From Steroidobacteraceae bacterium (lineage in GTDB: Bacteria > Pseudomonadota > Gammaproteobacteria > Steroidobacterales > Steroidobacteraceae), in the NCBI GenBank assembly GCA_027531255.1, contig JAPZRU010000008.1:62001-126000 (forward strand): DNA of 64,000 nt. Reading direction: 5' to 3'. The notes under the pieces are model-generated. The model did not search any database. It had not been told where the DNA came from and saw nothing but the letters and a program-made list of their open reading frames with translations. This document shows positions 1-64,000 of the stretch, in pieces. The position numbers were made by a program, and so were the translations under genes. The first letter of the stretch is position 1. Every line of letters begins with the position of its first letter.

Positions 1-1
1 G

Positions 2-124
2 GTGCGCGCCGGGCAGCGACTCGCGGCGATGGGTCGCGGGCCGGGCGACGTGCCGATGCTGTACTTCGAGATCCGTCTGAACGGCCGGCCCGTGGACCCG
101 CTGAAGCTGCTGCCGCAGCGCTAG
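2..124 (+). CDS. C-terminal end of an EnvC/NlpD-type M23 (LytM) protein, 5' truncated
   Basis: The window opens inside this gene and shows its last 40 codons. The protein ends in LYFEIRLNGRPVDPLKLLPQ, the typical tail of M23/LytM-domain proteins such as EnvC and NlpD, which activate periplasmic amidases for septal peptidoglycan splitting. The catalytic or degenerate zinc-binding histidines lie upstream of the window, so enzyme and activator cannot be told apart. Its TAG overlaps, on the opposite strand, the stop of the convergent Mth938-like gene by two bases, leaving no room for a terminator between them. Confidence 0.75.
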   Translation: MRAGQRLAAMGRGPGDVPMLYFEIRLNGRPVDPLKLLPQR

Positions 125-495
125 GCGCCTGCGACGACCAGTGCGAGCGCGACCCGGCGGTCCTCGCCGACCAGCACGTTGTAGGTGCGGCAGGCCGCGC
201 CCACCTCCATCACCTCGAAGCCGACGCCGCGGGACTGCACGTAGGCGTAGAGCTCCGGATCCGGGAACTGCTGGCGCGCACCGGTGGCGAGCAGTACGAC
301 CTGCGGGTCGAGTTCGAGCACGCGGTCGAGCAGTTCGCGCGTGAGGTCCGCCACGCGCGCCACCGGCCAGGGCTCGACGCGCTGCGCCGTCACGATCGCG
401 CTCGCGCGCAGCACGCGTTCGCGCAGGCGGACCTCGGCGGGCGAGTAGCCGAGGACGACGTTGACCCCCGCGCGGGTATCGGCGCTGAGCTGCAT
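121..495 (-). CDS. Mth938-like domain protein (DUF498 family)
   Basis: The product has 124 residues. The core with VNVVLGYSPAEV, then LDPQVVLLATGARQQFPDPE and a C-terminal segment with ACRTYNVLVGEDRRVALALV matches the small globular Mth938-like fold (relatives include mitochondrial NDUFAF3 and proteins of unknown role in many Proteobacteria). Length is normal for the family. The ATG at 493-495 was chosen because the longer open frame upstream is only a GC-rich shadow of rpfE on the other strand. The start lies 42 bp from the divergent rpfE start, so the two promoters must share a very short region. Molecular function is unknown; NDUFAF3 assists respiratory complex I assembly, but that role cannot be inferred here. 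Confidence 0.8.
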   Translation of the reverse strand: MQLSADTRAGVNVVLGYSPAEVRLRERVLRASAIVTAQRVEPWPVARVADLTRELLDRVLELDPQVVLLATGARQQFPDPELYAYVQSRGVGFEVMEVGAACRTYNVLVGEDRRVALALVVAGA

Positions 496-537
496 GCGGA
501 TACGATACCGCACCCCCGACGGACCCGTGACCACCCG

Positions 538-1464
538 ATGCCGGAACTGCTGGCGGCCCTGACCGATCTCGCGCCCGTGGACGGCGACGCGGTCGACGCG
601 CCGCGCCTGCCGGCGCTCGAGGCGCTGCTGGCGCGCGGGCGTCGACGGGCCGCGCCGCCGGACTGGCGCCGCTGGGCGCTGCGCGAGCTCGGCGGCGAGC
701 CGCCCCCCGGCGATCTCGCGGTCGGTGCGAGCGTGGCCGCGGCGGCGGGCCTGCCGGCGGGCGGCACGTGGCTGCTGGCGACGCCCGTGCACCTGCACGC
801 GACGCTCACGCACCTGCGGCTGCACGCGGCGGGGCCGCTGCCGCTCGACCCCGCGGCGGCGGCCGCGCTCGCGGCGCGCTTCGCCGCCGAGCTCGCCGAG
901 CCCGGCGTGACGATGCACGCGGTCGGGGCGCGGCTGCTCGTGCATTTCGCGCGCACCCTCGACCTCGTCACCCACGATCCCGCACCGTACGCCGGGCGCG
1001 ACGTCGGTCCCGCGCAGCCAACCGGCGCGGACGCCGGGCTCCTGCGGCGGCTGTCGACCGAGATCCAGATGTGGCTGCACGGCCGCAGCGCGGCGCGTGC
1101 GGAGCAGTTGCCGGTCAACGCGCTCTGGCTGTGGGGCGCCGGCACCCGCGTCCCCGAGGGCCTGCGCTGGCCGCGGCTCGAAGCCGACGACCCGCTGCTC
1201 GAGTCGCTGCATGCTCGCGACGGCCGGCGAGTCGACCGCGACGACGTGCAGCTGGTCGGCTGGCGCCTCGCGTCCCTCGGCGAGCACGGCGACGCGTTCG
1301 GCGCGGCCGACGCGCGCTGGTTCGCGCCGCTCGCCCGGGAACTCGCGATGCGGCGCGTGACCCGCGCGCGCGTGTGGTTCGCCGGGCACGAGTACGAACT
1401 GACGCCGCTGACGCGCCTGCGCTTCTGGACGAAGTCGCGACCGTGGTGGGAGCTCGCCGCATGA
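538..1464 (+). CDS. rpfE: RpfE-like conserved protein
   Basis: This 308-residue protein has ELPVNALWLWGAGTRVP near residues 190-205, a hallmark of the family annotated as RpfE in Xanthomonas and often labelled phosphoglycerate-mutase-like. No catalytic motif of known mutases is evident. The assignment rests on sequence character plus position directly before recJ, prfB and lysS, the order found around the rpf cluster of Xanthomonas. In that genus rpf genes affect diffusible-signal-factor regulation, but the biochemical role of RpfE is not established. The stop overlaps the recJ start (ATGA), so the two are probably translationally coupled. No signal peptide is visible, suggesting a cytoplasmic protein. 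Confidence 0.75.
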   Translation: MPELLAALTDLAPVDGDAVDAPRLPALEALLARGRRRAAPPDWRRWALRELGGEPPPGDLAVGASVAAAAGLPAGGTWLLATPVHLHATLTHLRLHAAGPLPLDPAAAAALAARFAAELAEPGVTMHAVGARLLVHFARTLDLVTHDPAPYAGRDVGPAQPTGADAGLLRRLSTEIQMWLHGRSAARAEQLPVNALWLWGAGTRVPEGLRWPRLEADDPLLESLHARDGRRVDRDDVQLVGWRLASLGEHGDAFGAADARWFAPLARELAMRRVTRARVWFAGHEYELTPLTRLRFWTKSRPWWELAA

Positions 1465-3182
1465 GAACCCGCCCGATCCGTCGTCGCGCGGTGCCGGAAG
1501 CCCTCGCGTTCGGCGAGACGCTGCACCCGGTGCTGCGGCGCGTGTACGCCGCGCGCGGCGTCGCGAGTACCGACGACCTCGATCTCGGCCTCGACCGCCT
1601 GCTGCCGGTCGGCACGCTCGACGGCGTCGAGACGGCGGCCGAACTGCTGGCGACTCACGTGGGACGCGGCTCGCGCATCCTCGTGGTCGGCGACTTCGAC
1701 GCGGACGGGGCGACCGCGAGCGCGGTCGTCGTCCGGGCGCTGCGCCGGCTCGGGCACGCGGAGGTCGGGTTCCTCGTGCCCGATCGCTTCAGGTTCGGCT
1801 ACGGCCTGACGCCCGAGATCGTCGCGCTCGCGCACGAGCGCCGGCCCGCGCTGCTCGTCACCGTCGACAACGGCGTATCGAGCGTCGCGGGCGTGAAGGC
1901 CGCGCGCGCGCTCGGCATGGACGTGCTGGTCACGGACCATCACCTGCCGGGCATGGAGTTGCCCGACGCGACCGCGATGGTGAATCCGAACCTCGCGGGC
2001 TGCGCCTTCGGCAGCCGCGCGCTGGCAGGCTGTGGCGTCGCGTTCTACGTGATGGCCGCGCTGGCACGCCGGCTCGGAGCGCCTGCCAGCACGATCGTCG
2101 ACCTGCTCGACCTCGTCGCGCTGGGGACGGTCGCCGACGTCGTGCCGCTCGATCGCAACAACCGGATTCTCGTTGCGCAGGGGCTGCGGCGCATCCGCGC
2201 CGGTCGCTGCGTGCCGGGCATCGCGGCGCTCGCCGAAGTGGCGGGCCGCCGGCTCGCCGCGCTCGGTGCGACCGACCTCGGGTTCTTCCTCGGGCCGCGG
2301 CTGAACGCCGCCGGCCGGCTCGACGACATGTCGATCGGCATCGAGTGCCTGCTGACGGACGACCCTGCGCGGGCCCGCGAACTCGCCGAACAGCTGGACC
2401 GGCTGAACGCCGAGCGCCGGGTGATCGAGGGCCGCATGCAGGAGGACGCGCTCGAGATCGTGCGGCGGATGAAGTTCGACGCCCCGGGCGCGAAGCTGCC
2501 GGGCGGCCTGTGCCTGTACGACGAGTCGTGGCATCCGGGCGTCGTCGGCCTCGTCGCGGCGCGGGTCAAGGAGCACGTGCACCGGCCGGTCATCGCGTTC
2601 GCGCCCGCCGACGGCGGGTTCGTGCGCGGCTCGGCGCGGTCGGTCGCCGGCGTGCACGTGCGCGACGTGATCGAGGCGGTCGCGACGCGCGAGCCGGGCC
2701 TCGTGGAGAAGTTCGGCGGGCACGCGATGGCGGCGGGGCTCACGGTCGCGGACGCGAAGCTACCGCGGTTCGCCGAGGCCTTCGCGGACGAGGTGGCGCG
2801 ACGCGCCGATCCCTCCGCACTGCAGGGCATCCTGGTGACCGACGGGGCGCTCGCCGCTCCCGAGCTGTGCCTCGAGACGGCCGAGAGCCTGCGCGGTGCG
2901 GGTCCGTGGGGCCAGGCGTTCCCCGAGCCGACCTTCGACAACGAATTCGCGGTCGTCGAGGTACGCACGCTGAAGGACCAGCACCTGAAGCTCTGGGTGC
3001 GGCCCGACCTGCAGGCGCCGCCGGTCGAGGCGATCGCGTTCGGCTGGGTCGCGAAGCCCGGTCACGTGCCGCCGCGTCCGCAGACGAAGGTGCAGCTGGT
3101 GTATCGGCTCGACGTGAACGAGTACCAGGGGCTGCGCCGGCCGCAGCTGCTCGTGGACTACGTCGAGCCGCGGCCCGGCTGA
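1461..3182 (+). CDS. recJ: Single-stranded-DNA-specific 5'-3' exonuclease RecJ
   Basis: RecJ degrades single-stranded DNA 5' to 3' in RecF-pathway recombination, mismatch repair and base excision repair. The 573-residue product matches the usual length of about 577. The DHH-superfamily metal ligands are visible: VVGDFDADG at residues 75-83, the DNG at 136-138 and TDHH at 158-161. The DHHA1 domain follows (SWHPGVVGLVAARVKE, then the KFGGHAMAAGLTV glycine-rich motif), ending in the OB-like C-terminal region. The ATG at 1461 lies inside the rpfE stop (ATGA) and gives the conserved RecJ N-terminus; the longer upstream frame is a shadow of rpfE. A 108-bp gap with a promoter-like element separates it from prfB. 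Confidence 0.97.
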   Translation: MRTRPIRRRAVPEALAFGETLHPVLRRVYAARGVASTDDLDLGLDRLLPVGTLDGVETAAELLATHVGRGSRILVVGDFDADGATASAVVVRALRRLGHAEVGFLVPDRFRFGYGLTPEIVALAHERRPALLVTVDNGVSSVAGVKAARALGMDVLVTDHHLPGMELPDATAMVNPNLAGCAFGSRALAGCGVAFYVMAALARRLGAPASTIVDLLDLVALGTVADVVPLDRNNRILVAQGLRRIRAGRCVPGIAALAEVAGRRLAALGATDLGFFLGPRLNAAGRLDDMSIGIECLLTDDPARARELAEQLDRLNAERRVIEGRMQEDALEIVRRMKFDAPGAKLPGGLCLYDESWHPGVVGLVAARVKEHVHRPVIAFAPADGGFVRGSARSVAGVHVRDVIEAVATREPGLVEKFGGHAMAAGLTVADAKLPRFAEAFADEVARRADPSALQGILVTDGALAAPELCLETAESLRGAGPWGQAFPEPTFDNEFAVVEVRTLKDQHLKLWVRPDLQAPPVEAIAFGWVAKPGHVPPRPQTKVQLVYRLDVNEYQGLRRPQLLVDYVEPRPG

Positions 3183-3249
3183 GCCGAGTTCGGCCCCGGG
3201 CTGCTGCGGCCTCGGGGGTCGCGCGCCGGGACGGTGTCCGCAAGCCGCG

Positions 3250-3258
3250 TGGTATCAT
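3250..3258 (+). promoter_or_regulatory. Extended -10 promoter for prfB-lysS
   Basis: The motif TGG-TATCAT at 3250-3258 is a good extended -10 box with no convincing -35. It lies 32 bp before the prfB ATG, giving a leader of about 25 nt, and is the only AT-containing stretch in the recJ-prfB gap. Inferred from sequence only. Confidence 0.5.
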
Positions 3259-3290
3259 CCTTCGCTCAGCCTCGCCGTCGCCGTGCGCCC

Positions 3291-4392
3291 ATGACCGTCG
3301 AAATCCCGCCGCTCCGCCGCCACCTGCAGGACCTCGAGACGCGTCTCGAAGGCCTCCGGAGGTATCTTTGACTACGACCGCAAGCACGAGCGGCTCGTAG
3401 AGGTCTCGCGCGAACTCGAAGACCCGAAGGTCTGGGACCAGCCCGAGAAGGCGCAGGCGCTCGGTCGCGAGCGCGCGCAGCTCGACGCGGTCGTCACGCG
3501 GCTCGACAAGGTGCGCGACGGCATCGGGGGCTCGCTCGAACTCCTCGAACTCGCCGAGGCCGAGAACGACTCGGCCGCGGTCGAGGGCATCGACGCGGAC
3601 GCGAAGGGCCTCGAGCGCGAGGTCGCGAAGCTCGAGTTCCAGCGGATGTTCCCGGGCGAGATGGACCCGCACAGTGCGTTCGTCGACATCCAGGCCGGCG
3701 CCGGCGGCACCGAGGCCCAGGACTGGGCGCAGATGCTGATGCGCATGTACCTGAAGTGGGCCGACCAGAAGGGCCTGAAGACCGAGATCATGGACGTCTC
3801 GGACGGCGAAGTGGCCGGGATCAAGGGCGCGACGATCCGCTTCGAGGGCGAGTACGCCTACGGGTGGCTGCGCACCGAGACCGGCGTGCACCGGCTGGTG
3901 CGCAAGTCGCCGTTCGACTCCGGCAATCGCCGGCACACCTCGTTCGCGAGCGTGTTCGTCTCGCCCGAGGTGGACGACGACATCAACATCGACATCAACC
4001 CGGCCGACCTCGAGACCGACACCTACCGCTCGAGCGGCGCCGGCGGCCAGCACGTCAACAAGACCGAATCCGCGGTGCGCATCAAGCACGTGCCGACCGG
4101 CATCGTGGTCGCGTGCCAGAGCGAGCGCAGCCAGCACAAGAACCGCGCCACCGCGATGAAGATGCTGAAGGCGAAGCTCTACGAGCTCGAGTTCAACAAG
4201 CGCAACGCCGCGGCGAAGGTGCTCGAGGATTCGAAGTCCGACGTCAGCTGGGGCCACCAGATCCGCTCCTACGTGCTCGACCAGTCGCGCATCAAGGACC
4301 TCCGGACGAACGTCGAGGTCGGCAACACGACGGCCGTGCTGGACGGGGATCTCGACCCGTTCATGGAAGCGAGCCTGAAGCAGGGGCTGTGA
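3291..4392 (+). CDS. prfB: Peptide chain release factor 2, expressed through a programmed +1 frameshift
   Basis: RF2 recognises UGA and UAA stop codons and triggers peptide release. Translation starts at ATG 3291 and runs 26 codons to an in-frame TGA at 3369-3371. It then continues in the +1 frame from GAC 3370-3372 to the stop at 4390-4392, giving 366 residues, the normal RF2 length. The codon-recognition tripeptide SPF falls at about residues 206-208 and the peptidyl-transferase GGQ at 251-253 ([10 protein letters not shown]), matching E. coli numbering within one residue. Neither open frame alone gives the complete protein. The stop overlaps the lysS GTG start (GTGA), the classic prfB-lysS pairing. 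Confidence 0.97.
3359..3372 (+). promoter_or_regulatory. Programmed +1 frameshift site of prfB
   Basis: The sequence around codons 24-27 reads AGG TAT CTT TGA C. It combines the internal Shine-Dalgarno-like AGG, the slippery CTT and a TGA followed by C, as in the E. coli RF2 autoregulatory site. When RF2 is scarce the ribosome slips from CTT to TTT and continues; when RF2 is abundant it terminates at the TGA. Confidence 0.97.
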
Positions 4393-5924
4393 GCGTGAAC
4401 GACCAGCAGGGCGGGGCCGTGGGCGGCGACCACGGGCCCATCGCGAGCAGCGACGACAACAAGCTCGTCGCGGAGCGCCGCACGAAACTCGCGAAGATCC
4501 GCGAGGCCGGCGTCGCGTTCCCGAACGACTTCCGGCGCGACGCGCTGGCGGGCGACCTGCAGACCGCCTACGGCGAGCGCACCGCCGAGTGGTTGGATGC
4601 GCACCCGACGCGCGTGACGGTCGCCGGTCGGATGCTGTTCAAGCGCATCATGGGCAAGGCCAGCTTCGCCAAGATCCAGGACCGCTCCGGACAGCTGCAG
4701 CTGTTCCTGCAGGCGGCCGCGCTCGGGACCGCCTACGAGGACTTCAAGGGCTGGGACGCCGGCGACATCCTCGGCGCGGAAGGCGTGCTGATGCGCACGA
4801 AGACCGGCGAGCTGTCGGTCAAGGTGGATCGCCTGCGGCTGCTCGTGAAGTCGCTGCGCCCGCTGCCCGACAAGTGGCACGGGCTGTCGGACGTCGACAC
4901 GCGCTATCGCCAGCGCTACGTCGACCTGATCATCAACCCCGACAGCCGCGCGGTGTTCGAGTCGCGCACTCGCATCGTCCGGTACTTCCGCAGCTACCTC
5001 GACGCGGCCGGCTTCATGGAAGTCGAGACGCCGATGATGCAGCCGATCCCTGGCGGCGCCGCGGCGCGGCCGTTCGTCACGCACCACAACGCGCTCGACG
5101 TCGAGATGTACCTGCGCATCGCGCCGGAGCTGTACCTGAAGCGGCTCGTGGTCGGCGGGTTCGAACGCGTCTACGAGGTCAACCGCAACTTCCGGAACGA
5201 GGGGCTGTCGACCCGCCACAACCCCGAGTTCACGATGCTCGAGCTCTACCAGGCGTACGCGGACTACCGCGACCTGATGGACCTCGTCGAGCGCCTGTTC
5301 CGGGGGCTCGCCGACGCGATCCTCGGCGCGCGGACGGTGCGCTACCAGGGCCGCGACTACGACTTCGATGCGCCGTTCCGGCGCGTGACGATCGAGCAGC
5401 TGCTGCTCGACCACGTGCCCGGGATCGATCCCGCCCGGCTGCGCGACGCCGCCTACCTCCGCGGACTGCTCGACGCGCGGGGCGTCGCGCACGAGCCGCC
5501 CCACGGCGCGGGCCAGCTGCAGCTCGCGCTGTTCGAGGCGACCGCCGAGCACACGCTCGAGCAGCCCACGTTCGTCTACGCGTACCCGGCCGAGGTCTCG
5601 CCGCTGGCGCGCCGGAGCGACGCGGATCCGTTCGTGACCGACCGCTTCGAGTTCTTCGTCGGCGGCCGCGAACTCGCGAACGGGTTCTCGGAGCTGAACG
5701 ATCCCGAGGACCAGGCCGAGCGTTTCCGCGAGCAGGCGGCGAAGAAGCAGGGCGGCGACGAGGAGGCGATGTACTACGACGCCGACTACGTGCGCGCGCT
5801 CGAGTACGGCCTGCCGCCGACCGCCGGCCTCGGCATCGGCATCGACCGCGTCGTGATGCTCTACACGGACCAGCCGTCGATCCGCGACGTGCTGCTGTTC
5901 CCGGCGATGCGTCCCGAGGCCTGA
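4389..5924 (+). CDS. lysS: Lysyl-tRNA synthetase, class II
   Basis: This enzyme charges tRNA-Lys with lysine. The 511-residue product has the N-terminal OB-fold anticodon-binding domain ([20 protein letters not shown], then LQLFL) and the three class II motifs: motif 1 near [19 protein letters not shown], motif 2 at [20 protein letters not shown], and motif 3 at [12 protein letters not shown] close to the C-terminus. The N-terminus ([17 protein letters not shown]) is typical. The GTG at 4389 overlaps the prfB stop (GTGA); a second GTG six bases downstream is an equal alternative and changes only two residues. Confidence 0.97.
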
Positions 5925-5928
5925 GCCG

Positions 5929-6855
5929 GTGGCTGGACCGCCGGCCGCCGCGCCGGTCGCCGCACCGCTTGGCGCACCGCTGGGCGCACCGGTTGGCGTC
6001 TTCGATTCCGGCGTCGGCGGGCTGACGGTGCTGCGCGCGCTGCTCGACCGCCTGCCCGGCGAGCGCTTCGTCTACCTCGGCGACACGGCGCGGCTGCCCT
6101 ACGGCACGAAGAGCGGGGCGACCGTCGAGCGCTACTCGCTGCAGTGTGCGCGGCTGCTCGTCTCACGCGGCATCGACACGCTCGTCGTCGCCTGCAACAC
6201 GGCGTCCGCGGTCGCGCTGCCGGCGCTGCGCGACGCGTTCCCCGGGCTGCCCGTCCAGGGCGTCATCGAGCCGGGCGCGCGCGCCGCGGTGGCGGCCACG
6301 CGGTCCGGCCACGTCGCCGTGATCGCGACCGAGGGCACCGTGCGCGGCGGCGCCTACGCCCGTGCCATCCGCGCACTCGCGCCGCACGTGCGCGTCACGT
6401 CCGTGGCCTGCCCGCTGTTCGTCGCGCTGGCCGAGGAGGGCTGGACCGACGGCCCGATCGTCGAGGCCATCGCGAGACGCTACCTCGGGCCTGCGTTCGA
6501 TGCCGCGGATGCGCCCGACACGCTGGTGCTCGGGTGCACGCACTTCCCCGTGCTGCGCGCCGCGCTGGCCGCGGTACTCGGGCCCGGGATCGCGATCGTC
6601 GATTCGGCGGCGACCACCGCGTCGGCGGTTGCGGCTGCCCGCGCATCGGTTCGCGGCGCCGCGGGCGCGGGTGACGCCGGCGCCCACGCGAGCGCCGCGG
6701 GCGCGGAGGCGAGCGCGTCGGCGAGCGCGGCCGGCGAGCGCGCGAAGCTGCTCGCGACCGACGGCCCGGAGCGCTTCGCGCGCGTCAGTGCGGTGTTCGG
6801 CGTGCCGGTCCGCCCGGAGGCCGTGGAACTCGTCGAACTCGCGCCGGCGGGCTGA
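5929..6855 (+). CDS. murI: Glutamate racemase
   Basis: MurI converts L- to D-glutamate for peptidoglycan synthesis. The two catalytic cysteines are visible, Cys89 in VVACNTASA and Cys203 in VLGCTHFP, with the N-terminal signature [12 protein letters not shown] and the substrate-loop LPYG. The 308-residue product is longer than the usual 265-285. A proline/alanine-rich N-terminus of about 20 residues precedes the core, and an Ala/Ser/Gly-rich insert spans roughly residues 240-268, between the second cysteine and the C-terminal helices. A GTG start at 5929 lies 4 bp after lysS; an internal start cannot be excluded because the N-terminal extension is low-complexity. Confidence 0.93.
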
Positions 6856-6876
6856 GCGGCGCGAGGCGAGGTCGCA

Positions 6877-7758
6877 TCATTCGACGGCGTACGGCAGCGC
6901 CTGCGGCACGCACTCGTCGCCGCCGGCGGTCCGCAGCGCGCGGTCCCGCGCCTCCAGCGCCACGACGGCCAGCAGTTCGGTGGTGCCGCCCGCGGCGTGC
7001 GCGACGACCACCTCGCCGACCTTCGTCTCGTCGAGCAGCAGTGCGTCGAGCGGCGCCAGCGGGCGCTCCGTCTCGATGCGGTAGCGGAACGTGCGGCGCT
7101 TGATGCGGCCGAGGTGCTGCGTGCGCGCGACGATCTCCTGGCCCGTGTAGCAGCCCTTCGTGAAGCTGATGCCGTCGAGCAGGTCGAGGTTCAGCATCTG
7201 CGCGATCCAGGCCTCGGACGCCGACGGCTCGACCGTGGGATCGCCCGCGAGGATCGCGGCGCGATGCCAGTCGTCGGGGCCGCGGGCGCGTGCGCCGGCG
7301 AGACGGTGTGCGAGGGCGGGCGCGGGCCCCTGCAGCAGCCAGCGCTCGTCGAGTCGCACCGCGGTCACGCCGTCGCCGAGCGCCCGTGGCGCGCCGGGTT
7401 CGGCCGCGTCGATTCCGAGGGACTCGAGGTCCGCCGACGTCGGCGCGACCAGTCCCGCGTAGCCCCACTCGTCGGACACGTCCAGCAGCTTCACCTTCGA
7501 GCGCAGCACGAACCGCTGCAGGCGTGCCGCGACCACGGGCACCAGCGCGCGGGGCAGCTGCAGCAGCACACCGTCGTCGAGCGGGTGGAGGCGTGCCAGC
7601 GCGATCACGCGGCCCTGCGGCGTGTTGTAGGCGGCGCGCAGCGCGCCGCGGTCGGCGACGCGCCGCACGTCCTGCGTCAGCTGGCCCTGCAGGAAGGTCA
7701 CGGCATCGGGGCCGCGCGCGGCCAGCGCGCCGGTATCGGGGAGCTTGCAGTAGTCCAT
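6877..7758 (-). CDS. ygfZ: YgfZ/GcvT-type folate-binding protein
   Basis: YgfZ is a tetrahydrofolate-binding, GcvT-fold protein needed for repair or synthesis of certain iron-sulfur enzymes, including MiaB-dependent tRNA modification. The 293-residue product carries the diagnostic cysteine motif KGCYTGQEIVARTQHLGR at about residues 197-214 and the N-terminal FLQGQLTQDV. The length is slightly below E. coli YgfZ (326). It is convergent with murI, with a 21-bp gap. In E. coli ygfZ sits near the sdhE-ygfX pair; here it lies about 4 kb from them, on the other side of sdhCDAB. An iron-sulfur helper beside an iron-sulfur respiratory complex is a sensible neighbourhood. Confidence 0.93.
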   Translation of the reverse strand: MDYCKLPDTGALAARGPDAVTFLQGQLTQDVRRVADRGALRAAYNTPQGRVIALARLHPLDDGVLLQLPRALVPVVAARLQRFVLRSKVKLLDVSDEWGYAGLVAPTSADLESLGIDAAEPGAPRALGDGVTAVRLDERWLLQGPAPALAHRLAGARARGPDDWHRAAILAGDPTVEPSASEAWIAQMLNLDLLDGISFTKGCYTGQEIVARTQHLGRIKRRTFRYRIETERPLAPLDALLLDETKVGEVVVAHAAGGTTELLAVVALEARDRALRTAGGDECVPQALPYAVE

Positions 7759-7927
7759 CTCGAGGTCCGTGTGCGGGTCGAACGGGCGGGCCGTTCATCG
7801 TAGGCCATCGCGAGCTCGACCGCGGTCCCGTCATGGACAACGCGTGCTCGGGAAACGTTCCAAAGTCGCGTTTTGCAAGGATTTCGGTGTGGTGCGGGCG
7901 GCGTCTTCCGTGGCATACTTCCGCGTG

Positions 7928-8176
7928 ATGTCAGAGCCGGTTGACACCCTTTCCAACGTCATGCCCGAGCGGAACGCGGCTCCGGCGGGAAGCGGTGATC
8001 GCAAAGCCCGGTCCGCCGATCGGCGTGACGGCGAGCCGGCGGCTGCAGCCCCCGAAGCGTTCGGCACACTCCCGGTCGAAGCCTCCGTCCTCCCGCGCGA
8101 AATCGGTGGACGGCAGGGCCCCGAGCCCACGCGGTTCGGCGACTGGGAGAAGTCCGGCCGCTGCATCGACTTCTAG
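7928..8176 (+). CDS. SDHAF4-like succinate dehydrogenase assembly factor (DUF1674)
   Basis: This 82-residue protein ends in GPEPTRFGDWEKSGRCIDF, the diagnostic C-terminal signature of DUF1674/SDHAF4 (yeast Sdh8). In mitochondria that factor binds flavinylated SdhA and promotes its joining to SdhB while limiting oxidant production. The first 55 residues are low-complexity and probably disordered, as in relatives. The ATG at 7928 was chosen because the longer frame upstream lacks family similarity. The gene lies 69 bp before sdhC on the same strand, so context supports the role. Family and position are clear; function in this organism is inferred. Confidence 0.88.
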   Translation: MSEPVDTLSNVMPERNAAPAGSGDRKARSADRRDGEPAAAAPEAFGTLPVEASVLPREIGGRQGPEPTRFGDWEKSGRCIDF

Positions 8177-8245
8177 CTCTCTCCTGCAAACGACGGCGCG
8201 GCTCACGGCTTCGCGGCCGTGGCGGTCCGCGCCCGAGGACGAACG

Positions 8246-8641
8246 ATGGCCGCGCGCGAACGACCGCTATCACCGCACCTGCAGGTGTACAGGCCGATGT
8301 ACACCATGGTGCTGTCCATCTCCCACCGCATCACCGGCGTCGCGCTGACGTTCGGCCTGCTGCTCTTCGCGTGGTGGCTGCTGGCGCTCGCGACCGGTCC
8401 CGAGGCCTACGCGCGCGCGGGCGAGTTCATCGGTTCGCCGTTCGGCCTGCTGGTCCTGTCGGGCTTCGCGTTCGCATACTGGTACCACTTCTTCGCCGGC
8501 ATCCGGCACCTCGTCTGGGACACCGGCCGTGGCCTCGAGAAGCCGCAGGCGCGCCGCTCGGCGCTGATCGTGCTCGCGGCCACCGCGCTGTTCACCCTCG
8601 TCTCCGTGGTCGCCATCGTGCGCGCCGGAGGTGCGGCATGA
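8246..8641 (+). CDS. sdhC: Succinate dehydrogenase cytochrome b556 subunit
   Basis: SdhC is a membrane anchor of complex II that helps bind heme b and ubiquinone. The 131-residue product starts [12 protein letters not shown], has [11 protein letters not shown] with the quinone-site Ser/Arg region, and [10 protein letters not shown] with the heme-ligand histidine. Three hydrophobic segments fit the family. The ATG at 8246 follows a GAGGA ribosome-binding site with normal spacing; the upstream in-frame GTG at 8219 lacks both. Its stop overlaps sdhD (ATGA). Confidence 0.96.
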
Positions 8642-9045
8642 GCCTGCGCAGTCCGCTCGGCCGGGTGCTGGGGCAGGGCAGCGCCGGCGGCAGCCACCAC
8701 TGGTGGACCCAGCGCGTCGGTTCGGTCGCGCTGATCCCGCTCGGCCTGTGGTTCGCGGTGTCGCTCGGCATGCTCCCCGACCACGGCTACGAAACCGTGC
8801 ATGCGTGGCTGGCGAAACCCGTCAACGCGGTGCTGATGCTCGTGATGGTGCCGCTGGTCGCGCACCACTCCCACCTCGGCATGCAGGTCGTGATCGAGGA
8901 CTACGTCCACTCGAAGGGTCGCAAGGTCGCCGTGATGCTGTTCAGCCAGTTCGCCCACGTGCTGCTCGCCGCCGCAGCGTTCTTCGCGGTGCTGCGCGTC
9001 GCGTTCGCCGGCACCACCGGGGTCTTCGGCGCGGAGGCCGTATGA
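8638..9045 (+). CDS. sdhD: Succinate dehydrogenase hydrophobic anchor subunit
   Basis: SdhD is the second membrane anchor of complex II. The 135-residue product begins [15 protein letters not shown], includes [19 protein letters not shown], and has the heme/quinone-side [17 protein letters not shown] segment corresponding to the conserved HxxxGxxxxxxDY motif. Three transmembrane stretches are visible. It overlaps both neighbours by four bases (sdhC upstream, sdhA downstream), indicating translational coupling for stoichiometric assembly. Confidence 0.96.
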
Positions 9046-10841
9046 GCCAGGCCTATCCGTTCGTCGATCACACCTACGACGTCGTCGTCGTAGGGGCGGG
9101 CGGCGCGGGGCTCCGCGCCACGTTCGGCCTCGCGGAGGCCGGCTTCTCGGTGGCGAACCTGACCAAGGTCTTCCCGACCCGCAGCCATACCGTGGCCGCG
9201 CAGGGCGGCATCTCGGCTGCGCTCGGCAACATGGGCGAGGACGACTGGCGCTTCCACTACTACGACACGATCAAGGGCTCCGACTGGCTCGGGGACCAGG
9301 ACGCGATCGAGTACATGTGCAAGGAGGCGCCGGCCGCCGTCATCGAGCTCGAGCACTACGGCGTGCCGTTCTCGCGCACCGAGGACGGCCGCATCTACCA
9401 GCGGCCGTTCGGCGGGATGACCACGCACTACGGCAAGGGCATCGCGCAGCGCACCTGCGCCGCGGCGGATCGCACCGGTCACGCGATGCTGCACACGCTG
9501 TACCAGCAGTCGCTGAAGCACGAGGCCACGTTCTACGTCGAGTTCTTCGCGATCGACCTGATCATGGAGAACGGCCCGAACGGTCCCGAGTGCCGCGGCG
9601 TCGTCGCGCTCGACATGGCCGAGGGCGTCCTGCACCGCTTCCGCGCCCACCGCGTGATCCTCGCGACCGGCGGCTACGGCCGCGCGTACTTCTCGTGCAC
9701 GTCCGCGCACACCTGCACCGGCGACGGCGGCGGCATGGTCGCGCGCGCGGGCCTGCCGCTGCAGGACATGGAGTTCGTGCAGTTCCACCCGACCGGCATC
9801 TACGGCTCCGGCTGCCTCATCACCGAGGGCTCGCGCGGCGAGGGCGGCTACCTCACGAACTCGAAGGGCGAGCGCTTCATGGAGCGCTACGCGCCCAACG
9901 CGAAGGACCTCGCCAGCCGCGACGTCGTCTCGCGCTCGATGACGATCGAGATCCGCGAGGGTCGCGGCGTCGGTGCGAACGCGGACCACATCCACCTGCA
10001 CCTCGAGCACCTGGGGCCGAAGGTCATCCACGAGCGGCTCCCCGGCATCGCGGAGACAGCGCGCATCTTCGCGGGCGTGGACGTCACGAAGGAGCCGATC
10101 CCGGTGCTGCCGACCGTGCACTACAACATGGGCGGCATCCCGACCAACATCCACGGCGAGGTGGTCACGCTGAAGGACGGGGACCCCGAGGCGGCGGTGC
10201 CCGGCCTGCTGGCGGTGGGCGAGGCCGCCTGCGTGTCCGTGCACGGCGCGAACCGGCTGGGCTCGAATTCGCTGCTCGACCTCGTCGTGTTCGGCCGCGC
10301 GGCGGCGAACCACCTGGCGAAGACGCTGAAGCCGGGCACCACGCACCGGCCGCTCGCGAAGGACGCCGGCGAGTTCGCGGTGGCGCGCCTCGACCGCCTG
10401 CGGCACGCGAACGGGTCGCGCCCGACGGCCGAGATCCGCGCCGAGATGCAGCGCGTGATGCAGAGCGACGCCGCGGTGTTCCGCACCGGCGAGTCGCTGG
10501 CCGAGGGCTGCGCGAAGCTCGCCAAGACCTTCGACTCGTTCGCCGACGTGCGCGTCACGGACCGTTCGCTGATCTGGAACACCGACCTCGTCGAGACGCT
10601 GGAGCTCGAGAACCTGCTGCTGCAGGCCGTCGCGACGGTCCAGAGCGCCGCGAACCGGAAGGAGAGCCGCGGCGCGCACGCGCGCGAGGACTACAAGGAC
10701 CGCGACGACGCGAACTGGCTGAAGCACACGCTCTGCTGGGTGAACGACAGGGGCGCGGCCTGCATCGACTACCGGCCGGTGCACCTCAACACCCTGACGA
10801 ACGAGGTCGAGCCGGTGCCGCCGAAGGCGCGCACCTACTGA
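9042..10841 (+). CDS. sdhA: Succinate dehydrogenase flavoprotein subunit
   Basis: SdhA oxidises succinate to fumarate with covalently bound FAD. The 599-residue product has the Rossmann motif [15 protein letters not shown] at residues 14-28 and the FAD-attachment histidine in [10 protein letters not shown]. It also has the substrate-site segment [11 protein letters not shown] with the downstream SRGEGGYL, and [15 protein letters not shown] near residue 400. Full length is normal (588-600). It is coupled to sdhD by an ATGA overlap and is followed by sdhB after 75 bp. Two candidate maturation factors, the SDHAF4-like protein and SdhE, flank the operon and are both expected to act on this subunit. 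Confidence 0.98.
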
Positions 10842-10916
10842 GGCCGGCGGCCTCGCGAACTGGGATCCACCGGCCGGCGGCCCCTGCGGCGCCGTCGGCC
10901 CCGACGAGGTAAGGCG

Positions 10917-11705
10917 ATGGTTGCGTTCACCCTGCCCGCGAACTCGCGCTACAAGGACCAGGCCGGCAAGGTCCACAAGGCACCGGCCGACGCCAGGCGC
11001 GTCAAGACGTTCCGGATCTACCGCTTCGATCCCACGAACGGCGAGAAGCCGCGGATCGACACCTACGAGGTCGATCTCGACAGGTGCGGCCCGATGGTCC
11101 TGGACGCGCTGTTCAAGATCAAGAACGAAGTCGATCCGACGCTGACGTTCCGCCGCTCGTGCCGCGAGGGCATCTGCGGCAGCTGCGCGATGAACATCGA
11201 CGGCGTCAACACGCTCGCGTGCACGAAGTCGATCGCGGACGTGAAGGGCGAGGTACGGATCTTCCCGCTGCCGCACATGCCGGTCGTCAAGGACCTCGTG
11301 CCGGACCTGACGATGTTCTACGCGCAGTACGCGTCGGTGAAGCCGTGGCTGCAGACGCGCACGCCGGCGCCGCCGGACCGCGAGCGGCTGCAGTCGAAGG
11401 AGGACCAGGAGAAGATCGACCGGCCGTCCGCGTGCATCCTGTGCGCCTGCTGCTCGACTTCGTGCCCGAGCTACTGGTGGAACGGCGACCGCTATCTCGG
11501 CCCCGCGGCGCTGCTCGCCGCCTACCGCTGGATCATCGACTCGCGCGACGAGGCGACCGGCGAACGGCTCGATGCGCTCGAGGATCCGTTCAAGCTGTAC
11601 CGGTGCCACACGATCATGAACTGCACCGAGGCGTGCCCGAAGGACCTGAACCCGGCGCGGGCGATCGCCGAGATCAAGAAGATGCTGGTGGAGCGCCAGC
11701 ACTGA
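10917..11705 (+). CDS. sdhB: Succinate dehydrogenase iron-sulfur subunit
   Basis: SdhB passes electrons from SdhA to quinone through three iron-sulfur clusters. The 262-residue product shows the [2Fe-2S] motif CREGICGSC with a later cysteine in LACTKSI, the [4Fe-4S] motif [15 protein letters not shown], and [17 protein letters not shown] for the [3Fe-4S]/[4Fe-4S] ligands. The N-terminus is longer than in E. coli SdhB (238), as is common in alpha- and some gammaproteobacteria. The ATG at 10917 follows GAGGTAAG, a good ribosome-binding site. Confidence 0.98.
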
Positions 11706-11731
11706 GCGGGCGGCCGGGGGCGGGGCGCGAC

Positions 11732-12070
11732 GTGGGCGACCGGACGGTGCCGGGCGGCGCGGACGCTGCCGACGCGCTCGAGGCGGCCCTGCTCGCCGAG
11801 CCGGGGAGCCCTGAGTGGAAGCGCCTGCGGTGGCGCGCGGGCCGCCGCGGGATGAAGGAACTGGACGTCCTGTTCGCGCGCTATCTGGAGCACGGCTGGC
11901 CGACCGCGGACGCCGCGGAACGGCGCGCGTTCCTGGCGCTCCTCGAACTGCAGGATCCGGAACTCGCGCGGCTCGTGCTCGCGCGCGCCGGCGTCGTCGC
12001 CGAGGATCCGGCCCGCGCCGCGCTCGTGGAGAAACTCACGGATGGCCGGTACGCCCGCCTGCCGGCTTGA
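11732..12070 (+). CDS. sdhE: FAD assembly factor SdhE (YgfY)
   Basis: SdhE binds SdhA and promotes covalent flavinylation. The core motif appears as [20 protein letters not shown], equivalent to the conserved RRGMxExD segment of E. coli SdhE, followed by the helical region [17 protein letters not shown]. The GTG at 11732 gives 112 residues, about 25 more than E. coli, with an extra N-terminal stretch of low complexity; a GTG at 11747 is an alternative. It lies 26 bp after sdhB and overlaps ygfX by 29 bp, reproducing the E. coli sdhE-ygfX pairing. Confidence 0.92.
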
Positions 12071-12470
12071 GCCACGCCGTCGGCCCGGCCTCGCGCCCGT
12101 CGCGGGCGCGGCCGTGGGGTCGGTCCTGCTGGTCCTGCTCGTGGTCGACCTGCCGCTCCCCCTCCGGTTCCCGCTGCTGGTTGCTTTCTGTGTCGCCGCG
12201 TACGCGCTGCACCGGCAACTGGCAGCCGACACGGCGCCGCGGCGGCTCGAGTGGGCCGCGGACGGCGGCTGGACGGTCGACGGCCGGCAGGCGCGTCTCG
12301 CCGGCAGCACCCGGGTCTACCCCGGACTGGTGCTGCTCCGGTTCCGGGAGCGCGGCGTGAGGGCGTGCTGGGTGCTGCGCGGCGAGATTCCCGCGGACGA
12401 TTTCCGGCGCCTCAAGGCGCGGCTGCGGCTGGGATCGCCGGACCGCGGGTCGCCGGTCGGAAGTTCGTAG
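12042..12470 (+). CDS. ygfX: YgfX/CptA-like inner membrane protein
   Basis: The 142-residue product has two adjacent hydrophobic helices in the first third, including [15 protein letters not shown] and a following one near residue 45, then a soluble tail with DGGWTVDG and [11 protein letters not shown]. This architecture, overlap with sdhE and length identify the YgfX (CptA) family. E. coli YgfX was described as a membrane toxin acting on cytoskeletal proteins with SdhE/YgfY as its partner, though the respiratory role of SdhE is better supported. Sequence identity in the family is low, so the call relies partly on synteny. Confidence 0.8.
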
Positions 12471-12480
12471 GTAGTGCCCC

Positions 12481-12489
12481 TGCTAGAAT
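12481..12489 (+). promoter_or_regulatory. Extended -10 promoter upstream of rpoE
   Basis: TGC-TAGAAT at 12481-12489 is a strong vegetative extended -10 element. It starts 11 bases after the ygfX stop and lies about 155 bp before the rpoE start, giving basal transcription in addition to the sigma-E type promoter downstream. No good -35 is seen. Inferred from sequence. Confidence 0.55.
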
Positions 12490-12558
12490 CCCGGGCCTCA
12501 CCGGTACACGGTTTCTTCATGCGCCAATCGCCGGAGCGTCGCCTCGTGCCGGAACCTC

Positions 12559-12583
12559 GAAAGTTCCCGGGGCGCGAACTTTC
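12559..12583. repeat. Inverted repeat overlapping the sigma-E -35
   Basis: GAAAGTTC at 12559-12566 and GAACTTTC at 12576-12583 are perfect 8-bp inverted arms around a 9-base spacer. A second partly overlapping pair, GGAAC 12551-12555 and GTTCC 12563-12567, lies just upstream. The right arm contains the sigma-E -35 on the plus strand, and the left arm has the same -35 sequence on the minus strand. Confidence 0.75.
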
Positions 12584-12602
12584 CCGCCGGCGGGCGGTCT
12601 AC
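12576..12602 (+). promoter_or_regulatory. Sigma-E (AlgU/RpoE) autoregulatory promoter
   Basis: GAACTT at 12576-12581, a 16-base spacer and TCTAC at 12598-12602 fit the RpoE/AlgU consensus GAACTT-N16/17-TCtrA. The site lies about 40 bp before the rpoE start codon, where autoregulated rpoE/algU promoters are found in other gammaproteobacteria. The -35 also forms the right arm of an 8-bp inverted repeat. Confidence 0.7.
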
Positions 12603-12643
12603 CAGCCGCATCCCGGGTGCGGCCGACGTCCGGGATCCGCGCG

Positions 12644-13243
12644 GTGAGCGGCGAGACCAGCGACCTGGCGCTCGTCGAACGCGTCCAGCGCGGCGACCGC
12701 AAGGCCTTCGACGTACTGGTGCTGCGGTACCAGCACAAGGTGCTGAAGCTCGTCATGCGCTACATCCGGGACGCCGCCGAGGCGGAAGACGTCGCGCAGG
12801 AAGCGTTCGTCAAGGCGTACCGGGCGCTTCCCGCGTTTCGCGGCGACAGCGCCTTCTACACCTGGCTGTACCGCATCGCGATCAACACCGCCAAGAACGC
12901 CCTCGTGTCGAGCAAGCGCCGACCGATCGACTACGACCTCGACCTGCAGGATCCCGAGCAGTACGACATGGCGGCCCGCCTCAAGGACTCCGAGACCCCG
13001 GAAGGCCTGCTGCTCACGGACGAGATCCGTGAGACCGTCAACGCGGCTATCGCTGACCTGCCCGAGGATCTGCGCACCGCGATCGTGCTGCGCGAGATCG
13101 ACGGCCTCAGCTACGAGGAGATCGCCGCGGCGATGGACTGCCCCGTCGGCACCGTGCGCTCGCGCATCTTCCGCGCGCGCGAGGCGATCGACCGTCGCCT
13201 CCGCCCCATCTTCGACGCCGGCCTCGGACGACCCGAGGAATGA
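12644..13243 (+). CDS. rpoE: RNA polymerase sigma factor RpoE (AlgU type)
   Basis: This group 4 (ECF) sigma factor directs the envelope-stress response. The 199-residue product matches the family length. Region 2 contains DLALVERVQRGDRKAFDVLV and EAEDVAQEAFVKAYRALPAF; region 4 contains LPEDLRTAIVLREIDGLSYE and the helix-turn-helix AMDCPVGTVRSRIFRARE. The GTG start at 12644 gives the usual N-terminus; longer upstream frames extend only through the promoter region. It is followed by its expected anti-sigma factor rseA after 22 bp and by rseB. Confidence 0.96.
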   Translation: MSGETSDLALVERVQRGDRKAFDVLVLRYQHKVLKLVMRYIRDAAEAEDVAQEAFVKAYRALPAFRGDSAFYTWLYRIAINTAKNALVSSKRRPIDYDLDLQDPEQYDMAARLKDSETPEGLLLTDEIRETVNAAIADLPEDLRTAIVLREIDGLSYEEIAAAMDCPVGTVRSRIFRAREAIDRRLRPIFDAGLGRPEE

Positions 13244-13265
13244 ACTTCCACCGAGCCTGCCCGCC

Positions 13266-13967
13266 ATGAGCGAAACACTCCACGAACAGCTCTCGGCCCT
13301 GCTCGACGGCGAACTGCCGCCCGAGGAGACCGAACTCCTGCTGAAGCGCCTCGAGCGAGATCAGGCGCTGCGCGGCACGCTGGCTCGCTACAACCTCGCG
13401 GGAGACGTGCTGCGCGGCGATCGCGCCCAGGCGTCGCCGCGCTTCCCGCTGAAGGTCTCGCAGGCCATCGCGCGCGAGGCGCCGCACGTCGCGGCGGTGG
13501 CGGCGGCGGGAGCGGCCGCGACCCCGGCGGTGCACACGGCTGCGAGCCGTCGCGCGCCGCGCTGGCTGCAGTCCGTGGTCGGACTCGCCACGGCGGCCGC
13601 CGTCGCGACCGTCGCGGTGGTCGTGCTCCAGCGGGATCCCGCGCCCGGCGTCGGTCCCGGTGCGGGCATCCCCGTCGCGTCGACGGCGGCGCCGGCCACG
13701 AATGAAGTGACGGCCGCAGCGCCCGCGCCGGCGGCCGTGGCTCCCTATGCCGCGCCGGGCGAGGGCGCGGTGGCCACGCTCGCGGGGACCGGCGAGCCGC
13801 TCAGCTACGTCACGCCGCCGGCGCCGGGCGGCGCGGTCCGCACCATCCCCGACGCGCAACTCGCGAACTACGTCGTGGCGCATTCGGAGTTCAGCTCGCC
13901 GCTCGGGCGGCGCAGCGTGCTCACGGGCCTGATGGTCGGCCAGGCGCCGGTCGAAGGGGCGCGCTGA
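13266..13967 (+). CDS. rseA: Anti-sigma-E factor RseA/MucA
   Basis: RseA holds RpoE inactive at the inner membrane until regulated proteolysis. The N-terminal cytoplasmic domain (ETLHEQLSALLDGELPPEE, then LERDQALRGTLARYNLAGDVLRG) is the family signature and covers about residues 1-70. A single transmembrane helix follows near residues 104-119 (VVGLATAAAVATVAVV), then an Ala/Pro-rich periplasmic part ending YVVAHSEFSSPLGRRSVLTG, also seen in MucA-type proteins. At 233 residues it is slightly longer than the roughly 195-215 of its relatives, mostly because of the low-complexity linker. Confidence 0.93.
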   Translation: MSETLHEQLSALLDGELPPEETELLLKRLERDQALRGTLARYNLAGDVLRGDRAQASPRFPLKVSQAIAREAPHVAAVAAAGAAATPAVHTAASRRAPRWLQSVVGLATAAAVATVAVVVLQRDPAPGVGPGAGIPVASTAAPATNEVTAAAPAPAAVAPYAAPGEGAVATLAGTGEPLSYVTPPAPGGAVRTIPDAQLANYVVAHSEFSSPLGRRSVLTGLMVGQAPVEGAR

Positions 13968-13969
13968 AC

Positions 13970-14986
13970 GTGCGTCGGACGGGCTCGATGCGCACGCCGC
14001 GGCTCGCGCCGCTCGCGGGCTGGTGGCTGGTCTGGACGGCGTTCCTGTTCGCGGCGCCGGCGGTCCGCGCCGACGCGGACGACCCGCGCGCGTGGCTCGA
14101 TTCGATGAACGAGGCGCTCGCCTCGCGCACCTACGACGGCGAGTTCCTGCACCTCTCCAACGGGCGCGTCGAGAAGATGCGGATCCTGCACCGCGCGAGC
14201 GGCGGTCGCATCTCCGAGCGGCTCGTCAGCCTGTCGGGCAGCGGCCGCGAGATCGTGCGCAGCGACGGCGAAGTGCAGTGCTACCTCCCGGACCAGCGGA
14301 AGGTGCTGGTCGAGTCGCGGGAGGAGCGCGGGCCGCTGCTCGGCACCCTGCCGCGCTTCGACGCGAACGTCGAGCAGCACTACCGCCTCGAGATCGTCGG
14401 GCGCGCGCGCTCGGTGCTCGGCCGCCCGGCGCGCATCGTCGCGGTCACGCCGCGCGACGCGTATCGGTTCGGGTACCGGCTATGGATCGACGAACAGTCG
14501 CGCATGCCGGTGCGCACCGACCTCTGCGACGCGCAGGGCAACGTGCTCGAGCAGGTGCTGTTCACCTCCCTGAACCTCAACGTGTCGATCCCGGACGCCG
14601 CGTTCCGGCCGGCGGTCAGGCCCGACGGCTTCGAGTGGGTGCGCCAGGGGCGCGGGCTCGCCACGACGGCCGAGGGCACGGGCTGGCGCCTCCTGCGCCT
14701 GCCGCCCGGGTTCCGTCTCAGTTCCACCAGCCAGCAGCGGCTGTCCGGCAACGACCGGCCCGCGATGCACATGGTCCTCTCGGACGGGCTCGCCTCGGTC
14801 TCCGTGTTCATCGAGACGCCGACCGCGGCACGCCCGGCGGCGACGGGGCAGGGGCGCGTCGGTTCCGCGTTCGCGTACTCGACCGTCGTCCGGGGCCACC
14901 AGGTGACGGCCGTGGGCGAGGTCCCGCCGCAGACCGTCCAGTTCATCGCGTCCGGCGTGGTCCCCGCCGAGCAGGCCCGCCGCTGA
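13970..14986 (+). CDS. rseB: Sigma-E regulatory protein RseB/MucB
   Basis: RseB is a periplasmic lipid/LPS-sensing protein that shields RseA from the protease DegS. The 338-residue product has an N-terminal signal peptide (WWLVWTAFLFAAPAVRADA) and the MucB/RseB N-terminal domain with YDGEFLHLSNGRVEKMRILH. The C-terminal domain contains LPPGFRLSSTSQQRL and VFIETP. A GTG at 13970 begins 2 bp after the rseA stop; an ATG at 13988 would give a shorter and more typical signal sequence. The following position, occupied by mucC/mucD in Pseudomonas, holds a glutaredoxin-like gene. Confidence 0.92.
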   Translation: MRRTGSMRTPRLAPLAGWWLVWTAFLFAAPAVRADADDPRAWLDSMNEALASRTYDGEFLHLSNGRVEKMRILHRASGGRISERLVSLSGSGREIVRSDGEVQCYLPDQRKVLVESREERGPLLGTLPRFDANVEQHYRLEIVGRARSVLGRPARIVAVTPRDAYRFGYRLWIDEQSRMPVRTDLCDAQGNVLEQVLFTSLNLNVSIPDAAFRPAVRPDGFEWVRQGRGLATTAEGTGWRLLRLPPGFRLSSTSQQRLSGNDRPAMHMVLSDGLASVSVFIETPTAARPAATGQGRVGSAFAYSTVVRGHQVTAVGEVPPQTVQFIASGVVPAEQARR

Positions 14987-15000
14987 GCACCGGGCGGCTG

Positions 15001-15231
15001 GTGGTCTGGTCGCGCGAGGGCTGCGGCCTCTGCGACGAACTCGTCGAGGAACTGGCCCCGTGGGCGGCCGCGCGCGGCTGGGCTCTCGAGGTCCGCGACG
15101 TCGACGACGACCCCGAGGCGCGGCGCCGGTTCGGGCTGAAGATCCCCGTCCTGGTGCTCGACGGCACCGTGGTGTGCCATGGCCGGCTCGACCTGCCGGA
15201 ACTGGAGCGCCTCGTCCGCGGCCGGCCCTGA
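15001..15231 (+). CDS. Glutaredoxin-like (DUF836) family protein
   Basis: This 76-residue thioredoxin-fold protein has a CGLC active-site-like motif in [17 protein letters not shown] and the cis-proline segment [13 protein letters not shown]. It is a short glutaredoxin relative found next to lepA in many gammaproteobacteria. The GTG at 15001 is 14 bp after rseB; the only in-frame codon further upstream is a non-standard CTG overlapping the rseB stop. A redox role is likely from the motif, but the substrate is unknown. Confidence 0.85.
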
Positions 15232-15313
15232 ACCGCCGCGGGCCCGTGGATGCCGCCGGCCGCGCCGCGTCGCGCCCCGTGAGCCGGCGCGCGGCGGGCG
15301 CCGGGGGCACCGC

Positions 15314-15322
15314 TGCTATACT
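15314..15322 (+). promoter_or_regulatory. Extended -10 promoter for the lepA operon
   Basis: TGC-TATACT at 15314-15322 is a near-consensus extended -10 in an otherwise very GC-rich gap, 67 bp before the lepA ATG. No -35 match is seen. It probably starts the long lepA-to-GGDEF run. Confidence 0.6.
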
Positions 15323-15388
15323 CCCGGGTCACGCGTTTACCGCCCGCCGGCCCCGGTTCCCCCCGGCCGGTCCCGGGCACGGGTCCCG

Positions 15389-17182
<1,794 letters not shown>

Positions 17183-17189
17183 GCCGGCC

Positions 17190-18041
17190 GTGGTCGTCGA
17201 TTTCTCCTTCATCCTCGTGGTGCTGGCCGCGCTGACGGGCGCGATCTGGGCCTTCGACCGCGCGCTGCTGGCGCGCCGCCGCGGCGCGGCGGCTCGCGAG
17301 CCGATCGTCGTCGAGTACGCGCGCTCGTTCTTCCCGATCATCCTGATCGTGCTGGTGGTGCGCTCGTTCCTGTTCGAGCCGTTCCGGATCCCGTCCGACT
17401 CGATGATGCCGACGCTGCTCGACGGCGACTTCATCTTCGTCTCGAAGTACGCCTACGGGCTGCGGTTGCCGGTGGCCAACACGAAGTTCTACGAGATCGG
17501 CGCCCCCGAACGCGGCGACGTCATCGTGTTCCGCAAGCCCGCGGACCCGTCGGTGAACTACATCAAGCGGCTGGTCGGGCTGCCCGGGGACCGGATCCAG
17601 GTGCGCGGCGACGCCATCTGGGTGAACGGGCGCGCGGCGAAGGTGGACGCCTCGGGGCCGTTCACCGACGACGAGTGCTACCGGAACTTCCGCGAGGGCG
17701 AGGAGCAGCTGGGCGGGCACCGCCACCGGATGATGTACTGCCCCGGGCAGACCACGAGCTATGGACGCGGCTGCCAGGGCGAACGCAACCTGAACGAGTG
17801 CCTCGCGCCGCTGGCGCTGGCGAGTTCACCGGTCGGCGCGGATGTCGACTTCGAGACGGTCGTGCCGGAAGGGCACTATTTCTTCATGGGCGACAACCGG
17901 GATAACAGCCAGGACAGCCGCTTCCCCGAGGTGGGCTTCGTGCCGGAAGGCAACCTCGTCGGCAAGGCGGTGCGGATCTGGCTCAGCTGGGGCGGCGGCT
18001 CGGGCCCGAACTGGGACCGGATCGGCATGGCGATCCGCTGA
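17190..18041 (+). CDS. lepB: Signal peptidase I
   Basis: LepB removes signal peptides from exported proteins at the inner membrane. The catalytic dyad is visible as Ser71 (IPSDSMMPTL) and Lys126 (NYIKRLVGLPGDR), with the late box GDNRDNSQDSRFP. Two N-terminal transmembrane helices lie near residues 5-22 and 47-62. Length (283) is within the family range. A GTG start is used at 17190. Adjacency to lepA is the standard arrangement. Confidence 0.97.
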   Translation: MVVDFSFILVVLAALTGAIWAFDRALLARRRGAAAREPIVVEYARSFFPIILIVLVVRSFLFEPFRIPSDSMMPTLLDGDFIFVSKYAYGLRLPVANTKFYEIGAPERGDVIVFRKPADPSVNYIKRLVGLPGDRIQVRGDAIWVNGRAAKVDASGPFTDDECYRNFREGEEQLGGHRHRMMYCPGQTTSYGRGCQGERNLNECLAPLALASSPVGADVDFETVVPEGHYFFMGDNRDNSQDSRFPEVGFVPEGNLVGKAVRIWLSWGGGSGPNWDRIGMAIR

Positions 18042-18084
18042 GGGCCGGGCACGTCGGGGGCATCGGGACAATGAGGGACTGGAC

Positions 18085-18456
18085 GTGAAACAGCACCAGC
18101 GCGGCAAGACCTTCTTCGGCACGCTGATCCTCGTGGCGTTCGTCGGGCTGTTCGTGTTCGCGGGGATCAAGCTGGCGCCCGCGTACCTCGAGTACATGAA
18201 GGTTGCGCGCGTGCTCGAGGACCTGAAGAGCCAAGCGGCGGGCGGCGTAGCGGGCGGTCCGCAGGCGATCCGCAGCGCGCTCGCGAAGCGCTTCGACATC
18301 GAGATGGTGAACAGCATCGGGCCGCGCGACGTCGAGATCACGCGCGAGGGCGACGTCTTCAACGTGCGGGCCGCGTACTCGCGCGAGGAGAAGTTCGTCG
18401 CCAACGTCAGTTTCCTGCTGCACTTCGACAAGACCGTCGCGGTGCCGGCGACTTGA
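18085..18456 (+). CDS. DUF4845 single-pass membrane protein
   Basis: The 123-residue product has one N-terminal transmembrane helix (FFGTLILVAFVGLFVFAGI) followed by KLAPAYLEYMKVARVLEDL and a soluble domain with SIGPRDVEITREGDVFNV. Position between lepB and rnc and these features identify the DUF4845 family, whose function is unknown. The GTG at 18085 follows GAGGG with good spacing. It is part of the lepA-lepB-rnc-era transcription unit. Confidence 0.88.
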   Translation: MKQHQRGKTFFGTLILVAFVGLFVFAGIKLAPAYLEYMKVARVLEDLKSQAAGGVAGGPQAIRSALAKRFDIEMVNSIGPRDVEITREGDVFNVRAAYSREEKFVANVSFLLHFDKTVAVPAT

Positions 18457-18466
18457 GGCGGGCGGC

Positions 18467-19225
18467 GTGACCGCGGCGGCCGACTGGGCGGCCCGTGCGC
18501 TCGGCCACCGGTTCGCCGACGCGGATCTCGTCACGGCCGCGCTGACCCACCGCAGCGCGCGCGGCAGCCACAACGAGCGCCTCGAGTTCCTCGGCGACGC
18601 GGTGCTGAGCCTCGGCGTCGCGGGACTCCTGTTCCGCGAGTTCGGGGCCGCCGCGGAGGGGGATCTCAGCCGCTATCGCGCGGCGCTCGTCAGTGGCGAG
18701 GCGCTCGCCGACGTCGCCGAGTCGCTCGGCGTGGGCGAGCACCTGCGGCTGGGCCCCGGGGAGCTCAAGTCCGGCGGCTTCCGCCGGCGCTCGATCCTGG
18801 CCGACGCACTGGAGGCGCTGATCGGCGCGGTGTACCTCGACGCGGGATTCGAGGCGGCGCGGGCGCTGGTCGAGCGGCTCGTGCGCCCGCGGCTGGATTC
18901 CCTGCCGGCCGCGCTCGCGCTCAAGGACGCGAAGACGCGCCTGCAGGAGTGGCTGCAGGGGCGCGGATTGCCACTGCCGAGGTACGCCGTCCTCGACGTG
19001 CGCGGCGAGCCGCACGATCAGCTGTTCACGGTACGCTGCGAGATCGAGGCAGTGGGCGGGCCGTTCGAGGGACGCGGGCCGAGCCGGCGCCGTGCGGAAC
19101 AGGAGGCGGCCGAGGCCGCGCTGGAGCGGCTGATCACGAACCCCGCCGCCGTGGCGGAGTCGAAGGAAGCGCCTCCGCCCGTCGCGGGCGAGGGCGTGCG
19201 GTCGAGCGGCGGAGGCACGCGATGA
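18467..19225 (+). CDS. rnc: Ribonuclease III
   Basis: RNase III cleaves double-stranded RNA and processes rRNA. The signature [12 protein letters not shown] is present at about residues 36-47, with a second acidic cluster in [21 protein letters not shown]. The double-stranded-RNA-binding domain ([17 protein letters not shown]...[16 protein letters not shown]) follows. The C-terminal tail of about 25 residues is extra compared with E. coli (226 residues) and low in complexity. Its stop overlaps the era start (ATGA). Confidence 0.97.
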
Positions 19226-20220
19226 ACGAGGACAGGCGTCGGGGACGCGGGGACGCGGAGGCGGACCCGGGCGTGAGCCCGGAGGCGCTCGAGGGTGCCG
19301 GCCGGGACGACGCGACCGCGGTCGCGCCCGGGCATCGGGCGGGCTTCGCGGCACTGGTCGGTCGCCCGAACGTCGGCAAGTCGACGCTCCTGAACGCGCT
19401 GCTCGAGCGCAAGCTGTCGATCGTCACGCCGAAGCCGCAGACCACGCGGCACCGGATTCTCGGGATCCTCAGCCGGCCCGAGTACCAGATCGCGATCGTG
19501 GACACGCCGGGCATCCACGACGGCCATCGGCGGATGCTGAACCAGTACATGAACCGCTCCGCCGCGGCCTCGCTCGAGGACGCGGACGTCGTCGTGTTCG
19601 TCGTCGAGGCGCTGCGCTGGACCGACGAGGACGAGCGCGTGCTCGACCGCATCCGTCGGGCCGGCCGGCCGGCGGTGCTGGTCGTCAACAAGGTCGATCG
19701 CGCGCGGCCGAAGCTCCGCCTGCTGCCGTACATCGAGCAGCTGACGCAGAAGCACGCCTTCGCGGAGGTGCTGCCGCTGTCGGCGATGAAGCGCGACAAT
19801 CTCGCCCGCCTGCCGGCCGTGATCGCGCAGCAGCTGCCGGAATCGCCGCCGCTGTTCCCGCCCGAGCAGTACACGGACCGCAGCGAGAAGTTCCAGGCCG
19901 CGGAGATCATCCGCGAGAAGCTGACGCTGCGCCTGCAGGAGGAACTGCCGTACGGCCTCACGGTCGAGATCGAGCGTCTCGCGGAGCTCGAGGACGGGCG
20001 GCTCGAGATCCACGCGGTGATCTGGGTCGAGCGGCCCGGCCAGAAGGCGATCGTGATCGGCGAGGGCGGCGCGCTCCTGAAGGAGGTCGGCCGCGCCGCG
20101 CGCCTCGACCTCAACCGACTCTACGGCCGGCGCGTGCACCTCGAGCTCTGGGTCAAGGTGAAGGAGAACTGGGCCGACAGCGCGCAGGCCCTGCGCTCGT
20201 TCGGCTACGAGAGCCTCTGA
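19222..20220 (+). CDS. era: GTPase Era
   Basis: Era binds 16S rRNA and assists 30S maturation. It shows GRPNVGKST (G1), TTRHRILGI (G2), DTPGIHDG (G3), NKVDR (G4), SAMKRDN (G5), and a C-terminal KH domain with [18 protein letters not shown]. At 332 residues it exceeds the usual 300 because of a charged N-terminal extension of about 40 residues before the G domain. The ATG at 19222 overlaps the rnc stop; an internal start would be needed to remove the extension, but no better ribosome-binding site stands out. Confidence 0.97.
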
Positions 20221-20232
20221 GGCGCGGGCCCG

Positions 20233-20997
20233 ATGCGCTCCGCGCGCCGCGTCCAGCTCCAGCCGGCGTACCTGCTCCACCATCGGCCGTGGCGCGATTC
20301 GAGCCGCGTCGTCGAACTGCACGTGCGCGAGCACGGGCGGGTCAGCCTGTTCGCGAAGGGCGCGCGGCGCGCGAACCACGCCTGGGCGCCGGTTCTGCAG
20401 CCCTTCCTGCCGCTGCTGGTGTCGTGGAGCGGCGCCGGCGACGGCGGCACGCTGACCGGCGCCGAACTCGACGGCGCGCCCGTCGCGCTGCCGCCGGCGC
20501 GGCTGATGAGCGGCTTCTACCTGAACGAGCTGCAGCTGAAGCTGCTGCCGCGACAGGACCCGCACCCGGGGATCTACGACGCCTACGCCGACGCGCTCGG
20601 CGGACTGCGCGCCGCCGACGCGGAGGCGCGCACGCTGCGGCTGTTCGAGAAGCGCCTGCTCGACGCCCTCGGATACGGCATCGACTATGCCCACGTCGCC
20701 GAGAGCGGCGAGCCGGTCGAGCCGGCGGCGTACTATCATGTGGGGCCGGAGCGGGGCGTGCTCGGCGTTGCGGACGACCCGGGTTCCCCGTACGCGTACC
20801 GCGGCGCCGACCTGCTGTCGCTCGCGGCCGAGGAACTCCACGAGCCCTCGGGCATCGCGGCGGCGCGGCGACTGCTGCACGGACAGCTGGAGACGCCGCT
20901 CGAGCGCCGCGAACTCGGCACGCGCACGGTCGCGCGTGCGGTGCGCAGCACGGGCGTCGGCAGGACGAATCGCGGCGACGGAGAACGCAGCCAATGA
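20233..20997 (+). CDS. recO: DNA repair protein RecO
   Basis: RecO loads RecA onto SSB-coated DNA with RecR. The N-terminal OB domain ([22 protein letters not shown]...[13 protein letters not shown]) and the helical C-terminal part ([33 protein letters not shown], then [15 protein letters not shown]) are clear. Length (254) is normal. The stop overlaps the pdxJ start (ATGA). Confidence 0.95.
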
Positions 20998-21743
20998 CCA
21001 TCGACGGGGCGCGGCACGGCATCGCGCTCGGCGTGAACATCGACCACGTCGCGACGCTCCGGCAGGCGCGACGCTCGGCCTACCCGGACCCGCTCTACGC
21101 GGCGCTGCTCTGCGAGCAGCACGGCGCGGACAGCATCACGCTGCACCTCCGCGAGGATCGCCGCCACATCCAGGACCACGACGTCGAGCGGATGCGCGCC
21201 TCCCTCCAGACGCGCATGAACCTCGAGATGGGCGCCACCGAGGAGATGCTCGGGATCGCCGCGCGCCTGAAGCCCGCGGACGTCTGCCTCGTGCCCGAGC
21301 GCCGGGCGGAAGTCACCACCGAGGGTGGGCTCGACGTGGTCGGCCGGCTGGCCGAGTTGCGCGAGGCGACCGCTCGGCTCGGGGCCGCCGGCATCCGGGT
21401 CTCGCTCTTCATCGATCCGGAGCCCGCGCAGATCGAGGCGGCGGTGAACTGCCGCGCGGCGGTGATCGAGCTCCACACCGGCGCGTATGCGGAGGCGGAA
21501 GGCGAGCGGCGTGGCCACGAGCTGCACCGGCTCGCGCACGCCGCCAGGCTCGCGCACGGCGCCGGCCTGGTCGTGAACGCTGGCCACGGCCTGCATTACC
21601 ACAACGTCCAGCCGGTGGCCGCGATACCCGAGATCGTCGAACTCAACATCGGCCACGCGATCGTCGCGCGCGCGGTGTTCATGGGCCTCCCCGAGGCGGT
21701 GCGCGAGATGAAGCGCCTGATGCTCGAAGCGCGCACCGGATGA
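20994..21743 (+). CDS. pdxJ: Pyridoxine 5'-phosphate synthase
   Basis: PdxJ condenses 3-amino-2-oxopropyl phosphate with 1-deoxyxylulose 5-phosphate to form pyridoxine 5'-phosphate. Signature segments [60 protein letters not shown] and [12 protein letters not shown] are all present in a normal 249-residue protein. It overlaps recO upstream and acpS downstream by four bases each, as in E. coli and Pseudomonas. Confidence 0.98.
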
Positions 21744-22150
21744 TCTTCGGGATCGGCACCGACCTGATCCGGATCGAGCGCGTGGAGGCGACGTACCGGA
21801 AGTTCGGTCGCCACTTCGTCGAGCGCCTGCTGATGCCCGAGGAGCGCGCGTCGTTCGCGCGCCACGAGGCGCGCGAGGCGCGCGCAGTGCGCTTCCTGGC
21901 CCAGCGGTTCGCGGCCAAGGAGGCGATCGTCAAGGCGCTCGGCACCGGGTTCGCGCACGGTCTCTGGATCCGCGACTGCGGCGTCGTGCAGAACGCGTGG
22001 GGCCGGCCGGAGGTAGCGTGGTCCGAGCGCGGCGCCCGCGTCCGCGACGCGCTCGGCGCCGGCGAGGGCCACGTGACACTGACGGACGAGGCCGGCCTCG
22101 TGGTCGCGGTCGCCGTGCTGCTGCGGCGGCAGGAGGCCGACCGTGGGTAA
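21740..22150 (+). CDS. acpS: Holo-[acyl-carrier-protein] synthase
   Basis: AcpS transfers 4'-phosphopantetheine from CoA to apo-ACP. The two family motifs are clear: [12 protein letters not shown] at the N-terminus, whose Asp binds magnesium, and [16 protein letters not shown] at about residues 55-70. Length (136) is slightly above average. It is translationally coupled to pdxJ (ATGA) and overlaps rlmD by 8 bp. Confidence 0.96.
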
Positions 22151-23477
22151 GCCGCTGCCGATCGTCGACACGCCGGTCGAGATCGTAGATCTCGCCCACG
22201 ACGGCCGCGGGGTCGGCCGCCTCGACGGCAAGGCAGTGTTCGTCGCGGGCGCGCTGCCCGGCGAACGCGTGCGGCTCGGCCGGCGTCGGCGACGCGGCGG
22301 CATCGAGGAGGCGGAACTCGCCGAGGTGCTGGAGCCTGCGCCCGACCGGGTCCAGCCGCCGTGCGCCCACTTCGGCCTCTGCGGCGGCTGCGCCCTCCAG
22401 CATCTGGCCCCGGCGGCGCAGCTGGCTGCGAAGGACCGCGAGCTGCAGGCGCAGCTCGAACGACTCGGCCGCGTGACGCCCGAAGAACGGCTGGCGCCGC
22501 TCGCGGGCCCGGCATGGGAGTATCGGCGCCGCGCACGGCTCGGGGTGAAGTACGTCGCCAAGAAGGAGCGCGTGCTCGTCGGGTTCCGCGAGCGCGAGAG
22601 TCCGTACGTCACGGACGTGCGCCGCTGCCACGTGCTGGTGCCGCCGGTGGGCGGGCTCCTCGAGCCGCTTGGCGACCTGGTCGGCGGGCTCGCGATCCGC
22701 GATCGCATCCCGCAGATCGAGGTGGCGGTCGCGGACGGGGCCGCACGCCCGCGCGTGGTGCTGGTGGTGCGGGTTCTCGACGCACCCGGCGCCGACGACG
22801 TCGCGCGGTTGCGCGCGTTCGCGGCCGAGCGCGGCGTCGAGTTCTGGCTGCAGCCCGGCGGCCTCGAGACCGCCGCGCCGCTCGATCCGGCGGCCTCGCC
22901 GGGGCCGCTGACCTACCGGTTGCCGGCGTTCGACGTCACGCTCGAGTTCGGCCCGCTCGACTTCGTGCAGGTGAACGCGGCGCTGAACGCGCGGATGGTC
23001 GAGCACGCGCTGGCATGGCTGGCGGCCGAGCCCGGTCACGCCGTCCTCGACCTCTACTGCGGCCTAGGCAACTTCACGCTGCCGATCGCCCGGCGCGCCG
23101 GGCGCGTGCTCGGCGTCGAAGGCGAGGCGGGGCTGGTGTCGCGCGCACGCGCGAATGCCGCGGCGAACGCCATTTCGAACGCCGAGTTCGCCGTGGCCGA
23201 CCTGTCCGCCGACCTGCGCGGCGAGCCGTGGGCGCGCGCGCGCTTCGACCGCGTGCTGCTCGATCCCCCGCGCGTCGGCGCGCGGGAGGTGCTGCCGCTG
23301 GTGGCGGCCAGCGGCGCGAAGCGGGTCGTGTATATTTCCTGCCATCCGGGCAGCCTGGCGCGCGACGCTGGGCTGCTGGTGCACGAGCACGGATTCCGCC
23401 TGCGGGCGGCCGGAGTCATGGACATGTTCCCGCACACGGCGCACGTCGAGTCGATCGCGGTCTTCGAGCGCACCTAG
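22143..23477 (+). CDS. rlmD: 23S rRNA (uracil-1939-C5)-methyltransferase
   Basis: RlmD (RumA) methylates U1939 of 23S rRNA. The 444-residue product has an N-terminal TRAM domain and four cysteines for a [4Fe-4S] cluster, with CAHFGLCGGCALQH at about residues 74-87 and C160 in VRRCHVLV. The SAM-binding motif is VLDLYCGLGNFTL, followed by LLDPPRVGAR, and the catalytic cysteine lies in YISCHPGSLARD. The GTG at 22143 overlaps acpS by 8 bp. RlmC-type paralogues are shorter and lack the TRAM domain. Confidence 0.94.
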   Translation: MGKPLPIVDTPVEIVDLAHDGRGVGRLDGKAVFVAGALPGERVRLGRRRRRGGIEEAELAEVLEPAPDRVQPPCAHFGLCGGCALQHLAPAAQLAAKDRELQAQLERLGRVTPEERLAPLAGPAWEYRRRARLGVKYVAKKERVLVGFRERESPYVTDVRRCHVLVPPVGGLLEPLGDLVGGLAIRDRIPQIEVAVADGAARPRVVLVVRVLDAPGADDVARLRAFAAERGVEFWLQPGGLETAAPLDPAASPGPLTYRLPAFDVTLEFGPLDFVQVNAALNARMVEHALAWLAAEPGHAVLDLYCGLGNFTLPIARRAGRVLGVEGEAGLVSRARANAAANAISNAEFAVADLSADLRGEPWARARFDRVLLDPPRVGAREVLPLVAASGAKRVVYISCHPGSLARDAGLLVHEHGFRLRAAGVMDMFPHTAHVESIAVFERT

Positions 23478-23986
23478 TGGGCGTCGAGATCGAGCGCAAG
23501 TTCCTGGTCCGCGGCGATGCCTGGCGCGCGCAGGCCGTGCGCAGCCAGCGGTTGCGGCAGGGCTATCTCGCCAACACCTCGCGCAGTTCCGTGCGAGTGC
23601 GCCTCGCCGGAGACCGTGCGTGGCTCAGCGTCAAGAGCATGACCCGCGAGCTCGCGCGCCTCGAGTTCGAGTACGAGATCGCGGTGGCCGACGCCGGCCC
23701 GCTGCTCGACGCGCTCTGCGAGCCACCGCTGCTCGACAAGGTGCGCCACTACGTGCCCTTCGGCCGCCACGAGTGGGAAGTGGACGAGTTCCTCGGCGAC
23801 AACGCCGGGCTCGTGGTCGCCGAGCTCGAGCTCGACGCTGCGGACGAGCCCTACGAGGCGCCGGCCTGGCTCGGCCGCGAGGTCACGCACGAGGACCGCT
23901 ACTACAACTTCAACCTCGCCGCGCGCCCGTACGGCCGGTGGACCGCGGCGGAACGCGCGGCGGTCGACGCGGAGGCCACCGCCTGA
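23477..23986 (+). CDS. CYTH-domain triphosphatase
   Basis: The 169-residue product starts with the CYTH signature VEIERKFLV at residues 3-11, then VRVRLAGDRAWLSVKS, LEFEYEI, KVRHYVPF, WEVDEFLGDNAGLVVAELEL and YYNFNLA. These alternating charged strands form the metal-binding tunnel of CYTH enzymes. Single-domain bacterial members mostly hydrolyse inorganic triphosphate; adenylate cyclase activity is an alternative. The GTG start shares a base with the rlmD stop (TAGTG), and the stop shares a base with the nagZ start (TGATG). Confidence 0.92.
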   Translation: MGVEIERKFLVRGDAWRAQAVRSQRLRQGYLANTSRSSVRVRLAGDRAWLSVKSMTRELARLEFEYEIAVADAGPLLDALCEPPLLDKVRHYVPFGRHEWEVDEFLGDNAGLVVAELELDAADEPYEAPAWLGREVTHEDRYYNFNLAARPYGRWTAAERAAVDAEATA

Positions 23987-25053
23987 TGGTGCTCGGGCCG
24001 CTCATGGTCGACGTGCCGGGGCGGTCGCTGCTACCCGAGGATCGCGACGTGCTCGAGCATCCGCTCGTCGGCAGCGTGATCCTGTTCAGCCGCAACTACG
24101 AGAACGTCGAGCAGCTGCGCGCGCTCGTCGCCGAGATCCGCGCGGTGCGCTCGCCGCCACTGCTGGTCGCCGCCGACTACGAGGGCGGGCGCGTGCAGCG
24201 CTTCCGCGAAGGCTTCACGCGGATCCCACCGATGCGCCGGATCGGCCGCGAGTACCGGATGGATCGCGCGCGCGGGCGTGAGCTCGCGCAGCAGGCGGGT
24301 TGGGTGATAGGGGCCGAGCTCCGCGCGGTCGGCATCGACCTCTGCTTCGCGCCGGTGGTCGATCTCGAGTACGGCGTCAGCGAGGTCATCGGCGACCGCG
24401 CGTTCCACAGGGATCCGGATGCCGTCGCGGTGCTCGCCGGTGCGGTGATGGCGGGACTGCGCGACGCGGGGATGGCCGCGACGGCCAAGCATTTCCCCGG
24501 TCACGGTGCGGTGGTGGCCGATTCGCACGTCGCGCTCCCGGTGGATCGCCGCGAACTCGTGGATCTCGAGGCGGACCTGCGCCCGTACCGCCGGCTGATC
24601 GCCAACGGGCTGCCGTCCGTGATGGCGGCGCACGTGGTGTTCCCGGCGGTGGACTCGCTGCCGGCCAGCCTGTCGCGGCGCTGGATCGAGGGCGTGCTGC
24701 GCGGCGATCTCGACTTCCGCGGCGCCGTGTTCACCGACGATCTCGGCATGGCGGGCGCCAGGCACTTCGGCGACGTGGTGCGCAGGGCGGAGCTGGCGCT
24801 GGCCGCCGGCTGCGACGTCCTGCCGGTCTGCAACGACCGCGCGGCGGTGGTCGACCTGCTGCAGCGGCTCGACGCACGGCCCGAGCCCGTCCGCGCCCTC
24901 CGCACCGCGCGGCTGCACGGGCGCGGCCCGGCGCCGGACCTCGCGACGCGCGAGGCGCTGTTGGCTTCCGACACGTGGCGCCGCTGCACCGCCGCGCTCG
25001 CGAGGTGCCTCGACGCACCGCCGGATCTCTCGCTGGACGGGGAGGTGACGTGA
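23986..25053 (+). CDS. nagZ: Beta-N-acetylglucosaminidase NagZ (GH3)
   Basis: NagZ removes GlcNAc from anhydro-muropeptides during cytoplasmic wall recycling, and in some bacteria this affects beta-lactamase induction. Family signatures include VILFSRNYEN, AADYEGGRVQRF, the catalytic-loop KHFPGHGAVVADSH at about residues 166-179, and TDDLGMAGA with the nucleophile aspartate. No signal peptide is present, consistent with cytosolic action. Length (355) is close to E. coli (341). It is coupled to both neighbours by TGATG junctions. Confidence 0.96.
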   Translation: MVLGPLMVDVPGRSLLPEDRDVLEHPLVGSVILFSRNYENVEQLRALVAEIRAVRSPPLLVAADYEGGRVQRFREGFTRIPPMRRIGREYRMDRARGRELAQQAGWVIGAELRAVGIDLCFAPVVDLEYGVSEVIGDRAFHRDPDAVAVLAGAVMAGLRDAGMAATAKHFPGHGAVVADSHVALPVDRRELVDLEADLRPYRRLIANGLPSVMAAHVVFPAVDSLPASLSRRWIEGVLRGDLDFRGAVFTDDLGMAGARHFGDVVRRAELALAAGCDVLPVCNDRAAVVDLLQRLDARPEPVRALRTARLHGRGPAPDLATREALLASDTWRRCTAALARCLDAPPDLSLDGEVT

Positions 25054-25964
25054 TGGGACTGCCGCAGGAACTCGCGCTGGCTCTGCTCGAGGAGATTCCC
25101 GAGGGCATCGCGGTGCTCGACTCGGGCGAGGCGCGCTGGCCGGTCGTGTTCGTCAACCGGTCCTTCGAGCGGCTGCGAGGCGAGCCGCGCGAGGCGCTGC
25201 TCCAGCTCGACCTCGCCGGCCTGCTGCGGCACGCCGAGGATCCGGTGGCGTTGGACGAGCTGCAGGCGCTGATGGCGCGCGGCGAGACCGTCACGGTCCG
25301 CTCGCGCGCCGAGCATGCCGGCGGCGGTCCGCGGCTCGCGGAGATCCGCTTCCAGCCGCTGCGCGACGCCACCGGCACGGTGAGGCACTACGTCAGCTAC
25401 CACCACGCGCTGCCGCCCGATGCGCCGCCGCCGCCCGAGGCGCGGCCGGTGCAGCGCGACGATCGCCTGACGGGGCTGTGTCACGCGGAATACTTCCGCG
25501 ACCTGTATCGCCGCGACTTCTCGATCGCGAGCCGCGAGGGACGCCTGCTGACGCTGTTCGTGGTCGACGTCGACTGCCTCGGGATCTACAACGAAACCTT
25601 CGGCATGCAGGCCGGCGACTCGCTGATCCGGCGCATCGCGCGCGCGCTGCACTCGGCGCTGCGGCGGGGCAGCGACCTGGTCGCTCGCCTCGAGGGCGGG
25701 CGCTTCGTGGCGCTGGCAACGGGAATGACGCCCGAGCAGGCACAACGGCACGGCGAGACGCTCGCAGCGCGCGTGCGCGAATTGCACGTGCACCATCCGC
25801 GGTCGCGCGTCGCGCGGTTCGTGACGGTCAGCGTCGGCGTCGCCCACTGCACGCCGGGCCCGGGGATGTCGTCCGCAGTGCTGGTCGACGCGGCCCTGCA
25901 GGCGCTGGAACAGGCGCGCCAGGACGGCTGCAACCGGGTTGCGCTGCGGGACGCCAACGGCTGA
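25053..25964 (+). CDS. PAS-GGDEF protein with a degenerate GGDEF motif
   Basis: The 303-residue product has an N-terminal PAS domain at about residues 8-120 (ALLEEIPEGIAVLD, VVFVNRSFERLRGE, RFQPLRDATGTVRHYV) and a GGDEF-fold domain at about 135-300 (RLTGLCHAEYFRDLYR, LTLFVVDVDCLGIYNETFGMQAGDSLIRRIA). The active-site loop that should read GGDEF is EGGRF at residues 214-218, so both acidic residues needed for metal and catalysis are missing. It is therefore probably not an active diguanylate cyclase but a sensor or binding module; the partner is unknown. It is the last gene of the coupled run and is convergent with csiV. Confidence 0.88.
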   Translation: MGLPQELALALLEEIPEGIAVLDSGEARWPVVFVNRSFERLRGEPREALLQLDLAGLLRHAEDPVALDELQALMARGETVTVRSRAEHAGGGPRLAEIRFQPLRDATGTVRHYVSYHHALPPDAPPPPEARPVQRDDRLTGLCHAEYFRDLYRRDFSIASREGRLLTLFVVDVDCLGIYNETFGMQAGDSLIRRIARALHSALRRGSDLVARLEGGRFVALATGMTPEQAQRHGETLAARVRELHVHHPRSRVARFVTVSVGVAHCTPGPGMSSAVLVDAALQALEQARQDGCNRVALRDANG

Positions 25965-26022
25965 AACGCGGGGACATGCCCGATCTCGTGCGCAGCCACG
26001 ACATGGGGAGCGTCCCGCTGTT

Positions 26023-26574
26023 TCAGGCCTGCGAGACCTGCGCGATCACCCCGAGCGCGGGGTGATCGAAGTAGTGGCGTTCGTCGAAGCGGACGCGGCG
26101 GCGCTCGCGCAGCTGGTGCACCCCGCCTTCGGGCGTCGGCCAGTTCACCTGAACCCGCAGGAACAGGTACTGACCGCGCTGCACGGTGACCGCGCCGTTC
26201 ACCCCGCTCCCCGGCCCGAGCATCTCGGCCAGGTTCGCGGTGGTCGAGCCGTTCGCGGGCACCGTCGCGATCCAGGCGCCCTGGCCGAGCACGCGGTAGC
26301 CGCTGCTCCGCCGCAGCGCGCCCCCGAGATTGCCGAAGCGCCACTCCGCGGCCGGCAGCAGCTGGATCCTCGGGTTCGTCTCCGGGGCCGCGGCCTCGGG
26401 CAGCGTCATCACGGTCGGCGCCGGCGGCGTCGCGCCGGGCTGGCGGAACACGAGCACTTCCACGCGGAACCGCGCGCCGGCGGGGGCCTGTGCGAACGTC
26501 GGACCGGCGAGTGCACCGACGCCGAGGCCGCCGAGACCGGCGAGCAGCGTGCGGCGGGAGAGCGGGGCTGGCAT
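26023..26574 (-). CDS. CsiV-family exported protein
   Basis: The 183-residue product has an N-terminal signal with SRRTLLAGLGGLGVGALA, which looks like a twin-arginine type leader. The mature part contains FRVEVLVFRQPG, the strand signature of the CsiV/DUF2803 family, and ends RRVRFDERHYFDHPALGVIAQV, the typical tail. Members occur beside mfd in Pseudomonas, as here; Shewanella CsiV has been linked to peptidoglycan binding. Function in this organism is unknown. Confidence 0.82.
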   Translation of the reverse strand: MPAPLSRRTLLAGLGGLGVGALAGPTFAQAPAGARFRVEVLVFRQPGATPPAPTVMTLPEAAAPETNPRIQLLPAAEWRFGNLGGALRRSSGYRVLGQGAWIATVPANGSTTANLAEMLGPGSGVNGAVTVQRGQYLFLRVQVNWPTPEGGVHQLRERRRVRFDERHYFDHPALGVIAQVSQA

Positions 26575-26666
26575 GCGCGGCAGTCTAGCGTGGCGCGCGC
26601 CGGGGCGTCAGGACGTGCCCCGGCGCCGCCGAGCGGTCGCAGGATGGCCGGTCGGCCGCCGGCGGG

Positions 26667-29600
26667 TCACGGGGCGCCGAGCTGCCCGAGCAGCGCGTCG
26701 GCGGCCTTGCAGCGTGCCTCTTCGGTCTCGTGGCGACCGCTGAAGCGCAGCTTGCTCGGCCCATCGAGCCGCCAGGTCTTCGGCTCCTTCTGCACGAGCT
26801 TCAGCACCACCTTCGGGTCCACCGAGTGCTGTTCGCCGAACTCGACGAGGCCGCCGAGCGGGCCGACCTCGAGGCGCTTCAGGCCGAGCCGCGCGGCGCG
26901 GAGCTTCAGGCGCGTGATCCGGAACAGGTGCTGCGTCGGTGCCTGCAGCGGCCCGAACCGGTCGATCATCTCGGCTTCGAGCTCGCCGAGCGCCTCGGCG
27001 TCCGGCGCCGCCGAGATGCGCTTGTACAGCACGAGTCGCAGGTGCACGTCGGGCATGTAGTCTTCCGGGATGAGCGTCGGCACGTGCAGGTCGAGCTCCG
27101 GCCCGGAGTGCAGCGGCTTCTCGAGGTCGGGCTCCTTGCCTTCCTTGAGCGCCTTGACCGCGCGCTCCAGCAGGTCGAGGTACAGGCTGAAGCCGATCTC
27201 GGTGATCTGGCCGCTCTGCTCCTCGCCGAGCAGCTCACCCGCGCCGCGGATCTCGAGGTCGTGCGTCGCGAGCGTGAACCCGGCGCCGAGGTCCTCGAGC
27301 GACTCGATCGCCTCCAGGCGCTTCTTCGCGTCGCCGGTCAGCGCCGCCTTCGGCGGCGCGAGGAGGTACGCGTAGGCACGGTGCCTGGAGCGGCCGACGC
27401 GACCGCGCAGCTGGTGCAGCTGCGCGAGGCCGAAGCGGTCGGCGCGGTCGATCACGATCGTGTTGGCGGTCGGCACGTCGATGCCGGACTCGACGATCGT
27501 CGTGCACATCAGCACGGTGAAGCGGCGGTGGTAGAAGTCGAGCATCAGCTGCTCGAGGTCGCGCTCGCGCATCTGGCCGTGGCCCACGCGCACCTCGGCC
27601 TCCGGCACCAGCGCGCGGATCTCGTCGGCACGCTTCTCGATAGTCTCCACCGTGTTGTGGACGAAGTAGACCTGCCCGCCGCGGCGGATCTCGCGGAGGA
27701 TCGCCTCGCGGATCGTCGGCGCGTTCCACTCGATCACGAAGGTCTGCACCGCGAGGCGCTCGGCCGGCGGCGTCGTGATCAGCGAGAGGTCGCGCAGGCC
27801 GCCGAGCGACATGTTCAGCGTGCGCGGGATCGGCGTCGCGGTCAGCGTCAGCACGTCGACGTCGGCGCGCAGCTTCTTGAGCCGCTCCTTGTCGCGCACG
27901 CCGAAGCGGTGCTCCTCGTCGACGATGATCAGGCCGAGGTCCCTGAACTTCACGTCGCCCTGCAGCAGCCGGTGCGTGGCGACCACGACGTCGATGCCGC
28001 CCGCTTCGAGGCCCTTCAGCACCTCGTTGGCCTGCTTCTGGCTCCTGAAGCGGGACAGGCTCTCGACCTTGATCGGCCAGTCCGCGAAGCGGTCCTGGAA
28101 GGTCTGGAAGTGCTGCTGCGCGAGCAGCGTGGTCGGCACCAGCACCGCGACCTGCTTGCCGGCCTGCACGGCGACGAACGCGGCGCGCAGCGCGACCTCC
28201 GTCTTGCCGAAGCCGACGTCGCCGCAGACCACGCGGTCCATCGGCTTGCCCGTCGCGAGGTCGGCGAGCACGGCGCGGATCGCCTCCTGCTGGTCGTGCG
28301 TCTCCTCGAACGGGAAGGCGGCCTCGAAGGCCGCGTACTCCTTCTCCGCCGCGGCCATCGGCGTGCCCAGGCGGGCGGCGCGGCGCGCGTACAGGTCGAG
28401 CAGTTCGGCCGCGACGTCCCGGATGCGCTGGGCGGCCTTCTTCCGCGCCTTCTGCCACTCCTGGCCGCCGAGCTTGTGCAGCGGCGCGGACTCGGGCGGG
28501 CCGCCGGTGTAGCGCGTGATGCGCGCCAGCGCCATCACCGGCACGTACAGCTTGTCGCCGTCGGCGTACTCGATCACCAGGAATTCGTGGGGCTGACCGT
28601 CGACGTCGAGCGTCTTCAGGCCCTGGTAGCGGCCGACGCCGTGGTCCTCGTGCACGACCGGCGCGCCGATCGTCAGGTCGCGCAGTTCGCGGAGGATCTG
28701 CTCGGGGTCGCGTTCGGCGCGCTTGCGACGGCGCTCCTGCCGCGCTCGCTCGCCGTACAGCTGCTCCTCGGCGATCAGCGCGAGTCCGGCCTCGGGCAGC
28801 AGCAGGCCACCCACGGCCGGCGAGACGGCGAGGCCGAGCTTCGCGCGGCCGCCGGCGAACTCCGCCCAGCCGTCCAGCGCCTTCGGGTAGCGGTCGTGCT
28901 TGCGGGCGAGCTCGAGGAGCACTTCCCGACGGCCCGCGGACTCGGCGATCAGCAGTACGCGACCGTCGAAGCCGTCGAGGAAGCGCAGCAGTTCGCCGGC
29001 CGGCACGGTCGCGCGCGGATCCAGCTTCAGCGACGGCGGCGGCGCCACGGGGTAGTTGCGGAACGGCGTCTCGGCCTGCGCGGCGCCGATCGGCTCCACC
29101 TTCGTGCGGCTCGCGAGCACGTGCGGGCCGGCCGCCACGCGTGCGGCGAGTTCGTCCGGCGGGAGGAAGACCTCCGCCGGATCGAGCAGGGGCCGCTCGA
29201 TGTCGTGCCGCCGCTGCTCGTGGCGCTCGCCGATGTCCGCCCACGCGCGCGGCGCGGCGTCGTCCAGCCCGGCGGTGTCGACGACCAGCGGGCCCGCGGG
29301 CAGATAGTCGAAGAGCGTCGCGACGGATTCGTGGAACAGCGGCAGGTAGTACTCGATGCCCCCGGTCGGGAAACCGTCGCTTACGCTCTTGTAGACCAGC
29401 GAGCGCGTGACGTCGCCCTCGAAGCGCTGCCGGTAGCGCCGGCGGAAATCCTTGATCGCTTCGGGCGTCAGCGCGAACTCGCGTGCCGGCAGCAGCCGGA
29501 TCCGCGCGAGCTTCTCGCCCGAGCGCTGCGTCTCGGGATCGAACAGCCGGATGCTGTCGACCTCGTCGTCGAACAGGTCGATGCGATAGGGCTGGGCGCT

Positions 29601-30161
29601 GCCCATCGGCCAGACGTCGAGGAGGCCGCCGCGGACCGCGAACTCGCCCGGCGCGACCACCTGCGTCACCGAGGCGTAGCCCGCCGCGGCGAGCCGGGCC
29701 CTGAAACCCTCCAGGTCCAGCGCGGTGCCGGTCGCCAGCACCAGGGAGTAAGCCTCGACGTAGCTGCGCGGCGGCAGGCGCTGCAGCGCCGCGTCGAGCG
29801 AGGCGACCAGCAGGCCGCGTCGGAACTCCGGCAGGCCGGCGAGCGTGGCCAGCCTCTGCGAGGTGATGTCCGGGTGTGGCGAGAAGACGTCGTAGGGCAG
29901 CGTCTCGTAGTCGGGCAGCACGGCGACGGGCAGCGAGCCGGCGGCGAAGAACGCGAGCTCGCCCGCGAGCCGTTCCGCCTCCCGGGTCGACGCGGCGATC
30001 ACGAGTACCGGGCCGTCGTGGCGCCGCGCCGCCTCCGCGAGCACCAGGGCGAGGGCGGCGCCGTACAGCTGGCCCCAGAGCGCGCGGGGCGCGGTGGAGT
30101 TCGGCAGCAGCGGGTCGAGGAGCGGCGGCGGGGTCGCGGGCGAGGGCTCTGGCTGGCTCAC
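26667..30161 (-). CDS. mfd: Transcription-repair coupling factor
   Basis: Mfd displaces RNA polymerase stalled at DNA lesions and recruits UvrA. The 1164-residue product matches the usual size. The UvrB-homology region with LPDYETLPYDVFSPHPD is N-terminal. The RNAP-interaction segment around VHEDHGVGRYQGLKTL and the superfamily 2 helicase motifs (GDVGFGKTEVALRAAFVA, VDEEHRFGV, TLTATPIPRTL, RADRFGLAQLHQLRGRVGRS) follow, and the C-terminal TRCF domain closes the protein. The start is GTG at 30159-30161. Very long open frames on the plus strand across this gene are GC-driven shadows. Confidence 0.98.
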   Translation of the reverse strand: MSQPEPSPATPPPLLDPLLPNSTAPRALWGQLYGAALALVLAEAARRHDGPVLVIAASTREAERLAGELAFFAAGSLPVAVLPDYETLPYDVFSPHPDITSQRLATLAGLPEFRRGLLVASLDAALQRLPPRSYVEAYSLVLATGTALDLEGFRARLAAAGYASVTQVVAPGEFAVRGGLLDVWPMGSAQPYRIDLFDDEVDSIRLFDPETQRSGEKLARIRLLPAREFALTPEAIKDFRRRYRQRFEGDVTRSLVYKSVSDGFPTGGIEYYLPLFHESVATLFDYLPAGPLVVDTAGLDDAAPRAWADIGERHEQRRHDIERPLLDPAEVFLPPDELAARVAAGPHVLASRTKVEPIGAAQAETPFRNYPVAPPPSLKLDPRATVPAGELLRFLDGFDGRVLLIAESAGRREVLLELARKHDRYPKALDGWAEFAGGRAKLGLAVSPAVGGLLLPEAGLALIAEEQLYGERARQERRRKRAERDPEQILRELRDLTIGAPVVHEDHGVGRYQGLKTLDVDGQPHEFLVIEYADGDKLYVPVMALARITRYTGGPPESAPLHKLGGQEWQKARKKAAQRIRDVAAELLDLYARRAARLGTPMAAAEKEYAAFEAAFPFEETHDQQEAIRAVLADLATGKPMDRVVCGDVGFGKTEVALRAAFVAVQAGKQVAVLVPTTLLAQQHFQTFQDRFADWPIKVESLSRFRSQKQANEVLKGLEAGGIDVVVATHRLLQGDVKFRDLGLIIVDEEHRFGVRDKERLKKLRADVDVLTLTATPIPRTLNMSLGGLRDLSLITTPPAERLAVQTFVIEWNAPTIREAILREIRRGGQVYFVHNTVETIEKRADEIRALVPEAEVRVGHGQMRERDLEQLMLDFYHRRFTVLMCTTIVESGIDVPTANTIVIDRADRFGLAQLHQLRGRVGRSRHRAYAYLLAPPKAALTGDAKKRLEAIESLEDLGAGFTLATHDLEIRGAGELLGEEQSGQITEIGFSLYLDLLERAVKALKEGKEPDLEKPLHSGPELDLHVPTLIPEDYMPDVHLRLVLYKRISAAPDAEALGELEAEMIDRFGPLQAPTQHLFRITRLKLRAARLGLKRLEVGPLGGLVEFGEQHSVDPKVVLKLVQKEPKTWRLDGPSKLRFSGRHETEEARCKAADALLGQLGAP

Positions 30162-30233
30162 GGTGTCGAAACGCCAAAAGAGAGCCTCGCCCGCGGCAGG
30201 GCCGCGGGCGTGCCCGGGGCGCGCAGGATACCC

Positions 30234-30551
30234 TCAGCGCGTGACCGCGTGGACGACGAAGTCCTGCTCGAAGAAGACCACGAAGCCCGGGTAATCCCAG
30301 CGCGTGATCGGCGGCGAGCCGACGGCCGAATGTCGCGTGGCGGGTGCGCCGTAGCGCGCTTCGACCTGCGACATGCGCATCCCGCGGGTCGGACGTTCGG
30401 CCGCGGCGGGGGTGGTGGATTCGGCGGCGGGCACGGCGAGGGTGTCGCCGGCCGGCTCCTGCGCCAGGGCGGGCAGCGCCGGCGCGGACAGCGCGACGAG
30501 CAGTGCGGCGGCCGCGCCGCCGCTCGCGGCAGGACGAGTGTCGCGTGGCAC
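30234..30551 (-). CDS. Small exported protein of unknown function with a BamE/SmpA-like C-terminal segment
   Basis: The product has about 105 residues: a hydrophobic signal-like N-terminus (AAAALLVALSAPALPALAQ), a low-complexity linker, and a C-terminal half (GMRMSQVEARYGAPATRH, then PITRWDYPGFVVFFEQ) resembling the first repeats of BamE/SmpA/OmlA-like domains. I chose GTG at 30549-30551 because a GGAG sequence lies 9 bases before it; the ATG at 30558-30560 directly abuts that GGAG, which is poor spacing. No lipobox is visible. It is divergent from lolC. Function cannot be named. Confidence 0.7.
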   Translation of the reverse strand: MPRDTRPAASGGAAAALLVALSAPALPALAQEPAGDTLAVPAAESTTPAAAERPTRGMRMSQVEARYGAPATRHSAVGSPPITRWDYPGFVVFFEQDFVVHAVTR

Positions 30552-30583
30552 CGGGGGCATCTCCGTCGAAATGGTCCGCCACG

Positions 30584-30589
30584 ACTATA
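30584..30589 (-). promoter_or_regulatory. -10 box for the small exported protein
   Basis: Read on the minus strand, TATAGT (five of six matches to TATAAT) lies 33 to 38 bases before the GTG start, in the 128-bp divergent gap shared with lolC. A -35 match is weak. Confidence 0.4.
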
Positions 30590-30688
30590 GCACCGGGCGC
30601 CGCGACCCCGGCCCGGCTGTTCCGGGCGGCCGCGCGCGCCATGACGCGGTTCGCAGTTCCGCGGGGGCGCATGGTCTAATCCGCTCCC

Positions 30689-31933
30689 ATGATCCGTCCG
30701 CTCGAGCTCTACGTGGGCCTGCGCTACGTGCGGTCCCGCGAAGCCGGCTTCTTCGTCTCGTTCATCACGTGGGTGTCGCTGGCCGGCGTCGCGCTGGGCG
30801 TGGCGGCGCTGATCACGATCCTGTCCGTGATGAACGGCTTCGAGGGGGAACTGCGCGGGCGTCTGCTCAGCCTGTCGTCGCACGCCACCCTGACGGCCCC
30901 GGATCCCGCCGCGCCTCTGCCGGACTGGCGCGCCGCGACAGCGCGGATCGAGGCGACGCCCGGCGTGGTCGGCGTGGCGCCGTACGTCGAACAGCAGGCG
31001 CTCCTGACCTTCGGCGGCGAGATGAGCGGCGCGGTGCTGCGCGGGGTCGATCCGGCGCTCGAGCCCCGCGTCTCCGAGGTCGATCGCACGATGGTGGACG
31101 GCGACTTCGCGAGCCTGGAACCCGGCCGGGACCGCATCGTGCTGGGTCGCGTGCTCGCGTTCCAGCTGGGCGCGGGCCTGGGCGACACGATCACCGTGAT
31201 GGTCCCGCAGGGCGAGGGTGCCGACGGCGAGCTCGTACCACGCATCCGCTCGTACACGGTGTCCGGCATCTTCGAGGTGGGTCTGCAGGACCACGACAGC
31301 GTGCTCGCGCTCGTGCACCTGGCCGACGCCGAGGCGCTGGTCGGGCGCGACGGTCCGCAGGGGCTGCGGCTCGAGTTCGACGACGTGTTCCGCGCGCCGG
31401 CGGCCGCCGCGGCGCTGGCCGACTCGCTCGGGCTGCGCGCGCGCGACTGGACTCAGGAGAACGCCACGTACTTCCGCGCGATCAGGATCGAGAAGACGAT
31501 GATGACGCTGATCCTGCTGCTGGTCGTCGCGGTGGCGGCGTTCAACATCGTCGCGACGCTCGTGATGGTGGTGCGCGCCAAGCGCACGGACATCGCGATC
31601 CTGCGCACGCTCGGCCTCGAGCCGCGCGGCGTCGTCGGCGTGTTCCTGTCGCAGGGAATCGTGATCGGCTGGGCCGGCACCGCGTTCGGCGTCGTCGCGG
31701 GCCTGCTGCTGGCGGCGAACGTCGAGAGCGTCGTGCCCTGGCTCGAGCGGACGTTCGGCTTCCAGATTCTCGACGCCGACGTCTACTACATCACGCGGAT
31801 TCCCTCGACGATCGAGGCGGGGGACGTCGTGCTGGTGGCCGGGACGGCGTTCCTGCTGACGCTGCTGTCGACCATCTACCCGGCGCTGCGTGCGGCGCGT
31901 ACGCAGCCGGCCGAAGCGCTGCGGTACGAGTGA
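30689..31933 (+). CDS. lolC: Lipoprotein-releasing ABC transporter permease (LolC/E family), first copy
   Basis: This permease subunit releases outer-membrane lipoproteins from the inner membrane to LolA. The 414-residue product begins ELYVGLRYVRSREAGFFVSFITWVSL, has an N-terminal transmembrane helix, a large periplasmic MacB-like domain, and three C-terminal helices including [17 protein letters not shown] and IAILRTLGL. It resembles its 419-residue neighbour along its whole length, so the pair is a tandem duplication. Which copy is LolC and which LolE cannot be settled by eye; the LolA-binding hook would decide. Confidence 0.92.
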   Translation: MIRPLELYVGLRYVRSREAGFFVSFITWVSLAGVALGVAALITILSVMNGFEGELRGRLLSLSSHATLTAPDPAAPLPDWRAATARIEATPGVVGVAPYVEQQALLTFGGEMSGAVLRGVDPALEPRVSEVDRTMVDGDFASLEPGRDRIVLGRVLAFQLGAGLGDTITVMVPQGEGADGELVPRIRSYTVSGIFEVGLQDHDSVLALVHLADAEALVGRDGPQGLRLEFDDVFRAPAAAAALADSLGLRARDWTQENATYFRAIRIEKTMMTLILLLVVAVAAFNIVATLVMVVRAKRTDIAILRTLGLEPRGVVGVFLSQGIVIGWAGTAFGVVAGLLLAANVESVVPWLERTFGFQILDADVYYITRIPSTIEAGDVVLVAGTAFLLTLLSTIYPALRAARTQPAEALRYE

Positions 31934-31940
31934 GCCCGTC

Positions 31941-33200
31941 GTGAGCCTCGCCGCCCGCATCCCGCTCGAAGCGCGTCTCGCGTGGCGCTACCTGCGCGCG
32001 CGAACCGGCGAGCGCTTCCTGTCGTTCATCGCGGGCGTCGGCGTGCTGGGCATCGCGGTCGGCGTCGCCGTGCTGATCGTCGTGCTGTCGGTGATGAACG
32101 GCTTCGAGCGCGAACTCCGCAGTCGCATCCTCGGGATGACCGCGCACGCGACGCTGACCGGCGTGGACGAGCCGCTCGCCGCCTGGCGCACCGTGCGCGC
32201 GCGCGTCGAGCGGGAGCCGGGCGTGATCGCGGCAGCGCCCTTCGTCGAGGAGCGGGCGATGCTGGTGGCCGGGCCGCGGGTCAGCGGCGCGCTCGTGCGC
32301 GGGGTGCTGCCCGAGGAGGAGCCCCGCGTCTCGAACGTGGACGAGCACGTGCCGCCCGGCACGCTGGCGAAACTCGCGGCGGGGCGCTTCGGCATCGTGC
32401 TCGGTCGCGCGCTGGCCGAGGAGCTCGGGCTCGGCGTCGGCGACCGCGTCGTGCTCGCGGCGCCGCAGGGCACGGCGACGCCGGCGGGCGTCGTGCCGCG
32501 GCTGCGCCGGTTCACCGTGGTCGGCCTGCTCGACTCCGGCATGTACGAGTACGACCGCAACTACGCGCTCGTGCACATGGGCGACGCCGCACGGCTGTTC
32601 CGGTTGGGCGACGCGGTCAGCGGGCTGCGGCTCGAGGTCGAGGATCCCTGGCGCGCCGGCCGGACCGTGCGCGACGTGGCCGTCGCACTCGGCGGCGGCT
32701 TCTACATCAGCGACTGGACACGGAACCACGCGAATTTCTTCCGCTCGATCCAGACCACCAAGGGCATCCTGTTCGTGCTGCTGCTGCTCGTGGTCGCGGT
32801 CGCGGCGTTCAACATCGTCTCGACGCTCGTGATGCTGGTGCGCGAGAAGCAGGGCGACATCGCGATCCTGCGCACGCTCGGCTTCCCGCCGCGCGGCGTG
32901 CTGGTCGCGTTCGTGCTGCAGGGCACGGCGATCGGCGTGCTCGGCACGCTCGCGGGCCTCGCGGCGGGACTCCTGATCGCCGAGCACCTGACGGCCCTCG
33001 TGCGGGGGCTCGAGGCGGTGCTCGGCACGACGCTGATCGACGCCCGCGTGTACTACATCGACGAGCTCCCCACGGCCGTCGATCCCTACGACTTGGCGCG
33101 GATCTGCGGGATGGCGTTCGTGCTGGCGTGCCTGTCGACGCTGTATCCCGCGTGGCGGGCGGCGCGCACGCAGCCGGCGAACGCGTTGCGGCACGAATGA
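31941..33200 (+). CDS. lolE: Lipoprotein-releasing ABC transporter permease (LolC/E family), second copy
   Basis: This 419-residue permease starts at GTG 31941, 7 bp after the first copy. It has the paired signatures [44 protein letters not shown] (N-terminal helix) and [31 protein letters not shown] (C-terminal). Both copies precede the ATPase gene, unlike E. coli, where lolD lies between lolC and lolE. The LolE label is positional; a LolF-like common ancestor is also possible. Confidence 0.9.
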
Positions 33201-33240
33201 CGACGGTGGCGCGCTCGCGCCGAGGCAAGCGAGGGACCCT

Positions 33241-33978
33241 GTGGAAGCGGCAGCGCACGACGTGAGCGACTCGGGACCGGCGACGGAGGCGACGACGACG
33301 CCCGTGCTCGAGGCCCGTGGGCTCGTCAAGGAGTTCCAGCAGGGGCCGACGACCCTGCGCGTGCTCGCCGGCGTCGATTTCCGCGTCGGCCGCGGCGAGC
33401 GGATCGCCGTCGTGGGCGCCTCGGGCTCCGGCAAGACCACGCTGCTGCAACTGCTCGGCGGTCTCGACGTGCCGACCGGCGGCGAGGTCGCGATCCTCGG
33501 CGAGTCCATGTCGAAGCTCGGCGACGCCGAGCGCGGCTACCTGCGCAACCGCGCGGTGGGCTTCGTGTACCAGTTCCATCACCTGCTGCCGGAGTTCACG
33601 GCGCTCGAGAACGTCGCGATGCCGCTCCTGGTGCGGCGCGCTGCTTCGCACGAGGCGCTCGCCGCGGCACGCGCCTTGCTCGAGCGGGTCGGGCTGGGCG
33701 CGCGGCTGTCGCACCGGCCCTCGCAGCTGTCGGGCGGCGAGCGGCAGCGCGCCGCGGTCGCGCGCGCGCTCGTGACGCGCCCGGCGCTCGTGCTCGCCGA
33801 CGAGCCCACCGGCAACCTCGACGGTCGCAACGCCGAACAGGTCTTCGACCTGATGCTGGAGCTGAATCGCGAGTTCGGCACGAGTCTCGTGATCGTCACG
33901 CACGACGAACGACTGGCGAGCCGGCTCGACCGGATCGTCGTGCTGACCGACGGAAAACTGGTGGAACGCACGCGGTAG
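33241..33978 (+). CDS. lolD: Lipoprotein-releasing ABC transporter ATPase LolD
   Basis: LolD powers lipoprotein release by the LolC/E permeases. Walker [10 protein letters not shown] lies near residue 60, the MacB/LolD-type signature [15 protein letters not shown] near 160, Walker [12 protein letters not shown], and the H-loop VTHDE. The LolD-specific region [22 protein letters not shown] is present. Length is 245; a short charged N-terminal extension is added by the GTG start at 33241. Confidence 0.95.
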
Positions 33979-34017
33979 TCCGCGCCCGCCGCGCGTGGCG
34001 CGGCCCCAGGATGGGCC

Positions 34018-36288
34018 ATGGCTGCCGCCGCGCGCTTTCGTATCCCGGCCGCCGCCGGGGCGCTGCTCGCGGGCGTGCTCGCCGTGCAGTTCGCGCCGGC
34101 GCTGCCGGCGGTCGGTACCCTCTGGGCGGCGCTCGTGGTGGGGGCCGCGTTCGCGGCGGCGCGGCGCGCCGCGTGGCCGCTCGCCTTCGCCGTGGGTCTC
34201 GCGGTAGCCACGGTCCAGGGCCGGCACGTCCTGGCGGACCGTCTCGATCCTGTCTTCGGCGCCGAGGTGCTGCAGGTCACGGGCACGGTGGCGTCCGTGC
34301 CGCTGCGAAGCGCGGGCCGCGTGCAGTTCGAGTTCGCACCCGAGGATCCCGCGCTGCCGTCGCGCCTGCGGCTGTCGTGGTACGACGAGCGTGCCACGCT
34401 GGTCCCTGGCGAGCGCTGGTACCTGAGCGTGAAGCTGCGGCCGCCCCGCGGGCTGGCGAATCCGGGCGGCCACGCGGCCGAGCAGCGCCTCGCGATCGAC
34501 GGCATCGGCGCGACCGGCTACGTGCACGACGAGACGGAGCCGCGGCGTCTCGCGGTCACGCGCGCCTTCCCGATCGAGCGGGCGCGCGCCGCGATCGCCC
34601 GGCGCATCGAAGCGGCGACCGGATCGTCGCCGTCCACCGGGCTCGTGCAGGCGCTCGCCGTCGGCGTGCAGGACGCGGTACCGGACGACCAGTGGGCGCT
34701 GTTCCGGCTCACCGGCATCACGCACCTCGTGGCGATCTCGGGGCTGCACGTCACGCTGTTCGCCGCGGTGGTCGCGCTCGGCGTGAGGTTCGCGTTCCGC
34801 GCGCGCGCGTTGGCGGGGCGCCAGCGCTGGCGCGTGCCCGCCGAGTGCGCGCTGGGGTTGAGCGCTGCGACCGCGTATGCACTGCTCGCGGGCTGGTCGG
34901 TCCCGACGCAGCGCACCGTGCTGATGCTGGCGGTCTACGCGGCCGCGCGACTCGCGCGGCGGCCGGTCGCCGCGCCGGACCTGCTCGGGCTCGCGCTGAT
35001 GGCGGTGCTCCTGCGCGACCCTCTGGCCGCGCTGACGGCCGGCTTCTGGCTGTCGTTCGGCGCGGTCGGCGCGATCCTCGCCGTCGGCGCGGGCCGGTTG
35101 CGCGCCCCGGGCGCGGTCGCCACCTTCGGCCTCACGCAGGCCGCAGTCACGATCGCGCTGGCGCCGGCTTCGGCGGTGATGGCCGGCGGCCTGACCTGGG
35201 TGGGCGCGGTCGTGAACGCGATCGCGATCCCGGCCTACAGCTTCGTCGCGGTACCCCTCGTGCTGCTCGGCATCGCACTGGCGCCGGCCTGGCCCGACGC
35301 CGCGGTCGCCAGCTGGCGCCTCGCGGCGGCCGGCCTCGATCTGCAGTGGGCGCCCCTCGAGTGGTGCGCCGCGCTGCCGGGCGTGGGCTGGTCGCCCGTG
35401 CCGCCGAGCTTCGCGCTCCTCGGGGCGGCACTCGTCGGTGTCGGCGTCGCGTTGGCGCCGTGGCCGGCGTCGGCCCGGACGCTGGGCACGCTCGTGGTCG
35501 TGGCGCTGCTCGGTGCCCGCGCGGACCGTCCGCCGCACGGCGCGTTCCGGGTGACGGTGCTCGACGTGGGGCAGGGGCTCGCGACCGTGATCGAGACGCG
35601 CGCCCGCGTAGTGGTCTACGACACCGGGCCGTCGTACCGCGGCGGCGGGTCCGCAGGCGGCGGCGTCGTCGTGCCGTACCTGCGCCGGCGCGGCTGGCAG
35701 CGCATCGACCGGCTGGTCGTCAGCCACGGCGACGACGACCATGCGGGCGGGCGCGAGGACCTGCTGGCGGCGTTGCCGGTCAGCCGCGAGACGAGCGGCG
35801 CGGGCGTGTCCGAGGCGCGCTGCCAGGCCGGCGAGACCTGGCAGTGGGACGGCGTCCGGTTCGCGTTCGTGCATCCCGATGCGTCGCCATACGACGACAA
35901 CGCGGGCTCGTGCGTGCTGCGCGTCGAGGCCGGGTCGTGGGCCGCGCTGTTCACCGGCGACATCCCCGCCGCGGTCGAGGCGAGCCTGCCGCCCGCGGCA
36001 CTGCGCGCCGACCTCGTGCTCGTGCCGCATCACGGCAGTCGCACCTCGTCGAGCCCGGCACTCGTTGCGGTCGCCGGGGCGCGGTGGGCTGCGGTGTCGG
36101 CGGGGTACGGCAATCGCTGGGGCTTCCCGAAGCCCGACGTCGTGGCGCGCTGGCGCGCCGCGGGCGCGCGCGTGCCGAACACCGCCGCGGCGGGTGCCCT
36201 GGGCTTCGAACTGGGCCCGTACGGCGCGACCGGCGGTCGCGGGGAGCGTGTGCGAGCGCCGCGCTGGTGGCGTGCGGGATCGGACTAG
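34018..36288 (+). CDS. comEC: ComEC/Rec2 family DNA-internalisation channel
   Basis: ComEC carries single-stranded DNA across the inner membrane during natural transformation. The 756-residue product has an N-terminal OB-fold region, the competence domain with LTGITHLVAISGLHVTLFA, multiple transmembrane helices, and a C-terminal metallo-beta-lactamase-like domain. The latter shows VTVLDVGQGLATVIE, VVSHGDDDHAGGR, FTGDIP and VPHHGSRTSSS. All metal-binding motifs appear intact, so it looks functional. Other competence genes are not in the window, so transformability is unproven. Confidence 0.93.
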   Translation: MAAAARFRIPAAAGALLAGVLAVQFAPALPAVGTLWAALVVGAAFAAARRAAWPLAFAVGLAVATVQGRHVLADRLDPVFGAEVLQVTGTVASVPLRSAGRVQFEFAPEDPALPSRLRLSWYDERATLVPGERWYLSVKLRPPRGLANPGGHAAEQRLAIDGIGATGYVHDETEPRRLAVTRAFPIERARAAIARRIEAATGSSPSTGLVQALAVGVQDAVPDDQWALFRLTGITHLVAISGLHVTLFAAVVALGVRFAFRARALAGRQRWRVPAECALGLSAATAYALLAGWSVPTQRTVLMLAVYAAARLARRPVAAPDLLGLALMAVLLRDPLAALTAGFWLSFGAVGAILAVGAGRLRAPGAVATFGLTQAAVTIALAPASAVMAGGLTWVGAVVNAIAIPAYSFVAVPLVLLGIALAPAWPDAAVASWRLAAAGLDLQWAPLEWCAALPGVGWSPVPPSFALLGAALVGVGVALAPWPASARTLGTLVVVALLGARADRPPHGAFRVTVLDVGQGLATVIETRARVVVYDTGPSYRGGGSAGGGVVVPYLRRRGWQRIDRLVVSHGDDDHAGGREDLLAALPVSRETSGAGVSEARCQAGETWQWDGVRFAFVHPDASPYDDNAGSCVLRVEAGSWAALFTGDIPAAVEASLPPAALRADLVLVPHHGSRTSSSPALVAVAGARWAAVSAGYGNRWGFPKPDVVARWRAAGARVPNTAAAGALGFELGPYGATGGRGERVRAPRWWRAGSD

Positions 36289-36411
36289 TCCGTAGCCCGC
36301 GTCGGCGCGCGGATGGATGCGCCGCGAGGTGCGCGCGGTTTCGTGGGTCGAGGCCCGTCCGGTATGATCATGACGCTCCGGACCAGAGGGCGCGCAGCGC
36401 AAGTTTTCGCG

Positions 36412-37068
36412 ATGTGGGAGATCATCCAGGCCGGCGGCCCCGTGATGTGGCCGATCATCCTCTGCTCGGTGGTCGCGCTCGCGATCGTGCTCGAGCGGCT
36501 GTGGAGCCTGCAGGACCGTCGCGTGATCCCGCGCGAGCTCACCGACAAGGTGTGGAAGCTGATCGCGGCGGGGCAGCTGCAGGACAAGCACGTCGCGGCG
36601 CTGACCGCGAACTCGCCGCTCGGCCAGGTGCTCGCCGCCGGCCTCTCGAACCGGCATCGCTCGCGCGAGGTCATCAAGGAGGCGATCGAGGACACGGGGC
36701 GCCACGTCGCGCACGACCTCGAGCGCTTCCTGAACCCGCTCGCCACGATCGCCGCGATCTCGCCGCTGCTCGGCCTGCTCGGCACGGTCGCCGGCATCAT
36801 CGCCGCGTTCGACGCGATCGCGGTGCAGGGCACCGGTGATCCGCGCGTGCTGTCGGGCGGCATCGCGGAAGCGCTCATTACCACGGCGGCGGGCCTGATC
36901 GTCGCGATCCCCGCGCTGGTCGGCTACCGCTACCTCCGCGGCAAGGTCGACCGGCTCGTGATCGAGATGGAGAAGGAAGCGCTGAAGCTCGTGCAGTCGC
37001 TCGACGAGCGCCGCGAGGAACCGCCGTTCGCCGCGCTCGCGCCCGAACCGCGGCGCGCGTTGGCCTGA
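36412..37068 (+). CDS. exbB: ExbB/TolQ/MotA-family proton channel protein
   Basis: The 218-residue product has an N-terminal helix (MWPIILCSVVALAIVLERL) and two later helices with SPLLGLLGTVAGIIAAFDAI and GIAEALITTAAGLIVAIPALVGY, the MotA/TolQ/ExbB channel core. Together with exbD it probably harnesses the proton gradient to energise TonB-dependent transport; position before msbA-lpxK-kdsB is common in gammaproteobacteria. The start at 36412 fits the family; further ATGs upstream lie on or just after a TATGAT sequence that may be its -10. Confidence 0.92.
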   Translation: MWEIIQAGGPVMWPIILCSVVALAIVLERLWSLQDRRVIPRELTDKVWKLIAAGQLQDKHVAALTANSPLGQVLAAGLSNRHRSREVIKEAIEDTGRHVAHDLERFLNPLATIAAISPLLGLLGTVAGIIAAFDAIAVQGTGDPRVLSGGIAEALITTAAGLIVAIPALVGYRYLRGKVDRLVIEMEKEALKLVQSLDERREEPPFAALAPEPRRALA

Positions 37069-37075
37069 GGTCGGG

Positions 37076-37498
37076 ATGCGCTTCAACCGCCGGCGCACCG
37101 AGGATCCCGAGGTCAGCCTGACGGCGCTCATCGACGTGGTGCTGCTGCTGCTGATCTTCTTCATGGTGTCGACGACCTTCGTGCAGGACGGCCGCCTGAA
37201 GATCCAGCTGCCGGAGTCGAGCGCGGTCGCGGAAAAGCGGTCGGCCGATCCCGTGACGATCGTCGTCACCGCCGAGGGTACCTACCGGGTCAACGACCGC
37301 GCGCTCGTGAACGCCACGGCCGAGACGCTGCGCGCGGCGATCCGGGAAGTCGCACCGGAGGCGCGCGGTCAGCCTGTGACGATCCGCGCCGATGCGCGCG
37401 CTTCGCACCAGGCCGTGGTTACCGCGATGGACGTGGCGGGGCGCCTCGGCTTCTCGCAGGTCAACATCGCCACGGTCAACGAGCAGCCGGGCGGCTGA
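37076..37498 (+). CDS. exbD: ExbD/TolR-family protein
   Basis: This 140-residue partner of ExbB has a single N-terminal helix (LTALIDVVLLLLIFFMVSTTF) containing the conserved proton-accepting aspartate in LIDVVLLL. A periplasmic domain follows with VTIRADARASHQAVVTAMD. It starts 7 bp after exbB and ends 7 bp before msbA, so the genes are probably cotranscribed. Confidence 0.94.
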   Translation: MRFNRRRTEDPEVSLTALIDVVLLLLIFFMVSTTFVQDGRLKIQLPESSAVAEKRSADPVTIVVTAEGTYRVNDRALVNATAETLRAAIREVAPEARGQPVTIRADARASHQAVVTAMDVAGRLGFSQVNIATVNEQPGG

Positions 37499-37505
37499 AC
37501 TCAGC

Positions 37506-39281
37506 GTGGACGCCGTCACGCCCGCCGCGCCGCCCGCCGCAGTTCCCGCGGTCACCACCGACGGCCTGCAGGTCTACCGGCGGCTGCTCGGCTACGCGAA
37601 GCCGCACTGGGCGATGTTCTCGGTCGGCGTGTTCGGCATGGCGCTGTTCGCCGCCGCCGACATGTCGTTCGCGGTGCTGGTGAAATACTTCCTCGACGGC
37701 ACGTTCGTCGACAAGGACCCCGACACGCTCGTGATGGTGCCGCTCGGCATCGTGGCGATCTTCTTCTTCCGCGGCATCGGCGACTACCTCGGCACCTACG
37801 CCCCCGGGTGGGTCGGCCGGCAGGTGATCAAGAAGCTGCGCGCCGACCTCTTCAGGCACTTCCTGGACCTGCCCGCCGCGTACTACGACCGCAGCCAGTC
37901 CGGCCAGCTGCTCTCGCGCCTGACGTACAACACCGAACTGGTCGCCGAGGCCGCGACCACCGCGATCACCTCGCTGATCAAGGACACGCTGCAGATCCTC
38001 GGGCTGCTGGGCTGGCTGTTCTGGTTGAACTGGAAGCTGACGCTGTTCGCGCTGATCGCGGCCCCCGTGATCGGCTGGCTGATCCAGAAGATCAACCGCA
38101 GCTTCCGGCGCTACGCGGGCCGCATCCAGGACTCGATGGGCGACGTCACGCGCGTCGCCAAGGAATCGATCGACGGCCAGCGGCTGATCAAGGTTTGCAA
38201 CGCCCAGGACCACCAGGCGGCGCGTTTCGAGCAGGTGATCGAGCAGAACCGCCTGCAGAACGTGAAGCTGGTGCGCGCGAAGGCGACCGCCAATCCGGTC
38301 GTGCAGATGGTCTCGGCGCTCGGCCTCGCGGGCGTGATGTGGCTCGCGATCCGCGACGTGCTGGAAGCCGGCCTCACGGTCGGCGAATTCACCTCGTTCC
38401 TCACCGCGCTGCTCCTGATCACGCCGGCGGTGCGGCGGCTCGTCGGCGTGTTCGGGCCGCTGCAGCAGGGCATCGCGGCGGGCCAGAGCGTGTTCGAGAT
38501 CCTCGACCAGCCGACCGAGCACGGCGGCGGTGGCCGCGAGCTCGCGCGGGCCCGGGGCGCGATCGAGTTCTTGGACGTGCGCTTCTCGTACGCCGGCGGC
38601 GAGCCGGTGCTGCACGGGGTCTCGTTCCGGGTGAACCCCGGCCAGAAGGTCGCGATCGTCGGCCGCTCGGGCAGCGGCAAGTCGACCCTCGTCGGTCTCG
38701 TGGCCAGGTTCTACGACGTGTCGGGCGGTGCGGTGCGGCTCGACGGCCACGACGTGCGCGACTATCCCCTCCCGCGGCTCCGGCAGAACGTCAGCCTGGT
38801 GAGCCAGGACGTCGTGCTGATGAACGGCTCGATCCGCGACAACATCGCGTTCAGCACGCCGGACGTCACGCCGGCAGCGGTCGACCGGGCGGCCGAGGCG
38901 GCGCACGTGATGGAGTTCGCGCGCGACCTGCCGAACGGTCTCGACACCGAGGTCGGCGACCGCGGGGCGCTGCTGTCCGGCGGCCAGCGCCAGCGCATCG
39001 CGATCGCACGCGCCCTGCTGCGCGACGCGCCGATCCTGATCCTCGACGAGGCGACCAGCGCGCTCGACACGGAGTCGGAGCGGATCATCCAGCAGGCGCT
39101 CGAGCGGCTGATGCGCAACCGCACGACGCTCGTGATCGCCCACCGGCTGTCGACGATCGAGAATGCGGATCGCATCGTCGTGATGGACGAGGGACGTCTC
39201 GTCGAGAGCGGCACCCACGCCGAACTGCTGGCCCGCGGCGGCGCGTACGCCACGCTGCACCGGCTGCAGTTCAACGCGTGA
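37506..39281 (+). CDS. msbA: Lipid A export ATP-binding/permease MsbA
   Basis: MsbA flips lipid A-core across the inner membrane. The 591-residue product is a fused ABC exporter: six transmembrane helices in the first 330 residues, then a nucleotide-binding domain with Walker A GRSGSGKST, signature LSGGQRQRIAIARAL, Walker B ILILDEATSALD and switch HRLST. Its position before lpxK supports MsbA over other exporters. A GTG start at 37506 is used, and the stop overlaps the lpxK GTG (GTGA). Confidence 0.95.
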   Translation: MDAVTPAAPPAAVPAVTTDGLQVYRRLLGYAKPHWAMFSVGVFGMALFAAADMSFAVLVKYFLDGTFVDKDPDTLVMVPLGIVAIFFFRGIGDYLGTYAPGWVGRQVIKKLRADLFRHFLDLPAAYYDRSQSGQLLSRLTYNTELVAEAATTAITSLIKDTLQILGLLGWLFWLNWKLTLFALIAAPVIGWLIQKINRSFRRYAGRIQDSMGDVTRVAKESIDGQRLIKVCNAQDHQAARFEQVIEQNRLQNVKLVRAKATANPVVQMVSALGLAGVMWLAIRDVLEAGLTVGEFTSFLTALLLITPAVRRLVGVFGPLQQGIAAGQSVFEILDQPTEHGGGGRELARARGAIEFLDVRFSYAGGEPVLHGVSFRVNPGQKVAIVGRSGSGKSTLVGLVARFYDVSGGAVRLDGHDVRDYPLPRLRQNVSLVSQDVVLMNGSIRDNIAFSTPDVTPAAVDRAAEAAHVMEFARDLPNGLDTEVGDRGALLSGGQRQRIAIARALLRDAPILILDEATSALDTESERIIQQALERLMRNRTTLVIAHRLSTIENADRIVVMDEGRLVESGTHAELLARGGAYATLHRLQFNA

Positions 39282-40294
39282 ACCTGCAGCGCGGGCTCGA
39301 AGAACTCTGGTACGGGCGGGCGAGCGCGGCCGGTCGCGCCGTCGGCGCGGTGCTGCTGGCGCCGCCGTCCTGGCTGTTCGGCGCGGTGGCGGCGGCGCGT
39401 CGCACCGCGTACTCGCGCGGCTGGTTCGCCGCCCGGCGCGTCCCGCGCCCGGTGGTCGTGGTCGGCAACCTGACGGTCGGTGGCAGCGGCAAGACGCCGC
39501 TGACGGTGTGGCTCGTCGAGTGGCTGCAGGCCCGAGGGCTGCGGGCGGGCGTCGTCAGCCGGGGCTACGGCGGCGAGGCGGACGCACCACGGCGGGTCAC
39601 CGTGGACACCCCGGCGCACGAGGCGGGCGACGAACCGCTGCTGATCGCCCGGCGCACCGGCGCACCGGTCTACGTGGGCCGGGATCGCGTCGCGTGCGCC
39701 GAACTGCTGGCGCCGGAGGTCGACGTCGTCGTCGCCGACGACGGGCTGCAGCACTACCGGCTCGCGCGGGATCTCGAGATCGTCGTCGTGGACGGCCGGC
39801 GTCGGTTCGGTAACGGCCGGCTCCTGCCGGCCGGCCCGCTGCGGGAGCCGCCGGCGCGCCTGCGTTCCGCGGGGATCGTCGTCGCGAACGGCGGCACGCC
39901 GGCGCCGGGCGAACTGGCCATGACGCTGGTGCCGGGCGACGTGGTCGCGCTGGCGGACGGCACGCGCGGGTCGTTGACGGCGTTCGCGGCGGCATCCCCC
40001 GGGGTCCACGCGGTCGCGGGCATCGGCGACCCGCCACGGTTCTTCGCGACGCTGCGCGGTGCGGGGCTTGCGATCGAGGAGCACGCGTTCCCGGATCACG
40101 CGACGTTCACCGCCGGCGACCTGCAGTTCGGGGACGCACGCCCGGTGCTGATGACCGAGAAGGATGCCGTAAAATGCGGGGGCTTCGCGGACCCGCGCCT
40201 GCACTATCTCGAGGTGAGCGCGCGGTTCGCGCCCGAGGACGAGGCCCGGCTCGGCGCGGCAGTGCTCCGCGCGTTGCGCCGAGGTGGAGACTGA
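39278..40294 (+). CDS. lpxK: Tetraacyldisaccharide 4'-kinase
   Basis: LpxK phosphorylates the lipid A precursor at the 4' position. The 338-residue product has the Walker [17 protein letters not shown], then [27 protein letters not shown], the [19 protein letters not shown] motif and [11 protein letters not shown]. All are typical. It overlaps msbA upstream (GTGA) and the Trm112-like gene downstream (TGATG). Confidence 0.96.
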
Positions 40295-40482
40295 TGGACA
40301 CCAAGCTGCTCGACATCCTGGCGTGCCCGATCTGCAAGGGCCCGTTGCAGTTCCACCGGCCGACGCAGGAACTCGTCTGCCGCGCGGATCGGCTCGCCTA
40401 CCCGGTGCGCGACGAGATCCCGGTGATGCTCGAGGAAGAAGCCCGCAAGCTCGCGGTCGACGATCCCGCGCTGGCGAAATGA
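40294..40482 (+). CDS. Trm112-like zinc-ribbon protein (YcaR type)
   Basis: This 62-residue protein begins [16 protein letters not shown] and contains [21 protein letters not shown], the bacterial Trm112/YcaR signature found between lpxK and kdsB in many genomes. Only the first CxxC is complete; the second site has one cysteine, as in E. coli YcaR. Eukaryotic Trm112 activates methyltransferases, but the bacterial role is unclear. It is coupled to both neighbours by overlapping stop and start codons. Confidence 0.93.
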
Positions 40483-41249
40483 CCGCGTTCCGCGTCGTCG
40501 TCCCGGCGCGCTGGGGCTCCACGCGCCTGCCGGGCAAGCCGCTGCGCCTGCTCGCCGGGCGGCCGATGATCGAGCACGTCTGGCGGCGCGCCTGCGAGTC
40601 CGGCGCAGCCGAGGTGCTGGTCGCGACCGACGACGAGCGGATCGCGAGCGCGTGCCGGGAGTTCGGCGCGACCGCCGTGCTCACCGATCCCGGGCATCCG
40701 TCCGGCACCGACCGGCTCGCGGAGGTCGCGCGCACGCGCGGCTGGCCCGCCCACGAGATCGTCGTGAACGTGCAGGGCGACGAGCCGCTGCTGCCGCCGG
40801 CCAACGTCGCGCAGGTCGCGCAGCTGCTCGACGGCGCACCGGATTGCGCGATAGCCACGCTCGCCACGCCGGTGCGCACGCTGCACGAGTTCCTCGACCC
40901 GAACGCGGTCAAGGTTGCACTCGGCGGCAACGGCCGCGCACTGTACTTCAGTCGCGCGCCGATTCCGTGGGCGCGCGACGGTGCCCCTGCCGGACTCGCG
41001 AGCCAGACCGCGTACGCGCACGCTTTGCGCCACCTCGGGCTCTATGCTTACCGCTGCGGGTCGCTGCTGCGGCTCGCCGCGCTGCCGCCGTCGCCGCTCG
41101 AGGACACCGAGAAGCTCGAGCAGTTGCGCGCGCTCGAGAGCGGGATGCGGATCGCGGTCGCGGTCGCGGTCGCGGTGCCCGGTCCGGGGGTGGACACGGA
41201 AGCCGACCTCGCGGCGGCCGATGCGCTGCTCCGGGCCGCACCGCCCTGA
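40479..41249 (+). CDS. kdsB: 3-deoxy-manno-octulosonate cytidylyltransferase
   Basis: KdsB activates Kdo as CMP-Kdo for lipopolysaccharide. The 256-residue product has [70 protein letters not shown] and HLGLYAYR, with [16 protein letters not shown] near the end. A four-unit in-frame repeat near the 3' end encodes the AVAVAVAV stretch. It is the last gene of the lipid A run; the following epimerase begins 28 bp later. Confidence 0.96.
41152..41178 (+). repeat. Hexanucleotide tandem repeat within kdsB
   Basis: The unit GCGGTC is repeated three times in a row and followed by GCGGTG, inside codons for Ala-Val. Because the unit is 6 bp, changes in copy number would keep the reading frame and alter only the length of an Ala-Val strand that precedes the PGPGVDT motif. 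Confidence 0.75.
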
Positions 41250-41277
41250 AGCCCGACTTCACGACAAGGACGTCGTC

Positions 41278-42174
41278 TTGCCTCCCGAAGATTTCGAACT
41301 CCGCCACGGCCGGTTCCACGCCGCCGTGCGTCCGGCCGCCGGCGGTTCGCTGAGCGGCTTCTGGTTCCGCCACGAGACCGGCGACGAGGTCCCGGTCCTG
41401 CGGCCGGCACCGCCGGGCACGACCGCGCCGTTGTCGATGGCGAGCTTCCCGCTCGTGCCGTTCTGCAACCGGATCGCCGACGGCACGTTCCAGTGGCAGG
41501 GCCGCACGGTCCGGCTCTCGCCGAACCATCCCGGCGACGCGCTGCCGCTGCACGGCTACGGCTGGTACGTGCCCTGGCAGCTGGACGCGCGGGAGCCGGC
41601 CCGGATCGCGCTCCGCTGGGAGCACGCGCCGGACGAGTGGCCTTGGCCGTTCAGCGCGCGCGCGGAGTACGCACTCGACGATGCGGGGCTCGAACTCGCG
41701 CTCGAAATCGAGAACCGCGGGGACGTGCCCATGCCTGCCGGTCTCGGGCATCACCCGTACTTCCCGCGCTCGCCGGAGACGCGGCTGCGCGCGTACCTGC
41801 CATGGCGCTGGGAGGTGGATGCGCGGCTCGTTCCGCTGGACCGCGCACCCAACCCCGACGCGCAGGCGTTCGCGGACGGCGCGCGCCTCGCGGACCTGCG
41901 GCTGGACCACGGCTACACGGGCTGGGACTCGCACGCGGTCATCGACGAACCCGCGACGGGGCTGCGGATCCTGCTGCTGGGCGAGGGTGGCAACGCGTTC
42001 CACCTGTACGTGCCGGATACGCCGATCTACTGCGCCGAGGCGTGTACGAACCAGCCGAACGCGATCAACGACCCGCGCGCCGAGGCGACGATGCGTGCGG
42101 TGGGCCCCGGCGAGTCGATGCGCTTCCGGATGCGCCTCGACGTCGAGCCGCGCGAGCGCGCCGGCGCGCTTTAG
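41278..42174 (+). CDS. Aldose 1-epimerase family protein
   Basis: The 298-residue product belongs to the galactose-mutarotase fold: VPFCNRIADGTFQWQG, LPLHGYGWYVPWQ (catalytic-site histidine), GLGHHPYFPRSPETRL, and CAEACTNQPNAIND near the end. Members interconvert alpha and beta anomers of hexoses; GalM prepares galactose for GalK. The start is taken as TTG at 41278 because an AAGGA lies 7 bases upstream and no ATG or GTG fits the domain start. It is convergent with galK. The exact sugar is not proven, but its neighbours favour galactose. Confidence 0.85.
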   Translation: MPPEDFELRHGRFHAAVRPAAGGSLSGFWFRHETGDEVPVLRPAPPGTTAPLSMASFPLVPFCNRIADGTFQWQGRTVRLSPNHPGDALPLHGYGWYVPWQLDAREPARIALRWEHAPDEWPWPFSARAEYALDDAGLELALEIENRGDVPMPAGLGHHPYFPRSPETRLRAYLPWRWEVDARLVPLDRAPNPDAQAFADGARLADLRLDHGYTGWDSHAVIDEPATGLRILLLGEGGNAFHLYVPDTPIYCAEACTNQPNAINDPRAEATMRAVGPGESMRFRMRLDVEPRERAGAL

Positions 42175-42216
42175 CGCGGCACCAAGGTGAGGCGCACAGG
42201 GGCAGGAGCGGGGGCC

Positions 42217-43272
42217 TCAGACCAGCACGCGGCCGCTCCAGCCGCCGCGCGCGTAGATCGCGAGCGCCGCGGGGCGGGCGGCGTCCGCGGTGCCGCGCCG
42301 CGCGAGCGCGACGCAGGCGCCGCCGAAGCCGGCACCCGTGAGACGCGCGCCGAGCACGCCCGGCTGGGCCTGCAGCGCACCGACGAGCGCGTCCAGCGCG
42401 GGCACTGACACCTCGTAGTCGTCCCGCAGGCTCGCGTGCGAATCGTTCATCAGCTGACCGAAGCGCGCCGCGTCCGCCGTCACGGCCTCGAGCACCCGGT
42501 TGTTCTCGGTGACCACGTGCCGCGCGCGTCGGTCGAGCGGCCGCGGGAGATCGCGCGTGCGCGCCGGGTCCGCGACGTGGCGCAGGGACGGCACGCCGAG
42601 GTGCTGCGCGGCCGCCTCGCACTCGGCGCGGCGCGTGTTGTAGGCGCTGTCGGCGAGGTCGCGGGGCATGCCGCTGTCCAGCACGATCAGCTCCGCATCG
42701 CGCGGCAGCGGCAGCACGCGGCGCTCCAGCGTCAGGGTGTCGAGGAACAGCATGTGCTCGCGGTCGCAGAGGCTGCTCGCCATCTGGTCGAGCACGCCGC
42801 AGCGCACGCCGGCGTACTTCACCTCCGCGCGCTGCGCGAGCAGCGCGAGCTGCACGTCGTCGACCGGCAGACTCAGCAGCTCGCGGATCGCTCGGAGCGT
42901 CGCGACCTCGAGTGCCGCGCTCGACGACAGCCCTGCGCCGATCGGCACGTCGGACTCGACACGGACGCGCAGCGGCGGCACCGCGTGCCCGTCCTCGCGC
43001 AGCACCTCGACGCAGCCGTGCAGGTAGCGCGCGAAATCGACGGGCAGCGCGCGACCGTCGACGTGGTCGATCCGTGCGTCGAGGTTGGCCGAGTAGTAGG
43101 CGAAGCGGCCGTCGGGGCTCCGCGCCAGTTCCACGCGCGTGCGCTGCGGGATCGCGGTGGGCAGCACGTAGCCCTGGTTGTAGTCGGTGTGCTCGCCCAG
43201 CAGGTTGACGCGGCCGGGCGCCGTCGCGCTCACGGCGGGTGCGGTGCCGTAGATCGCCTGGAAACTCGCCAT
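42217..43272 (-). CDS. galK: Galactokinase
   Basis: GalK phosphorylates galactose to galactose 1-phosphate. The GHMP-kinase signatures are clear: [19 protein letters not shown] (substrate binding, with GEHTDYN), [17 protein letters not shown] (ATP-binding loop), [11 protein letters not shown] with the catalytic aspartate, and [15 protein letters not shown]. The ATG at 43270-43272 has GAGGAG in front; a longer frame starting at 43308 would overlap galT. Length is 351. It is the last gene of the GH2-galT-galK run. Confidence 0.95.
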
Positions 43273-43285
43273 CGCCCCGGGCTCC

Positions 43286-44374
43286 TCACTCGTCGATCGG
43301 TACGGCAACGGCCTGCAGCTCGCGGGCCTTGTCCTCCGGCAGCGCGTCCATCGCGAACATGCCGGCGGCCAGTTCCGTACCCGCCAGGAACTTCAGGCGG
43401 TCGCGCGTGCGGTAGGGCGGGGCGAACTCCGCATGCACGTGCGACTCCGGGTGCTCCGCGCCGTCGAGCGGCGCCTGGTACCACGCCATCAGGTATGGGA
43501 ACGGCCGGTTCCAGAGACCGTCGTACTTCTGCAGCAGCGTCCTCAGGGCCCGCGCGAGGTCCCGGCGCACCTCGGGGCCGAGCGCCGCGAGCGTGGGGGC
43601 CGCGCGGCGCGGCGCAACCCAGGCTTCGTACGGGTAGCGCGCCCACGCAGGCACGAACGCGACCGCGTGCGGTCCGGCGTACAGCACGCGTCTGCCGTCC
43701 GCGAGTTCCGCTGCGATCAGCGACTCGAGGAGCGGCTGCTGCGTGCGGCGCCAGTGATCGAGCTCCTGCGCGTGCATCCGCGCAGGCACCGGCGGCACGA
43801 ACGGGTAGGAATAGATCTGGCCGTGCGGGTGGTGCAGCGTGACGCCGACCTCGACGCCGCGGTTCTCGAACGGCAGCGTGTAGGCGACGCCGCCGCGGCG
43901 GGCCTGTCGCCCGGTGCGGTCGCCCAGGACCTCCAGCAGCAGGTCGACGTGGGTCAGCGGCAGGCCGCCGAGCGAGGCCTGCGGATCCTGCGTGAACACC
44001 ACGACCTCGCAGCGCCCGCGGCCCGGCTGCGTCGGCACGTGCAGGCTCGGCGGGTCGTGCGCTTCCGGGGCGAGCGACGGGAACAGGTTGTCGAACACCG
44101 CGACGTCGTAGTCGCCGGGCGGCAGTTCGGTAGGAAAGCGCGCGTCGCGCGACGGCCGCAGCGGGTTGTACTCCGGGGGCGGCAGGAACGTGCGGTCCTG
44201 TCGGTGCGCCGCATAGGCCACCCACTCGCCGCGCAGCGGATGCCAGCGCAGGTGCGGATTCGGATGGAGCGGAGCCGGGCGCGGGCTCGGAGCCGGACCG
44301 GCGGCGGTCACGGGCCCGCGACCGTAGAGCGTGAGGCACCGGCCGTCGGGCTTGACCAGATCCAGCGTGTACAC
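43286..44374 (-). CDS. galT: Galactose-1-phosphate uridylyltransferase
   Basis: GalT exchanges UMP between UDP-glucose and galactose 1-phosphate. The catalytic motif [12 protein letters not shown] is present, as are [40 protein letters not shown] and the later [20 protein letters not shown]. The GTG at 44372-44374 (start [12 protein letters not shown]) lies 7 bp after the GH2 stop; an ATG at 44413 would overlap GH2 by 32 bp. Length is about 362. galE is not in the window. Confidence 0.94.
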
Positions 44375-44381
44375 GGCGGGC

Positions 44382-46223
44382 CTAGAGCGGCGGCTTCGTC
44401 GGGGCGTTGGCACGGATCGCGGCGCGCATCCGCTCCAGCGGGAACTTCGGCCGGCGATCCGCCCAGAGCAGGCCGTTCGCCTCCTGGTAGGTGTCGGCGA
44501 ACTGCGTGTAGCAGAAGCCGCTGAACATGGCGGTGGTGCGCGCCACCTCGATCAGCGCGGTGGTCAGCCGTTCGAACGACTCGACGTCGCTGCACGCGGA
44601 GTAGCCCCAGGTCTCCTCCGTCTGGTCGTGGGTCCCGTCGAGCAGCGCGATGCCGCCGAATTCCGTCAGGCAGATCGGCTGGCCGCGGTGCGGGTAGCCG
44701 TCGAGCGTCAGGATTCGGCCGCCCGACCACCGGCGGTCGACCACCTCCTGCGTCTTCACCTCCGGGCCGTAGCGCGCCCGCAGGTGGGCCGGTTCGCAGT
44801 CGTAGTCGTGGATGCCGATGATGTCGGTCGCCGAACTCTCCCAGCCGTCGTTCCCGATCACCGGCCGGTGGGGATCCAGCGTGCGGGTGAGGTGGTAGAG
44901 CGCCGCGACCGCGTCGCGCGCCGCGCCGACGGTGTTAAGGTCCGGCACGCCCCACGACTCGTTGAACGGCACCCACACGATGACGCAAGGGTGGCTGCGA
45001 TCGCGAGCGACGGCCTCGGACCACTCGCGCACCATGCGGTTGATCGCCTTCGGCGTGAACCGGTAGGCGCTCGGCATTTCCTCCCATACCAGCAGGCCGA
45101 TCACGTCCGCCCAGTAGAGGTAGCGCGGATCCTCGATCTTCTGGTGCTTGCGCACGCCGTTGAACCCCATCGCCTTCGCCAGTTCGACGTCGCGCCGCAG
45201 CGCGTGGTCGTCCGGCGGGGTCATCAGCGTGCCGGGCCAGTAGCCCTGGTCGAGCACCATGCGGAGGTGGTACTGCCGGCCGTTCAGCAGGATCTTCTCG
45301 CGCTGCGTCGAGATGCTGCGGATCGCGGTGTAGGAGTGCACGCGATCGACGACCTCGTCGCCGCGCAGCAGCTGCAGCTCCGCCTGGATCAGCGTCGGCC
45401 GCTCGGGCGACCACAGCAGCTCGTTGCGGTAGTCGTCGATGCCGGGATCCGAGAGCGCGATGCGCCGGTGCACCTCGCCGTGCAGCACGCGGTACGTGTC
45501 GTCCGCCAGCACGCCGCCGTTCACGGTCAGCGTGACCTGCAGGCGCAGCGAATCGACGGCGCGGCCCGCGGTGGCCGCGTGGATCGCGATCTCCCATCGC
45601 TCGAGGTTGGGCGTCCACCGGATCGATGCCAGGTACGTGGCCGGCACGCACTCGAGCCAGACCGTCTGCCAGATCCCGGTGGTGCGCGGATACCAGATCG
45701 CGTGCGGCTCCAGCTGCCAGTCCTGCTTGCCGCGCGGCTTCTCGAGGTCGTGAGGATCGTCCTCCGCCCAGACGGTCACCGTCTGGCGCGCGCCGGGCAC
45801 CAGCGCGTCCGTGACGTCCGCGACGAACGGCGTGTGGCCGCCCTCGTGCTCCGCGACCGACGCGCCGTTCACCCATACGCGGGCCCGGTAGTCCACCGCG
45901 CCGAAATGCAGCAGCACGCGCGCGCAGCGCGGCTCGCCGTCGTCGATCGAGGAGTCGAGCTGCGCCGGATCGAGCTCGAAATCGCGCTGGTACCAGCACG
46001 CACGGTGGAAGCCGGTGTCGTGCACGCCGCTGCGCTCGCATTCGGGTGCGAACGGCACCTCGATGGTGAGCGGCCACGACCGAACCTCGCCGGGCGTCTT
46101 CCAGCGCAGCTCGTCGTCGAACGCGAAGCGCCAGGGACCGTTCAGGCAGTTCCAGTGTCGGCGCCGGAACTGCGGCGTGGGGTGGGGCAGTTCGTTCATT
46201 GCGGCGGGCAGGACGGGGGACAT
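44382..46223 (-). CDS. Glycoside hydrolase family 2 protein, probable beta-galactosidase
   Basis: The 613-residue product has the GH2 sugar-binding jelly-roll (LNGPWRFAFDDE, GFHRACWYQRDFEL, FGAVDYRARVWVNG), an immunoglobulin-like middle domain and a TIM barrel. The acid/base glutamate is E422 in VWVPFNESWG and the nucleophile is E521 in ICLTEFGG. There is no signal peptide, so it should act in the cytoplasm. Substrate could be beta-galactoside, glucuronide or mannoside; galT and galK directly downstream favour galactose release. The ATG at 46223 is chosen over 46199 because an AAGG precedes it, but spacing is short. Open frames upstream of it are not credible. Confidence 0.88.
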   Translation of the reverse strand: MSPVLPAAMNELPHPTPQFRRRHWNCLNGPWRFAFDDELRWKTPGEVRSWPLTIEVPFAPECERSGVHDTGFHRACWYQRDFELDPAQLDSSIDDGEPRCARVLLHFGAVDYRARVWVNGASVAEHEGGHTPFVADVTDALVPGARQTVTVWAEDDPHDLEKPRGKQDWQLEPHAIWYPRTTGIWQTVWLECVPATYLASIRWTPNLERWEIAIHAATAGRAVDSLRLQVTLTVNGGVLADDTYRVLHGEVHRRIALSDPGIDDYRNELLWSPERPTLIQAELQLLRGDEVVDRVHSYTAIRSISTQREKILLNGRQYHLRMVLDQGYWPGTLMTPPDDHALRRDVELAKAMGFNGVRKHQKIEDPRYLYWADVIGLLVWEEMPSAYRFTPKAINRMVREWSEAVARDRSHPCVIVWVPFNESWGVPDLNTVGAARDAVAALYHLTRTLDPHRPVIGNDGWESSATDIIGIHDYDCEPAHLRARYGPEVKTQEVVDRRWSGGRILTLDGYPHRGQPICLTEFGGIALLDGTHDQTEETWGYSACSDVESFERLTTALIEVARTTAMFSGFCYTQFADTYQEANGLLWADRRPKFPLERMRAAIRANAPTKPPL

Positions 46224-46521
46224 CACCTTGCTTCGGAGTGATCGGTCGCGCGGCGACCGCAACGCGGGAGCGTCGCACGCGCACGGTGGCGAGCCGTCCC
46301 GCGACGTTGCGGATTCGGGCGGAGCACCGGCTAGACGCAACCGCTCGCGGCTCGGCTCGTCGCGCGTGCGTGCGCCCGATGCAACGCACCCGCAAGCGTC
46401 CCGCTTGCGGCACGCATCGTGCAGGGGTCGAAAAGCTACATGCGCCCCCTGCCGGCGCGCCTCGCGAGCCGCGCTCAGCCGCGCCCGCGGGTCGGACACC
46501 GCGAATGCCAGGAGATGGCCG
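46224..46521. other. Divergent intergenic region between GH2 and the transferase-mutase fusion
   Basis: This 298-bp region must hold the promoters of both divergent units. I see no convincing -35/-10 pair on either strand. It contains the strong hairpin at 46390-46410 and an AGGAG ribosome-binding site just before the fusion start. Long frames crossing it are GC shadows. Confidence 0.6.
46390..46410. repeat. Perfect 9-bp inverted repeat in the gal divergent region
   Basis: CCGCAAGCG (46390-46398), TCC, CGCTTGCGG (46402-46410) form a perfect palindrome. A weaker outer pair GATGC/GCATC flanks it. No T-run follows on either strand, so it is not a standard terminator; an operator or a leader stem-loop is more likely. 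Confidence 0.7.
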
Positions 46522-49377
46522 ATGCCGAGCGCGCTCATCGTCTTTTCGCACCTCCGCTGGGATTTCGTCTTCCAGCGTCCGCAGCATCTGCTGACGCGGC
46601 TCGCGCGTCGACACCCGGTGTACTTCTTCGAGGAACCGCTGCGGGTCGAGGGCGAGTCGCGGCTCGAGGTGGTCGAGGCAGCGCCGAACGTCCATGTCTG
46701 CCGGCCGCACACGTCGATCGACGCGCCGGGCTTCCACGACGACCAGATTCCCGTGCTGCAGAAGCTCGTCGGCGAACTGGTGGAGCGCGAAGCGCTCGTG
46801 GACTACGCGCTGTGGTTCTATTCGCCGATGGCGCTGCCGCTCGCACAGGAGCTCGCGCCGCGCGCGGTCGCGTACGACTGCATGGACGAGCTGTCCGCGT
46901 TCCTGAACGCGCCGAAGCAGCTGCACCAGCGCGAGAGCGCTCTCCTGAAGGCCGCCGACGTCGTGTTCACCGGCGGCCCGAGCCTGTACCGCGCGAAAAA
47001 GGACCGGCACGCCAACGTGCACTGCTTCCCGAGCAGCGTCGACGCCGCGCACTTCGCCGAGGCCCGCATGGAGGCCGCCGACCACCCGCTGCAGGCGCGG
47101 CTCCCGCGTCCGCGGCTGGGCTTCTACGGCGTGATCGACGAGCGCATCGACCTGGACCTGCTGGCCGGCGTCGCCGATGCGCGGCCGGACTGGCAGATCG
47201 TGATGGTGGGACCGGTCGTCAAGATCGACCCCGCGTCGCTGCCGCGCCGGCCGAACGTCCACTACTACGGCCAGCAGCCCTATGCGGAGCTGCCGAAGTT
47301 CGTCGCCGGCTGGGACCTCTGCATCCTGCCGTTCGCGCTGAACGATTCGACCCGCTACATCAGTCCGACGAAGACGCTCGAGTACATGGCGGCGGAGCGA
47401 CCGATCGTCGGCACGGCGGTGACCGACGTGGTGGGGCCGCACGGCGACCTCGTCGAGATCGTCGATTCCGTGGAGTCCTTCGTGGCCGCCTGCGAACTGC
47501 TGCTCGGCGCGCCGCCCGAGGCCCTCGCGGCGCTGCGCGCACGGATGCGTGCGCGAGTGGCGACGACGTCGTGGGATGCCACCGCCGGCGGCATGGCCGA
47601 CCTGCTGGCCCGCGCCGCCCAGGAGCGGTCCGCGCGCGTCGGCGAGGTCTTCCACCCGCAGTCCGCGCCGGCCGAGGTCGCCGCGGTGGCGGCGCACGAT
47701 TCGCACGTGGCCGTGATGGAGCGGGCGCCGCGGGCTGGCGTGCCGGCCGCAGGTCCCGTGCACGACGCGATCGTCGTCGGCGCGGGTCCGACCGGCTTGT
47801 CCTGTGCGTATCACCTCGGGCGCGGCAGCCTGCTGCTCGACCAGAACGAGACCATCGGCGGCTGGTGCCGGTCGGTCATGGAGCACGGGTTCACGTTCGA
47901 CCACGCCGGCCACATCATGTTCTCGACCGATCCGTACGTGCACGAGCTCTACCGGAAACTGCTCGGCGACAACGTGCACTGGCAGGATCGCGAGGCCTGG
48001 ATCTACAGCAAGCAGGTCTACACCCGCTACCCGTTCCAGGGCGCGCTGTACGGGTTGCCGCCGGACGTGCTGAAGGAGTGCATCGTCGGCGCGATCGAGG
48101 CGCGGTTCGGTCCCCTGAAGCCGGACGCGAAGCCGGCTGCGAAAGCGGTGCTGGCCGTGGCCGGGCAGTCGAGCGCGGGCGCGCCGCCTGCGTGTGCGCC
48201 GGCTGCCGATCTCAAGAGCGCCAGGTCCGCCTTCCGCGGGAGCTCGAGCCCGTCGATGGCCAAGGCCGAGTCGCTCACGGACTGCTGCGGCGACGGCATC
48301 GCCGAGGCCGAGCTGCCGCTGGCCGCGGCCTCGCAGGCGCCGCGGGCGCCAGCCGGCGACGGCAGGCCGAGGAACTTCGAGGAGTTCATCTACAGGGTCT
48401 GGGGCGCCGGCGTCGCGAAGCACTTCGCGATCCCCTACAACCGCAAGCTCTGGGCGACGCCGCTGCACGAGATCGAGACCTCGTGGCTCGGCGGGCGCGT
48501 GCCGCTGCCCGACCTCGAGGAGATGATCGACGGGGCGCTGCATCCCGTGGCGAAGCCGCAAGGGCCGAACGCCCGCTTCGGCTACCCGCTGCGCGGGGGC
48601 TTCCAGGCGCTGATGGACGGCTTCCTGCCGCTGCTCGAGGGCGGGCTGCGGCTGAACGCCCGGGTCGTCCGGGTCGTACCGTCGCGGCGCGAGGTCCACC
48701 TGCAGGACGGAAGCCGGCACCGCTACCGCCAGCTGGTGTCGACCATGCCGCTGCCGAAGCTCGTGGAGATGATCGGCGCCGAAGCGCCGCCGCACGTGCA
48801 CGCCGCGGTACGGAAGCTGCGGCACGTCTCGGTCCGCAACGTCAACCTCGGCGTCGGCCGCGAGCGGCTGACCGAGAAGCACTGGATCTACTATCCGGAG
48901 GATACGGTGTTCCACCGGATCTTCGTGCAGGGGAACGCGAGCCCGCACTGCAACCCGCCCGGCGGGTTCGGCCTGACGTGCGAGATCACGTACGCGCCTT
49001 CGAAGCCGCTGCCCTGCGAGGGCCAGGCGCTGATCGACCTCTGCATCCGCGACTGCGTCCAGGTCGGGCTGATCCGCGAGGACGACCCGATCCTGTGTGC
49101 GATCGAACTCGACATGCCGTACGCCTACGTGGTCTACGACCACGCGCGCAAGGAGAACTTCGAAATCGTGAAGGCCTGCATGGAGGCGCACGACATCGTG
49201 CTTGCCGGCCGGTACGGCGAGTGGGAGTACTACAACTCCGACCACGCGTTCATCGCCGGCCGCAACGCGGCGACGAAGGTGTGGGATGCGCTGTCGCGCC
49301 GCACCGCGCGGGCCGGCACGGTGGGCGCGGCCGCGGAGTCGATGGCCTCCAGCGCGGGCACGACTGCATCCGGGTGA
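46522..49377 (+). CDS. Fusion: GT4-like glycosyltransferase + UDP-galactopyranose-mutase-like flavoprotein
   Basis: This is a single 951-residue reading frame. Residues 1-365 form a GT-B glycosyltransferase: LIVFSHLRWDFVFQRPQHLL, AYDCMDELSAF, the second-domain start LGFYGVIDERIDLDLLAGV, and the donor site SPTKTLEYMAAERPIVGTAV. A linker of about 50 residues follows. From residue 415 there is a Rossmann FAD domain (DAIVVGAGPTGLSCAYHLGR), then GGWCRSVMEHGFTFDHAGHI, FEEFIYRVWGAGVAKHFAIPYNRKLWAT, YPLRGGFQALMDG and GRYGEWEYYNSDHAFIAGRNA. The second half belongs to the UDP-galactopyranose mutase/protoporphyrinogen oxidase-like superfamily. An Ala/Pro/Ser-rich insert spans about residues 533-615. The ATG follows AGGAG with good spacing. 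The mutase assignment is probable but unproven. Confidence 0.85.
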   Translation: MPSALIVFSHLRWDFVFQRPQHLLTRLARRHPVYFFEEPLRVEGESRLEVVEAAPNVHVCRPHTSIDAPGFHDDQIPVLQKLVGELVEREALVDYALWFYSPMALPLAQELAPRAVAYDCMDELSAFLNAPKQLHQRESALLKAADVVFTGGPSLYRAKKDRHANVHCFPSSVDAAHFAEARMEAADHPLQARLPRPRLGFYGVIDERIDLDLLAGVADARPDWQIVMVGPVVKIDPASLPRRPNVHYYGQQPYAELPKFVAGWDLCILPFALNDSTRYISPTKTLEYMAAERPIVGTAVTDVVGPHGDLVEIVDSVESFVAACELLLGAPPEALAALRARMRARVATTSWDATAGGMADLLARAAQERSARVGEVFHPQSAPAEVAAVAAHDSHVAVMERAPRAGVPAAGPVHDAIVVGAGPTGLSCAYHLGRGSLLLDQNETIGGWCRSVMEHGFTFDHAGHIMFSTDPYVHELYRKLLGDNVHWQDREAWIYSKQVYTRYPFQGALYGLPPDVLKECIVGAIEARFGPLKPDAKPAAKAVLAVAGQSSAGAPPACAPAADLKSARSAFRGSSSPSMAKAESLTDCCGDGIAEAELPLAAASQAPRAPAGDGRPRNFEEFIYRVWGAGVAKHFAIPYNRKLWATPLHEIETSWLGGRVPLPDLEEMIDGALHPVAKPQGPNARFGYPLRGGFQALMDGFLPLLEGGLRLNARVVRVVPSRREVHLQDGSRHRYRQLVSTMPLPKLVEMIGAEAPPHVHAAVRKLRHVSVRNVNLGVGRERLTEKHWIYYPEDTVFHRIFVQGNASPHCNPPGGFGLTCEITYAPSKPLPCEGQALIDLCIRDCVQVGLIREDDPILCAIELDMPYAYVVYDHARKENFEIVKACMEAHDIVLAGRYGEWEYYNSDHAFIAGRNAATKVWDALSRRTARAGTVGAAAESMASSAGTTASG

Positions 49378-49496
49378 CGCCGGACCGCGCCCGTCGGCCG
49401 GCGTGGCGCGAGCTCGTCGAGGTCGGGGATCGACAGGAGCGCCCGAGGACCTCGACAATCGCGCGACCGCCGTCGTCGACGTCCGCGAGTCCCCAC

Positions 49497-50000
49497 GTGA
49501 AGATCCTGTTCGTCTGCATGGGCAACATCTGCCGCTCGCCCACGGCCGAGGGTGCTTTCCGCCGGCTCGTGGCCGCCGAGGCGGCCGATCTCGCGCTCGA
49601 GATCGATTCGGCCGGTACGCACGATTACCACGTCGGCGAACCGCCGGATCCGCGCAGCGTCGCGGCCGCCCAGCGGCGCGGGATCGACCTCACGCCGCTG
49701 CGCGCGCGCCGGCTGGTCGAGGCCGACTTCGAGCGCTTCGACTACGTGCTGCTGATGGACGAGCAGAATCGGCGCGACGCGCTCGGGATCGCGCCCGGGC
49801 AGTACCGCGCGCAGGTGCGCCTGTTCCTGGAGTTCGCGCCGGAACTCGGCCGGCGCGAAGTGCCCGACCCGTACTACGGCGGCGAGCCCGGGTTCGAACT
49901 GGTGCTGGATCTCGTCGACTCGGCCGCGCGCGGCCTGCTCGCGGAGATCCGCGCGGCCCTGCAGAACGGCGGGCCGCCGGAAGCGACCCGCCGTCGTTGA
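49497..50000 (+). CDS. Low-molecular-weight protein-tyrosine-phosphatase family protein
   Basis: The 167-residue product starts VKILFVCMGNICRSPTAEG, the P-loop signature CxGNxCRS with catalytic cysteine and arginine. It ends with EVPDPYYGGEPGFELVLDLV, containing the general-acid DPYY motif. Family members dephosphorylate tyrosine residues of proteins such as exopolysaccharide kinases; arsenate reductases share the fold but lack this DPYY arrangement. It starts at GTG 49497 and is convergent with rne, with only 13 bp between stops. Confidence 0.93.
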   Translation: MKILFVCMGNICRSPTAEGAFRRLVAAEAADLALEIDSAGTHDYHVGEPPDPRSVAAAQRRGIDLTPLRARRLVEADFERFDYVLLMDEQNRRDALGIAPGQYRAQVRLFLEFAPELGRREVPDPYYGGEPGFELVLDLVDSAARGLLAEIRAALQNGGPPEATRRR

Positions 50001-50013
50001 GCCGCCGCCGCGC

Positions 50014-53000
50014 TCAGGGCGCGGTGGGCGAGCGCGACTCCGATGCCGTCGGCGCGGGCGCGGCGGTCGCGCCCTGGGATTGCGGCGAAGCGACTGCGGC
50101 AGGTTCCTCGACCGCCGTCGTCTCGACGGCGCCCGCCGGCGTAGCCGCGGGGTCGGTCTCGGCCGGCGCGCGAGCGGGTGGCGGCTCGTCGATCACGGCC
50201 GGCGCCGCGGTCACCGTCGTCGGCTCGACGACCGCCGCCGCCGGCGTGGCTGCCACGGCCACCGCGGTGGCCAGTCGATCGCCGTCCGGCGGCGTGGTCG
50301 TGCCGTCGTCGGGCGCGGCCGCCGGTGCGACCGGCGCCGGCGCGGCGTGCGCCGGGTCGACGGCCGCCGCTGCCGCAGGGGCGCTCGTCTTCACCGGGCC
50401 CACGCTCCAGTCGATCTTCGCCGCCGGCGGAGGCGCGTAGCCGAGGAACGCGTCGTCCTCGGACGCTGCAGCCGTCGTCTCCGGGGCGACGGCCGCCGTC
50501 GCCGCGCCCGCGATGCCGGCGGCGCGCTGCGACCGCTCGTACGCGTCCACGTCGAGCACGGGGAACTTGCCCGAGTCGCCGATCTCCGGGATGTCGTCGC
50601 CGAACTCGTCGCGCGACTCGCCCGGCGCGCCGTCGGCCGCCTGCCCGTTGGCACCGCCCTCGCCGCGACCGCGGCGACGACCCCGGCGACGCCGGCGGCG
50701 CGGCTCGCCCGTACGCGCGTCGCCGACGAGTTCGGCACCCGGCGGCAACTCCGGCGTACCCGCCGCGCCGACGGTGGCCACCGCGCCGGCGGCCACCTCC
50801 GCGACCGGCGTATCCCCGGGGGCTGCGGCCACGGCGGGCGCACGCTCCTCGCGGGGCGGCCGCTCCTCGCGGGGCGCGCGCTCCTCGCGCGGACGATCGC
50901 CGCGCGGGCGGTCCTGGCGCGGCCGGTCGTCACGCGCACGCTCGTCGCGCGGCGGCCGCTCGCTCCTCGGCTTGTCGTCGCGCCGCGCGTCGTCGCGACG
51001 GCTCTCGTCGCGGCCGCGAGTCTCGTCGCGCGGCTTGTCCTCGCGGGGCTTCTCGTCTCGCCGCGCGTCGTCGCGGCCACGCTCCGGCCGTCCGTCTCGC
51101 GAGCGGCGGTCGTCGCCGCGACCGCGCCCGTCGCGACGGTCACCGCGGCCGCGATCGCCACGCTCGCCGCGATCGCCCCGCTCGTCGCGCCGGCGCGACC
51201 GATCGTCACGGGCGCCGCGCTTCGCGCCCTCGCTGCCCGCGGGCTCCGACGTGGCGGGCGCGGTGGCGGCCGGCGGCGTGCCGGTGCCCACGAGCCACGT
51301 CCACAGGCGCCTGATCGCGCCCTCGCGATAGACCGGGCCGGTGGCCACCGGCGCGGCCGCGACGGCGACCGGCGGCGGTGCCGGCTCCGGGGTCGGCGTC
51401 CACACCTGCGGCGGCGGCGTCGTCGGCGCCGGCGTCGCCGGCGGGATCACCTGCACGGCCGGGGCGTCCGCGGGCTTCTTGCGCTCGCCGGCGAGGTCGA
51501 GCTCGAACGACGGCTGCTCCGCCATCTGGTAGCTGGTCTGCGTGTTCTCGGGCAGGCCGGCCTCGTCGTCGCGGACGCGGCGGATCGAGTAGTTCGGCGT
51601 CTCCATGTGCTCGTTCGGCACCAGCACGATGTCGACGGCGCCGCGCTCCTCGAGCTGGCGCAGCCAGTCGCGCTTCTCGTTGAACAGGAAGGTCGCGACC
51701 GCGACCGGCAGCTGCGCGATCACCTTCGAGGTGCGGTCCTTGCGCGCCTCCTCGCCGATCAGGCGCAGGATCGCGAGCGCGAGCGACTCGACGCTCCTGA
51801 TCGTGCCCATGCCGGTGCAGCGCGGGCAGACCTGGTGCGTGCTCTCGCCGAGCGACGGCCGCAGGCGCTGCCGCGACATCTCGAGCAGGCCGAAGCGGGA
51901 GATGCGCCCGATCTGGATCCGGGCCTTGTCCTGCTTGACCGCGTCGCGCAGCCGGTCCTCGACCGCGCGCTGGTTCTTGGTCGACTCCATGTCGATGAAG
52001 TCGATGACGATCAGGCCGCCGAGGTCGCGCAGGCGCAGCTGGCGCGCGATCTCGTCGGCCGCCTCGAGGTTGGTGTTCGTCGCCGTCGTCTCGATGTCCG
52101 CGCCCTTGGTGGCGCGTGCCGAGTTGATGTCGATCGAGACCAGCGCCTCGGTGTGGTCGATCACGAGGCTGCCGCCGGACGGCAGCGTGACCTTGTGGTT
52201 GTGCGCGCTCTCGATCTGGTTCTCGATCTGGAAGCGCGTGAACAGCGGCACGTCGTCGGTGTACAGCTTCAGCTTGCGCTGCGACTCCGGCGGCATGAAG
52301 CGCGTCATGTACTCCTGGGCGCGCTCGTAGCAGGCCTGGTCGTCGATCAGCACCTCGCCGACGTCGTCCGAGAGGTAGTCGCGCAGCGAGCGCGCGACCG
52401 CGTCGCTCTCCTGGTAGATCAGGAACGGGGCGGGGCGGTCCTTGGCGGCCGCGGCGATCGCGTCCCAGTTCGCCTTCAGGTTGTTCAGGTCCCACTGCAG
52501 CTCGTCGGTCGAGCGACCGACGCCGGCGGTGCGCACGATCGCGCCCATGCCGTCGGGGATCTGGAGCGCCTCCATCGCCTCGCGGGTGGCCTCGCGGTCC
52601 TCGCCCTCGATGCGGCGCGAGACGCCGCCGGCGCGCGGGTTGTTCGGCATCAGCACCAGGAAGCGGCCGGCGAGGCTGATGAAGGTGGTCAGCGCCGCGC
52701 CCTTGTTGCCGCGCTCCTCCTTCTCGACCTGGACGATGATGTCCTGGCCCTCGCGCAGCAGTTCCCGGATGTTCATCCGGCCGCCCTGCGGCTGGGTCTG
52801 GAACCACTCCTTGGCGACTTCCTTCAGCGGGAGGAAGCCGTGGCGGTCGGCGCCGTAGTCGACGAACGCGGCCTCGAGGCTAGGTTCGACGCGGGTGATG
52901 CGGCCCTTGTAGACGTTGGCCTTCTTCTGCTCCCTGGACGGGATCTCGATCGACAGGTCGTAGAGTTTCTGTCCGTCGACGAGCGCGACGCGCAGTTCTT

Positions 53001-53034
53001 CCTGCTGCGTGGCGTTGATCAGCATTCTCTTCAT
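50014..53034 (-). CDS. rne: Ribonuclease E
   Basis: RNase E is the central endoribonuclease of mRNA decay and rRNA processing and scaffolds the degradosome. The 1006-residue product starts [19 protein letters not shown], with an S1 domain near residues 38-120. Catalytic aspartates lie in VSIDINSA and IVIDFIDME, and the zinc-link CPRCTGMG lies near residue 405. The C-terminal half is disordered: a basic/acidic Arg-Asp-Glu-rich stretch at about residues 600-733, an [13 protein letters not shown] patch, and Ala/Pro-rich segments to the end. A membrane-targeting amphipathic helix may be RRLWTWLVG near residue 580. It is preceded by a long leader. Confidence 0.96.
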
Positions 53035-53603
53035 TGGCCCCTACTCGAATGGCACAGGGGGCCGACCGACCGGAAGCGCGCGATGGCGCGAGCGTCTCGA
53101 ACGATGCGAGGCGGGGAGTGTTCGACGAGCGGGAGTGTTGAGACACCGTGTCGTGAACCATCGTGGTCCGGAAGCCTCCGCTTCCCGACAGACCGTCCGG
53201 CGCGAACCGCCCCGCCCGAGGGGGCCAGGCCGCGCGCCGGGCCTGCATAGCTTCTTGAGCCCGTTGACCGGTACGCGCGGCGCGCGGATCCCTGCGGGAG
53301 CGCGCCGCGGGCGGCTGTGGACGCCGCGCCTCCAAGTCATCGGCCGAACGATGGTCCCGGCGTAGCGCGACGCGGCGGACCGGATGGGGCGCGCTCGCGA
53401 CGGATCGGACGGGACCAACTACTATGCGACGCCAGTGAGTCGTTCGGGCCCGGGGGAGTTGCCGCGCGAGCCGCGGGGCTGTTCTTCGGGACCTTCGACG
53501 ACGCGGACGCCGCGCTGTGAGCGGAGCGGCCACGAGGCACTTCGTACCCGGTGCGTCGCTCTCTCGACGTCGCCGAAACTAACAGAGCACCGCCGACAAA
53601 TCA
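53035..53603 (-). promoter_or_regulatory. Long divergent region and structured leader of rne
   Basis: This 569-bp gap separates the divergent rne and rluC genes and holds no convincing coding region. On the rne side it contains a 10-bp hairpin at 53276-53309, a 6-bp hairpin at 53170-53185 (loop CTCC), a short stem at 53142-53152 and a 9-bp direct repeat GGGAGTGTT at 53114 and 53131. E. coli rne has a 361-nt leader with hairpins that RNase E uses for autoregulation, so a comparable leader is likely. A possible minus-strand -10 (CATAGT) lies at 53421-53426, but it lacks a -35. Confidence 0.6.
53276..53309 (-). repeat. 10-bp stem-loop in the rne leader
   Basis: CGCGGCGCGC (53276-53285) pairs perfectly with GCGCGCCGCG (53300-53309) across a 14-base loop. 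No T-run follows, so a structural leader element is more likely than a terminator. Confidence 0.6.
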
Positions 53604-54620
53604 ATGCCTTACGAACGAGCGCGCAAGCAGCTTCCGGAATCGCCCGGTCCCGCGAGGGAAACCACCGGCGTCCAGCGGGTCACGGTGCCGGCCGATGACG
53701 CGGGCCAGCGGATCGACAACTGGCTGCTGCGCACGTTGAAGGGCGTGCCGCGCTCGCACGTGTACCGCATCCTGCGGCGCGGCGAGGTGCGCGTGAACGG
53801 CAAGCGCGCGAAGCCCGAGTACCGGATGGAGGCCGGCGACGAAGTGCGCCTGCCGCCGGTGCGCCCGGAGGCGGAAGCGGGCCCGCGCCGCGTCCCGGAC
53901 TCGCTGATCCGGACGGTCGAGTCCGCGATCGTCCACGCCGACGAGGACCTGCTCGTGATCGCGAAGCCGCCCGGCCTCGCGGTGCACGGCGGCAGCGGCC
54001 TCGCGTTCGGCGTGATCGAGGCGCTGCGGGCGTCGCGCCCGGACGAGCCGCTGGAACTCGTGCACCGGCTCGACCGCGAAACCAGCGGCCTGCTGCTGGT
54101 CGCCCGCAAGCGCGCTGCGCTGCGCACGCTGCACGCGCTGATCCGCGACGGCGAGATGCAGAAGCGCTACCTCGCGCTGGTACGCGGCCAGTGGGACCTG
54201 GGCCGGAAGATCATCGACGTGCCGCTCGACGTGCGCGGCAAGCAGGGCGGCGAGCGCATGGTCAAGGTGCGCGAGGGCGGCAAGGAGTCGCAATCCACGT
54301 TCGAGGCGGTGGACTTCTACGGCGCGAAGGCGACGCTGATGCAGGTCGACATCGCGACCGGTCGCACGCACCAGATCCGCGTGCACGCCGCGTGGGCGAA
54401 CCACCCGATCGCCGGCGACGACAAGTACGGGGACCGCGAGTTCAACGCGCAGATGCGCGAACTCGGCCTCGAGCGCATGTTCCTGCACGCGCACGCGGTG
54501 TCGTTCGAGTGGCCGGGCTCGCGCAAGACCTTCGCGGTCAGCGTGCCGCTGCCGCCGGAACTGGCGGGCGTCGTGGACCGCCTCGCGACCTCGAGGCGCA
54601 AGCGGTCGCGCCGGCGCTAG
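53604..54620 (+). CDS. rluC: 23S rRNA pseudouridine synthase RluC type
   Basis: RluC isomerises U955, U2504 and U2580 of 23S rRNA. The 338-residue product has an N-terminal S4 domain (RIDNWLLRTLKGVPRSHVYRILRRGEVRVNGKR), then the RluA-family catalytic core with the aspartate in HRLDRETSGLLL at about residues 152-163, and ATGRTHQIRVHAAWANHPIAGDDKYGD. Position next to rne, divergent, matches E. coli and Pseudomonas and supports RluC over RluD. Confidence 0.93.
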   Translation: MPYERARKQLPESPGPARETTGVQRVTVPADDAGQRIDNWLLRTLKGVPRSHVYRILRRGEVRVNGKRAKPEYRMEAGDEVRLPPVRPEAEAGPRRVPDSLIRTVESAIVHADEDLLVIAKPPGLAVHGGSGLAFGVIEALRASRPDEPLELVHRLDRETSGLLLVARKRAALRTLHALIRDGEMQKRYLALVRGQWDLGRKIIDVPLDVRGKQGGERMVKVREGGKESQSTFEAVDFYGAKATLMQVDIATGRTHQIRVHAAWANHPIAGDDKYGDREFNAQMRELGLERMFLHAHAVSFEWPGSRKTFAVSVPLPPELAGVVDRLATSRRKRSRRR

Positions 54621-54680
54621 CGGCTGCCGCGCCGATCGGGGCCGCTCGGGCCGGCGGTCGCGGGCCGTGGGCGTCGGTCG

Positions 54681-55280
54681 TCAAAGGCACTGCGGCAGCC
54701 GGGTCAGCGGGTCGAAGCCCGCCTTCCGCAAGCCGTTCGCCACCCAGAGCAGCGGCAGGCCGACCAGCGCGGTGGGATCGTCGGTCTCGATGCGTTCGAA
54801 CAGCACGATGCCGAGCCCCTCGGAGCGGAAACTGCCCGCGCAGTCGAGCGGCTGGTCGAGTTCGACGTAGCGCTCGATCTCCTCGGAGGTGAGCACGCGG
54901 AACTTCACGCGCGTCACGTCGACGTGCGTGAGCGCCTCGTCGCCCTGCTTCATCAGGCGCACCGCGGTGTGGAAGGTGACGACGCGCCCGCTGCAGACCG
55001 ACAGCTGCATCCTCGCGTTGTCGGCGGTGCCCGGCTTGCCGAGGATGTCGTCGTCGCACTCGGCGACCTGGTCCGCGCCGATCACCCAGGCCGCCGGGTT
55101 CAGCTTCGCGACGGCCTCGGCCTTCGCGATCGCGAGCCGCTGCGCCAGCGCGCGCGGCGATTCGCCGGGTCGCGGCAGTTCGTCCACCCTCGGGCTCGCG
55201 GTCGTGAACGGCAGTCGCAGGCGCTCGAGCAGCTGTCGACGGTAGGGGGAGGTCGAGGCGAGGACGAGGCTGGCGGTCAT
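54681..55280 (-). CDS. Maf/YceF nucleoside triphosphate pyrophosphatase
   Basis: Maf-type proteins hydrolyse non-canonical or methylated NTPs; YceF-type acts on 7-methyl-GTP. The 199-residue product begins ASLVLASTSPYRRQLLERL, with VDELPRPGESPRALAQRLAIAKAEAVA, VIGADQVAECDDDILGKPG, and QLSVCSGRVVTFHTAV. The gene beside yceD-rpmF matches the yceF position in E. coli. The ATG at 55278-55280 gives the family N-terminus; an in-frame ATG 20 codons upstream gives an unlikely tail. Confidence 0.93.
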   Translation of the reverse strand: MTASLVLASTSPYRRQLLERLRLPFTTASPRVDELPRPGESPRALAQRLAIAKAEAVAKLNPAAWVIGADQVAECDDDILGKPGTADNARMQLSVCSGRVVTFHTAVRLMKQGDEALTHVDVTRVKFRVLTSEEIERYVELDQPLDCAGSFRSEGLGIVLFERIETDDPTALVGLPLLWVANGLRKAGFDPLTRLPQCL

Positions 55281-55316
55281 GCACGTTCCGTGTTGCGCCC
55301 GAGGGCGAGGTTGAGA

Positions 55317-55345
55317 ACCATACGAATCAATGCGTTGCACGCCAA
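55317..55345 (-). promoter_or_regulatory. Promoter of the maf/yceF gene
   Basis: Read on the minus strand, TTGGCG (plus-strand 55340-55345) is followed after 17 bases by TATGGT (55317-55322). Each hexamer matches four of six consensus bases. Transcription would start about 30 bases before the maf ATG. Confidence 0.5.
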
Positions 55346-55353
55346 ATCGATTT
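55344..55353. promoter_or_regulatory. AAATCGATTT palindrome between back-to-back -35 boxes
   Basis: This perfect 10-bp palindrome overlaps the ends of both divergent -35 elements (maf and yceD). It is an AT-rich island in GC-rich DNA and could be an operator. The binding protein is unknown. Confidence 0.45.
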
Positions 55354-55380
55354 GACGGTGCAGTGCGTCGCCACTATCAT
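55352..55380 (+). promoter_or_regulatory. Sigma-70 promoter of yceD-rpmF-plsX-fabH
   Basis: TTGACG (55352-55357), a 17-base spacer and TATCAT (55375-55380) form the best vegetative promoter in the window. The predicted start near 55387 is only a few bases before the yceD ATG at 55391. Confidence 0.75.
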
Positions 55381-55390
55381 AGCGGCCCCT

Positions 55391-55927
55391 ATGCAGAAGC
55401 CCCTCACCGATCCAGTGGACGTGGGGCTCCTGAGCGCGAGCCGCACGGCCTTCCGTCGCACCTACGTGCTGGCGGATTTCGAGCGGCTGCGGGACGGCCT
55501 CGCCAAGGACGAGGGGTCCGCCGAAGTCGAGTTCCGGTTCCATGCGGCGAACGAGTTTCCCGCGCTCGAGGGCGAAGTCCGGGCGCGGCCGTGGCTCGTC
55601 TGCCAGCGGTGCCTGAACCCGTACGAGCAGGCGGTGGAGTCGCCGTTCCGCGTGGCGTTCGCTCCGACCGAGGAAGCGTCGGCGCGGGTGCCGGAAGGGT
55701 ACGAAGGGGTCGTGGCGCCGCACGGCCGCGCGAAGCTCGCCGAGCTCGTCGAGGACGAGCTGCTGCTCGCGCTGCCGCTGGTGCCGATGCACGCGTCGCC
55801 CGCCGAGTGCGAGGGCGCGGTCGAGCAGCCGACGCCGGATCCCGCCGACGTGGCGGTTGGCCCCGGGGATGAGAAGACCGAGTCGCAGCGCCCGTTCGCC
55901 AGCTTGCGGGAACTGCTGGATCGCTAG
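55391..55927 (+). CDS. yceD: YceD (DUF177) ribosome-biogenesis-associated protein
   Basis: The 178-residue product starts [12 protein letters not shown] and contains [16 protein letters not shown], the conserved C-x2-C region, and [19 protein letters not shown], both hallmarks of the YceD/DUF177 family. The family is linked to 23S rRNA accumulation in plants and bacteria and always precedes rpmF. No ribosome-binding site is seen upstream of the ATG and the predicted transcription start is almost at the ATG. Confidence 0.92.
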
Positions 55928-55944
55928 AGTTTCAGGAGACGACG

Positions 55945-56139
55945 ATGCCCGTCCAGAAGAGCCGCAAGACGCCGTCCAAGCGCGGCATGCACCGTTCGCA
56001 CGACCACCTGAGCGCGCCGGCGCTGTCGTCCGATCCGACCTCCGGCGAGACGCATCTGCGTCACCGCGTCAGCCGCGACGGCTACTACCGCGGCAGGAAG
56101 GTCATCGAGACCACGAAGGCCGAGGACGACTCGGAGTAA
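55945..56139 (+). CDS. rpmF: 50S ribosomal protein L32
   Basis: The 64-residue product is basic and starts [20 protein letters not shown], the bL32 signature, then [20 protein letters not shown]. It lacks the four zinc-binding cysteines, so it is the C-minus type. An AGGAG ribosome-binding site precedes the ATG. It is 17 bp downstream of yceD. Confidence 0.98.
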
Positions 56140-56185
56140 GGGTGGCCGGGAGGATTCCGGCCCGCCGCGCACGGCGCGGTCGCTC

Positions 56186-57196
56186 TTGAGCTCCACGCTG
56201 CCCATCGCCGTCGACGCCATGAGCGGCGACCGCGGGCCGGCCACGTGCGTGCCCGCGGCGCTCGCAGTGCTGCGCGAGGATCCGGCGCTGGAACTGGTCC
56301 TCGTCGGCCAGCCCGCCGTCGTCGAGCCGCTGCTCGCCGGCCTCGATGCCGCGGCGCGTGCCCGCGTCCGGGTGCTGCCCGCCAGCCAGGTGGTGGCGAT
56401 GGACGAACGGCCGCGCGACGCGATCCGCCGCAAGAAGGATTCGTCGCTGCGTCGCGCGCTCGACCTCGTGGCCGGCGGCGAGGCCTCGGCCTGCGTGTCC
56501 GCCGGCAACACCGGCGCGCTCATGGCCACCGCGCACTTCGTGCTCGGCGTGATCCCGGGCGTCGAGCGTCCCGCGATCATCTCGTCGATTCCCTCGGCCG
56601 GCGGCCACACCCACATGCTGGACCTCGGCGCGAACGCCTCGGCTACGCCCGACCAGTTGTTCCAGTTCGCGGTGATGGGCGCCGTGGTCGCCGCCGGGGT
56701 GCACGGGCTCGAGCGGCCGCGCGTCGGGCTCCTCAACATCGGCGCGGAGGACATCAAGGGCGACGAGATCGTGCAGGCCGCGCACCGTCGGCTGCAGGAC
56801 TCGAAGCTCGAGTACCTCGGCTACGTCGAGGGCAACGACATCTTCGGCGACCGCGTCGACGTCGTGGTCACCGACGGTTTCACGGGCAACGTCGCGCTGA
56901 AGACCATGGAAGGGCTCGCGAAGATGATCGGCGGCATCCTGCGCGAGGAATTCACGGCGGGCCCGGTGCGCAAGCTCGGTGCCTTGGCGGCACGGCCGGC
57001 GCTCGACGCGATCCGCGGCCGGCTCGACCCGCGGCGCTACAACGGCGCGAGCATGGTCGGCCTGGCCGGCATCGTCATCAAGAGCCACGGCGGCGCGGAC
57101 GAGACCGCGTTCGCGAACGCCGTGCGCCTCGGTCACGCCGAGGCCCGCAAGGGACTGCCCACGGAGATCGGTCGGCAACTGGCGGAGGCGGCCTGA
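56186..57196 (+). CDS. plsX: Phosphate acyltransferase PlsX
   Basis: PlsX makes acyl-phosphate from acyl-ACP for phospholipid synthesis. The 336-residue product has [12 protein letters not shown] at the N-terminus (family DAMGGD with Ser for Gly), [68 protein letters not shown] and [12 protein letters not shown] at 56186 is the only start that includes the first strand; no ATG or GTG fits. fabH begins 1 bp after its stop. Confidence 0.95.
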
Positions 57197-57197
57197 C

Positions 57198-58166
57198 ATG
57201 TACTCACGGATTGCCGGCACCGGCCGGTACCTGCCCGAGAAGGTGCTGACGAACGCCGATCTCGAGAAGATCGTCGACACCAGCGAAGATTGGATCCGCT
57301 CGCGCACGGGCATCGAGCGGCGGCACATCGCCGCGGAGCACGAGACCACCGCGACGATGTCGGCGGAGGCCGCGAAGCGCGCGATGGAGATGGCCGGCGT
57401 GACGGCCGCGGACGTCGACTTCGTCGTGGTCGGCACCACCTCGCCGGACCTCGTGTTCCCGAACGTCGCCTGCATCGTGCAGGACCTGCTCGGCATCCAC
57501 GACTGTCCCGCGTTCTCGCTCGAGACCGCATGCAGCGGCTTCATCTACGCGCTCGCGATGGCCGACAAGTTCGTGAAGGCGGGCGAGGCGAAGTGCGCGC
57601 TCGTGATCGGCGCCGAGACGCTCTCGCGCATCACGGACTGGACCGACCGCACCACCTGCGTGATCTTCGCCGACGGCGCGGGCGCGGCGATCCTGACGCC
57701 GTCGGAGGAGCCCGGGATCCTGACGACGCTGATCTCCGCCGACGGCCAGTACCGGGACCTGCTCGGCTTCCCGTACGGCCCGGCCTCCGGCTTCGACAAG
57801 CTGCGCGCGGGCGCGCAGGCCGGCATCACGATGAAGGGCACCGAGGTCTTCAAGGTCGCGGTCAACACGCTGTCGAGGCTCGTCGACCAGACGCTGACGA
57901 AGGCCGGCGTCGAGGCCTCCCAGATCGACTGGCTGGTGCCGCACCAGGCGAACCTGCGGATCATCCAGGCGGCCGCCAAGAAGCTCGACATGCCGATGGA
58001 GCGGGTGGTGGTCACCGTGCAGGATCACGGCAACACCTCGGCGGCCTCGGTGCCGCTGGCGCTCGACGTGGCGGTCCGGGACGGCCGCATCAAGCGCGGT
58101 CAACTGGTGCTGCTCGAGACCTTTGGCGGCGGGTTCACGTGGGGATCCGCGCTCGTCCGGTTCTGA
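57198..58166 (+). CDS. fabH: Beta-ketoacyl-ACP synthase III
   Basis: FabH condenses acetyl-CoA with malonyl-ACP to start fatty acid synthesis. The triad is visible: Cys112 in LETACSGF, His249 in VPHQANLRI and Asn279 in DHGNTSAAS, with the C-terminal [16 protein letters not shown]. Length is 322 (E. coli 317). In most relatives fabD, fabG and acpP follow; here a different gene set does. Confidence 0.97.
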
Positions 58167-58273
58167 ACCGGATGCAACAGCGCCGATCGGGCGTCGGGAC
58201 CTCGCAGCGGAGGCGCCGGGGCGCGGTGCGCGTTCCGATGGGGTCGGCGGCGGGGCTTCTCAGGGCCGCCGCC

Positions 58274-58507
58274 TCAGCGGCCGTCGCGGGCCTTCCGCAC
58301 GCGCAGCTGCCAGGTCTGCAGCGGATCCCAGCCTTCGCCCGGTTCCTCGACTTCGAACCGGCGCGGCGGGTCCACGGCCGACGGGGCGGGCGCGCCGTGG
58401 CGCGGCTCGTGCACGCGGGCGTGCCAGACGGCGTAGGCGTCCCATCCGGGCGAGTCGGCGTCCACGTCGAAAGTGGAACCCGGCGCCAAGTCGCCCTGTC
58501 GATCCAT
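58274..58507 (-). CDS. Small protein of unknown function with two related WD-W-RV segments
   Basis: The 77-residue frame uses codons ending in G or C almost throughout, like the real genes here, and lies in a 421-bp gap between fabH and the L,D-transpeptidase where no other gene fits. It contains WDAYAVWHARVHEPR and WDPLQTWQLRVRKAR, two copies of a W-D-x4-W-x2-RV-x3-R pattern, suggesting an internal duplication. There is no signal peptide or membrane segment. The ribosome-binding site is weak. I do not recognise the family. Confidence 0.5.
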   Translation of the reverse strand: MDRQGDLAPGSTFDVDADSPGWDAYAVWHARVHEPRHGAPAPSAVDPPRRFEVEEPGEGWDPLQTWQLRVRKARDGR

Positions 58508-58587
58508 CGGTGGTGACCCCGGCCGTCGTCGTCGTAGTCTTGGAGACTAGTCGCGGCCCCGCGGCCGGAATGTGCGGAACGTCACAA

Positions 58588-59538
58588 ATGAAGCATCGGA
58601 TACTCGGCCCCCTCGCGATGCTGGCCCTCGCGACCGCGTCCCCCGCGGCGAACGCGGAATCGTTCGCGCTGCCCACGGACGGCGACCTGATCGGCGAGCA
58701 CCTCGAGATCGTCGCGGCCCGCGAGGACACCTTCATCGACCTCGCGCGGCGTCACGGCCTCGGCTACGAGGAACTGATCCACGCGAACCCGGGCGTCGAT
58801 CCGTGGCTGCCGGGCGAGGGCCGCGTGATCCGCCTGCCGAAGCAGCGGATCCTTCCGGACGCGCCGCGCGAGGGCATCGTCGTCAACCTCGCCGAGCACC
58901 GGCTGTATTACTTCCCGCCCGCGAAGGCGGGCGAGCCGCGTGTCGTGATCACGCACCCGATCGCGGTGGGCAAGATGGACTGGTCCACGCCCATCGGCCT
59001 GACGCGCGTCACGCAGAAGGTGAAGAATCCGCCGTGGCATCCACCCGAGTCGGTGCGCAAGGCGCGCGCGCAGCGCGGCGAGAGCCTGCCGCGCGTGGTG
59101 CCGCCGGGTCCCGACAACCCCCTCGGCACGCGAATGATGCGCCTCGCGATCCCGGGCGGCGCCTACCTGATCCACGGCACCAACGACCCGCGCGGCATCG
59201 GCATGCAGGCGACGCACGGTTGCCTGCGGCTCTACCCCGAGGACATCGAGTCGCTGTTCGAACTCGTGCCGGTCGACATGCCGGTGAACATCGTGAACCA
59301 GCCGCACAAGGTGGGCTGGCGCGACGGGCGGCTCTACGTAGAGGTGCACCCACCGCTCGAGAGCACGGACGGCCGCGTGTTCGAGCCGGGCCGCACGGAA
59401 CTCGCGCGCCTCGTCGCGCAGGCGGTGCGTGCGCGGCCCGCGGCCGCGGTGGTGTGGGAGCGTGCGGAGACGGCCTTCGAGCGCTCGGAGGGCGTGCCGG
59501 TGGCCGTTACGACGGCAATGGTGGCGGCGCTGCGCTAG
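58588..59538 (+). CDS. LysM-containing L,D-transpeptidase (ErfK/YbiS/YcfS type)
   Basis: This exported enzyme cross-links peptidoglycan or attaches lipoprotein to it. The 316-residue product has a signal peptide (ILGPLAMLALATASPAANA), a LysM-like domain at about 38-84 (LEIVAAREDTFIDLARRHG, ELIHANPGVDPWLPG), and a YkuD domain at about 95-228. The catalytic cysteine is C212 in GMQATHGCLRLYPED with histidine H196 in LIHGTNDP. The ATG at 58588 places the signal peptide at the N-terminus; an in-frame ATG at 58570 adds six residues. The next gene, on the opposite strand, is an Lpp-type lipoprotein, a likely substrate of YbiS-like enzymes. Confidence 0.93.
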   Translation: MKHRILGPLAMLALATASPAANAESFALPTDGDLIGEHLEIVAAREDTFIDLARRHGLGYEELIHANPGVDPWLPGEGRVIRLPKQRILPDAPREGIVVNLAEHRLYYFPPAKAGEPRVVITHPIAVGKMDWSTPIGLTRVTQKVKNPPWHPPESVRKARAQRGESLPRVVPPGPDNPLGTRMMRLAIPGGAYLIHGTNDPRGIGMQATHGCLRLYPEDIESLFELVPVDMPVNIVNQPHKVGWRDGRLYVEVHPPLESTDGRVFEPGRTELARLVAQAVRARPAAAVVWERAETAFERSEGVPVAVTTAMVAALR

Positions 59539-59563
59539 CGTCCGAAGCCCGGGCCCAAAGCAA

Positions 59564-59587
59564 GACGCCGTGCGGGTGCACGGCGTC
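59564..59587 (-). terminator. Intrinsic terminator of the Lpp-like gene
   Basis: A perfect 10-bp stem (GACGCCGTGC at 59564-59573 and GCACGGCGTC at 59578-59587) with a 4-base loop is followed, on the minus strand, by TTGCTTT. It ends transcription of the lipoprotein gene. The plus strand lacks a T-run, but the stem could also slow transcription arriving from the L,D-transpeptidase gene. Confidence 0.8.
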
Positions 59588-59603
59588 CTGCGTATCGACG
59601 GAG

Positions 59604-59635
59604 GCGGGTTGCCAGCGCTCGCGCGCGCAACCCGC
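59604..59635 (-). repeat. Stem-loop just after the Lpp stop codon
   Basis: GCGGGTTGC (59604-59612) and GCAACCCGC (59627-59635) form a 9-bp stem with a 14-base loop, only 6 bases downstream of the lipoprotein stop. It lies before the terminator in the transcript and may protect the abundant mRNA from 3' exonucleases. Confidence 0.65.
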
Positions 59636-59641
59636 TCGCCC

Positions 59642-59953
59642 TCACTTCGACATCGAGCGCTTGAACATCCGGTCGATCTTCTCGTTGGTCGCGTCGCAGC
59701 ACTGCTGGCTGGCCTGCGCGGCCGAGGCGGCGGCGTCGGCGCGGCTCTGGGCCTGCTGAGCGGCGGTCTGCGCGGCCTGCGCGGTGCGCGTGGCGTTGTC
59801 GACCGACGACTTCATGCTCTCGGTCTCCGACTGGAGGCGCGAGACCTGGGTCTTCAGGTCGTCGACCTGCTGCTGCAGCGGCTTCAGGTCCGTGCAACCG
59901 GCGGCGAACACGACGGCGAGGGCGGCGGCGCCCACCTTGATCAGCTTGGTCAT
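59642..59953 (-). CDS. lpp: Lpp/OprI-type outer-membrane lipoprotein
   Basis: The 103-residue product has a lipoprotein signal peptide with lipobox FAAGC at residues 16-20. A long alpha-helical coiled coil follows with leucine/alanine heptads (LKPLQQQVDDLKTQVSRLQ, then alanine-glutamine rich). The C-terminus is KIDRMFKRSMSK, ending in lysine, the residue used for covalent attachment to peptidoglycan in E. coli Lpp and Pseudomonas OprI. A strong AGGGAG ribosome-binding site, a 130-base leader and a terminator suggest high expression. Size is larger than E. coli Lpp (78). Confidence 0.88.
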   Translation of the reverse strand: MTKLIKVGAAALAVVFAAGCTDLKPLQQQVDDLKTQVSRLQSETESMKSSVDNATRTAQAAQTAAQQAQSRADAAASAAQASQQCCDATNEKIDRMFKRSMSK

Positions 59954-60093
59954 GGGAACTCCCTTTTTCTTAGGAGGAGGGGAAAAACACGAGCCGGTCT
60001 GCGCTTCCACGCGGCGACATTTCCTTCTTTTCGAACTGTCGCCGGCTGCGGACCGGGGGCCGGGAGGCGTCTCCCGCGCCACTGCGGGCTGGA

Positions 60094-60123
60094 AATTTAC
60101 CCGAATGTGGGTGCACGATCCAA
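60094..60123 (-). promoter_or_regulatory. Promoter of the Lpp-like gene
   Basis: On the minus strand TTGGAT (plus 60118-60123), an 18-base spacer and TAAATT (60094-60099) form a plausible vegetative promoter in an AT-enriched pocket, about 140 bp before the lipoprotein ATG. Confidence 0.5.
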
Positions 60124-60207
60124 CCGCGCGGGTGCGTTGTCGCAGCGGGGAGACGCTCCGGACCGCGTTTGGATCGCCGATTGCGATTCCGGTTCCCGGC
60201 TTTCGCG

Positions 60208-61803
60208 TCAGGCGCCGCGTGAGCGCTTCAGATCGCGCAGGATCTCGCGGGCCGCGTTGTGGCCCGGCACGCCCGTGACGCCGCCGCCGGGATGCGCGCC
60301 CGAGCCGCACAGGTAGAGGCCGCGCAGCGGCGTACGGTAGTCGGCGTAGCCCAGCATGGGCCGCGCGGCCCACAGCTGGTCGAGGCCGAGCGCCCCGTGG
60401 AAGATGTCGCCGGCCGTCAGGCCGAGCCGTTCCTCGAGGTCCCACGGCGACAGCGCGCTGTGCGCGATCACGGCGTCGCGGAAGTTGGGGGCCCACCGCG
60501 TCACCGTGTCGACGATCGCCGCCGCCGCGCGCTCGCGCTCCGCCGGATCCTGCCAGCTGCGGCCGCCGGGCAGCTCCGGTGCGAACTGCTGGCAGAACAG
60601 GCTCGCGACGTGGTGGCCCGGCGGGGCGAGCGTGTCGTCGACGAGACTCGGGATCAGCAGCTCCACGATCGGCTCGCGCGACCAGCCTTCGCGACGCGCG
60701 TCGAGGTACGCCGCGTCGAGGTAGCCTGGCGACGGCGCGATCACGATGCCGGCGCCGAGGTGCGGGCCGGGCTCCGGGCGGCACGCGAAGCGCGGGAGCT
60801 CCCGCAGCGCGACGTTCATCCGGAAGCTGCCGGAGCCCATGCGCCAGCGCCGGATGCGCGCGACGAACTCGGGCGGCAGGTCCGCTGCGGCGACCAGCCG
60901 GGTGTACAGCAGCTTCGGGTTGACGTTCGCGACCACCGCGCGCGCGGCGTGCACGCCGCCGTCCGCGAGGGCCACGCCGGTCGCGCGGCCGTTCTCGACG
61001 AGCACGCGCGCCACTTCCGCCTCGCGCACGATCTCGACGCCGAGCCGGACGGCCTCGCGCGCCATCGCCTGCGTGATCGCGCCCATGCCGCCGATCGCGT
61101 GGCCCCAGAGGCCGGGCTTGCCGTTCACCTCGCCGAACGCGTGGTGCAGCAGCACGTAGCCCGAGCCCGGCGTGTAGGGGCTCGCGTAGTTGCCGACCAC
61201 CGCGTCGAAGCCGTAGAGCGCCTTCAGCGCGTCGGTCTCGAGCCACGCGTCGAGGATCTCGCCGGCGCTGCGCGTGAACAGTTCGTACACGTCGCGCTGC
61301 GACTCCGCGTCGAGCTTCAGCCACGTGCGCGAGGCGGCGAACAGCTTCGGCAGTTCCGCGAGGCCGCCGCCCGCGTTCGGTGGCGTGCGCAGCAGCAGGT
61401 CCTTCAGCACGGCGACCACGGTGTCGAGCATCCGCCAGTACGCGGGCAGCCGCTCCGCGTCGCGCGTCGAGAACTCGGCGACCGCGCGCCGCGTGTCCTC
61501 GGCGGTCGGGCCGATCGCGAGACCGCGGCCGTGCTCGAGCGGCACGAAGTTCTGCACCGGCCGCTCGACCACGCGCAGGCCGTGCTCGCGCAGGCGGAGG
61601 TCCGCGATCACGCGCGGGTTCAGCAGCGAGACCGTGTAGCTGGCGGTGGAATTGCGGAAACCGGGGTGGAACTCCTCGGTGACCGCGGCGCCGCCGACCA
61701 CGGCGCGGCGCTCCAGCATCCGCACGCGGTGACCCGCGCGGGCGAGATAGCAGGCGCAGACGAGACCGTTGTGGCCGGCGCCGATCACGAGGACGTCTGG
61801 CAT
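60208..61803 (-). CDS. FAD-dependent oxidoreductase, PYROXD2/phytoene-dehydrogenase-like
   Basis: The 531-residue product opens with PDVLVIGAGHNGLVCACYLARAG (dinucleotide-binding motif) and ERRAVVGGAAVTEEFHPGFRNS. It ends LRGLYLCGSGAHPGGGVTGVPGHNAAREIL, the C-terminal FAD motif of the COG1233 family. This is the PYROXD2-like branch rather than carotenoid CrtI; no carotenoid genes lie nearby and the substrate is unknown. The ATG at 61801-61803 immediately precedes the Rossmann motif; the longer frame has no support. It is divergent from lexA. Confidence 0.88.
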   Translation of the reverse strand: MPDVLVIGAGHNGLVCACYLARAGHRVRMLERRAVVGGAAVTEEFHPGFRNSTASYTVSLLNPRVIADLRLREHGLRVVERPVQNFVPLEHGRGLAIGPTAEDTRRAVAEFSTRDAERLPAYWRMLDTVVAVLKDLLLRTPPNAGGGLAELPKLFAASRTWLKLDAESQRDVYELFTRSAGEILDAWLETDALKALYGFDAVVGNYASPYTPGSGYVLLHHAFGEVNGKPGLWGHAIGGMGAITQAMAREAVRLGVEIVREAEVARVLVENGRATGVALADGGVHAARAVVANVNPKLLYTRLVAAADLPPEFVARIRRWRMGSGSFRMNVALRELPRFACRPEPGPHLGAGIVIAPSPGYLDAAYLDARREGWSREPIVELLIPSLVDDTLAPPGHHVASLFCQQFAPELPGGRSWQDPAERERAAAAIVDTVTRWAPNFRDAVIAHSALSPWDLEERLGLTAGDIFHGALGLDQLWAARPMLGYADYRTPLRGLYLCGSGAHPGGGVTGVPGHNAAREILRDLKRSRGA

Positions 61804-61946
61804 GACGGTGTCCGGGCAGCTGGGCGGGAGCGGAGGGTTCGCGGAGCCGGGCGGAGCGGGCGGGGTGTGGCGCCACCCGGGACGGGCGGGCGAGGGCGCG
61901 CAATCCTGACGGCCGGGCCCCGGGCGAGTCAAAACGCCCGGCGGGC

Positions 61947-61974
61947 TTGCCGCCACCCTCGAGCTGGATATAAT
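61947..61974 (+). promoter_or_regulatory. Sigma-70 promoter of lexA
   Basis: TTGCCG (61947-61952), a 16-base spacer and consensus TATAAT (61969-61974) form a strong promoter. Predicted transcription starts near 61981, just before the LexA box. Confidence 0.8.
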
Positions 61975-61985
61975 CCCAGGGAGTT

Positions 61986-62001
61986 CTGTATTTCCGTACA
62001 G
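61986..62001 (+). promoter_or_regulatory. LexA operator (SOS box)
   Basis: CTGT-N8-ACAG (61986-62001) is a perfect gammaproteobacterial LexA box. It begins about 5 bases after the predicted transcription start and 24 bases before the lexA ATG, as expected for autorepression. The lexA-imuA-imuB run probably shares it. Confidence 0.9.
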
Positions 62002-62009
62002 GTGCCGCC

Positions 62010-62636
62010 ATGTCGGATCTCACGCCCCGTCAACGCCAGATCCTCGATTTCATCCGGGACCAGCTCGACGAATCCGGAATGCCGCCCACCCGCGCGGAGA
62101 TCGCGCAGGCACTCGGCTTCAAGTCCGCGAACGCGGCCGAGGAACACCTGCGCGCGCTGCAGCGCAAGGGCGTCATCGACCTCGTGCCCGGCGCCTCGCG
62201 CGGCATCCAGCTGAAGGACACGCTGCGCGACCAGATGGGCCTGCCGCTGATCGGCCGCGTCGCCGCCGGCAGCCCGATCCTCGCCGAGCAGAACGTCGAG
62301 GCTCGCTTCCAGATCGACCCGAAGCTCTTCAACCCGCGCGCGCACTACCTGCTGAAGGTGCAGGGCATGTCGATGAAGGACATCGGCATCATGGACGGCG
62401 ACCTCGTTGCCGTGCATCGCACGCCGGAAGTGCGCAACCGCCAGGTCGTCGTCGCGCGCCTCGACAACGAGGTCACCGTGAAGCGCTACAAACAGGAAGG
62501 CTCGGTGGTCTGGCTGCTGCCGGAGAACCGCGACTTCGAGCCGATCCGCGTCGACCTCAAGGAACAGTCGATGCTGATCGAGGGCGTCGTGGTCGGCGTG
62601 CTGCGCCGGGGCAACCGCACGGACTTCCTGCAGTAG
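62010..62636 (+). CDS. lexA: LexA repressor
   Basis: LexA represses SOS genes and self-cleaves when RecA is active. The 208-residue product has the helix-turn-helix region [22 protein letters not shown], the cleavage bond Ala86-Gly87 (VAAGSP), catalytic Ser121 (GMSMKD) and Lys158 (EVTVKRY). All catalytic elements are intact. It lies behind a perfect LexA box and heads a translesion-synthesis cassette. Confidence 0.98.
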
Positions 62637-62711
62637 CGTCGAGCGGGCGTGCCGTGCCGGCCCCGGCAGGCCGGCCGACGTGCCCGCGTCGCCGCCCGCG
62701 GTCGCCCACCG

Positions 62712-63380
62712 ATGAACGAAGCACTGCAGGCGCTCCTCGCGAGCGCCAAGGTCTGGCGCGCCCGCGAGAAGGCGAGCACGCCGCCCGCCGCCTCCGCGTC
62801 CCCCGACGCGTCGTGGCCGCCCGTCGAGGGCGCGCCCGGCACGGCGCGCGTGCTGCCCACCGGCTGGCCTGCGCTCGACGCGGCGCTGCCGGACGCCGGC
62901 TGGCCGCTCGGCACGCTCGTCGAGGTGCTGCTGCCGGAGCACGGGCTCGGCGAACTGCGGCTGCTGCTGCCGGCGCTGGCCAGGACAGAGGCCGGCCGCT
63001 GGCTGGTCTGGGTCGCGCCGCCGCTGGCGCCCTATCCGCCGGCGCTCGCGCAGGCCGGCATCGACCCCGAGCGCGTGCTGATCGTCGACGCCGTCGCCGC
63101 GCAGGATCGCCTTTGGGCCACGGAGCAGGCGCTGCGCTCGCGTGCGTGCGACGCGGTGCTCGCGTGGCTCGACGCCGTCGAGGATCGCTGGCTGCGCCGG
63201 CTGTGCCTCGCCGCGGAGGGCGGGCACACGCTGGCGGTCGCGTTCCGGCCGCTGCGGTGCCGGCAGCAGTCCTCGCCTGCGCGGCTGCGGCTGTTGCTCG
63301 AGCCGCGCGCGGAGTCGCTGGACGTGCGGGTGGTGAAGGGCCGCGGTGGGCCGCGGTACGTGAGGAACGCGCTGGGCTGA
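62712..63380 (+). CDS. imuA: Translesion synthesis-associated protein ImuA
   Basis: ImuA is a SulA/RecA-like partner of ImuB and DnaE2 in SOS mutagenesis. The 222-residue product starts NEALQALLASAKVWRAREK, with LPTGWPALDAALPDAGWPLGTLVEVLLPEHGLGELRLLLPAL and LVWVAPPLAPYPPAL, typical of proteobacterial ImuA. The P-loop is degenerate, as in the family. It sits 75 bp after lexA. Confidence 0.92.
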   Translation: MNEALQALLASAKVWRAREKASTPPAASASPDASWPPVEGAPGTARVLPTGWPALDAALPDAGWPLGTLVEVLLPEHGLGELRLLLPALARTEAGRWLVWVAPPLAPYPPALAQAGIDPERVLIVDAVAAQDRLWATEQALRSRACDAVLAWLDAVEDRWLRRLCLAAEGGHTLAVAFRPLRCRQQSSPARLRLLLEPRAESLDVRVVKGRGGPRYVRNALG

Positions 63381-63512
63381 AGGGCGTCGGGTCGGAACGA
63401 GGAGTCGTCACGGGAGTGTCGGGACGTCGCGCCACGGTGCCGCAGAGGCACCCGGCGTGGACGCACCCGGCGAACGCCGCGCCCGCGCAGGGTGGGTCGG
63501 CGAGGGAACGGC

Positions 63513-64000
63513 ATGGGAACGCGCGGAACGACGGGCGCCCGCGCGGGCGCGGGTGCCGAGGCCGGTACGACGGGCGACCTGTTCGCCGCGGTGCCGCCGG
63601 CCGCCCGTGGCGCGGGCGTGACGGGCGAGACGACGCCGTCGCGTACGAGGCTTCGGCACGGAGCCGTGTCCGAGCCTGCGCCGTCACGCGCGGTCGGGGT
63701 CGCGGTTCCGCGTCGACCGCCTCCCATGCCAGCCGCGGCCCCGGCTCCGGCCCGGGTTCCAACTCCGACTGCGACTCCGCGCCACGCGTGGCTCGCGCTG
63801 CGCCTGCCCGCGCTGGCCCTCGAGGTCGTCGCGGCCGGCCTCGCGACGCCGGTGGCGGTGCTCGACGGCGCAGGGTCGCGGCGGCTCGTGGTCGCCTGCA
63901 ATGCCGAGGCCGCGCGCCGCGGCGTGCGGCCGGGCCTCGCACCGCCGGCCGCGCGCGCGCTCGTACCGGATCTCGAGACGCGCGAGCGCGACCCCGCCGC
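63513..64000 (+). CDS. imuB: DNA polymerase Y-family protein ImuB, 3' truncated by the window
   Basis: Only the first 162 codons are present. From about residue 89 the frame reads WLALRLPALALEVV, then PVAVLDGAG, LVVACNAEAARRGVRPGL, the N-terminal palm region of ImuB. Residues 1-88 form an Ala/Gly/Pro/Thr-rich extension not usual for ImuB. The ATG at 63513 has a GAGGG ribosome-binding site; the in-frame ATG at 63726 would remove most of the extension. ImuB lacks polymerase activity in characterised cases and recruits DnaE2; the dnaE2 gene is expected just beyond the window. Confidence 0.85.
   Translation, partial: MGTRGTTGARAGAGAEAGTTGDLFAAVPPAARGAGVTGETTPSRTRLRHGAVSEPAPSRAVGVAVPRRPPPMPAAAPAPARVPTPTATPRHAWLALRLPALALEVVAAGLATPVAVLDGAGSRRLVVACNAEAARRGVRPGLAPPAARALVPDLETRERDPA

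Follow-up and report, generated by a model that had tools for sequence, protein, structure and literature searches.

A glycosyltransferase fused to a predicted eukaryotic-type UDP-galactopyranose mutase beside galactose genes in a Steroidobacteraceae genome

The window analysed here, a stretch of 64,000 nucleotides from a Steroidobacteraceae genome, contains an uninterrupted reading frame of 951 codons plus stop at 46522-49377 on the plus strand, with a possible AGGAG sequence 7 nt 5' of its ATG, and a genome search found the full-length fusion as a single copy. The original prediction had described this frame as a glycosyltransferase (GT) joined to a flavoprotein resembling UDP-galactopyranose mutase (UGM), which is confirmed by the frame itself, by relatives, by a structure model and by Pfam matches that each lie above their cut-off (Glyco_trans_1_4 at residues 217-328, NAD_binding_8 at 418-480 and Amino_oxidase further on). 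The AlphaFold2 model, for which 43 aligned fusions served as input, has a mean pLDDT of 82.1 and consists of two confident blocks with a gap at residues 375-407, where pLDDT is below 50. As its pTM is 0.54, the relative placement of the GT and UGM domains in the model is unreliable. The gene and its parts are as follows.

46522..49377, plus strand: GT-UGM fusion gene, 951 aa (open frame, single copy, fusion common to relatives)
46522..47631, plus strand: GT domain with GT-B fold, GT4-like, residues 1-370 (PF13692 above cut-off, matching fold)
47644..47742, plus strand: disordered inter-domain linker, residues 375-407 (pLDDT below 50)
47746..49311, plus strand: predicted eukaryotic-type UGM domain, residues 409-930 (phmmer, fold, catalytic residues)
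48118..48357, plus strand: variable disordered insert in the mutase domain, about residues 533-612 (pLDDT, variable length in 48 homologues)
48280..48297, plus strand: motif DCCGDG, residues 587-592 (xCCxDG in 41 of 48 sequences)

The extent first proposed for the mutase half required one correction. This half is complete, as had been claimed, but the domain ends near residue 930 and not at 951. Its completeness follows from the model, in which residues 408-926 align to residues 2-477 of solved eukaryotic UGM chains.

A scan of a collection of species genomes with a five-row alignment found at least 589 stretches with a relative, and the best 80 were analysed. GT and UGM lie in one frame in 48 of these, either as two domains (26) or preceded by a glycosidase-like domain (22), whereas the frame holds the GT alone in another 26 and the glycosidase-like domain with the GT in 3. 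Among the 48 fusions, three are cut by contig ends (L125, L128, L133) and one has a gap in the catalytic region (L140). Adjacent split genes occur in the remaining 3 of the best 80 (Gemmatimonadales L127 and L129, and the proteobacterium L126), and these would be the natural starting point for the view that two genes were joined in the window by an assembly or frameshift error. The identical join in 48 of the best 80 relatives, from many sequencing projects and several phyla, leaves that view with practically no probability, and since these relatives carry both halves in one frame, the join is real and not an artefact. The genome survey that had been proposed for the same fusion, or for adjacent split genes, thus found both. 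The fusion carriers among the best 80 include Massilia, Duganella, Noviherbaspirillum, Nitrosospira, Methylococcaceae, Chimaeribacter, Pantoea, Xanthomonas, Terriglobia, Phycisphaerae, Gemmatimonadales and Pelotalea, and the fusion was found in none of 58 other genomes of the window's own family and order. Matches to 80% or more of the query occur at 17 places in plasmid records. The gene given there is an "FAD-dependent oxidoreductase" at 11 of them, an "NAD(P)-binding protein" at 3 and a "glycosyltransferase" at one (H15), and the rest have no listed gene. The fusion is hence not unique, and public records carry such fusions as "FAD-dependent oxidoreductase" or "glf".

The GT half scores 36.6 bits against PF13692 (cut-off 27), and its best fold matches are retaining GT-B enzymes, namely MshA with a Z of 32.3 and sucrose-phosphate synthase with a Z of 32.2. 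The fold and the Pfam group-1 domain together place it in the GT-B, GT4-like class, and it may itself be a retaining enzyme. Its nearest NCBIfam model is TuaH (NF047676), a teichuronic acid glycosyltransferase, but a TuaH assignment was rejected, as the 77.3 bits fall far below the cut-off of 550. None of these matches is to a closely related GT of characterised function.

Eukaryotic-type UGM is best known in fungi and trypanosomes. In phmmer searches against the PDB, the mutase half matches Aspergillus fumigatus UGM at 1e-48 and Trypanosoma cruzi UGM at 9e-43, while the next matches are protoporphyrinogen oxidases at 5e-4 over about 40 residues. The fold search returned 17 eukaryotic UGM entries with Z of 35.1-38.3 over 421-430 residues at an rmsd of 2.2-2.8, and protoporphyrinogen oxidases and bacterial UGMs with Z of about 28-29.5. 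The UGM identity proposed for the flavoprotein half is thus upheld by the top matches in both sequence and fold. Nine residues of T. cruzi UGM have been analysed by QM/MM (His62, Arg176, Asn201, Tyr317, Arg327, Tyr395, Arg423, Tyr429 and Asn433; PMC4192007). Their counterparts are H464, R659, N683, Y790, R799, Y869, R897, Y903 and N905, and all nine positions are invariant in the alignment of 43 fusions. These positions were assigned by hand via the alignment with A. fumigatus UGM, using the equivalence of T. cruzi and A. fumigatus residues. The sugar- and UDP-binding residues, the loss of which was to count against a mutase, are kept as well. Of the reported NADPH contacts of A. fumigatus UGM (Asn57, Ile65, Phe66, His68, Arg91, Ser93, Tyr104 and Tyr317; PMC7662398), the by-hand alignment finds four positions kept (F467, R490, Y503, Y790) and three changed (M466, T469, A492), with Asn57 unplaced.

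The original prediction had left room for a related amine-oxidase-like enzyme, and an oxidase of this or of the protoporphyrinogen oxidase type could explain why the Pfam Amino_oxidase domain is found above its cut-off and why protoporphyrinogen oxidases are matched in fold at all. Such an enzyme is nonetheless highly improbable, as the scores against the protoporphyrinogen oxidase models are minimal (TIGR00562, 14 bits with a cut-off of 97.85; NF008845, 18.2 with a cut-off of 560), the UGM residues are kept and the fold clearly agrees better with that of eukaryotic UGM. The canonical bacterial mutase, Glf, was rejected as an identity, because the fusion protein has no match to PF03275 (GLF) at E values up to 10; there is also none in the window's genome. 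Between the two mutase classes an identity of 14-18% has been reported (PMC3624792). The assignment of the mutase half as a eukaryotic-type UGM is, on its sequence and modelled fold, well supported. With the eukaryotic enzymes (A. fumigatus 3ute and 5hhf, T. cruzi 4dsg) it has the fold, the catalytic residues and the closest sequence in common, and it differs from them in being bacterial, in lying behind a GT, in possessing an insert with a CC motif and in keeping the NADPH contacts only in part.

This insert is predicted to be disordered, with pLDDT below 50 at residues 537-612 except for residue 555, and its length between residues 528 and 619 varies from 0 to 90 aa in the family, the window protein having 90 and L140 none. 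Cysteine makes up 5.0% of the insert and 1.6% elsewhere, and the A. fumigatus UGM chain has no CC motif at this position of the alignment. An interpretation of the insert as a repeat was dismissed, as Tandem Repeats Finder gave one weak row of 36 bases and inserts of variable length occur throughout the family.

A control against bacterial paralogues was based on 14 positions, which were read in the fused domains and in 15 paralogues; a fourteenth fused row, the contig-cut L125, was left out. All 14 positions match in 13 of 13 complete fused rows and in 0 of 15 paralogues. N683 is kept in none of the paralogues; in 10 of the 15 it is the sole change among the nine catalytic residues, the other eight being kept, and 5 additionally carry His in place of W644, Asn in place of Y869 and Trp in place of N905. 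The catalytic residues are consequently a mark not of UGM alone but also of a wider mutase-like family. This, together with the fact that characterised UGMs are only a handful, gives some room to the idea that another nucleotide sugar is the substrate of a mutase-like flavoprotein half and that the GT uses that product. We think this unlikely, since among the aligned bacterial proteins all 14 positions are found solely in the fused domains, since these are nearer to eukaryotic UGM (164-170 bits in phmmer, compared with 71-110 bits for four paralogues), and since the domain swaps with canonical Glf and adjoins galK and galT, as described below. In NCBIfam, the best match of the mutase half is PRK07208.1-4 (NF005548, hypothetical protein), a type of flavoprotein from which it differs in scoring 160.2 bits with a cut-off of 389. 

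If the flavoprotein half is a UGM, the question of the donor of the GT half can be approached through the genomes in which the GT occurs. The same GT family is found fused to canonical Glf in L031, L032, L063, L067 and L069 (PF03275 at 1.7e-74 or better); in annotated records of Azospirillum and Rhizobium leguminosarum, long genes named glf lie at the GT match, and in those of Comamonas and Deinococcus GT and glf are neighbouring genes. Of 22 strong GT matches, 20 were extended, leaving out the Glf fusions L031 and L069. Glf was fused or no more than 150 nt away in 15 of these and 2.2 kb away in one; the others comprised one fusion of the window type and three stretches without a visible UGM. 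Bacterial Glf therefore resembles the window's mutase half in being a neighbour or fusion partner of the same GT family and in its predicted reaction, and is set apart from it by PF03275. A quick maximum-likelihood GT tree of 63 rows requires at least 5 changes of partner type and at least 12 changes between the fused and the separate state, counts that are rough because of 19 weak forks and three long outgroup branches. As the window-type GT family is elsewhere fused to or beside canonical Glf, the two mutase lineages replace each other.

Across genomes, too, the GT goes together with a UGM. Of 145 genomes sampled from one bacterial family, 54 gave a match to the protein at 1e-25; two of these with weak matches only (G852, G853) were scored as non-carriers, giving 52 GT carriers and 93 non-carriers. 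A UGM of either type is present in 51 of the 52 carriers: 33 have the eukaryotic type, and 18 of the 19 others have Glf, while G837 (97% complete, 6% contaminated) is a GT carrier without a detected mutase. Glf occurs in 3 of the 93 non-carriers, and the comparison of 18/19 with 3/93 gives a Fisher's p of 9e-17, which is nominal as kinship is uncorrected. Among the best 80 relatives, 23 loci possess the GT but neither kind of UGM within the stretch; 22 of their genomes were searchable, and Glf was found elsewhere in 21 of them, as compared with 14 of 229 genomes in the class sample, five of these 14 being GT carriers themselves. The counts from the 145 genomes of one family and from these 22 genomes are not independent, because some genomes seem to be common to both samples, with identical contig numbers and coordinates. 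In Nitrosovibrio tenuis (L161), which has no Glf, the GT is followed by a mutase remnant of 61 residues. Physical linkage is thus not required, for in many cases, as in the 21 genomes, the GT gene stands by itself at a distance from Glf. With the donor assigned through this genome association with UGM, the GT half is probably a galactofuranosyltransferase.

The genes upstream of the fusion point to a source of galactose. They were located as follows.

44382..46202, minus strand: GH2 glycosidase of beta-galactosidase or beta-glucuronidase type, transcribed divergently to the fusion (four GH2 domains in Pfam, each over its cut-off)
43286..44413, minus strand: galT, galactose-1-phosphate uridylyltransferase (TIGR00209, 136.7 bits, cut-off 102.1)
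42217..43308, minus strand: galK, galactokinase (TIGR00131, 277.6 bits, cut-off 226.65)
41239..42174, plus strand: aldose 1-epimerase, galM-like, start codon provisional (PF01263, 3.7e-40)

The genes galK, galT and GH2 are thus directed away from the fusion gene, and the NCBIfam matches of the GH2 gene are all below equivalog cut-offs. Elsewhere in the genome there is a galE match above its cut-off, with one stop flagged within the matched stretch, and relatives of the glycosidase-like domain lie on another contig. Neighbour genes at 50 eukaryotic-type UGM loci (of the best 80) were searched by targeted tblastn. A glycosidase-like domain, fused or separate, occurs at at least 28 of them, GH2 at at least 25, galK at at least 12 and galT at at least 10, numbers that are lower bounds because only 32 of the 50 loci have flanks of more than 20 kb in all. 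One or the other glycosidase is found at at least 45 of the 50 loci and neither at 5. In Methylomagnum ishizawai, a single run of genes comprises GT-UGM, GH2, galT, galK and a glycosidase-like gene, and at L187 and L188 GH2, galT and galK lie beside the GT and canonical Glf. ABC-exporter genes occur near 6 of the 50 loci, a weak hint that the product is lipid-linked.

The position of the set in the genome was compared through the flanking genes, with kdsB, the phosphatase gene and the RNase E gene verified by family models. Among 29 relatives with the phosphatase locus, 15 have kdsB inside the 1.5-kb flank, in 11 cases no more than 250 nt away, and the galactose genes, GH2 and the GT are absent from the 1.5-kb phosphatase flank in all 29. 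In the window, by contrast, 8.2 kb separate kdsB from the phosphatase gene, and the galactose, GH2 and fusion set occupies this interval, so that the set looks like an insertion between them in these sequences. Its GC content of 0.69-0.75 is unremarkable.

From these observations we infer both activities, the donor of the GT, the direction of flow and the acceptor of the pathway. GH2, GalK and GalT would convert galactosides to UDP-galactopyranose (UDP-Galp). In the mutase half, the reduced FAD would attack C1 of UDP-galactopyranose, the ring would open and reclose as a furanose, and the sugar would be returned to UDP. The GT half, as a retaining GT-B enzyme, would then take UDP-galactofuranose (UDP-Galf) as donor and place galactofuranose (Galf) onto a surface glycan or glycolipid. 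The likely product of the gene is thus a bifunctional mutase-galactofuranosyltransferase that draws on galactose salvage. The channelling put forward in the original prediction, in which UDP-Galf would be handed from domain to domain, is an idea that the anatomy of the protein does no more than suggest.

It may equally well be that the two domains are tethered but independent enzymes, in which case the fusion would set co-expression and ratio, and UDP-Galf would pass through solution. The same activities belong to this explanation as to the bifunctional enzyme, the hand-over being the sole difference. Partners that are separate in relatives (the 3 split loci of the best 80, and the 21 of 22 genomes in which Glf lies elsewhere), the repeated switching between the fused and separate states on the GT tree (at least 12 times) and a linker that is long and predicted to be disordered are all consistent with mere tethering. 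The fusion of the GT with two distant mutase types suggests, however, that nearness is useful. The mutase equilibrium has also been reported to lie 11:1 in favour of UDP-Galp (PMC7278926), so that it would be of advantage for the domain that uses up UDP-Galf to belong to the same polypeptide. As regards channelling between mutase and transferase, the part of one article considered here (PMC4213368) holds nothing on the mutase.

A bolder extension of the bifunctional reading would see in these proteins a widespread and undescribed group of self-supplying galactofuranosyltransferases, in which UDP-Galf is transferred directly to a new GT4-like family, the CC insert acts as a thiol switch or docking element, and the bacterial mutases are the nearest relatives, perhaps the source, of eukaryotic UGM. 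We regard this as a possible but rather doubtful proposal.

The pamABC galactan genes of Kingella kingae resemble the window's arrangement in that a mutase (PamB) and Galf transferases (PamA and PamC) are encoded together; they differ in that these are separate proteins, and the transferases are of the GT111 and GT2 types (PMC12269835). In the open-licence papers searched, including those on Massilia exopolysaccharide, no description of a GT-UGM fusion, of a bacterial eukaryotic-type UGM or of the implied GT family was found. Each of the two activities is known by itself.

Enzymes of galactofuranose metabolism are drug targets. Galactofuranose is absent from humans (PMC3308961), and galactofuranosyltransferases have been called poorly described (PMC6279836). 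The recurrence of one GT family in fusion with, or next to, two very different mutases provides a genetic argument for a new family of Galf transferases, and a eukaryotic-type mutase would be present in many bacteria under the label "FAD-dependent oxidoreductase". The fusion renders the hand-over of a donor between two enzymes directly testable, and the window's genome, in which no Glf was found, predicts a clean gene-removal test.

In 22 of the 80 loci taken as the best of at least 589 relative-encoding stretches, the glycosyltransferase and the eukaryotic-type UDP-galactopyranose mutase (UGM) are preceded on the same chain by an N-terminal glycosidase-like domain; the resulting proteins have three domains and are roughly 1250 aa long. 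The example copy below matches GH1 weakly. An NE motif occurs in 32 of 34 copies of this domain and an [AS]E[TS] motif in 30 of 34, and we take both to have catalytic meaning. As a guess, the domain could be a galactofuranosidase or a transglycosidase.

L058:340-1500, glycosidase-like domain (TIGR03356, 1e-4)
48280-48297, vicinal cysteine motif xCCxDG in the disordered insert of the window mutase domain
L161:10277-10459, mutase remnant of 61 residues, Nitrosovibrio tenuis
41249-49500, galactose and GT-UGM gene set of the window, flanked by kdsB and a phosphatase gene
L171:13024-15195, fusion of a GH1-like domain with an RmlD-type reductase

The xCCxDG motif is conserved in 41 of 48 sequences, the rest of the disordered insert being variable. 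Residue alignment shows that five bacterial paralogues (L003, L004, L037, L038 and L072) keep the Arg and Tyr frame of UGM, but in them W644 is replaced by His, Y869 by Asn and N905 by Trp (window protein numbering); these are possibly mutases acting on another sugar. In N. tenuis an intact glycosyltransferase is followed by the remnant, and a search of that genome did not find the canonical bacterial mutase Glf.

The galactose and GT-UGM segment of the window is probably an acquired island, because no more than 250 nt separate kdsB from the phosphatase gene in 11 of the 29 relatives whose phosphatase locus was retrieved. The GH1-like/RmlD-type fusion, with relatives at L098, L121, L187 and L188, is found repeatedly next to both mutase versions, and it may serve the same glycan as the glycosyltransferase and mutase.
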